Origin: a virus
Reading direction: 5' to 3' (one strand)
IMG/VR virus record: IMGVR_UViG_3300020160_002227
Span: 1-31,511 of that record
DNA length: 31,511 nt
The notes beneath the pieces are model-generated. The model saw only the letters and a list, made by a program, of their open reading frames with translations, had not been told where the DNA came from and ran no database searches. Position 1 is the first letter of the stretch, and each line of letters opens with the position of its first letter. Positions 1 to 31,511 of the stretch are shown here, one piece after another. The position numbers and the translations under genes were made by a program.

Positions 1-1
1 A

Positions 2-778
2 AGCACTGTTGCTGGACCAACAGGTCCAACAGGACCGCAAGGTTTGCAAGGACCAAAAGGTGACACAGGGGATGCAAGCACTGTTGCTGGACCAACAGGA
101 CCAACAGGTTTAACTGGACCAACAGGTCCAACAGGACCGCAAGGTTTGCAAGGACCAAAAGGTGACACAGGGTTAACAGGACCAACAGGGCCAACGGGTC
201 CACAAGGCCTGCAAGGAATACAAGGTGTTAAAGGTGATACAGGTGCAACTGGAGCAGCAAGTTCAGTACCTGGTCCAACAGGACCAGGCGGTGCACAAGG
301 AATTCAGGGTCCTAAAGGAGACACGGGCGAAACTGGACCACAAGGAGCAGCTGGATCTGCAAGTTTTAACGGAACAAGCGATGCAATTACAGCCGCACTT
401 ACTATTGATAAAATTGCTTATCCTGCAATAACTATGTTAAACGTAACAAATAGCGGTGCCTCAGCTTATTTATTTATTAACCAATACGGCGGAGGAAATC
501 CAACTATTTATGCAATTTCAGGAACCACAATCGCATTTAATTTAAACGTTGCAGGACACCCATTTCTAATTAGATTCTCTGGGGCAAACTATGATACTGG
601 TTTAATTCACGTATCAACAACAGGAGATGTATCGACTGGTACTAATGCTCAAGGAAAAACTAGCGGAACCTTGTACTGGCAAGTTCCTTATAGCATAAGT
701 GGAAATTATGGATATTTATGTTCTTTTCACAGCGGCATGGCGGGAACAATAGTTGTTAAGGATATAGCTACATTATGA
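2..778 (+). CDS. Collagen-like tail fibre with C-terminal cupredoxin-like domain (5' partial)
   Basis: The frame is open from the first bases of the window, so the true start lies upstream; the TTG at 44 is only an internal codon. About 120 visible residues are Gly-X-Y collagen repeats ([19 protein letters not shown] type), expected to form a trimeric shaft. The last roughly 135 residues are a beta-rich domain with GHPF, then CSFHSGM, then a terminal TIVV strand. This is the pattern of a cupredoxin, with His, Cys, His and Met in the order of a type-1 copper site and the Cys-x2-His-x2-Met spacing of amicyanin. A homologous domain is inside the gene at 23025. Collagen-like shafts are common in phage side fibres, so a virion adhesin is likely. 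Metal binding is inferred only. The stop overlaps the next start as ATGA. Confidence 0.85.
12..172 (+). repeat. 59-base perfect direct repeat in collagen-coding DNA
   Basis: Bases 12-70 and 114-172 are identical, a 102-base (34-codon) period that keeps frame. A second overlapping repeat of about 24 bases has a 75-base offset (1-24 and 76-99). In-frame tandem copies would let the Gly-X-Y shaft grow or shrink by recombination or slippage. Confidence 0.85.
368..775 (+). other. Cupredoxin-like domain (type-1 copper ligand pattern)
   Basis: The domain follows the last collagen repeat. Candidate ligands are His (codon 557-559, in GHPF), Cys (719-721), His (728-730) and Met (737-739). The first His lies 54 residues before the Cys, within the range seen in known cupredoxins. 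Fold and copper binding are inferred from the motif pattern only. Confidence 0.5.
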
Positions 779-1017
779 CAATAGAAATTATAGGAAATTG
801 GGAATGGAAAGTAGAAGAGGGTGAAACACCTCCTTTGCTAAATCTTACTATTAAGAATATTTCTGAAAATAAAACCGTAAAGTTACTTAATATTAATTGG
901 GCTACTGGAAGAGAAGATTTTCTTGAGCACTCTTACAACATGGCAATTGAAACTCTTAATAATGGAGATAATTGCTGTCTTGAAGGAAAGGTTGTGATGG
1001 TAGAAGATGGCATCTAG
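775..1017 (+). CDS. Small protein of unknown function
   Basis: This encodes 80 residues. The start overlaps the upstream stop (ATGA), and the end overlaps the next gene by 11 bases, so it is translationally coupled on both sides. It begins [17 protein letters not shown] and has alternating hydrophobic and polar residues consistent with a small beta protein. There is no signal peptide or membrane segment. Its place between two fibre genes suggests an accessory or assembly factor for one of them, but I do not recognise the family. Confidence 0.75.
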
Positions 1018-2320
1018 AATAAGAATAAGAAGAGGCACAACTACTCAATGGGATTCATCTACTAAAATTCTAGAATCTGGCGAGTTGGGATTAGATGTAA
1101 CATTAAATAAGCTAAAGGCTGGTAATGGCACAAGCTTATGGACAGCACTTCCATATATTAATATTTTACCTAGTGAATTGTCAGAGCTTGCTCAAGATGC
1201 AGTTGAAGCGGCAATTACAGCAGGAACGGGAATCACTAAGACCTACAATGATACTGCAAACACAATTACTTTAGCGGTAGATACTACTATTGCAAATAAA
1301 ACCTATGTCGATACCGCCGTATCTGGATTAGGCAGCACTTCTGCAACAACTTATGTGCCACTCAACGTTGTTGGAAATGCAGATGGGGTTGCCTCACTTG
1401 ATGAAACTGGTAAAATTCCAGATTCTGAAATACCAGCAGAAATTACAAGAAATACTTTAGCTCAAACTTTAACAAACAAAACAATTGGTCTTGGAACTGG
1501 GATCACATCAATTGCTCAATACGATAACATATCTGGATTTTTTGGGCAAAGCAACATAGCAATTTACCAGGCAGGTCTTGATCGGGGCGGCAGAATAAGC
1601 ATTAGCGCAGAAGGAGTTATTTCTGTAGTAAATTCTGGAATAGGATATGTGTCAGGAATAGTAACTACTAGTGGCGGAACAAGACTTATTATATCGGTAG
1701 GAGGAAATACTCTTAGCGGAACCTTGGCTGAATTTAATGCAGCATTAACAGATGGAGATTTTGCTACACAGTCTTATGTTTCCACAGCAGTATCAAATCT
1801 TTTAGATTCTGCGCCAGAAACACTAAACACTTTAAATGAACTTGCGGCAGCAATAAATGATGATGCTTCTTATGCAGCTACTATTACAACTGCTTTAGGA
1901 ACTAAAGCTCCAATTGCCTCCCCTACGTTTACTGGAACAGTTGGCGGAATCACAAAAGACATGGTTGGTCTTTCAAATGTAGATAATACCTCCGATAATA
2001 CAAAAGCTTTAATTTCTTATATTCCAGTATCATCTGCTACACGGACAATTAGTTCCGCCACAGACAAAAACACCCTTATTGAATGCAGCGTTGCTTGCAC
2101 AATTACAATTCCAAATGACACACAAGACGCAGGCTGGCCAATAGGATCAATGGTTGAAGTTAGACAAACTGGAACAGGGCAGGTTACTATAACAAAAGAT
2201 GCGGAAGTAACAATGGTAGGAACAGACTCCCAATTTAAATCAAGAGTTCAATGGAGCACAATTATGATAGAAAAAAGAGCAGCAAACTCCTGGTTAGTTA
2301 CAGGAGATACAACTGCATAA
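1007..2320 (+). CDS. Tail fibre with tropism-determinant-like N-terminal domain
   Basis: This encodes 437 residues. The N-terminus (RIRRGTTTQWDSS..GELGLD..LNKLKAGNG) matches the short domain at the N-terminus of phage Mtd-type and hyaluronidase-type fibres, which forms a trimer base. Repeats typical of long fibres follow: AGTGITKTYNDTANTITLAVD near residues 70-90, YVPLNVVGNADGVASLDETGKIP near 120-145, and a SAPETLNTLNELAAAINDD / APIASPTFTG block near 265-310. These blocks recur in the 756-aa fibre at 5340. The last 95 residues (TITIPNDTQDAG, VEVRQTGTGQVTI) look like a phage fibre-tip beta domain. The role is probably a receptor-binding fibre. No retroelement variable region is seen. Confidence 0.85.
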   Translation: MASRIRIRRGTTTQWDSSTKILESGELGLDVTLNKLKAGNGTSLWTALPYINILPSELSELAQDAVEAAITAGTGITKTYNDTANTITLAVDTTIANKTYVDTAVSGLGSTSATTYVPLNVVGNADGVASLDETGKIPDSEIPAEITRNTLAQTLTNKTIGLGTGITSIAQYDNISGFFGQSNIAIYQAGLDRGGRISISAEGVISVVNSGIGYVSGIVTTSGGTRLIISVGGNTLSGTLAEFNAALTDGDFATQSYVSTAVSNLLDSAPETLNTLNELAAAINDDASYAATITTALGTKAPIASPTFTGTVGGITKDMVGLSNVDNTSDNTKALISYIPVSSATRTISSATDKNTLIECSVACTITIPNDTQDAGWPIGSMVEVRQTGTGQVTITKDAEVTMVGTDSQFKSRVQWSTIMIEKRAANSWLVTGDTTA

Positions 2321-3666
2321 TGCCAAGAGGACCCAGAAGAAGACATAATGCATCTGTCTCAAGGCTAAAAGCTTTACTTTCCCTTGTAGAAGATTTTAGT
2401 AGACTAACACTTGTAAATGCAGGACTGACTTCTGCAAAATGGAAGCATTTGGTTGCTGGATGGGCAATAGCGGCAGGTAAAGGAACTTCAGCCACAGTTG
2501 GTGCATTAATAGCAACAACATTTTCATCTACTAATGCGGTTATAAAAGCAAAAAATCCAGCATCGGGTGTAGGCCCAGCTTTTTGGGTCACAGACTCTGG
2601 AAACTATTGGGCGGTAGTAAAAAATACAACAAATATTTGTCAAACTTGTTCGGCATGCGGACAATATAATAGCTGTTCTTATTGTAGCTCATACGCCTAT
2701 GGGTCTAGTGCATCTTGTGGTTGTGCTTCATATACTCAGACTACATGTTGCAACCAATACAATTATGGACCAAGTCCAAGTTGCGGATGTGCTTCATATA
2801 CTACAACATCATGCTGTAGTCAATATGGGACTTGTACTGTATGCTCCTCATATGGAACACAAACATGCTGTACTGCTTACTCTGCTTATACATGTTGTAT
2901 AGCAAGCGTTCCATTTTATTACACATGCTGTACTGGATATAGCTCAGCTAGCTGTTGCACAGAATATTATACATACTATGGTCGTTTTTGCTGTGCCGCA
3001 TATGTTTATAATTCATACAAAGGTGGAACTGTATGCGGACAATATTATGAGTGTGCAGTAACTCTATGTTTTTCATATGGAACATGTACAACCTGTTCTT
3101 CATACAGCGAATGCTCGGGATCATATTGTTCAGTGTACGGTAGCTGCCAACAATGTGTCGCATATGGGGATTGCACAGTTTGCACTGGATACTCACAGCA
3201 ATCATGCTGTACTGCTTATACTTCATGCACAGTTTGTGCTGCATATAATTCATGTCAAGTATGTTCAGGCTATACTTCATGCACAGTTTGTGGAGCATAT
3301 AATCAGTGCCAATACTGCGACGGATATTCCTACGGACCAAGTGCATCCTGCGGATGTGCTTCATCGTATACATATAATTGCAACTGCGCCGACCATCATA
3401 AAATAGATTTAATTAAAAAAGAAGGCGGATCAGAAACAGTTATATCTTCAACGAGTAATTCAACTTCAGCAATTGCGGGAATTAAGGTAACCACTGATGG
3501 CAATAGTGTTACAGCTCAAGCTTACTCAGATGTAAATTATTCTTCTCAAGTCGGCTCAGACTTAACCACAACAAATAGTGGACAGAAGTCGAAGGATCAT
3601 GGTATAATTTCAAGAGCTTCAAATGCAAGCCAAGGCTACACCATAGATGAATTTAGGGTAAATTAA
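2320..3666 (+). CDS. Jelly-roll-like tail protein with a Cys/Tyr-rich repeat insert
   Basis: I place the start at the ATG of the TAATG overlap (2320), giving 448 residues; the in-frame ATG at 2251 would lie deep inside the upstream fibre. Residues 1-106 contain GPAFWVTDSGNYWAVV, a strand pair typical of jelly-roll/LamG-like actinophage minor tail proteins. Residues 357-448 contain the matching later strands (KIDLIKKEGGSETVISS, IKVTTDGNSVTAQAYSD, YTIDEFRVN). Between them lies a 250-residue insert with about 50 Cys and many Tyr in 9-residue units. The insert therefore appears to sit in a surface loop of one fold. Cys-rich inserts at this point occur in some actinophage tail proteins to my recollection; their function is unknown to me. 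The role is probably a virion-surface adhesin. Confidence 0.8.
   Translation: MPRGPRRRHNASVSRLKALLSLVEDFSRLTLVNAGLTSAKWKHLVAGWAIAAGKGTSATVGALIATTFSSTNAVIKAKNPASGVGPAFWVTDSGNYWAVVKNTTNICQTCSACGQYNSCSYCSSYAYGSSASCGCASYTQTTCCNQYNYGPSPSCGCASYTTTSCCSQYGTCTVCSSYGTQTCCTAYSAYTCCIASVPFYYTCCTGYSSASCCTEYYTYYGRFCCAAYVYNSYKGGTVCGQYYECAVTLCFSYGTCTTCSSYSECSGSYCSVYGSCQQCVAYGDCTVCTGYSQQSCCTAYTSCTVCAAYNSCQVCSGYTSCTVCGAYNQCQYCDGYSYGPSASCGCASSYTYNCNCADHHKIDLIKKEGGSETVISSTSNSTSAIAGIKVTTDGNSVTAQAYSDVNYSSQVGSDLTTTNSGQKSKDHGIISRASNASQGYTIDEFRVN
2638..3387 (+). repeat. Nonapeptide Cys-x2-Cys-x2-Tyr repeat array
   Basis: Residues 107-356 of the host gene are built mostly of 9-residue units (27 bases). There are two variants: x2-C-x2-C-x2-Y (such as TSCTVCAAY, NSCQVCSGY, TSCTVCGAY, NQCQYCDGY) and x4-CC-x2-Y (such as GTQTCCTAY). 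A longer unit, YGPSxSCGCASY, occurs three times (around 2695, 2765 and 3330) and seems to frame the array. I count about 50 Cys in 250 residues. At DNA level the units are diverged, so this is not a recent tandem expansion. Confidence 0.9.
3599..3608 (+). promoter_or_regulatory. Possible extended -10 inside the Cys-rich gene
   Basis: ATGGTATAAT lies 58 bases before the ATG at 3667. The same 10-mer or close variants precede other gene blocks (14284, 20461, 28257). It is inside a coding region, so chance is possible, but it could drive the small-gene block at 3667-5318. Confidence 0.25.
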
Positions 3667-4065
3667 ATGAATACTAAGATTAGTTTTATTCAAGGCCTTA
3701 AAGATTACTTTAGAGATATTGCTATTTATGTAAAAACTTTTACAAGTAAGTATTTAAGACATAATTTAAAAATTGGATACAGAACTCCAAAAAACCATGA
3801 ATTTATTCCCGATCAATCTAAGCTTGGAATGCACCTAGCCATATTAGATCCAACATCTATGATAGTAGAGGATATTATGACAACCAATCCAAAATTTGGC
3901 AACTTGCTTAAAATGGGTCCAATTTTTATTGAGATTAATCATGAGCAAAAAAACAAGCTAGATTTAGATTCTAAAAACTGGATATATAATGAAGACGAAA
4001 AGGACTTTTTTGAAATCAAAGATATAGAACCAGTCCCCCTAGAAGAATGGAATAGCAATGGTTGA
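3667..4065 (+). CDS. Conserved-looking phage protein of unknown function
   Basis: This encodes 132 residues, starting directly after the upstream stop with AGGG 8 bases before the ATG. The sequence is charged and soluble, with no repeats, signal peptide or membrane span. The middle contains LGMHLAILDPTSMIVEDIMTT, and the C-terminus is acidic with Trp. It is unlike the fibre genes around it in having low Gly/Thr/Ser content, which points to an enzyme-like or regulatory protein rather than a shaft. It opens a block of four such genes. I do not recognise the family. Confidence 0.7.
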   Translation: MNTKISFIQGLKDYFRDIAIYVKTFTSKYLRHNLKIGYRTPKNHEFIPDQSKLGMHLAILDPTSMIVEDIMTTNPKFGNLLKMGPIFIEINHEQKNKLDLDSKNWIYNEDEKDFFEIKDIEPVPLEEWNSNG

Positions 4066-4300
4066 TCCATTTGAAAGGCCAGCCAGGCCCTGGGACCTAT
4101 ATAATAAAAAGATAGGTCGTGTAGACAATTTAACGGCATCAGAAAGACTTGAGATTTGCAAAGGTTGTACTTTTTTTATAAAAACTACTAGCCAGTGCAA
4201 AAAATGTGGTTGCCTTATGACGGCAAAAACAAAGTTACCAAACGCAGAATGCCCTATTGGAAAATGGGGACAGACTAAGATAGAGGAGGAAACAAAATGA
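4058..4300 (+). CDS. Small zinc-ribbon-like protein
   Basis: This encodes 80 residues and overlaps the previous gene by 8 bases and the next by 4 (ATGA). The core is ERLEICKGCTFF (residues 29-40), then QCKKCGCLM (46-54), and C-P-I-G-K-W near 65-70. The two Cys-x2-Cys pairs could hold one zinc ion, and the further Cys residues are conserved in small phage proteins of this type that I recall from cyanophage and other aquatic phage genomes. The function of the family is unknown to me. Candidate roles are nucleic-acid or protein binding. The zinc role is inferred from Cys spacing. Confidence 0.75.
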   Translation: MVDPFERPARPWDLYNKKIGRVDNLTASERLEICKGCTFFIKTTSQCKKCGCLMTAKTKLPNAECPIGKWGQTKIEEETK

Positions 4301-4569
4301 CAGTATACGAAGAATGGCTATCTACACAAAATGTTCCTGTTGCAATGCCACCAGAGAACATTAAAAAAATGGCCTATGTTATTGATGGAAAAGTTGTTCA
4401 GACCCTAGCTACAGACGAAAGAATGTGGGCTATTATCTTGAGCGAACCAACAATTGTTGACATTACAGATATAACATTTCCAGATCGTGTAGAAGGCGAG
4501 CTTATTTCACAAGTTGCAATAGGCCAAGACTGGACATACGACGGAACAACATTTACACCACCAGCTTAA
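4297..4569 (+). CDS. Small phage protein of unknown function
   Basis: This encodes 90 residues, coupled to the upstream gene by ATGA and with AGGAGG about 9 bases before its start. The central stretch MAYVIDGKVVQTLATDERM is followed by LSEPTIVDITD, and the C-terminus (GQDWTYDGTTFTPP) has the look of the short trailing motifs of fibre-associated proteins, in which a tyrosine and a YDG.xF.PP end are common. I recall similar small proteins in aquatic myovirus genomes near structural genes, but no function. It may be a virion accessory or an assembly helper. Confidence 0.7.
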   Translation: MTVYEEWLSTQNVPVAMPPENIKKMAYVIDGKVVQTLATDERMWAIILSEPTIVDITDITFPDRVEGELISQVAIGQDWTYDGTTFTPPA

Positions 4570-4577
4570 GGGTATAA

Positions 4578-5318
4578 ATGAAAAGAATTAAATTTGTTGT
4601 TTCTCCAGATATAACAGACATACTTGAGCCATCTCCTATGAAGAATTATATTCCTCAGTGGTATAAAGATGGAGAGATGTATGATGATAAAAACTCTGCA
4701 GGACTAAAAACGTGTGTACCATTTCTTGATGTAATGCTATCGGGATACGCATTGACAACCATTGATGATTTAAAAATATCAAGAGAAGGTGGTTTTGTTG
4801 TTATTGAAGATGGTGAAATAAAAGAAGATGGTTCATTTGAACCTAATCAAAAAAGACCTTCACATAACCATGAAATTAAAGACAATCAAATTTTTAGTAG
4901 ACTGGTAAATGAAAGAAAAGGTTCAACTGGATCCACTATACCAAGACCACCAGGACATATGCAAAACCATTTTGTTTGGGGAGGCAAATGGGGATGGAAA
5001 GTTCCAAGAGGATACTCCGTACTAGTAACACATCCCTTTAATAGGCTTGATCTTCCATTTACAACATTGTCTGGAGTTATTGACAGCGATGGCTGGGTTC
5101 CATCTGGAAATATTCCTTTTTTCTTAAAAGAAGATTTTGAAGGAGTTATTCCGAAAGGAACTCCAATAGCTCAACTACTTCCCTACAAAAGAGATTCCTG
5201 GGTTATGAAAATTAGTAAAATACTTCAGGCTCGTTACACCGTTGACATTAAAAGCCACTCAAAAGGTTCAGATGGATACTACAAAAAGAAGTATTGGAAC
5301 CGCAAGAACTATAACTAA
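4578..5318 (+). CDS. Conserved phage protein, beta-barrel-like, function unknown
   Basis: This encodes 246 residues, with AAGGG just upstream of the ATG. Recognisable family signatures are YIPQWYKD (residues 24-31), the KTCVPFLDVMLSGYAL stretch near 44-59, a His/Asn-rich middle (HNHEIKDNQ), and THPFNRLDLPFTTLSGVIDSD (near 152-172) followed by IPKGTPIAQLLPYKRDSW. I recall proteins with this set of motifs in cyanophages and some bacteria, all uncharacterised. The spacing of beta-turn glycines and the final barrel-like strands suggest a double-stranded beta-helix or trimeric barrel. The GTPIAQL stretch is only superficially like dUTPase. The C-terminus is basic and Tyr-rich. No function can be assigned. 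Confidence 0.75.
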   Translation: MKRIKFVVSPDITDILEPSPMKNYIPQWYKDGEMYDDKNSAGLKTCVPFLDVMLSGYALTTIDDLKISREGGFVVIEDGEIKEDGSFEPNQKRPSHNHEIKDNQIFSRLVNERKGSTGSTIPRPPGHMQNHFVWGGKWGWKVPRGYSVLVTHPFNRLDLPFTTLSGVIDSDGWVPSGNIPFFLKEDFEGVIPKGTPIAQLLPYKRDSWVMKISKILQARYTVDIKSHSKGSDGYYKKKYWNRKNYN

Positions 5319-5326
5319 GCAAGGGG

Positions 5327-5332
5327 TATAAT
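5327..5332 (+). promoter_or_regulatory. -10 box for a probable leaderless transcript
   Basis: TATAAT, within GGGGTATAAT, ends 7 bases before the ATG at 5340, which places transcription start at or beside the start codon. No ribosome site lies between the box and the ATG. No good -35 is seen at 16-18 bases. Confidence 0.5.
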
Positions 5333-5339
5333 ATAAGAT

Positions 5340-7610
5340 ATGGCAACTACATTCCCTACAACACTAGATCAACTGTTAAATCCAGCAGCTACTGATTCTG
5401 TTGAGTTTGTATCTCATGCCGCCCAACATTCAAATGCCAATGATGCAATTGAGGCCCTAGAGGCCAAACTTGGTGTTGATAATTCTACAAATGCCGCAAC
5501 CATAGACTACAAGGTTCGGGACCTAATATCTAAAATTTATACAAATGAAATGGCGCAGGATGCCATCGCTACCGCATTGGCCGCAGGAACCCATGGGAAT
5601 ATAACCGTTGCTTATGATGATGTAGCAAACTCATTGAGCCTAACAGCTACATATGATGATGAAGAAGTCATGGACGCTATTGCCACATCTTTAACTGCAG
5701 GCACGGGGATTACAAAAGTTTATAATGATGTTGCAAATACAATAACCCTATCGGTAGATACGACAGTTATTGCTACATTAGTAAATGGATTTGTACCTCA
5801 GTCTCAGCTAGATATTGATGAGAGAATCCAGGACGTAGCAGCAAAATTAATTACAGATGGAACTCACTACAACATAACCGTCTCATATGATGATACAGCT
5901 GCAAAACTAAGTTTAAGTGCAAATTATGATGACGAAGAGGTCATGGATGCTATTGCAACTTCTTTAACAGCGGGAAATGGCGTAACAAAAACCTATGACG
6001 ATGTCGCTAACACCATAACCCTTGCGGTAGACACCACTGTTATTGCAGATCGGACATATGTCAATACAGCAATATCTAATTTAATAGACTCAGCCCCAGC
6101 CGTGTTAGATACGCTAAATGAAATTGCCGCCGCAATTGGCGATGATGCAAATTTTGCAACAACTATAACTAACGCTCTTTCTCTAAAAGCCCCGCTAGCC
6201 TCCCCAGCATTTACTGGACTACCAACAGCGCCAACCCAATCTCCAGATGATAATTCAACCACAATCGCTACAACCGCTTTTGTTCAAACAGCAAAAACAG
6301 GCGCTACACAAAATGCAAAAACTTATACCGATGCTGCAATTACAGCACTCGGAAGCACAGCAGCCACAACCTATGTTCCTTTATCAGAGGTAGGTCAAGC
6401 AGACGGAATTGCAACACTTGATGAAAATGGAAAAGTCCCTTTAACGCAATTAAATATAGACGAGAAAATTCAAGACGTAGCTGCAGGACTAATAACATCT
6501 GGCACACATACAAATTTAACCGCAACCTATGATGACGTAACAGGAAAGATTAACTTTGTAGCAGTAGCTCAATTAACACAAGAGCAAGTCCAGGACGCAA
6601 TTGGCCCTCTATTTGCACACGGAACTAATCCAAATATATCAGTCACATATGACGATGAAGCAAACAAAATGATTCTAGAAGCATATATTCCTGCATCTAC
6701 TGCTAAAATGTCTCCTACTGCCCCACTGAGCCCTATAGACGGACAGTTCTGGTTTGATACAGATGAGTATAGAAGTGGAAATACAAGATCTTTAAAGGTA
6801 TGGAATGCCTTAACAACAACTTGGGAGTATGTCTCAACAGATCTTTCTTTATCAACTACTAACACATGGACCTCTAAGAATACATTTACTAACGGAATCA
6901 TTATTGGTCTTGATGCCGCACCATTAACACCAGTACACGGACAAATTTATTATAATAAATCTTTAAATAAGCTAAAGGTATACGACGGATTATTGTGGCA
7001 AGATATTCAAGGAAGCGGTGGAGGCGGCGGCGGATTAACATTAATTCCAACCGATACTTCAGTTGCTCCAAGCACATTCTTTGTTGGATTAATTGCCCCA
7101 CCAAGTGGAGCTACAACAGCAGGAGATCTTTGGATAGATGTTGACGATGATGCAGGTGCTACTGAATTTGTTTTTGCTGGACCCAATCCTCCAGCCCAAG
7201 GAACTTTTGGAATGGACACGCTATGGATTGATACAGATGATCCCGACCTTCCTTTAATTTATTCAGACAATGAGCCACCATCATACTCAGCAATAGAGGG
7301 CGACTTCTGGGTAGACCTAGATGACACAAGCGGTCAATCAATTTTGTCTTCAACTACAGCTCCAAATCCTTTGCAAACAGAATTTTGGCTAGACTTAACA
7401 ACAGAAGAAGGCGAAATAACTTATTCTGATTTGTTTAAAAACAATGCTGCACAAATAACAAACTTTGCTAGTTTGCCAGCAGCTAATTTACATGGCGGAA
7501 TGATAGCATACGTCTCATCAGAGGCTTCTTTATATGTAGCAGCGGCAGGACAATGGATAAAAATATTCCCAACCTTTGATTCGGAAACGTTAATTTGGGC
7601 TGGGGTTTAA
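5340..7610 (+). CDS. Long repeat-built tail fibre
   Basis: This encodes 756 residues and is the first gene after a 21-base gap holding TATAAT, with no ribosome site. The N-terminus (FPTTLDQLLNPAATDSVEF..HAAQHSNANDAIEALEAKLG) is the common head of phage fibres that dock to a baseplate or tail. Three tandem YDD-type modules follow (DDVANSLSLTATYDDEEVMDAIATSLTAG and variants; residues about 75-240), then the LDTLNEIAAAIGDD / APLASPAFTG and NGKVPLTQLNIDEKIQDVAA modules. The last third carries repeated Trp/Asp motifs (GQFWFDTD, GDLWIDVDDD, DTLWIDTDD, GDFWVDLDD, TEFWLDL) after a poly-Gly hinge. The acidic clusters could bind calcium (inference). It is a likely adhesin sharing blocks with the gene at 1007. 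Confidence 0.85.
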   Translation: MATTFPTTLDQLLNPAATDSVEFVSHAAQHSNANDAIEALEAKLGVDNSTNAATIDYKVRDLISKIYTNEMAQDAIATALAAGTHGNITVAYDDVANSLSLTATYDDEEVMDAIATSLTAGTGITKVYNDVANTITLSVDTTVIATLVNGFVPQSQLDIDERIQDVAAKLITDGTHYNITVSYDDTAAKLSLSANYDDEEVMDAIATSLTAGNGVTKTYDDVANTITLAVDTTVIADRTYVNTAISNLIDSAPAVLDTLNEIAAAIGDDANFATTITNALSLKAPLASPAFTGLPTAPTQSPDDNSTTIATTAFVQTAKTGATQNAKTYTDAAITALGSTAATTYVPLSEVGQADGIATLDENGKVPLTQLNIDEKIQDVAAGLITSGTHTNLTATYDDVTGKINFVAVAQLTQEQVQDAIGPLFAHGTNPNISVTYDDEANKMILEAYIPASTAKMSPTAPLSPIDGQFWFDTDEYRSGNTRSLKVWNALTTTWEYVSTDLSLSTTNTWTSKNTFTNGIIIGLDAAPLTPVHGQIYYNKSLNKLKVYDGLLWQDIQGSGGGGGGLTLIPTDTSVAPSTFFVGLIAPPSGATTAGDLWIDVDDDAGATEFVFAGPNPPAQGTFGMDTLWIDTDDPDLPLIYSDNEPPSYSAIEGDFWVDLDDTSGQSILSSTTAPNPLQTEFWLDLTTEEGEITYSDLFKNNAAQITNFASLPAANLHGGMIAYVSSEASLYVAAAGQWIKIFPTFDSETLIWAGV

Positions 7611-7624
7611 TAAAAGATATGTTG

Positions 7625-7630
7625 TATAAT
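7625..7630 (+). promoter_or_regulatory. Possible -10 box
   Basis: TATAAT sits in the 39-base gap before 7650, ending 19 bases upstream of the ATG. A GGAGAGG ribosome site lies at 7634-7640. No -35 or TGn extension is seen. Confidence 0.3.
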
Positions 7631-7649
7631 AGTGGAGAGGTAATCAAAT

Positions 7650-8267
7650 ATGTCATTAAAACGCTATAACGGAACTGAGTGGGTAGTCGTAGCAGGATCA
7701 CGACCAGGCCCAACGGGAGCTACTGGCCCACAGGGTCCAGCAGGAACCGCAGCAGCCGTATCTGTAGGTACAGTAACATCAGTTGCTTCAGGCGCAAATG
7801 CAACAGTAACAAATTCAGGCACAGCAACAAATGCTGTTTTTAATTTTTCAATTCCACGGGGCGCATCAGTAACAGGTCCAGCGGGAGTTCCAGGAACACG
7901 AGGAACAAAGACATACACAGCTCAATCAGTTCCACAAAATGCAGGCCTAACAAATTTAATTGAAGGCGATAATTTTATTAATTTAAATACTGGAGAATAT
8001 TATGTCTACAGTGCTGGAACAACAACATGGGTATTGCAAGGCAACGTAAGAGGGCCACAGGGTATTCAGGGTCCAGCAGGAGTTGCGGGACCGACTGGCC
8101 CAATTGGTCCAATTGGAGATGTGGTTGTGGCGGATATAGAAAGAAGAGTTTCAGCCTATGAATTAGATTCATTACTTAATCTAGGTATTTATTATCCAAA
8201 ATATGCACTAACATCATCTTTGGCACAGATAAATGGTACAATTATGGCAACAAGTTTTATTTTCTAA
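7650..8267 (+). CDS. Short collagen-like tail fibre
   Basis: This encodes 205 residues, with GGAGAGG upstream. It opens SLKRYNGTEWVVVAGS, the short aromatic lead also used by other fibres here (KLYDGTTW in the gene at 24113). A first Gly-X-Y run (GPTGATGPQGPAG) is followed by the TSVASGANATVTNSGTATNAVFNFSIPRG module typical of fibres, then a small beta domain (NFINLNTGEYYVYS..TWVLQG), a second collagen run (residues about 130-155) and a C-terminal segment SLAQINGTIMATSFIF. It is probably a side fibre or a linker to the large protein that follows. Confidence 0.8.
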   Translation: MSLKRYNGTEWVVVAGSRPGPTGATGPQGPAGTAAAVSVGTVTSVASGANATVTNSGTATNAVFNFSIPRGASVTGPAGVPGTRGTKTYTAQSVPQNAGLTNLIEGDNFINLNTGEYYVYSAGTTTWVLQGNVRGPQGIQGPAGVAGPTGPIGPIGDVVVADIERRVSAYELDSLLNLGIYYPKYALTSSLAQINGTIMATSFIF

Positions 8268-8282
8268 GGGAGACTAACTAAT

Positions 8283-11200
8283 ATGGCAAGAAGAGCAATT
8301 AACGACCAGGGAATTATATTTTCACCTGCAACATCCACAATTACAATTCCAAGAGTAGTCTTAAGACAAAATCTTCTTTTGATCACCAACGTCACCCAGA
8401 ATAAAATTATTTACAATTTTTCAGACCCATCAATCGGTCTAGTAAACAATGGATGGTCTTTGACATCTAACCAAAATGACCCTTCAACGGTATTGGTTCT
8501 TGAATACAATACATCAGCAATGCAGTCAACAGATAAGCTTCAAATTATGGTTGATGAGCCAAATGAGACATTTATGCCAGCCCCAGATCAACTGGACGCA
8601 GTTGGAAAGCTTAAGACTTCAGATCCAGAATCCTTAATTGATACAGACTTCGAATATGGTGTTCAGGGTTCTAAGTGGGAATCACTTTCTCTTCAAAATA
8701 ACTACCCAACATTCTTTTCAAGAAATACAGGAGGAAACTCTCTAGATGTATTAAGCATTATTTCACAAGGCGGATCACCTAGATCTACAATTGTTATAAA
8801 TACATCAACCCCACATGGATTAACCAATGGAGACGTAGTAAGCGTTAACGAGTCTGTAAGTCCACTAACAGATGGAACATTTCTTGTTTCAGTATTGAGC
8901 TCAACTATTTTTTCATACGTAGCTAAAGGCTCTGTAGCCTCTGGCACAAGCGTACAAGATGGAGTTTTGACAAATGTTTACGGTGGAGGAATTTTTGATA
9001 ATGCTCACATTCCTGGAGGAAACACAGGTAACCTAAATGCATGGTCAGCTACATCAGATGGCGCAGCCCTTTCTAGAGTAAACGTAGTTACTACAAATCC
9101 ACACGGATTGTATCCAGGAACACCAATTTTGGTTTCAGCTCCATCAGGAAGCACAATTAATGGAAGCTTTTTAATTGATAGAGTTACAACCCCAAATTCT
9201 TTTTCTTTTATGACACAAGGACTAATCCCAGTAGGAACAATTGTAACAACAGGAATCGGTCTTTACTGTAAGCCAGAAGGTTATGTAGAGCACAGACCTT
9301 TTGATGGCGGAGTAATTCTAACAACAGGTAACAATGTTTGCGGAACACAGACCCTAAGACAAACACGTAGATATTTTAGATATCAGTCAGGTAAGTCAAT
9401 TACCTTCTCAACAGGAACAAAGTTTACACCTTCATTTGACATATCCTATATTGCAGCATCAAGCACAGCTATTGGATCAAATACAATTACAATTCGAGTT
9501 TTGCAAGATCACAATTTACAAGCAGGAGCAACAGTTAAAGTTGAAGGAATTGAAACCGTAGGAGCATACAATCCATTTAATGGTTTGTTTACTATTAACG
9601 CAGTGCCAGATTCCAATACAATTTTACTACAAAAAACATTTACATCTTCAATTACAGCAATTGATCAGTTGCCAGGCGGAGTTAACTCATTCGTAACGGC
9701 TTATCAATGGAAAGGCTCTGCAACAAGAGCGGGACTATATGATGATCAAAATGGATTCTACATGGAGTATGACGGAAAAACACTTTATGCAGTAAGAAGA
9801 TTTTCAAACAAAGAGCTTTTTGGTAAAATCTCAGTAACGCAATTTTCTAACGTAGTAACAGGAGTAGATACTAGATTCCGCAAGCAACTACTTGTTGGAG
9901 ACCTAATTGTAATTAGAGGACAATCCTATAGAGTTATCCAGATTAGCTCTGATACTACACTTAATATTGCTCCAGCATACCGTGGACCAAGTGTTAATAA
10001 TTCTCCTTATCTTAAGACACAGATTCAAAAAGTACCACAACACGACTGGAATATTGACACTATGGACGGAACTGGTCCAACAGGCTATAATCTTGATATA
10101 GCAAAGATGCAGATGACATTCATTGATTACTCCTGGTATGGAGCAGGATCAATTAGATTTGGATTTAGAGCCAATGATGGTAACGTTGTATGGGCTCACA
10201 AGATGGTAATGAACAATATTAACACCGCTTCATATATGCGTTCAGGTAACTTGCCAGCACGATATGAGACAATCAATGAGCCTTTAAACTCTGCAAAATT
10301 AATTTCAGGTGGTTCAGGAATTAGCGGTTCTACATTATTCCCTCAAGACACAGTAATTTATGTTAACGACGTAAGCTTCTGGCCTTCAAACGGATATTTA
10401 AGAATTGCAGATGCATCTAACTTTGAAATTTGCGAGTACACATCAATTGGAGCATATAATCCAACAATTCAGGCTTGGGCAGTAAACATTGTAAGAAGAG
10501 TTGCACAGCCATTAGTTTATGGAGGAGCCTCACTAAATCTTTTTGGAACAGCATCTCAAGTAAACTTTGTTCCAGACTCAACAATTCCTGGAGGATCTGG
10601 AGTCTCTCAAGTTTCAGTACAAACAATTTCACAAAACTGTGCACCAGTTATGTCACACTGGGGATCATCAGTTATTATGGACGGAAGATTTAATGATGAT
10701 AAGTCATTTATCTTTACCGCTGGTATGCAGAAGTATCTTCAGGTCGGTGGATCTGGAACAATTTCAGCAACACTAACAAACCGTCAAGCACACAATGGTA
10801 TTGCAACAATGACAACATCTGGTCCTCACACACTTGCATCGGGAACAAATGTTACAATATCTGGTGTTGATGATATCTCAACAGTTACATATAAGCAGCT
10901 AACAAATAATATTGCAACATTAACAACTTCACTGCCACACTTTTATAGAGTTGGTCAGTCAGTAACCGTAACTGGAGTAGACACTATTTTTAACGGAACA
11001 TACGTTGTTTCTCTTGTTCCTGATTCAACAAGAATCTCATTTAGCAAGGTTTCAAATAATATTGGATTCCAGTTTGTTTCAGGAACTCCAAGAATTACGG
11101 CCTCAAGTAGATATAACGGAACATACTTAATTGATACAGTTACTCCGACATCATTTTCTTACACACTAGCGGGAGCAGATGAATCAATTGCAGCAATTAA

Positions 11201-11786
11201 CCCTAATGGAACTGCAGTTCAGACTTTCGGAAGCACACCAACCCCACGTCCACTTGTTTCTATTAGAGTAGCCCCATCAGCAGATAACGGTCTAGGAAGA
11301 AACTTTGGACAGCGTGAACTTGCAAATAGAATGCAGATGAAGCTAGACTCAGTTGGAGTTCTATCACAGGGACAGTTCTTGATTGAAGGAATTCTTAACC
11401 CAGCAACGATGAACGGTGTTTCCATTCCTTCGGAATGGGAAGCGCTCAGAGTTGGTTCAGGTTCTCTTGCACAGGTAATTTATCATGACGGAACAGGAGT
11501 TAGAGGTACTGGATCACCAGTTACTTCTCCTACAAATACCATTACTGGTGGAGATCGTATCTTTGCTTTCTACTCAGAAAACGCAGGTGGTACCAACTTC
11601 TCTGTTACTACATTTGATGCTAAGAAAGTTAGAGACCTTTCAAACTCAATTCTAAATGGAAATGGGTCTCAGGCAAATCCATCTTTCCCTAACGGACCAG
11701 ATATCCTAACAGTTACAGCAACAAACCTCGGTTCAGGTGCTGCAAATATTCTTGCTAGAATTTCATGGACTGAAGCACAGGCTTAG
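8283..11786 (+). CDS. Large virion structural protein (1167 aa) with repeated beta modules
   Basis: This is the largest protein in the window, with AAGGGAGA before its ATG. Near residues 117-140 it carries ESLIDTDFEYGVQGSKWESL, a signature I recall from very large structural proteins of T4-like cyanophages. A beta module recurs at least five times with PHGLTNGDVV-type openings and an FNGTYVVSLVPDSTRISFS-type close (motifs near 8811, 9100, 9508, 10825 and 10933). A central region (FSNKELFGKISVTQFSNVVTGVDTRFRK and later NIDTMDGTGPTGYNLD) is non-repetitive, and residues near 1000-1040 include RIAPSADNG-like and QRELANRMQMKLDSVGVL stretches. It probably forms a baseplate-proximal fibre or tail-tip component. 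There are no catalytic motifs. Confidence 0.8.
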   Translation: MARRAINDQGIIFSPATSTITIPRVVLRQNLLLITNVTQNKIIYNFSDPSIGLVNNGWSLTSNQNDPSTVLVLEYNTSAMQSTDKLQIMVDEPNETFMPAPDQLDAVGKLKTSDPESLIDTDFEYGVQGSKWESLSLQNNYPTFFSRNTGGNSLDVLSIISQGGSPRSTIVINTSTPHGLTNGDVVSVNESVSPLTDGTFLVSVLSSTIFSYVAKGSVASGTSVQDGVLTNVYGGGIFDNAHIPGGNTGNLNAWSATSDGAALSRVNVVTTNPHGLYPGTPILVSAPSGSTINGSFLIDRVTTPNSFSFMTQGLIPVGTIVTTGIGLYCKPEGYVEHRPFDGGVILTTGNNVCGTQTLRQTRRYFRYQSGKSITFSTGTKFTPSFDISYIAASSTAIGSNTITIRVLQDHNLQAGATVKVEGIETVGAYNPFNGLFTINAVPDSNTILLQKTFTSSITAIDQLPGGVNSFVTAYQWKGSATRAGLYDDQNGFYMEYDGKTLYAVRRFSNKELFGKISVTQFSNVVTGVDTRFRKQLLVGDLIVIRGQSYRVIQISSDTTLNIAPAYRGPSVNNSPYLKTQIQKVPQHDWNIDTMDGTGPTGYNLDIAKMQMTFIDYSWYGAGSIRFGFRANDGNVVWAHKMVMNNINTASYMRSGNLPARYETINEPLNSAKLISGGSGISGSTLFPQDTVIYVNDVSFWPSNGYLRIADASNFEICEYTSIGAYNPTIQAWAVNIVRRVAQPLVYGGASLNLFGTASQVNFVPDSTIPGGSGVSQVSVQTISQNCAPVMSHWGSSVIMDGRFNDDKSFIFTAGMQKYLQVGGSGTISATLTNRQAHNGIATMTTSGPHTLASGTNVTISGVDDISTVTYKQLTNNIATLTTSLPHFYRVGQSVTVTGVDTIFNGTYVVSLVPDSTRISFSKVSNNIGFQFVSGTPRITASSRYNGTYLIDTVTPTSFSYTLAGADESIAAINPNGTAVQTFGSTPTPRPLVSIRVAPSADNGLGRNFGQRELANRMQMKLDSVGVLSQGQFLIEGILNPATMNGVSIPSEWEALRVGSGSLAQVIYHDGTGVRGTGSPVTSPTNTITGGDRIFAFYSENAGGTNFSVTTFDAKKVRDLSNSILNGNGSQANPSFPNGPDILTVTATNLGSGAANILARISWTEAQA

Positions 11787-11794
11787 GAGAAAAG

Positions 11795-12460
11795 ATGCCA
11801 GACTATACAACGTTATCGAGTCAGATAGAGTTATTTAAAACAAAGGTAACTGCACTGGCTTCAACAACCCTAGATGCAAATGATTTAGTTCTTATAGCAT
11901 CAGCACTAGATACACTGGCAAAATCAATGGGCGTTAATGATATTTTAGAATTAACAAATGAAAGAATTGCCGCAATTACCGCTGCAAAAGATGCAGCAAT
12001 AGTATCAATTAATCAATCTGTAAATGGAACAAGATTAACAGATCTTGAAACTGATTCAGCTGATTATGAGACAAGAATTTATGCAGTAGAGAATTATGTA
12101 AATACAGCAGGCGGAAATATATCTGCACTTTCATCATTGGTTACCGCTTTAGATTCATCAATTACTCCAAATGTTATGAAAGCATGGACAACGGTTACTG
12201 CAAACTATCAGGCTTTAGTAAGAGATAGACTTCTTGTGGTTCCAGCTGCAGGAATGATTATAACTTTGCCAGTAGCACCAATAGCGGGGGACACAATTAC
12301 ATTTATAGATGCTGTAGGCACCGCAGGATCTACTAATTTTACAATAGCAAGAAATGGTAAGCCAATACAGTCTTTGTCAGAAGATTTAATTGTTGATGTT
12401 GCTTCAGCATCATTTGATTTAGTATTTTATAATAACGTAACAGGATGGAGAATAGCATAA
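11795..12460 (+). CDS. Coiled-coil plus beta-tip fibre protein (cassette A)
   Basis: This encodes 221 residues, with AGGAGA upstream. Residues 1-50 (MPDYTTLSSQIELFKTKVTAL..) match the 110-aa protein at 14317 at 30 of 50 positions. The helical, heptad-like stretch continues to about residue 125. From about 130 onward the protein is a fibre-tip beta domain (MIITLPVAPIAGDTITFID, NFTIARNGKPIQ, DLVFYNNVTGWRIA) of a type seen at the ends of many phage fibres. It is the first gene of a three-gene cassette that is repeated from 14317; in the second copy the beta domain is absent. The stop overlaps the next ATG. Confidence 0.8.
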   Translation: MPDYTTLSSQIELFKTKVTALASTTLDANDLVLIASALDTLAKSMGVNDILELTNERIAAITAAKDAAIVSINQSVNGTRLTDLETDSADYETRIYAVENYVNTAGGNISALSSLVTALDSSITPNVMKAWTTVTANYQALVRDRLLVVPAAGMIITLPVAPIAGDTITFIDAVGTAGSTNFTIARNGKPIQSLSEDLIVDVASASFDLVFYNNVTGWRIA

Positions 12461-14004
12461 TGTCAAATTTAAAAACGATACTTGGCGGAGGTAGTTCAAC
12501 TACTGGTGGACCAGCCTCAACAAACTTAACCATCCCAATGAACGAGTTAATCCCTGGCCCACTACCAACATTTGCTACATGGCAATGGTATTGGGGAAAC
12601 TCAGATCAAAACTCTGGTGGATATCAAGTTTATGATAGCGGTTTGAACATGATTGCATCTTCAAAGGCAGGCTCAACTCACTCAGATACTGGAGACGTTA
12701 ACACTGCTACTAGATGGACAATTTATGGCAATGGTAGAGCTGAAATTATGACAGGTGATCAAAATAATGGTCAAGGCGGCTCGTCTGGAGAAGCGTATTG
12801 GACTCAGTCTAACTATACATCTAACTCAGAAGCATACGGAAATATGGGATGCTGGTCAAATGGACAATGGGGAAGCGCACACTTTAGATTCCCAACATAT
12901 AATATGGTTGGAAATACTTTCGCAAGAAGTCCTCAATATTGGGGTCCTTACAAGGCAAGAACTGGCGTAGTAATTTGTAAAGAGGGTGTACGCCCAAGAT
13001 ATAGTATTTGGCAAGATAATGCTGATATTCGTTTCCACATTCGTGGAGTAGCAGAATCAAATGGCGGATACATTGATAGAATTTCTAGTATTTCAAGTGC
13101 AACCTATTCAACATGGGGAAGCATTGGTTCAGGATATGGTCAAGTGGGATATAACGACAGAACTAGAACATTTGTGTTGATTGAGTCAACAACCAATAAT
13201 ACAAATAGAATACACGTATGGCAAAATCTAAATGATGGCAGAAGTCTTCAAAGCCCATTAATGGGCGCAGGATATGCCCACAACTTCTTTGCAGAGGCAA
13301 AGTCAGGCGGAACCACTGGAGCAAAAGCTAATTACAAGTTCTACGACTTTACATGGGCATCAGGCGGATCAACTCAAGCAGAGCCTACATACAGAAAAAG
13401 AGTAATTGTTGGAGATAACGGCATAATCGGTATGTCTAGAATGTGTCCACAAGGCAATGCAACAGAGTATGCAACGTTAGATTTGCCTTCGGCAACTCCA
13501 GGAGCTTCTGCTACTGCTCAATTAAATACTGCTTCTTATCGTCGCATGGGAAATACCACTTCCTACTCAATTGATCAAGGCGATAGATACGGAATGAATC
13601 ACAACATAACTTGGGATAACTCAGTTGTAGCATGTTACGCACCATATTATTACTATGGTTCTGGAATGCATGCATACTATATTGATGCTTATAATCCAAC
13701 ACGTACATTTGTTTCTGAAAACAACTCGTCTACAAATGGTTGCTCTTTAGTTCCAATCGGAGAAGGTTCATTTATGTGGAGAGCAAATGAATGGAATATG
13801 GACAGCGGTCAAGGATTTAGAATGTGCTGGCTACCAATAAAGCAAATGTTTACAAATTTAAAGGATCAAAATGGTTCAGCAATTGCATTAAATGCAACTA
13901 TTAACCCAGAGTTAACTGGAAGCAATGGATATATGTTTGATTCATTTTATAATAGCACTCAATACGGAGCGCTACACGTTATGGATAGATGGGTGACAAC
14001 ATGA
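12460..14004 (+). CDS. Aromatic-rich beta adhesin, paralogue 1 of 3
   Basis: I chose the ATG at 12460 (TAATG overlap, GGAG upstream) over the in-frame ATG at 12445, giving 514 residues. The sequence is rich in Tyr, Trp, Asn, Ser and Gly with strand-turn patterning and no signal peptide. Motifs shared with the genes at 14994 and 16566 include TGVVICKEGVRPRYSIW (RCGTIIGARGVRQRVSHY in the others), YNDRTRTFVLIES, FYDFTWASGGSTQAEP, VGDNGIIGMSR and NTTSYSIDQGDRYG. The repeated Y-N-D-R-T..RIHVWQN strands hint at a beta-propeller or lectin-like fold, but I cannot assign one. It is probably a receptor-binding virion protein. The stop overlaps the chaperone-like gene as ATGA. Confidence 0.8.
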   Translation: MSNLKTILGGGSSTTGGPASTNLTIPMNELIPGPLPTFATWQWYWGNSDQNSGGYQVYDSGLNMIASSKAGSTHSDTGDVNTATRWTIYGNGRAEIMTGDQNNGQGGSSGEAYWTQSNYTSNSEAYGNMGCWSNGQWGSAHFRFPTYNMVGNTFARSPQYWGPYKARTGVVICKEGVRPRYSIWQDNADIRFHIRGVAESNGGYIDRISSISSATYSTWGSIGSGYGQVGYNDRTRTFVLIESTTNNTNRIHVWQNLNDGRSLQSPLMGAGYAHNFFAEAKSGGTTGAKANYKFYDFTWASGGSTQAEPTYRKRVIVGDNGIIGMSRMCPQGNATEYATLDLPSATPGASATAQLNTASYRRMGNTTSYSIDQGDRYGMNHNITWDNSVVACYAPYYYYGSGMHAYYIDAYNPTRTFVSENNSSTNGCSLVPIGEGSFMWRANEWNMDSGQGFRMCWLPIKQMFTNLKDQNGSAIALNATINPELTGSNGYMFDSFYNSTQYGALHVMDRWVTT

Positions 14005-14246
14005 GTAAAAAAATTACATTTGACGGATCTTTTCCAAGATTCTCTGAAGATGGAGAATATGAAACATCACTAGATACAAATCTAATACATAGATTTTATT
14101 TAGAAGGGGAAGTTTTAAAAGACAAGTACCCTGGGAAAACCGACGAGGAAGTAGTAGAAATAGAGTTGGCGGCACACGAACAAAGGTTGGCTGATCTCGC
14201 TGCTCAAGACGCAGTGCGTATAGCCGAAAGAGAAGCACAGCAATAA
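14001..14246 (+). CDS. Small fibre-associated protein, chaperone-like (cassette A)
   Basis: This encodes 81 residues. The start is the ATG of the ATGA overlap with the adhesin, not the in-frame ATG at 13989. LIHRFYLEGEVLKDKYPGKTDEEV corresponds to LLHRFTLVDGEVVDKYPGKTDREI in the gene at 18166, so the two are paralogues. The C-terminal half is a charged, Ala/Glu/Gln-rich helix (ELAAHEQRLADLAAQDAV). Small acidic proteins coupled directly to fibre genes are usually fibre assembly chaperones; that role is inferred from position and translational coupling, not from a recognised catalytic motif. Confidence 0.7.
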   Translation: MSKKITFDGSFPRFSEDGEYETSLDTNLIHRFYLEGEVLKDKYPGKTDEEVVEIELAAHEQRLADLAAQDAVRIAEREAQQ

Positions 14247-14255
14247 AAAAACAGA

Positions 14256-14295
14256 AAAGTATACAGGCGTTCTAAAAGACATTATGGTATACTTT
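14256..14295. promoter_or_regulatory. Inverted repeat overlapping a -10 box
   Basis: AAAGTATAC (14256-14264) is the exact reverse complement of GTATACTTT (14287-14295), with 22 bases between them. Each arm contains the palindrome GTATAC, and the right arm overlaps the candidate -10. It could be a repressor site or a long-loop hairpin. Confidence 0.4.
14284..14293 (+). promoter_or_regulatory. Extended -10 promoter for cassette B
   Basis: ATGGTATACT is a TGn-extended -10 box 23 bases before the ATG at 14317, with AAGGAG between them. The predicted leader is about 17 bases. It stands exactly at the junction between the two copies of the adhesin cassette. Confidence 0.5.
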
Positions 14296-14316
14296 ACTAA
14301 CAAGGAGATATAAAAA

Positions 14317-14649
14317 ATGCCAGATTATTCAAGCTTATCAACCCAGGTCGACCTATTTAAGACAAAGGTCACGGCCCTATCCAGCTCAACGCTAAATTCT
14401 CAAGACTTAGTATTTTTAGCAAAAGCTTTAGAATCAATGGGCAATCTTCTAGGAGTTAATGATATTGTTTCTGCTACAGCATCGAAGGTAACAGAAATCC
14501 AAACAGCTTCTTCAGGAGCCGTTGCAACAGTTAACACAGCGGGATCTACACAGATCGTAGCAGTTAACTCGGCTGGAGTGGCAAACATTGCCTCCATCCA
14601 ATCTTCGATAGATAACTACACAATTTATACAAACATGGGAGTAATTTAA
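14317..14649 (+). CDS. Coiled-coil fibre protein (cassette B)
   Basis: This encodes 110 residues, with AAGGAG upstream. It is a short version of the protein at 11795: MPDYSSLSTQVDLFKTKVTAL and GVNDI align residue for residue, then an Ala/Val/Thr-rich, likely helical segment runs to the end without the beta-tip domain. It could be an oligomerising adaptor that joins the adhesin at 14994 to the tail, with the separate 105-aa beta-sandwich gene downstream replacing the lost tip. This split is an inference from the cassette comparison. Confidence 0.75.
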   Translation: MPDYSSLSTQVDLFKTKVTALSSSTLNSQDLVFLAKALESMGNLLGVNDIVSATASKVTEIQTASSGAVATVNTAGSTQIVAVNSAGVANIASIQSSIDNYTIYTNMGVI

Positions 14650-14650
14650 T

Positions 14651-14968
14651 ATGGCAACAGTAAGCTTACCAAACAGATTTTATGCAGATACAATTCCTGC
14701 ATCAGAAACATCAGTATATACAACACCAGCAGCACAGATTGACGTTATTACATCTTTAACATTTGACAATCTAACAAATGCAACAAGAACTGTAACAATG
14801 AAGATGGCAGGAAAGTTTTTTGTAAAAGCTTTAGATGTTCCTCCACGTGCTATTATTGTTCTTGATGTTAAGCAAGTTCTTAACACAGCAGAGACTATTC
14901 AGATAAGCGCAGACGCTGCGGACTCTATCTCAGTATTCATCTCTGGCGTAAAAATCAATCAAGTATAA
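14651..14968 (+). CDS. Small beta-sandwich virion protein
   Basis: This encodes 105 residues, with GGGAG overlapping the end of the previous gene. The pattern is strand-rich: SVYTTPAAQIDVITSLTFDN, TRTVTMKMAGKFFVKALDVP, IIVLDVKQVL, ETIQISADAADSISVFISGVKI. This resembles a small structural protein common in aquatic tailed phages, in which a Thr-rich N-terminus is followed by vTs.t..N.t....vt...aG and a final SV.ISG.EI strand. The protein at 20077 has the same layout and ending (SIMVSGVEIV). It is probably a virion decoration or fibre-tip subunit. Confidence 0.7.
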   Translation: MATVSLPNRFYADTIPASETSVYTTPAAQIDVITSLTFDNLTNATRTVTMKMAGKFFVKALDVPPRAIIVLDVKQVLNTAETIQISADAADSISVFISGVKINQV

Positions 14969-14993
14969 TTTAACTATTTAAGGGAGAACTAAA

Positions 14994-16556
14994 ATGGCAG
15001 TAAATACAACAACAAACCAAGTCTATATACCAGGGTTTGAAACAAATATTCAAAACGTGGTTACTCCGCTTGCTAATACAACAGCTACTGCCGTTACATC
15101 ACTACAAAATGCAATTCCAGGTCAGTTTGCAGGCATACTTGGAAAGTTTCCACATGCTGCTACTTCAAGAAATAACACAGAGCCTTCTCCCTACCCACTT
15201 TTTGCAATTTGGACAAATCAAAACAACTCTAGAAAAGCTGGATACTCAGTAATTAATTCAGAGTGGCAAGTTGTAGCAACAAGCAGATTAAACAACCGTC
15301 AAGGCGGATGGTCAGATGTTGATCTTTCCGAAATGAACAACTGGTATGAAGACTTTAGAGGTTGGACCTATACAAATGGCAACATTGATGCAGGCGGAAA
15401 CACAACTTATTCTGGTGGCGGAACTAATATGAATGGTGCTGACGGAAATCATCTTTATGCATTTCAAGTATTTGGTAATTATGGAAACTCTGGATTTAAC
15501 AGAGCCGACCAATGGGGTCAGTTTACTAAGCGCTGCGGAACAATTATTGGGGCTAGAGGAGTAAGACAAAGAGTAAGTCATTATTCAACTGATTCAACTT
15601 TTCAAATAAGATTAAGGGGCTCAATTTATGGCTTTCAAGATCAGGTTAACTTAAACTCAGCAACCTACGCAACCTGGGCGGGACGCACAAACCGTGGAAT
15701 GTCTTCATATAACGATAGAACAAAAACACTTGCAGTTGCTGAATCAAATACATCAAACTCAATCAGACTTCACATCTGGAAGAATACAAATCCAGATTTA
15801 AATTTAAATTCTAACAACCATAAAGCTGGAGACCTTCACCTATTCTTGTCACAGGCAAAAACAGCGGGCCCATCTGGAACAACAGCAAGTTATGCTTTCT
15901 ATGACTTTACATGGACATCGGGTGGTTCAACACAAGCTGAGCCTTCCTATGTAATGAGATTAATTATGGGAGACAATGGAACAGTTGGTTTCTCAAGATT
16001 CTCTCCACAAGGAAATGCTCAACAGTACGGTTGGTATATACCAACAAATCCAGGAACTCCAGGAAACTCAGGTACGGGAGCGTTTACTGATAGCGGCACA
16101 AACTTAGGAAATACAACATCTTATTCAATTGATCAAGGCGATTCTTACGGAATTAGAACAAACATTTCGTGGGACAACAACTGGGTAATCTCATACTCAC
16201 CTTATTATTACTACCACTGTGGAATTAATCTTCACTGTATATATACCCAAGATCCTACAAAATACTACCACTGGAGAAATACAGATTCAAGCAATGGATT
16301 ATCCCCAGTACCTTATGGAGAAAGTTCATTTGTAATGCTTTACTCGGTTCAAAATGGAGATGGTCAAGGACCATGTTTGTATGTTGCAAATCCCCAGGCA
16401 GCATTTGAAAATGGATATAGAAACAATGCAACAACAGTTTCAAATGGTGGAGACTTACAGCCATTCAATGTTAACTTCAACTATGATTTTGATACAATGT
16501 CTAATACAACACAGTATGCACATATTTCAGTAATGCCACACTGGACAACGGTCTAA
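14994..16556 (+). CDS. Aromatic-rich beta adhesin, paralogue 2 of 3
   Basis: This encodes 520 residues, with AAGGGAGA upstream. The first 60 residues (NIQNVVTPLANTTATAVTSLQNAI) look helical and may trimerise; paralogue 3 has a similar lead, paralogue 1 does not. Shared motifs are YPLFAIWTNQNN, NNWYEDFRGWTYTNGN, RCGTIIGARGVRQRVSHY, YATWAGRTNRGMSSYNDRTK, FYDFTWTSGGSTQAEPSY, MGDNGTVGFSRF, NTTSYSIDQGDSYG and the closing QYAHISVMPHWTTV. It is closer to paralogue 3 than to paralogue 1, and a 74-base stretch differs at only 4 positions from paralogue 3. It is probably a virion adhesin; fold and receptor are unknown. Confidence 0.8.
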   Translation: MAVNTTTNQVYIPGFETNIQNVVTPLANTTATAVTSLQNAIPGQFAGILGKFPHAATSRNNTEPSPYPLFAIWTNQNNSRKAGYSVINSEWQVVATSRLNNRQGGWSDVDLSEMNNWYEDFRGWTYTNGNIDAGGNTTYSGGGTNMNGADGNHLYAFQVFGNYGNSGFNRADQWGQFTKRCGTIIGARGVRQRVSHYSTDSTFQIRLRGSIYGFQDQVNLNSATYATWAGRTNRGMSSYNDRTKTLAVAESNTSNSIRLHIWKNTNPDLNLNSNNHKAGDLHLFLSQAKTAGPSGTTASYAFYDFTWTSGGSTQAEPSYVMRLIMGDNGTVGFSRFSPQGNAQQYGWYIPTNPGTPGNSGTGAFTDSGTNLGNTTSYSIDQGDSYGIRTNISWDNNWVISYSPYYYYHCGINLHCIYTQDPTKYYHWRNTDSSNGLSPVPYGESSFVMLYSVQNGDGQGPCLYVANPQAAFENGYRNNATTVSNGGDLQPFNVNFNYDFDTMSNTTQYAHISVMPHWTTV

Positions 16557-16565
16557 GGAGAAAAA

Positions 16566-18146
16566 ATGAGCGAAAATACAACAGCAACAACAACTTCACA
16601 GATAATCCATCCAGGACTTGAAGATTCAATCAGATCTATTATTACCCCTATAATTGCTACAAACAACACTGCACTCGGAACAACTTTGGGCACAATTGCT
16701 ACAAACATATCTTCACTTTCAGGTAAAGTTGCATCACCAGTTATATCAAGAAATAATAACGAAGTTTCTCCCTACCCAACATTTGCTATTTGGACAAACC
16801 AGAACAATGCACAAGCAGGATATCATATAGTTAACTCTGATTTTCAAAATATTGCTTCAAATGCAATGCCAGGATGGTTTGGTGGCTACCAAGACCCAGA
16901 TCTTAACAACATGCCTAACTGGTACGAAGACTTTAGATCATATACATATACAAATGGTAACTTTGACTCAAGTACTGTAACAACATACTTCGGTGGATCA
17001 ACTGTATGGGGTTCAGCTGATGGGCACGTTCTTTACCGACCATGTCTTCACGGAGGATTTTCTGGGAACTGGATGAACAGAGCAGATCAAAGAAATCAAT
17101 TTTTAATTAGATGTGGAACAATTATTGGAGCTTATGGAGTTAGACAACGTGTTAGCCACTACACAACTGATTCAACTTTCCAGATTAGACCAAGAGGCGC
17201 AACATATGGATATAATGACACAATTAACTTAAACTCAGCAACCTACGCAACTTGGGCGGGACGCACAAACCGTGGTATGTCATCATATAATGATAGAACT
17301 AAAATGCTTGCTGTAGTAGAGTCAACAACTGCAAATGCAATTAGACTTCACGTATGGAGAAATACCTCCGTTAGCTTAAATGATTTTAGCCCTAAGCCAG
17401 GAACACTTCATAAGTTCTTGTCAGAGGCTAAAACAGCAGGTCCTACAACAGGAAATCAACTAAGTACAACAAAGAATTATGCTTTCTATGACTTTACGTG
17501 GGCACATGGTGGGTCAACAAGGGCAGAGCCTTCTTATCACATGAAAATTATTATGGGAGATAACGGAACAGTTGGATTTGCAAGATTTAATCATGACGGA
17601 TATCAACAAAAGTATGGATATTTCTTGCCACAATCTCAGGGTACCGCAGGTAACTCAGGAATTGGAACATTTACCGATACTAACATCGACCTAGGAAATA
17701 CAACATCTTATGGTATTGATCAGTCAGAGTCCTGGTATGGACAAAAGCACGACAATACATGGGATAACCAATGGATTGCTGTATATTCTCCATACTATTA
17801 TTATGGATCGGGTATTAACTGCCATACTATAAATACTGTAGACCCAACAAAACTTTTCTATTTTAGAAACACAGCTAGTGCAAATGGATGTGCACTTGTG
17901 CCATTCAAAGAAGATAAATTCCTTACTATTATTTCAAACAATAATGGAGATGGCCCTGGACCATATTTGTATCTTGTAGATCCAGGATCAGCAAGTAAAA
18001 ATTTAAGAAGAACTGATGGCACTACTCTATCATTTGGCGGAGACCTACAGCCATACAATTCAACTTACTATTACCAATTTGATACACACTCAAATACAAC
18101 CCAATATGCACACTTAATTAGTATGCCACATTGGTCAAACCCGTAA
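16566..18146 (+). CDS. Aromatic-rich beta adhesin, paralogue 3 of 3
   Basis: This encodes 526 residues, with AAGGAGA upstream, 9 bases after paralogue 2. It begins with a Thr/Ile-rich helical lead (SIRSIITPIIATNNTALGTTLG), then follows paralogue 2 motif for motif (YPTFAIWTNQNN, NWYEDFRSYTYTNGN, GTIIGAYGVRQRVSHY, MGDNGTVGFARF, QYAHLISMPHW). Differences gather in the loops between these motifs, for example residues about 140-170 and 290-310, as expected if the core is kept and receptor-contact loops vary. It could form a hetero-oligomer with paralogue 2 or be an alternative adhesin; the sequence cannot decide. Confidence 0.8.
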   Translation: MSENTTATTTSQIIHPGLEDSIRSIITPIIATNNTALGTTLGTIATNISSLSGKVASPVISRNNNEVSPYPTFAIWTNQNNAQAGYHIVNSDFQNIASNAMPGWFGGYQDPDLNNMPNWYEDFRSYTYTNGNFDSSTVTTYFGGSTVWGSADGHVLYRPCLHGGFSGNWMNRADQRNQFLIRCGTIIGAYGVRQRVSHYTTDSTFQIRPRGATYGYNDTINLNSATYATWAGRTNRGMSSYNDRTKMLAVVESTTANAIRLHVWRNTSVSLNDFSPKPGTLHKFLSEAKTAGPTTGNQLSTTKNYAFYDFTWAHGGSTRAEPSYHMKIIMGDNGTVGFARFNHDGYQQKYGYFLPQSQGTAGNSGIGTFTDTNIDLGNTTSYGIDQSESWYGQKHDNTWDNQWIAVYSPYYYYGSGINCHTINTVDPTKLFYFRNTASANGCALVPFKEDKFLTIISNNNGDGPGPYLYLVDPGSASKNLRRTDGTTLSFGGDLQPYNSTYYYQFDTHSNTTQYAHLISMPHWSNP

Positions 18147-18165
18147 AGAAAAAGGAGAAATAAAA

Positions 18166-18447
18166 ATGAAAATCAAATTCTGTGGCCCACAAAATGTTGT
18201 CGCAATTGATCCAGATGGCGATCATGAAGTTGTTGAAACCCAACTCCTTCATAGATTTACGCTTGTTGATGGAGAAGTTGTAGACAAGTACCCAGGTAAG
18301 ACAGATCGTGAAATCATGGCCATTGATCATGCAGAAGCGATTACAAGACAAACAGCAGCACAAGCAGCATGGGACGAAGATGAGTCTGAGATTAAAGGTC
18401 CAAGACCAGAATCACTACCAGCATTAAGTCTTCCAGAGGAGGACTAA
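18166..18447 (+). CDS. Small fibre-associated protein, chaperone-like (cassette B)
   Basis: This encodes 93 residues, with AAAAGGAGA upstream. It is a paralogue of the protein at 14001 over LLHRFTLVDGEVVDKYPGKTDREIM; both follow an adhesin paralogue directly. The C-terminus differs: it is acidic and Pro-rich (DEDESEIKGPRPESLPAL). The paired retention of one such gene per adhesin group supports a role in adhesin folding or attachment, but this is inference. Confidence 0.7.
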   Translation: MKIKFCGPQNVVAIDPDGDHEVVETQLLHRFTLVDGEVVDKYPGKTDREIMAIDHAEAITRQTAAQAAWDEDESEIKGPRPESLPALSLPEED

Positions 18448-18449
18448 TA

Positions 18450-18896
18450 ATGCCAATAACAAGCGTACCTCAACAGGTAACACCAGGTCTTTGGACATAC
18501 ACATACCTTCAAGCACCCCTTAACGGACAAGCTCGTCCATATCTAAATGTGCCATCAGCACAGCTAGATCTTGGAACAATTGCCGCTTCAGGAGTTGCAA
18601 CATGTAACGTAGCGCTAGCCAACGTATTTAAAATGGTAGCAGGAGGAAATTGCACAGTAGCATTTAGCAATATCCCAGCAACTGGAACAGAGCCAAAAGC
18701 ACAGTTCTGGCAACTAGAAATTAAAACTGGTGGTAGTTATACAATTACATGGCCAGCAGCAATTAAGTGGGATGGTGGAGGAGCTTCTAACGTAGCACCA
18801 CTTCTATCTACAAATACAACCGTTCTTAACTTTATGACAAGAGACGGTGGCACAACAATATTCGGTGCATACGCATTCGCTGATTTGAACGTTTAA
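18450..18896 (+). CDS. Fibre-tip beta domain protein
   Basis: This encodes 148 residues, with GGAGGA overlapping the upstream end. The C-terminal 100 residues (CTVAFSNIPATGTEPKAQFWQLEI, GGSYTITWPAAIKWDGG, TTVLNFMTRDGGTTIFGAYAF) are a well-known pattern at the distal end of phage tail fibres, a compact trimeric beta domain that usually makes receptor contact. Here it stands as a separate short gene rather than the end of a long fibre, so it may cap one of the neighbouring shafts. Confidence 0.8.
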   Translation: MPITSVPQQVTPGLWTYTYLQAPLNGQARPYLNVPSAQLDLGTIAASGVATCNVALANVFKMVAGGNCTVAFSNIPATGTEPKAQFWQLEIKTGGSYTITWPAAIKWDGGGASNVAPLLSTNTTVLNFMTRDGGTTIFGAYAFADLNV

Positions 18897-18906
18897 AGGA
18901 GACAAT

Positions 18907-19362
18907 ATGTACGCCATAGTTGAAGACAAAAAAGTGGTCAAGGTTGGCGCACTATCTCAGTTATTCCCAAACCTTTCTATACCTCAATCGGTAAACGAGA
19001 AAGATTTTGCAAAAGAAAACGGCCTATTAGAAGTAGTAACACCAGAGTTTGATGATTTCCAAGAGAAGATTGTACCTTGCGAACCATTTGTTAAAGATGG
19101 AAAAGCATATGCAGTAGAAGTACAAAAGATGTCAGATGAAGAAAAAACAGACAATGTAAATGCACATATTGGCTTTGAGCTAATGTCCACAGCATGGGTT
19201 GAGAATGACCCAGATATGGATAAGAAATCACTTGCTGAATGGAAAGATTATAGAAAAAAGATTTCTTCTTTAAAGAATAGCAAAGACGTATCTGAAATTA
19301 CATGGCCTAAAAGACCAGCCGTAGAGTTGGCAAAAATAATGGAGGAAGATCCAATTGCTTAG
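18907..19362 (+). CDS. Probable tail fibre assembly chaperone
   Basis: This encodes 151 residues, with AAAGGAGA upstream. The N-terminal half (MYAIVEDKKVVKVGALSQLFPNLS) and the ending LAEWKDYRKKISSL..DVSEITWPKRP match the layout of phage tail assembly chaperones, whose C-terminal W..YR..L......WP..P motif is well conserved. The gene follows a fibre-tip gene, as such chaperones usually do. Its 3' end contains the GGAGG ribosome site of the next gene, so the two are translationally coupled. Confidence 0.75.
   Translation: MYAIVEDKKVVKVGALSQLFPNLSIPQSVNEKDFAKENGLLEVVTPEFDDFQEKIVPCEPFVKDGKAYAVEVQKMSDEEKTDNVNAHIGFELMSTAWVENDPDMDKKSLAEWKDYRKKISSLKNSKDVSEITWPKRPAVELAKIMEEDPIA
19341..19346 (+). promoter_or_regulatory. 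Ribosome site that decides a TTG start
   Basis: GGAGGA lies 8 bases before the TTG at 19355 and inside the upstream gene. No ATG or GTG occurs near the N-terminus of the following reading frame, so this site supports the TTG. Confidence 0.6.
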
Positions 19363-20068
19363 TAATAACATTATTTTTAGAAGAAATAGATTTACAACTA
19401 CAGGATTGCAGTTGTGGCTAGATGCCGCCCTTCCAGGAACAATTACTAGAGACGGACTAGGCAAAATTTCACAATGGAATGATAAGTCAGGTCTATCCCG
19501 TCACTGCGTTCAAGCAACCGCAGCAGCACAGCCAACATTTCAAGAAACAGGAATTGCAGGACTTCCTGCAGTAAACTTTGACGGAGCAGATGACTTTCTT
19601 CCATTTTCAGATCAAACACTTTCATGGATTGCTTCATCTTCATTTACAGTTATTTATGTTGCATCAAAGCCAGCAAACGCAAACACATATGTAATCGGCG
19701 GAACAAACTCAGGAACAAGAAACAATCTTATTGCTGGATACGTATCAGCAAACACATATAAGTTTGGTTTTGGTAATGATGATCAAAATGCTATTGTTAC
19801 AGTAGGAACAGTCGGAACACCAGAAATTTACACACTTGTTTATAGCAATGCCGACAACTCACGCAGAGTTAGAAGAAACGGAACTGACGTTGCAGTCGGT
19901 GCTTCTTCAGGCGGACTTACAAGCATGACAGGCCAAGTAATAGGAAGATACTCTGCAACATTTGGAGCATTCAAACTTGGCGAACTATTAATTTATAACA
20001 GAGCTCTTACAGTAGGCGAATATATTTCCATTGAAAGAGACCTTATCTCTAAATGGGCAATTAGCTAG
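19355..20068 (+). CDS. LamG/concanavalin-like lectin domain protein
   Basis: This encodes 237 residues from a TTG start that overlaps the previous gene by 8 bases. The whole protein is one lectin-like sandwich: GLQLWLDA, ISQWNDKSG, PAVNFDGADDFL, SFTVIYVASKP, NSRRVRRNGTDVA, GQVIGRY and KLGELLIYNRALTVGEYISIERDL. This order is the standard signature of LamG-type carbohydrate-binding domains in phage and bacterial surface proteins. No catalytic residues are visible. It is probably a glycan-binding virion protein. Confidence 0.85.
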   Translation: MLSNNIIFRRNRFTTTGLQLWLDAALPGTITRDGLGKISQWNDKSGLSRHCVQATAAAQPTFQETGIAGLPAVNFDGADDFLPFSDQTLSWIASSSFTVIYVASKPANANTYVIGGTNSGTRNNLIAGYVSANTYKFGFGNDDQNAIVTVGTVGTPEIYTLVYSNADNSRRVRRNGTDVAVGASSGGLTSMTGQVIGRYSATFGAFKLGELLIYNRALTVGEYISIERDLISKWAIS

Positions 20069-20076
20069 GAGACCAA

Positions 20077-20403
20077 ATGGCATATAATCCAAATAGATTT
20101 ATTGGGCCAGTTCTTCTAAGCACAACAAATACAAACCTTAAAACATTCACCAACAAGGGAATTGTTAAAAGCATATTTACAGCAAATACGTTTAATGGAC
20201 CAATTGCATTCAGTCTTTATTTAGTTCCAGTTGGACAAACCCCTGGCCTAGCAAATAGAATCTTTGGAGACGTCTTGCTTGCAGAAAACACATCAAGATC
20301 AACAGAGACTACGTTAATTGTTAATGCTGGAGAGTCTATCTGGGCTTCCGCAAATGTTACTGGTGGAGTAAGTATCATGGTTTCTGGGGTAGAAATAGTT
20401 TAA
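20077..20403 (+). CDS. Small beta-sandwich virion protein
   Basis: This encodes 108 residues, with TAGGAGA upstream. Its layout parallels the 105-aa protein at 14651 (NRF near the N-terminus, TNKGIVKSIFTANT, a central strand set, ETTLIVNAGESIWASANVTGG and the close SIMVSGVEIV). It is the last gene before a 73-base gap that holds a hairpin and a promoter-like box, so it probably ends a transcription unit. It is likely a structural subunit; the exact location in the virion is unknown. Confidence 0.7.
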   Translation: MAYNPNRFIGPVLLSTTNTNLKTFTNKGIVKSIFTANTFNGPIAFSLYLVPVGQTPGLANRIFGDVLLAENTSRSTETTLIVNAGESIWASANVTGGVSIMVSGVEIV

Positions 20404-20430
20404 AAGCTAAGCAATGAAAGGCTCAAATAG

Positions 20431-20449
20431 TAAGCCTTACAAAGGCTTA
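20431..20449 (+). terminator. Hairpin at the end of a gene block
   Basis: TAAGCCTT and AAGGCTTA pair perfectly (8 bp) around a 3-base ACA loop. There is no T-tract after it, so it is not a classical intrinsic terminator. It lies between the stop at 20403 and a promoter-like box at 20461. Confidence 0.5.
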
Positions 20450-20460
20450 TAACCCTGAGA

Positions 20461-20470
20461 ATGGTATAAT
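20461..20470 (+). promoter_or_regulatory. Extended -10 promoter, probable leaderless start
   Basis: ATGGTATAAT contains a perfect TGn-TATAAT extended -10. It ends 6 bases before the ATG at 20477, so transcription should begin at the start codon. There is no ribosome site. A -35 is not evident, as is usual for extended -10 promoters. Confidence 0.65.
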
Positions 20471-20476
20471 TTAAAA

Positions 20477-22792
20477 ATGCCAGGAAATACAACACCTAAA
20501 GTATTCAGATATCCGACATTAGACATGTCGCCAGATGTCCCTAGAGACCTTGGCTATTTAGCAACAGACATAGATAATTATTTAACTAACAATCCAGGCC
20601 CACAAGGTATTCAAGGACCAATAGGTTTAACAGGTGCACAAGGTATTCAAGGCATACAAGGTCCAAAAGGTGATACAGGATTAACAGGCTTACAAGGAAA
20701 TACAGGTGCAGCAAGTACTGTACCAGGTCCGCAAGGAAACCCTGGAGTTAAAGGTGACACAGGATTACAAGGATTAAAAGGCGATACGGGCGAACAAGGA
20801 ATTCAGGGAATTCAAGGCCCACAAGGACCACAAGGTCTACAGGGCGTTAAAGGTGATACAGGAGCAGCGTTAACAGTTCTTGGAAATTATGCAACAATGA
20901 CTGCATTCAATGCAGCAAACCTTACAGGCGTTGCTGGAAATGCATGGTTAATTCTTTCAACTGGCACATTAATGCTTTGGGATACAGTAACAAGTTCTTG
21001 GTTTGATGCAGGCGCTCTTCAAGGTCCACAAGGACCAGTAGGATTAACGGGCGCACAAGGCACTCAAGGCATACAAGGTGTTAAAGGCGACACGGGAGAT
21101 CAAGGCGCACAAGGTCCAGTAGGCCCACAAGGTAACACAGGATTACAAGGTTTACAAGGAATTCAAGGTCCACAAGGCTTACAAGGTTTGCAAGGTATTC
21201 AAGGAATCCAAGGAGCCGAAGGAACTAAAGCAACATTTTCTATTACATCTGCAACACCACCAGCAAGTCCAGTAAATGGACAAGCATGGTTTAACTCAGA
21301 TAACGGAAGAAGTTATACATACTACGATTCATATTGGGTAGAGACTGGATCTTCATTATCTGGTCCACAAGGACCACAAGGTATTCAAGGTCCACAAGGT
21401 CTGCAAGGTCCGCAAGGAGTTGCTATAAATCTTAAAGCATCTTCATTGACTGTTGCAGCATTGCCTTCAACAGGAAACATTCTAAACGATGCAAGAATTG
21501 TAGAAGCAGATGGCGATCTTTATATTTGGGACGGCACATCTTGGACATCCGCTGGCCAGATAGTTGGACCACAAGGTCCGCAAGGTATTCAGGGTCCAAA
21601 AGGAGACAAGGGCGACACGGGAGATCAAGGCGCACCTGGCCCAGTAGGCTCACAAGGCGATACAGGACCACAAGGTCCGCAAGGTATTCAAGGTTTAACA
21701 GGGCTTACTGGAAACACGGGTGCACAAGGTGCACAAGGTATTCAAGGCATCCAAGGCCCACAAGGCGAGCCAGGAACAGCAGGAGATAGTCAATATGTTA
21801 AAAAGCTAGGAACTAATAACCTTGTATTTACACCAGCAGTACCAAATACAAGCATGACTTTGCTTACAACAGGCAATCAAAACCTAGCTATAATGTCATC
21901 ATTGTCTAGAGTAAGCTCTGGATCTAATAACATTGCTATGGGAGTGATGGCTGGGTATGCAATAGAAACTGGATCAAACAACATAGCAATAGGTAATACC
22001 TCTATGTCTGGTATTGCAGAAGACGTTCCATACGATAAGTCTGGAAACTACAACATAGGAATAGGTCCTGGAACACTAGACCTTGTTCATGGATCTTTTA
22101 ATACAGCAATCGGAAGAGCAGCAGGAAATTCATTAACTACTGGAAATAATAATATTATTTTGGGTAACTTATCAAACCCATCATCAGCAACAGTTTCAAA
22201 TGAAGTAACAATTGGCGATGCCAACATAAATAGATTTAGAGTTCCAGGGCTTGGTATAGATTGGACCCCATCTACAATTCCAAGCTCCAGTGGAGCCACT
22301 GGTTATACAAAAATATCTACTATTACTTCAACTTCAGGAACTGCTGTTTCATTTACTGGATTAAGCGGATACACTAAATACTTATTAGTATGGAGTGGAG
22401 TGTATACAGCCAGTGCTTTTAGCATACCTATTATCAAATTAAATAATGACTCAGCCAACCATGAATTTGTTTATGGAGTTGCTTATAATAGCTCTTCTAT
22501 ACCACAAATACAAAATTGGTCATTTAAAGGAACAAATGCAGGAAGCGTTGGATCTGTTTTAGGTACACCGAATGCTGCTGGTCATATTTATATAGACGGT
22601 GCAAATACAACATCGGGAATATCTTTTTATGGATCTTCAGTTGGCAAATGGTCGGATACAAGTAATTCTGGAATAGGTACTTTTGCAGGTGTGTATACTG
22701 GAGGATCTACAGTTACATCAATAGTAGCAAGCACTCATGATGTGCAAGCTTATTCAAATGGTACATGGGTTTTATGGGGGGCACAACGATGA
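20477..22792 (+). CDS. Multi-segment collagen-like tail fibre
   Basis: This encodes 771 residues and probably starts leaderless. The head (FRYPTLDMSPDVPRDLGYLATDIDNYL) may dock to the tail. Four Gly-X-Y runs follow (residues about 41-128, 181-246, 295-314 and 363-434), separated by three small domains with W-D/W-Y endings (LMLWDTVTSSWFDAG, YTYYDSYWVETG, LYIWDGTSWTSAG). The third separator is nearly repeated in the gene at 23025. Residues about 460-570 carry NNIAMGVMAGYAIETGSNNIAIG-type repeats, resembling the trimeric beta-roll of YadA-like heads and some tailspikes. The last 180 residues form a separate tip domain ending in GTWVLWGAQR. No S74 autoprotease is seen. Confidence 0.85.
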   Translation: MPGNTTPKVFRYPTLDMSPDVPRDLGYLATDIDNYLTNNPGPQGIQGPIGLTGAQGIQGIQGPKGDTGLTGLQGNTGAASTVPGPQGNPGVKGDTGLQGLKGDTGEQGIQGIQGPQGPQGLQGVKGDTGAALTVLGNYATMTAFNAANLTGVAGNAWLILSTGTLMLWDTVTSSWFDAGALQGPQGPVGLTGAQGTQGIQGVKGDTGDQGAQGPVGPQGNTGLQGLQGIQGPQGLQGLQGIQGIQGAEGTKATFSITSATPPASPVNGQAWFNSDNGRSYTYYDSYWVETGSSLSGPQGPQGIQGPQGLQGPQGVAINLKASSLTVAALPSTGNILNDARIVEADGDLYIWDGTSWTSAGQIVGPQGPQGIQGPKGDKGDTGDQGAPGPVGSQGDTGPQGPQGIQGLTGLTGNTGAQGAQGIQGIQGPQGEPGTAGDSQYVKKLGTNNLVFTPAVPNTSMTLLTTGNQNLAIMSSLSRVSSGSNNIAMGVMAGYAIETGSNNIAIGNTSMSGIAEDVPYDKSGNYNIGIGPGTLDLVHGSFNTAIGRAAGNSLTTGNNNIILGNLSNPSSATVSNEVTIGDANINRFRVPGLGIDWTPSTIPSSSGATGYTKISTITSTSGTAVSFTGLSGYTKYLLVWSGVYTASAFSIPIIKLNNDSANHEFVYGVAYNSSSIPQIQNWSFKGTNAGSVGSVLGTPNAAGHIYIDGANTTSGISFYGSSVGKWSDTSNSGIGTFAGVYTGGSTVTSIVASTHDVQAYSNGTWVLWGAQR

Positions 22793-23025
22793 GTGATATT
22801 ATAGAATTTAATTATGAAACTGGCGAAACAACAATGCGTGATTATACAGAAGCAGAAATAGCAGTAAATGCAGAAGTCTCTATTCAGATAGATGAAATTA
22901 TTGCACAGATGCCAACAGTAGATACATCTCTTGTTGACAATTTGCAATCTGCTATAGACAAGCTAACATCTTTAGGCTTAACAGAAGCCGAAGCAAAAGC
23001 AATAGCTGGAATAAGGGAGATATAA
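22789..23025 (+). CDS. Small fibre-associated protein, chaperone-like
   Basis: This encodes 78 residues. The start is the ATG of the ATGA overlap (22789), not the in-frame ATG at 22765; the stop overlaps the next start as TAATG. The N-terminus (IIEFNYETGETTMRDYTEAEIA) resembles the head of tail assembly chaperones, and the C-terminus (KLTSLGLTEAEAKAIAGI) is a short helical motif common at the ends of small fibre-associated proteins. Placement between two collagen fibres supports an assembly role. This is inference. Confidence 0.7.
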   Translation: MSDIIEFNYETGETTMRDYTEAEIAVNAEVSIQIDEIIAQMPTVDTSLVDNLQSAIDKLTSLGLTEAEAKAIAGIREI

Positions 23026-24104
23026 TGGCAATCGATTTTCCAAATAGCCCTTCGCTAAATCAATCATTCACCGCTGGTGGAAGCACGTGGATTTGGGATG
23101 GAATTGCATGGACCCTTCAAAGAATTACAACAGGCGCACAAGGCATACAAGGAATACAGGGCATACAAGGCCCTGAAGGTCCCGTAGGACCACAAGGAAC
23201 ATCTATTAATGTTAAAGCATCAGTAGCAACAGTAGGAGCTCTGCCATCAACTGGCAACAGCGCAAATGATGCAAGAATTGTAGATGCAGATGGAGACCTT
23301 TATATTTGGGGCGGAACATCTTGGACTTCAGCAGGTCAAATCGTTGGTCCACAGGGCCCACAAGGCTTACAAGGCCCTAAAGGCGACACAGGCGACACAG
23401 GCGCAACTGGCGCTTCAGGCGGAATAACTTTAGCCGTAACAAACTCAGGATCTGGTTCTTATACAATTAATGGATCCGCTAATCCAACTCTGTCTTTTAT
23501 TCGGGGTCATAGATATGTAATTAATGTTAATGCCGTCGGACACCCGTTTTGGATTCAAACAGTTTCAGGTGCATATAGCGCAGGAAATGTTTATACTACA
23601 GGAATAACATTATCTTCAGGAACACGGGACAATGGAACAATTATATTTGAAGTTCCTTTTAATGCCCCTCAACTTTATTATGCTTGCGAGTATCATTCAT
23701 CAATGGCAGGATCTATTACGGTTTCTAATTTAGGTCCACAAGGAATTCAAGGACTTAAAGGTGACACGGGCGAACAAGGCATACAGGGCCCACAAGGTTT
23801 AACTGGAAACACGGGAGCACAGGGCGGACAAGGTATTCAGGGAATTCAGGGTCCTAAAGGAGATACGGGTGAAGCGGGACCAGTCGGAACCCCATCAGCA
23901 GGATCAATTACAAATGCAATGCTTGCTAACTCATCAATCTCAATTAATAGCGCACCAGTATCGCTAGGACAAAATATAAATCTTGCTACAACAGCCTATT
24001 CAAACGGAACTAATACAGCAAACTCAAATAAAATATTTTATAACACATCTGGAACGGCACCAACTACTGGGGTTACAGCAGGCGACCTATATATTTTCTA
24101 CTAG
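23025..24104 (+). CDS. Collagen-like fibre with an internal cupredoxin-like domain
   Basis: This encodes 359 residues. The N-terminus (MAIDFPNSPSLNQSFTAGGSTWIWDG) is a standard phage fibre head. Then come a short collagen run, the 61-residue separator shared with the previous fibre (NVKASVATVGALPSTGN..LYIWGGTSWTSAG), a second collagen run, a cupredoxin-like domain (residues about 130-235), a third collagen run (to about 285), and a C-terminal module (SAGSITNAMLANSSISINS, ending AGDLYIFY). In the cupredoxin-like domain, His173 (GHPF), Cys221, His224 and Met227 (CEYHSSM) reproduce the type-1 copper set. The gene at 2 carries the same domain at its C-terminus; here it is inserted in the shaft. 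Confidence 0.85.
   Translation: MAIDFPNSPSLNQSFTAGGSTWIWDGIAWTLQRITTGAQGIQGIQGIQGPEGPVGPQGTSINVKASVATVGALPSTGNSANDARIVDADGDLYIWGGTSWTSAGQIVGPQGPQGLQGPKGDTGDTGATGASGGITLAVTNSGSGSYTINGSANPTLSFIRGHRYVINVNAVGHPFWIQTVSGAYSAGNVYTTGITLSSGTRDNGTIIFEVPFNAPQLYYACEYHSSMAGSITVSNLGPQGIQGLKGDTGEQGIQGPQGLTGNTGAQGGQGIQGIQGPKGDTGEAGPVGTPSAGSITNAMLANSSISINSAPVSLGQNINLATTAYSNGTNTANSNKIFYNTSGTAPTTGVTAGDLYIFY
23412..23733 (+). other. Cupredoxin-like domain (type-1 copper ligand pattern)
   Basis: Candidate ligands are His (codon 23541-23543), Cys (23685-23687), His (23694-23696) and Met (23703-23705), with the first His 48 residues before the Cys. Collagen repeats lie on both sides. Binding is inferred, not shown. 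Confidence 0.5.
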
Positions 24105-24112
24105 GATAACAT

Positions 24113-25993
24113 ATGACTATAAAATTATATGATGGAACAACATGGCAAACACAAAAATCATTAAAGCTTTATGATGGTGCACAATGGCTACCAGCAAAAC
24201 GAGCTTGGATTTTTAACGGAGCGAGCTGGTCAATAAATTATCCAGAGTTTCCAGTAAATACTGCAGGTCCATCAATTACTGCTTTAAGCGGAATAGCAGG
24301 AAGAATTGGTTGTGTTTATATTGCATCAGTCGGGTCATGGAATTCAAATGATGCGTACAACCCAACAGGATATACTTATCAATGGACAAGAGCGGGATCC
24401 GATATATCTGGTGCAACAAATAATACATACACAACAAATGCTGACGATGTAGAAAAAATAATAGGTTGCAGAGTTACAGCAACTAACCTTAGAGGAGGCA
24501 CTCCTGCCTCCGCCACGACGGGGCTTCAAATGCTTCCGCAGGTTACATCAATTAATGTGTCTGATTACACATCAACACCTAATGCCCCAAGCTCAGTTTC
24601 AATAAGCAATACAGGACTTTCATATACTGGAAGCTGGACCACAATTGATTCTGTACCTACTTATTTTGAAGCCATAGGCGGGGGAACTGCAGGGACACCT
24701 TCATTAAATTCTGGAGCAAAGACATTTTCTGGAACAGGAACAGCAGGAAATGCAAGCGTTTCAATTAGAGGCGTAAATGATAATAGACAAATTTATATAA
24801 ATTGGGGTTCTGCTATAGGATCTATTTCATATGATTTGTATGTAAATGGAAATTTTTTTACAAATGTAGGACAAGTTATTAATTATATTTACAATGCCCC
24901 AGATGAATCTGCAAGAACTTTTACTGTGTATCCAAGATCGCCATCAAATATTCAAGGATATGGAATTCAGTATGGAACTGCTGTTGCAGCAACAACAAAA
25001 CGCTCTGGCTACACAACAAGCGCTACAGTAACATTGGCAAATCCAGTTCCTGTAAACACATCTGCACCTACACTTTCTCCAACTGGAGGATATGTAGCAG
25101 GACAGACACTAACTTACGGGGTAGGTTCATGGAGCAATAGCCCAACGTCTTATGACTTAAGATTGTATAGAGGTACTGCAAATGTAAATACAGGCGAAAC
25201 TTTTGTGGCATCTTCTACATCTTCAAGTGCAACATATGTTATTCCAGCCTCAGATTATGATGGAAGTAATAGATACTATTATAGAGCTTTTGCAACTGCA
25301 ACAAATTCAGGTGGAGTATCAAATGGTGGTACTTTTACCCCTGGAACAGAAGGCGGTCCATTAGCACAGCCAGTAGTCATCCCTTCAGGAGGATCCGCAT
25401 CTCTTTCTGGAGGAGTATCAACTGGAAGTACGTTAAGTGCTTCAACAAGTGGATGGGCGGGATCCCCTACATCGTATTTTATTAAGATTACAAGAGGAAC
25501 TGCAAATGTGCAAAGTTATGAAACTACAGTGGCATCAAGTGCCAGCTCTTCAACAAGTTATACCGTAACTTCTGGAGATGCAGGATCTTATTTTAAAGCT
25601 TTTGCAACAGCATCAAACTCTGCGGGAACTAGCGGCGAAGCTGCATCAGGAGAATTGGGACCAGCTACAAATCCAGTTGTTGCTATTAAACCAACAATAA
25701 CTGCAACAAACTCCTGGGCTTCAGTAGGCGGAGTTGATACGTGGACCTTGAGCATGACACATACTGGCGGAGGAGTGCCAACTACATTTAACTGGGGAAT
25801 ACAGTTTTCTAACTCAAGTAATGGAAGCCCTGTCGGTGCATCAACAACAGGTAATGGAAACTGGACTGCTGGATCGGGCGGGACTCAAACGGTAACAAGA
25901 AATAGCTCAACATATAGCTATGCAAGATGGGTAAGCGTAACGGCCTCAAATGCTTCAGGAACTTCAACAGCACAGTCAACGACATGGGAGTAA
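24113..25993 (+). CDS. Ig-like repeat fibre protein
   Basis: This encodes 626 residues, with AGGA upstream. The first 40 residues hold three tandem short motifs (KLYDGTTWQ, KLYDGAQWL, WIFNGASWS). Next are Ig/FN3-like sandwiches: residues about 45-145 (YTYQWTRAGSDISGATNNTYTTNADD..IGCRVTATN), then a different beta region to about 320, then two related domains (VGSWSNSPTSYDLRLYRGTANVNTGE and TSGWAGSPTSYFIKITRGTANVQSYE, about 325-420 and 425-520) and a last domain to the end. Ig-like repeats in phage tails are thought to give weak glycan binding. The two RGTANV domains are clear internal duplicates. Confidence 0.85.
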   Translation: MTIKLYDGTTWQTQKSLKLYDGAQWLPAKRAWIFNGASWSINYPEFPVNTAGPSITALSGIAGRIGCVYIASVGSWNSNDAYNPTGYTYQWTRAGSDISGATNNTYTTNADDVEKIIGCRVTATNLRGGTPASATTGLQMLPQVTSINVSDYTSTPNAPSSVSISNTGLSYTGSWTTIDSVPTYFEAIGGGTAGTPSLNSGAKTFSGTGTAGNASVSIRGVNDNRQIYINWGSAIGSISYDLYVNGNFFTNVGQVINYIYNAPDESARTFTVYPRSPSNIQGYGIQYGTAVAATTKRSGYTTSATVTLANPVPVNTSAPTLSPTGGYVAGQTLTYGVGSWSNSPTSYDLRLYRGTANVNTGETFVASSTSSSATYVIPASDYDGSNRYYYRAFATATNSGGVSNGGTFTPGTEGGPLAQPVVIPSGGSASLSGGVSTGSTLSASTSGWAGSPTSYFIKITRGTANVQSYETTVASSASSSTSYTVTSGDAGSYFKAFATASNSAGTSGEAASGELGPATNPVVAIKPTITATNSWASVGGVDTWTLSMTHTGGGVPTTFNWGIQFSNSSNGSPVGASTTGNGNWTAGSGGTQTVTRNSSTYSYARWVSVTASNASGTSTAQSTTWE

Positions 25994-25994
25994 T

Positions 25995-26177
25995 ATGCTA
26001 AATACAGAAGATAAGATAAGAATTTTAAATGGTAAAATTAATGAGGTATCTAATTTAATAGATTGGATCGAGCCCTACAAAGATGAAGTTTCTGAAAATA
26101 AGCCTTCAAATCAATATGTATTAGATGGCTTAATATCTGAAAAAAATACGTACAGCCAGCTACTGGCTGAATTATAA
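25995..26177 (+). CDS. Very small helical protein
   Basis: This encodes 60 residues. I use the ATG at 25995, 2 bases after the upstream stop, with GGGAG overlapping that stop; the in-frame ATG at 25950 is inside the previous gene. The sequence is charged and helix-rich (EDKIRILNGKINEVSNLIDWIEPYKDEV, LISEKNTYSQLLAEL) and looks like a short coiled coil. The next gene has a similar ending (LISEKQTQIAAL). The two may be a helper pair for the fibres on either side. Function is not recognised. Confidence 0.65.
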   Translation: MLNTEDKIRILNGKINEVSNLIDWIEPYKDEVSENKPSNQYVLDGLISEKNTYSQLLAEL

Positions 26178-26190
26178 AAAGGAGAATAAA

Positions 26191-26388
26191 ATGGCAACAT
26201 ATACAAAGCTAACAAATGATGAAAAAGCAGCAATTGTTGATGCAGAAATAAGAAACCTTGAGTATCAGATGTATGCATTAGAGGTTCAGTTGATTGCAGA
26301 AAATGCAAAAATAGAACCAGACGCACAAAGATCTACTGCTTTAACTGCACTCATTTCTGAAAAGCAAACACAAATAGCAGCACTTTAA
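26191..26388 (+). CDS. Very small coiled-coil protein
   Basis: This encodes 65 residues, with AAAAGGAGA upstream. It is almost entirely helical and charged (TNDEKAAIVDAEIRNLEYQMYALEVQLIAENAKI..ALISEKQTQIAAL), with heptad-like hydrophobic spacing. Proteins like this are frequent beside phage fibre genes. It may be an adaptor or chaperone. The similarity of its last 13 residues to the preceding 60-aa protein suggests a common origin. Confidence 0.7.
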   Translation: MATYTKLTNDEKAAIVDAEIRNLEYQMYALEVQLIAENAKIEPDAQRSTALTALISEKQTQIAAL

Positions 26389-26406
26389 TTATAAAAGGAG
26401 AATGGA

Positions 26407-28212
26407 ATGTCATATAAAAATAGAGTCTTAAACGACTTTCCAAACTCATTTTATTTACTAGATGAAGTTCAATCTGGTGGTACTGATTCATATACCGAGC
26501 TTCTGTCTCAATATGCAACGTATCAAGCTTTAAAAGATAGCGGCATTACTTATGGACAAATTAGTGGCTTAGACATATATGACTACTCGGGTAGTTTAAA
26601 TAATGGAACCGCATCTTTTACATCTACAAAAGAGTTGATGCCTTTAGTGACGGGATCCATAAGGGGAACCGAACTTTTGACGTCAACAGTAATCAACTAT
26701 AACCCAAAAGGTATAGCAACAAAATATTACAAGGATAATTCTTTTTCCATAGAGGCATGGTGTGCACTTCCAGGATACAACGTGAGTACAACTATAGTTG
26801 GAGATTCAGACACAAACACTGGTATATTTTATCAGAACGGAAATATTATATTTAAAGTTGGATCTAACCAAGTTCAGGCCACAGTATCAAATTCCGAAGT
26901 AGTTTATGTTGTTGGCATATTTCAAAGTAATATACTGTCATTATATATAAACGGAGTTATTGCTGATGCCTTGCAAATAGATTCATACAAGTTTTCTAAT
27001 GAAGCCGTAGCTTTTAAATCAGGCCCATCTACAGGAAGGTTTGTAGTAGACTGCGTAGCATTCTACAGATATGCATTATCAGGCACTCAGATATTAAATC
27101 ATTATTCTGAGGGAACCCAAGAAGTAAATATATCTCAAATTGTAGCAGCAGATAATGGTTACCTTTTTAGCATGAACACAGAGTCCCTTAGACCTAAGTT
27201 TATTTATTCCTACCCTACATCAAAAACATGGTCTGAAGTAGCAACGGGCGGGATTTCAATATCTGATGATAGTTCATATATCTATATACCAGAGACAGAT
27301 ACTGCAGCAACAGCATCCTTTACATTTACCGATTACTTTATTGTCCCAAATTATCTAGGTATCGATACATCTCAAATCCACTGGAGCAATGATGTAAATG
27401 GAATCCTTGTAGAGGCAAGCATTGATAACATCACCTGGCGGACATGTACAAATGGATCCCCATTGCCTTATATCAATAAGAACGATAATCAATTTTCAGA
27501 GATAGTTTATTTAAGGGTAACTTTATCATCTGCAGACACAAGCAAATATCTTCCAATCTTAAGATCCCTAGAAATAGCATTTTATACAGGAAAGAATTTC
27601 TATAGTGATAACTCAGGGTATTACGTATCTTCAGCATACGACTACTCCTTGCCAAAGTTTAATAGCAAGACTCTTTCTTATAATAAAAATAATGGCTTGA
27701 CTATGTATAATGGCCATGGGTTCTCATTGAATTCCATTCCTGCCGTTTCTTGCGTAGAGATTATATTTACCCCACAATATAATCAGAATGTCCTGTTCTC
27801 AGGATCTGCCAAAAAGTACGAGTGGGATAATGCGGGGGCAATAACAAAGACAGGGATATCCTCAGTATACGTAAATGGCATAGATAGAACCTCAGATACA
27901 AACGTATGGAATTTCCTAGTAGTAGATGTTCCCCATCATATTGTAATAAATCTAACATCATCCGATACCAGTATCAAATTTAATCAAAATCAAAATGACT
28001 CTAAATCTGGTCTGGGTCATATGTATAACAATGTTGCCGTATATGAGAGTGCATTATCCGTAAATAGGATATTAAACCACTATTTACTATATACTGGCAA
28101 TACGATAAATCAGATCAATGACACATCGCTCTCTATAGTAGAGTCATCTTTAGGTGACGATTCAACCCCGTTCTTTATAACTTTGGTAGAGCCAGAGGCG
28201 GTTAGCTTATAA
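26407..28212 (+). CDS. Double LamG-like domain virion protein
   Basis: This encodes 601 residues, with AAAAGGAGA upstream. A first LamG-like domain is at residues about 75-235 (YDYSGSLNNGTAS, SFSIEAWCALPG, LSLYINGVIA, CVAFYRYALSGTQILNHY). A middle region to about 400 (IHWSNDVNGILVEASIDNITWRTC, IVYLRVTLSSADTSKYLPIL) resembles a discoidin/F5-8-type sandwich. A second LamG-like domain is at about 405-560 (VEIIFTPQYNQNVLF, SSVYVNGIDR, NVAVYESALSVNRILNHYLLY). No catalytic residues are visible. It is probably a glycan-binding tail component and the last gene of the adhesin region. Confidence 0.8.
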   Translation: MSYKNRVLNDFPNSFYLLDEVQSGGTDSYTELLSQYATYQALKDSGITYGQISGLDIYDYSGSLNNGTASFTSTKELMPLVTGSIRGTELLTSTVINYNPKGIATKYYKDNSFSIEAWCALPGYNVSTTIVGDSDTNTGIFYQNGNIIFKVGSNQVQATVSNSEVVYVVGIFQSNILSLYINGVIADALQIDSYKFSNEAVAFKSGPSTGRFVVDCVAFYRYALSGTQILNHYSEGTQEVNISQIVAADNGYLFSMNTESLRPKFIYSYPTSKTWSEVATGGISISDDSSYIYIPETDTAATASFTFTDYFIVPNYLGIDTSQIHWSNDVNGILVEASIDNITWRTCTNGSPLPYINKNDNQFSEIVYLRVTLSSADTSKYLPILRSLEIAFYTGKNFYSDNSGYYVSSAYDYSLPKFNSKTLSYNKNNGLTMYNGHGFSLNSIPAVSCVEIIFTPQYNQNVLFSGSAKKYEWDNAGAITKTGISSVYVNGIDRTSDTNVWNFLVVDVPHHIVINLTSSDTSIKFNQNQNDSKSGLGHMYNNVAVYESALSVNRILNHYLLYTGNTINQINDTSLSIVESSLGDDSTPFFITLVEPEAVSL

Positions 28213-28213
28213 T

Positions 28214-28234
28214 TTTGTCCAAGAGATGGACAAA
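28214..28234 (+). terminator. Hairpin between the adhesin region and the head module
   Basis: TTTGTCC and GGACAAA form a 7-bp stem around a 7-base loop, directly after the stop at 28212. There is no T-tract after it. It is followed within 30 bases by a promoter-like sequence, the same arrangement as at 20431-20470. Confidence 0.45.
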
Positions 28235-28237
28235 CTC

Positions 28238-28266
28238 TAGACTTTAGCACGAAATAATGGTATGAT
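28238..28266 (+). promoter_or_regulatory. Promoter for the head module, probable leaderless start
   Basis: TAGACT (28238-28243, 4 of 6 to TTGACA), a 17-base spacer, and ATGGTATGAT with a TGn extension (-10 at 28261-28266). The -10 ends 2 bases before the first ATG (28269) and 8 before the second (28275), so a leaderless message would start from the second. Confidence 0.6.
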
Positions 28267-28268
28267 TT

Positions 28269-28616
28269 ATGTCTATGGATACAAATAAAGCCAAGTACAG
28301 AATTAATGAAGAAGAATCGATTCTGGGCATATATGTCTGGGAAATGCCTGACGGCAGATGGATTGGGGATGACGATGGGAACTTTCTTTCAGTCACGTCC
28401 AAAAAAGGAAATAGATCCAACATCGATGCTCTGGCTAGAGAAGTTCGCTCGTTCGGCGTATACGAAGGCGGGCCTAAATTTCTTTCCGCTAGAAGGAAGA
28501 TTGACGATGAAGAGTTCGAGCACCAAAAGCAAAGACTCGACTGGGGACTAGTTCCAGATCCATATGATATTGGTAACTATAAAGACGAAATGAAGAAACT
28601 AGGTGGTTTAAGATGA
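28269..28616 (+). CDS. Small head-module protein of unknown function
   Basis: This encodes 115 residues from 28269, or 113 from the ATG at 28275, which is better placed for the predicted transcription start; there is no ribosome site for either. The sequence is soluble and charged (ESILGIYVWEMPDGRWIGDDDGNFLSV, IDALAREVRSFGVYEGGPKF, LDWGLVPDPYDIGNYKDEMKKLGG). It ends in an ATGA overlap with the portal gene, so it is made with the portal. I recall similar proteins before portal genes in some actinophages, without a known function. It may be a portal or connector partner. Confidence 0.75.
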   Translation: MSMDTNKAKYRINEEESILGIYVWEMPDGRWIGDDDGNFLSVTSKKGNRSNIDALAREVRSFGVYEGGPKFLSARRKIDDEEFEHQKQRLDWGLVPDPYDIGNYKDEMKKLGGLR

Positions 28617-30196
28617 GCGTAGAATTCCTTAATGAGGACAACTCAGAAAACATTATTGATATATCAAATACAGCAGACTGGTTTTCTTTTAAGAAAGATG
28701 AAAAAAGCAATGACCCATTTGCCGCAGGACTAGAAGACCTAAAGAAATTTAGAGGTCTAGGGTCATCATTTAAGCGCAGGATTAACAGAGAATTCTCTAA
28801 ATCATTTACTGGCGTAGAGCAAACAGGAACACAACAGAACCTACTAGCACAAGCAATAACTGGCTATGCGATGTTTGATCTCATTGAGCCTCCATATAAT
28901 CAGGAATACCTTTCAAAGGTGTATGAAATTTCAACATATAACTATGCAGCAATTAATGCAAAGGTTGCCAACATTGTTGGACTAGGATATGACTTTGTTG
29001 AGACAAAGAAAACAAACGATGCTTTTGATTCTATTACAGATGACAAGCAATTAGAAAGAGCCCGCAGAAAATTAAATAAGCTACGCCAAGACCTACACGC
29101 CTGGCTAGATACAACCAACGATGAAGATACATTTACCCAGACCCTAATTAAAGTCTACACAGACCTAGAAGCAACAGGAAATGGCTATATTGAAATAGGA
29201 AGAACAACAGGCGGAAACATCGGATACATTGGGCATATCCCAGCAAAGACAATGCGTGTTCGTAGACTAAGAGATGGCTTTGTTCAATTGCTATATGGCA
29301 AGGCAGTATACTTTAGCAACTTCGGAGACAACGAAGTAGAGAACCCAATTGCTGGACAAGAAGATCGTCCAAATGAAATTATTCATTTAAAGAAATATAC
29401 CCCTATGAATAACTACTATGGGATTCCAGATATTATTGCAGCACAAGTAGCACTTGCTGGCAATGAGTTATCAGGAAGATATAACCTAGACTATTTTGAA
29501 AACAAGGCGGTCCCAAGATATATTATTACAGTAAAGGGAGCAAAGCTTTCTCCAGAATCAGAAAGAAAATTGCTTGAATTTTTCCAGGTCGGATTAAAGG
29601 GAAAGAACCATAGATCCCTATATGTTCCGCTTCCAGCAGATAGCCCAGACTCAAAGGTTGAATTTAAGATGGAGCCTATTGAAGCTGGTAATCAGGAAGG
29701 CTCATTTGAGAAATATCGTAAATCAAATAGAGACGAAATCCTACTGGCCCACCGTGTCCCAATTAATAAAATTGGAACTCCAGAGGGAGTGAATTTAGCG
29801 GTTGCTCGTGATGCCGATAAAACATTTAAAGAGCAGGTTTGCCGACCAGCACAGATGATATTAGAGAAAAAAATTAATTCAATATTTGATGAAAAGACAG
29901 ATGCCTTGACTTTAAAGTTTAATGAATTAACTTTAACTGACGAAGACACCCAATCTCAAATAGATGAAAGATATTTAAGAATGCAGGTAATTACCCCTAA
30001 TGAAGTTAGAATTAGAAAGGGTATGATTCCTGTCGATGGCGGAGATAAAATGGTTGAATTAAAACCACAGCAAGCCGCCGATCAAAGGGCAACTGCTGGG
30101 AAAACCAGGACCCGAGATTCCGAAAGATCCGCAGCCTCCTCAGATAAAGTTGGAGAAGGACGAAATGCCAAGGGCGACGGAAGACAGGTTGACTAA
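28613..30196 (+). CDS. Phage portal protein
   Basis: This encodes 527 residues, starting in an ATGA overlap. It has the layout of PBSX/HK97-type portals: YLSKVYEISTYNYAAINAKVANIVGLGYDF (residues about 100-130), DLEATGNGYIEIGRTTGGNIGYIGHIPAKTMR (about 190-215), YGIPDIIAAQVAL (about 268-280), NKAVPRYIITVKG (about 302-315), HRVPINKIGT (about 380-390) and a final FNELTLTDEDTQSQIDERYLRMQVITPNEVR. This is the dodecameric ring through which DNA enters the head and to which the terminase and tail attach. The last 40 residues are basic and probably disordered. A portal followed by a protease is the normal order. Confidence 0.92.
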   Translation: MSVEFLNEDNSENIIDISNTADWFSFKKDEKSNDPFAAGLEDLKKFRGLGSSFKRRINREFSKSFTGVEQTGTQQNLLAQAITGYAMFDLIEPPYNQEYLSKVYEISTYNYAAINAKVANIVGLGYDFVETKKTNDAFDSITDDKQLERARRKLNKLRQDLHAWLDTTNDEDTFTQTLIKVYTDLEATGNGYIEIGRTTGGNIGYIGHIPAKTMRVRRLRDGFVQLLYGKAVYFSNFGDNEVENPIAGQEDRPNEIIHLKKYTPMNNYYGIPDIIAAQVALAGNELSGRYNLDYFENKAVPRYIITVKGAKLSPESERKLLEFFQVGLKGKNHRSLYVPLPADSPDSKVEFKMEPIEAGNQEGSFEKYRKSNRDEILLAHRVPINKIGTPEGVNLAVARDADKTFKEQVCRPAQMILEKKINSIFDEKTDALTLKFNELTLTDEDTQSQIDERYLRMQVITPNEVRIRKGMIPVDGGDKMVELKPQQAADQRATAGKTRTRDSERSAASSDKVGEGRNAKGDGRQVD

Positions 30197-30213
30197 GTCC
30201 ACTCAACTGTTAT

Positions 30214-30242
30214 TTGCTTTATAGTCTATAACCCTATAAAAT
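30214..30242 (+). promoter_or_regulatory. Promoter for the prohead protease, probable leaderless start
   Basis: TTGCTT (30214-30219), a 17-base spacer and TAAAAT (30237-30242), which ends 7 bases before the ATG at 30250. There is no ribosome site. The spacer holds a palindrome (30219-30231). Confidence 0.45.
30219..30231. promoter_or_regulatory. 13-base palindrome inside the protease promoter
   Basis: TTATAG-T-CTATAA has perfect 6-base arms and lies between the -35-like and -10-like boxes. A bound repressor or activator there would cover the promoter. AT-rich DNA makes chance palindromes common. Confidence 0.3.
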
Positions 30243-30249
30243 TAAGCAT

Positions 30250-31511
30250 ATGAACATTGAAAAGTCTTTATGGACCTCTAACGGCAACGTTATTAATTTG
30301 TCGGTACCTTTTACTAAGGTTAACCGTGAAAAGAGAACCGTATCTGGCTTTGCAACCCTAGACAATGTTGATCAGACTGGTGATGTTGTAACAGCAGAAT
30401 CAAGTCTTAAGGCATTCGAAAGTTTCCGTGGAAACATTCGTGAGATGCATGGATCAAATGCAGTAGGCAAGATGGTTTCATTTAGACCAGAAAGCTTCTA
30501 TGATCCAAAGTCAAAAGAATTCTTTAACGGAGTTTATGTAGATGCATACATTTCAAAAGGCGCTCAAGATACATGGGAAAAGGTTCTAGACGGAACTCTA
30601 TCAGGATTCTCAATTGGCGGAAAGATTCTTGAGTCAGATAATGAAGTTAACAAGGCGAACGGTAAGACCGTAAGATTTATTAAGAACTATGAACTAATTG
30701 AACTTTCTATTGTTGATTCACCAGCAAATGAACTTTGTAACATTCTTTCTATTCAGAAAGTAAATGGACAATACATTGCAAAGGGAATTGCAGTAGGTGT
30801 AGTAACTGAAAATATATTTTACTGTGCAGACAGTGATTCTGTTTTTATCTCAACAGATAAAACATACGACTCTCCAGTATCTGGAAAGCCAGCGGAGTTA
30901 ATCGGATGGGTTGAAAGCTCAGACGTTAACAAAGCAAAAGAGATAGATAAGATTCTTGATGCATATAAGCATTCAAGATTTACGTTGCCTGAAACACAAA
31001 CAATTGCAAAACAGGCAAACGCAGAAGGAGGTAATGAAATGTCAGATAATACAGAAAACGTAGTTGTCGAAGATGTTGCAGTAGAGGCACCAGCCGAAGC
31101 AGTAGCAGAAGAAGCAGCCGTTGAAGATACAGCAGTAGTTGCAGATGATGCAGCTCCAGCTGAAGCTCCTGCAGAAGCAGTAGCAGAAGACGTTCCTGCC
31201 GAGACTCTGGAAAAAGCAGCCGAAGTATCAGAAGATAAGGTTGATGAACCTGATTTTGCGAAGATGTTAGGCGATCTAAAAGGCTTTTTCTCAGAAACTC
31301 TAAACAAGGCATCTGAAGCAAATGCAGCACAAGTAACAACAATCCAATCGACTGTTGAAGCTTTCAGCAAGAGTGTAGATGCTAGAATTTCAGAGTTGGC
31401 AGAACAACACACAGCACTTTCAAGCGCTGTAAATAACATCAAGAGCACGATTGATGGTGTACAAAAGCGTGTCGACGCAGTAGAATCAGAGACTGCAATT
31501 AAGAAGTCTTC
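30250..31511 (+). CDS. Prohead protease fused to a scaffold-like C-terminal region (3' partial)
   Basis: The frame is open to the window edge; 420 residues are visible. Residues about 20-170 match the HK97/XkdF-type prohead protease: VSGFATLDNVDQTGDVV, His67 in REMHGSN, Ser121 in SGFSIGG, and Glu151 in ELIELSIVDSPAN, consistent with the catalytic residues of that family. After about residue 264 the sequence changes to an Ala/Glu/Val-rich acidic spacer (to about 335) and then a helical, coiled-coil-like segment (FAKMLGDLKGFFSETLNKAS, RISELAEQHTALSSAVNNI), typical of scaffolding or delta domains. A good internal start exists at Met264. The protease matures the procapsid and normally degrades the scaffold. 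The capsid gene would be expected next. Confidence 0.88.
   Translation, partial: MNIEKSLWTSNGNVINLSVPFTKVNREKRTVSGFATLDNVDQTGDVVTAESSLKAFESFRGNIREMHGSNAVGKMVSFRPESFYDPKSKEFFNGVYVDAYISKGAQDTWEKVLDGTLSGFSIGGKILESDNEVNKANGKTVRFIKNYELIELSIVDSPANELCNILSIQKVNGQYIAKGIAVGVVTENIFYCADSDSVFISTDKTYDSPVSGKPAELIGWVESSDVNKAKEIDKILDAYKHSRFTLPETQTIAKQANAEGGNEMSDNTENVVVEDVAVEAPAEAVAEEAAVEDTAVVADDAAPAEAPAEAVAEDVPAETLEKAAEVSEDKVDEPDFAKMLGDLKGFFSETLNKASEANAAQVTTIQSTVEAFSKSVDARISELAEQHTALSSAVNNIKSTIDGVQKRVDAVESETAIKKS
31025..31032 (+). promoter_or_regulatory. Strong ribosome site inside the protease gene
   Basis: AAGGAGGT, a near-perfect complement of the 16S rRNA 3' end, lies 6 bases before an in-frame ATG at 31039. 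It is the strongest such site in the window although it is inside a gene, and the start of the protease gene itself has none. Confidence 0.6.
31039..31511 (+). CDS. Probable nested scaffold protein (in-frame internal start, 3' partial)
   Basis: Translation from the ATG at 31039, in the same frame as the protease, would give a protein with only the acidic Ala/Glu-rich spacer and the coiled-coil region, starting MSDNTENVVVEDVAVEAPAE. The same arrangement is known in lambda, where the scaffold Nu3 is translated from within the protease gene C. The internal ribosome site is strong, and the boundary falls exactly where protease homology ends and scaffold-like composition begins. Separate expression is inferred. 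Confidence 0.6.
   Translation, partial: MSDNTENVVVEDVAVEAPAEAVAEEAAVEDTAVVADDAAPAEAPAEAVAEDVPAETLEKAAEVSEDKVDEPDFAKMLGDLKGFFSETLNKASEANAAQVTTIQSTVEAFSKSVDARISELAEQHTALSSAVNNIKSTIDGVQKRVDAVESETAIKKS

Follow-up and report, generated by a model that had tools for sequence, protein, structure and literature searches.

A lectin-like tail protein of an actinophage with a mirror-ordered cysteine insert, probably an antiparallel hairpin of nested disulfides

The window, by which we mean the whole stretch of 31,511 bases that was analysed (IMG/VR virus record IMGVR_UViG_3300020160_002227), carries a gene for a tail protein in which a predicted concanavalin-A-like (ConA-like) lectin domain is split by a cysteine-rich insert (2320..3666, plus strand, 448 aa). 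As judged from the number and order of its cysteines, this insert very probably folds back on itself, stapled by up to 25 nested disulfides. We consider it likely that it is an antiparallel two-arm hairpin with nested disulfides on an actinophage tail lectin, and that it acts as a host- or surface-binding arm. Based on the similarity of the portal protein (56% identity to that of Streptomyces phage BillNye), the source of the window is assigned to the tailed phages of the Stanwilliamsviridae kind.

The gene is defined by its translation, by in-frame purifying selection, and by its homologues. We refer to the window's own ladder protein as P0001 and to homologous loci or members from IMG/VR by L-numbers. 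The insert of P0001 (residues 107-357; 2638-3390) comprises 251 residues, among them 50 Cys and 39 Tyr. All 50 Cys are found within residues 107-356 and none in the flanks, which bears out the first-pass annotation, where about 50 Cys in 250 residues had been claimed. According to the family alignment and a model of member L171, the N-terminal half of the beta-sandwich covers residues 1-106 (2320..2637) and ends in the strand FWVTDSGNYWAVV, and the C-terminal half covers residues 358-448 (3391..3663, 'HKIDLIKK ... GYTIDEFRVN'). Cys positions and the mirror analysis described below delimit an N-arm of the ladder (residues 107-225; 2638..2994) and a C-arm (residues 239-356; 3034..3387), with 25 Cys each, those of the C-arm being in mirror order. 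Between the arms lies the tip segment AAYVYNSYKGGTV (residues 226-238; 2995..3033), which is the longest Cys-free stretch between two Cys and contains the only Lys of the insert. All of these subregions are on the plus strand.

The reading frame of the ladder gene is real and under purifying selection, since nearly all aligned Cys codons are kept in close homologues, with many TGT/TGC switches, and dN/dS of the insert is ~0.1-0.3 wherever it is computable from homologue comparisons. Loss of the Cys positions among homologues, named beforehand as an observation that would speak against the initial description, did not occur; the positions are conserved in close homologues.

Within the insert of P0001, a Cys-Cys spacing of 9 is encountered 23 times (9.4 in shuffles of the insert, z=5.3) and a Tyr-Tyr spacing of 9 is encountered 16 times (5.6 in shuffles, z=5.0), while Cys precedes Tyr by three residues in 22 cases (7.8 in shuffles, z=6.2). 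The nine-residue units described initially thus persist as a dominant period, but they are not uniform: a unit length of 9 is the commonest with lengths of 10-13 also present, the Cys pair of a unit may be CC, CxC, or CxxC, and only C-x-x-Y is really fixed. In the wider family, unit length ranges from 7 to 11 residues and one member has just 2 Tyr. The surface of the insert is rich in Tyr, Ser, Thr, Asn, and Gly and is almost uncharged.

About 60 related genes were found in IMG/VR. All have the insert at the same place, and their inserts differ greatly from each other in sequence, unit length, and size (94-310 residues). Among IMG/VR, cultured phages, and GTDB genomes, direct homologues of P0001 were restricted to IMG/VR contigs; by way of the distant homologue L136, a second group of relatives was reached. 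A scan of IMG/VR for the motif W[VI]TDxGN returned ~50 distinct open frames, which have in common an N-terminal half ('DTFNR..... W...RG ... YP ... ALWVTDSGNWW') and a C-terminal half ('CYPQYIR.IQS..NTV ... YSD....QIGSDL.YT..G......YGI...PS'); in the family alignment, the insert between these shared halves is almost entirely different. Searches of INPHARED by tblastn gave no match for P0001, for either of its flanks, or for L136 or L210, with a portal control being matched, and GTDB genomes contained no relative of the close or of the wide family. There was no match in sequence searches of solved structures, no credible match to Pfam, PHROGs, or NCBIfam for P0001 or 35 family members, and no paper on the ladder family came up when the literature was searched for phage tail proteins that are Cys-rich or have nested disulfides. 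The ladder gene of L177 and L191 is distributed over two open frames, and unrelated sequence lies where it is interrupted; an Rfam search of these two loci detected no intron.

The fold of the flanking domain was modelled with AlphaFold2 on L171, the insert of which is among the shortest. The flanks reach a pLDDT of ~90-97 and the insert, which sits between strands 95-102 and 212-221, stays below 50; the regions equivalent to residues 1-106 and 358-448 of P0001 have a pLDDT of ~85-96 and 90-97, respectively. The segments on both sides of the insert form one domain in this model, so the earlier proposal that the array splits a single beta-sandwich is retained, and a placement of the flanks in separate domains, which had been named as speaking against it, was not found. 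In a Foldseek search of the PDB, the best solved structural match of the flanking domain is the central fibre gp20 of mycobacteriophage Douge (PDB 8zdp; E 3e-5, 10% identity), and L-type lectins (VIP36, ERGIC-53, and legume lectins) rank after this phage fibre (E 6e-4 and weaker); TM-scores of the PDB matches are 0.2-0.4, the insert being included. The BFVD matches are six uncharacterised proteins of uncultured phages together with minor tail proteins of actinophages. Both the model and its PDB matches have the two-sheet beta-sandwich of the ConA-like lectin/glucanase fold, and by this modelling the flanks together are assigned to one such fold related to actinophage tail fibres. The former term "jelly-roll tail protein" is thus kept as regards a beta-sandwich and a tail protein and revised as regards the fold, which is now modelled as ConA-like. 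Isolated domains of the Douge central fibre, which is a tail fibre, bind mycobacterial glycans (PMC13033339); carbohydrate binding by the ladder protein is putative. Models of the insert are of low confidence for both P0001 and L171. The full-length model of P0001 is poor (mean pLDDT 46) and was used just as weak support for the turn position: it has a hairpin turn at residues 231-236, coinciding with the tip.

Evidence for two facing arms comes from the cysteines. Their number is even in 38 of 38 members analysed and in further complete members, ranging from 10 to 50, and the conserved flanks contribute no Cys to this count. With one vote per sequence group, the chance of this parity is ~2^-17 (17 groups, made by eye from the alignment rather than from a tree and independent only approximately). 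An even number is consistent with oxidised disulfides. The central segment between two Cys contains Lys or Arg in 26 of 38 members, as compared to 73 of 978 other segments; among members of the window's clade, no other Cys-free segment is as long, and the conserved 'YKGG' turn or a variant of it is located here. The tip segment of P0001 divides the Cys 25/25, and the counts on the two sides of the tip across members are 25/25, 20/20, 21/21, 16/16, 12/12, 11/11, 9/9, 8/8, and 7/7. Because several of these counts are odd (25, 21, 11, 9, 7), pairing solely within an arm is excluded.

The spacing of the Cys is mirrored as well. For 16 group representatives, the mean |log ratio| of paired two-Cys unit lengths is 0.163 when the arms are paired at the centre and 0.34-0.48 at shifts of 1-6 Cys from it. 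The mirror statistic for the same representatives is 13.9 compared to 31.6 ± 2.6 in shuffles, with 0 of 20,000 as low (P<5e-5), and the signal is not lost when the outermost unit is dropped. Pairing the arms in a parallel (direct-repeat) register was rejected, its statistic of 33.2 being no better than that of shuffles. Exact matches of single gaps between the arms number 41 (24.8 ± 3.8 expected). Counted outward from the tip, the gaps are 8,9,9,7,12,46,11,12 versus 7,9,10,8,13,50,12,11 in L147, and 5,8,8,10,10,10,10 on both arms of L182. A held-out set, fetched by the C-terminal flank pattern after the symmetry had been noticed, revealed a previously unseen group (L223, L225, L226, L229, and two further copies) with gaps of 14,5,8,49,5,6,5 versus 12,6,8,52,5,6,5; its members have a long gap which is alike on both arms (49/52, 52/50, 48/48, 43/46). 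In the held-out members L223, L229, and L181, the mismatch amounts to 0.134 with the arms paired at the centre and to 0.59-0.87 elsewhere. The near-uniform units of P0001 leave no significant mirror match of unit lengths when this protein is taken alone (p=0.35); here, the case for a ladder is made by the 25/25 division, the tip, and the paired deletions described below. Taking the likely tip motif as the centre puts L220, L179, and L193 out by one rung, and a clear tip is lacking in L187 and in the 10-Cys members L171/L202. Where an N-arm unit has 'CC', the facing C-arm unit has 'C-x5-C', and a plain flat beta-ribbon therefore does not fit.

Relatives which differ by two Cys have lost one per arm, at the same or a near rung, with the rung assignment depending on pairwise alignments of repetitive sequence. 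Changes at the same rung are N5+C5 (L153/L157), N7+C7 (L208/L218), N4+C4 (L205/L136), and, as two pairs in one comparison, N11+C11 and N4+C4 (L174/L178); changes at near rungs are N6+C7 (L159/L188), N5+C6 (L148/L203), and N8+C6 (L179/L193). Within the window's clade, relatives with 40 Cys have lost five per arm and L115 has lost four per arm. Compared to L147, L181 carries one more Cys within the long gap on either arm (22+24 instead of 46; 24+25 instead of 50). Long Tyr-rich stretches between rungs occur in L147, L151, L162, L181, and L190 (e.g., SYSYATNYG repeats in L147), so that repeats also exist without Cys within one ladder cell.

The upstream neighbour of the ladder gene is a tail-fibre gene (1007..2320, plus strand) with PHROG tail and minor-tail matches; its stop overlaps the start of the ladder gene, and in most loci the ladder gene comes immediately after the C-terminal domain of this fibre gene (~2054-2308). 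A small CxxC protein is encoded two genes downstream of the ladder gene (4058-4300; PHROG 13558, weakly like DUF6171), and a gene of the same kind directly follows the ladder gene in L136 (2499-2774). The protein encoded at 4578-5318 (PHROG 7084, unknown function, E 6e-33) is clearly similar to a protein that L135 encodes close to its ladder gene (7106-7858). The genes for three proteins of ~520 residues, evidently paralogues, lie close together (12445-14004, 14994-16556, 16566-18146), with small genes between the first two; the first has no Pfam match. Several collagen-like (Gly-X-Y) tail proteins occur in this one phage (2-778, 20477-22792, 23025-24104).

An antiparallel hairpin with nested cross-arm bonds is preferred because it predicts the order found, in which the k-th Cys on one side of the tip corresponds to the k-th on the other; nested Cys pairs across two antiparallel arms are thus seen at the level of sequence statistics. 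The ladder protein would be a tail-tip lectin-like protein of an actinophage. Two arms of ~118 residues each would leave one loop of the ConA-like domain, run to the K-G-G tip, and return, and each Cys of the outgoing arm would pair with the one of equal rank, counted from the tip, on the returning arm, from C107-C356 as the outermost to C225-C239 as the innermost of up to 25 nested disulfides. Since the cytoplasm is reducing, these disulfides probably form after lysis. The arm would be rigid and protruding, and its fast-varying surface or its tip may bind to a structure on the host surface, for example a glycan of the cell wall, with the ladder holding the scaffold constant while the surface varies. 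From the fold, the gene position, and the variability, we consider recognition of the host or of another surface, by an arm that varies on a ladder that does not, to be the likeliest function. The wider proposition, that the hypervariable recognition arm is a zipper of up to 25 nested disulfides in which just the mirror order of the Cys need be kept and the surface is therefore almost unlimited in how it can change, we regard as evenly balanced.

The main rival to a recognition function shares the proposed fold and differs in function only: the ladder could be purely structural, serving as a rigid spacer, as a clamp to a neighbouring tail fibre, or for protease protection. We rate this as possible, if rather doubtful. 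The ladder gene adjoins a fibre gene with a conserved C-terminal domain, and an arm of more than 100 residues could bridge a large distance. Compared to the lectin flanks, however, the insert is far more variable in length and surface sequence; in the more distant members of the clade to which P0001 belongs (L007, L009, L010), its dN is ~0.6-0.7, and that of the flanks is ~0.1-0.2. Diversifying pressure on a contact surface would account for such fast change better than a fixed clamp does, although an unconstrained spacer could also drift rapidly.

Bonding by metal instead of disulfides, left open in the first-pass annotation, is unlikely. Facing Cys pairs of the N-arm and C-arm would then make Cys4 sites for zinc or iron, and CxxC and CC units indeed face each other in a protein that is made in a reducing cytoplasm. 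However, a Cys4 array calls for Cys in multiples of four and the totals, while even, are often not (50, 42, 30, 22, 18, 14, 10); moreover, single two-Cys rungs are gained and lost, and two-Cys units are not retained in every family. Disulfides are considered probable and are favoured over Cys4 metal sites on account of these totals and of the single rungs. It is very unlikely that the insert is a repeat solenoid or stack, as suggested initially, in which each nine-residue unit closes its own Cys pair and the Tyr are stacked as a ladder; insect antifreeze proteins are tight solenoids of a comparable kind. In favour of a solenoid, Cys and Tyr recur strongly every nine residues within the window's clade. 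Coil length, however, is not constant, the wider family retains the mirror symmetry of the Cys and neither unit length nor Tyr, and a Cys pair within each coil leaves unexplained the equal halves, the mirror spacing, the odd Cys number per arm, and the paired losses across the arms, all of which favour cross-arm pairing.

There is a negligible chance that the ladder arises from collagen-like (Gly-X-Y) DNA repeats read out of frame or in antisense, as most Cys-rich YxxCxxC frames in other contigs appear to do among the matches listed; for the window's ladder gene, this is refuted by the conserved frame, the low dN/dS, the TGT/TGC switching, and the conserved flanking domain. The bare YxxCxxC DNA pattern occurs in at least 120 stretches of IMG/VR. 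Among the matches listed, most Cys-rich in-frame cases were rejected as false, being repetitive frames which resemble antisense or shifted collagen-like repeats, and such repeats are the probable source of false Cys-rich frames in other contigs. The same caution was applied to L220, the best INPHARED matches of which, in cultured phages, cover its repeat region only.

If the nested hairpin is correct, sequence alone suffices to tell which Cys are bonded to each other in a large undescribed family of viral tail proteins, with cross-arm covariation of Cys being used much as base pairs are deduced in RNA. In length, the hairpin would far exceed every nested cystine ladder known to us. It would exemplify how a phage protein from a reducing cytoplasm can become locked through oxidation once it has been released, and would provide a scaffold on which the surface may change to a very large extent. 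In uncultured actinophages of water or soil, which have no cultured relatives that bear the ladder gene, it would further be a candidate for the part that recognises the host.

The ConA-like fold of the flanks is common to VIP36, ERGIC-53, and legume lectins, and we know of no L-type lectin with a Cys-ladder insert. In beta-hairpin cystine-ladder peptides, disulfides are nested across strands. Theta-defensins, tachyplesin, and gomesin are antiparallel hairpins among the cystine-ladder peptides (PMC13001179). They share with the insert, as proposed, an antiparallel hairpin with nested cross-strand disulfides, but they are free peptides of ~14-22 residues with two or three disulfides and have no homology to the insert, which has 10 to 50 Cys (5 to 25 rungs) at irregular spacing within a lectin domain. 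To our knowledge, no disulfide-stapled hairpin approaches 25 nested disulfides. Douge gp20 (PDB 8zdp) resembles the flanks in structure at 10% identity, and the paper on this fibre makes no mention of disulfides (PMC13033339). The parts thus have known analogues, and no precedent was found for the scale and the mirror rule. Bovine ultralong CDR H3 is a long, variable, disulfide-rich antiparallel recognition arm which emerges from a beta-sandwich loop (PMC5994613), and in this it resembles the insert as proposed. The two are unrelated: the bovine arm has up to ~70 residues and a disulfide-stabilised knob at the end of its stalk on an Ig domain, whereas the insert has 94-310 residues and rungs along the entire arm on a ConA-like fold. 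With about equal weight on either side, such a zipper arm may represent a new protein architecture and a convergent viral counterpart of the ultralong antibody loop.
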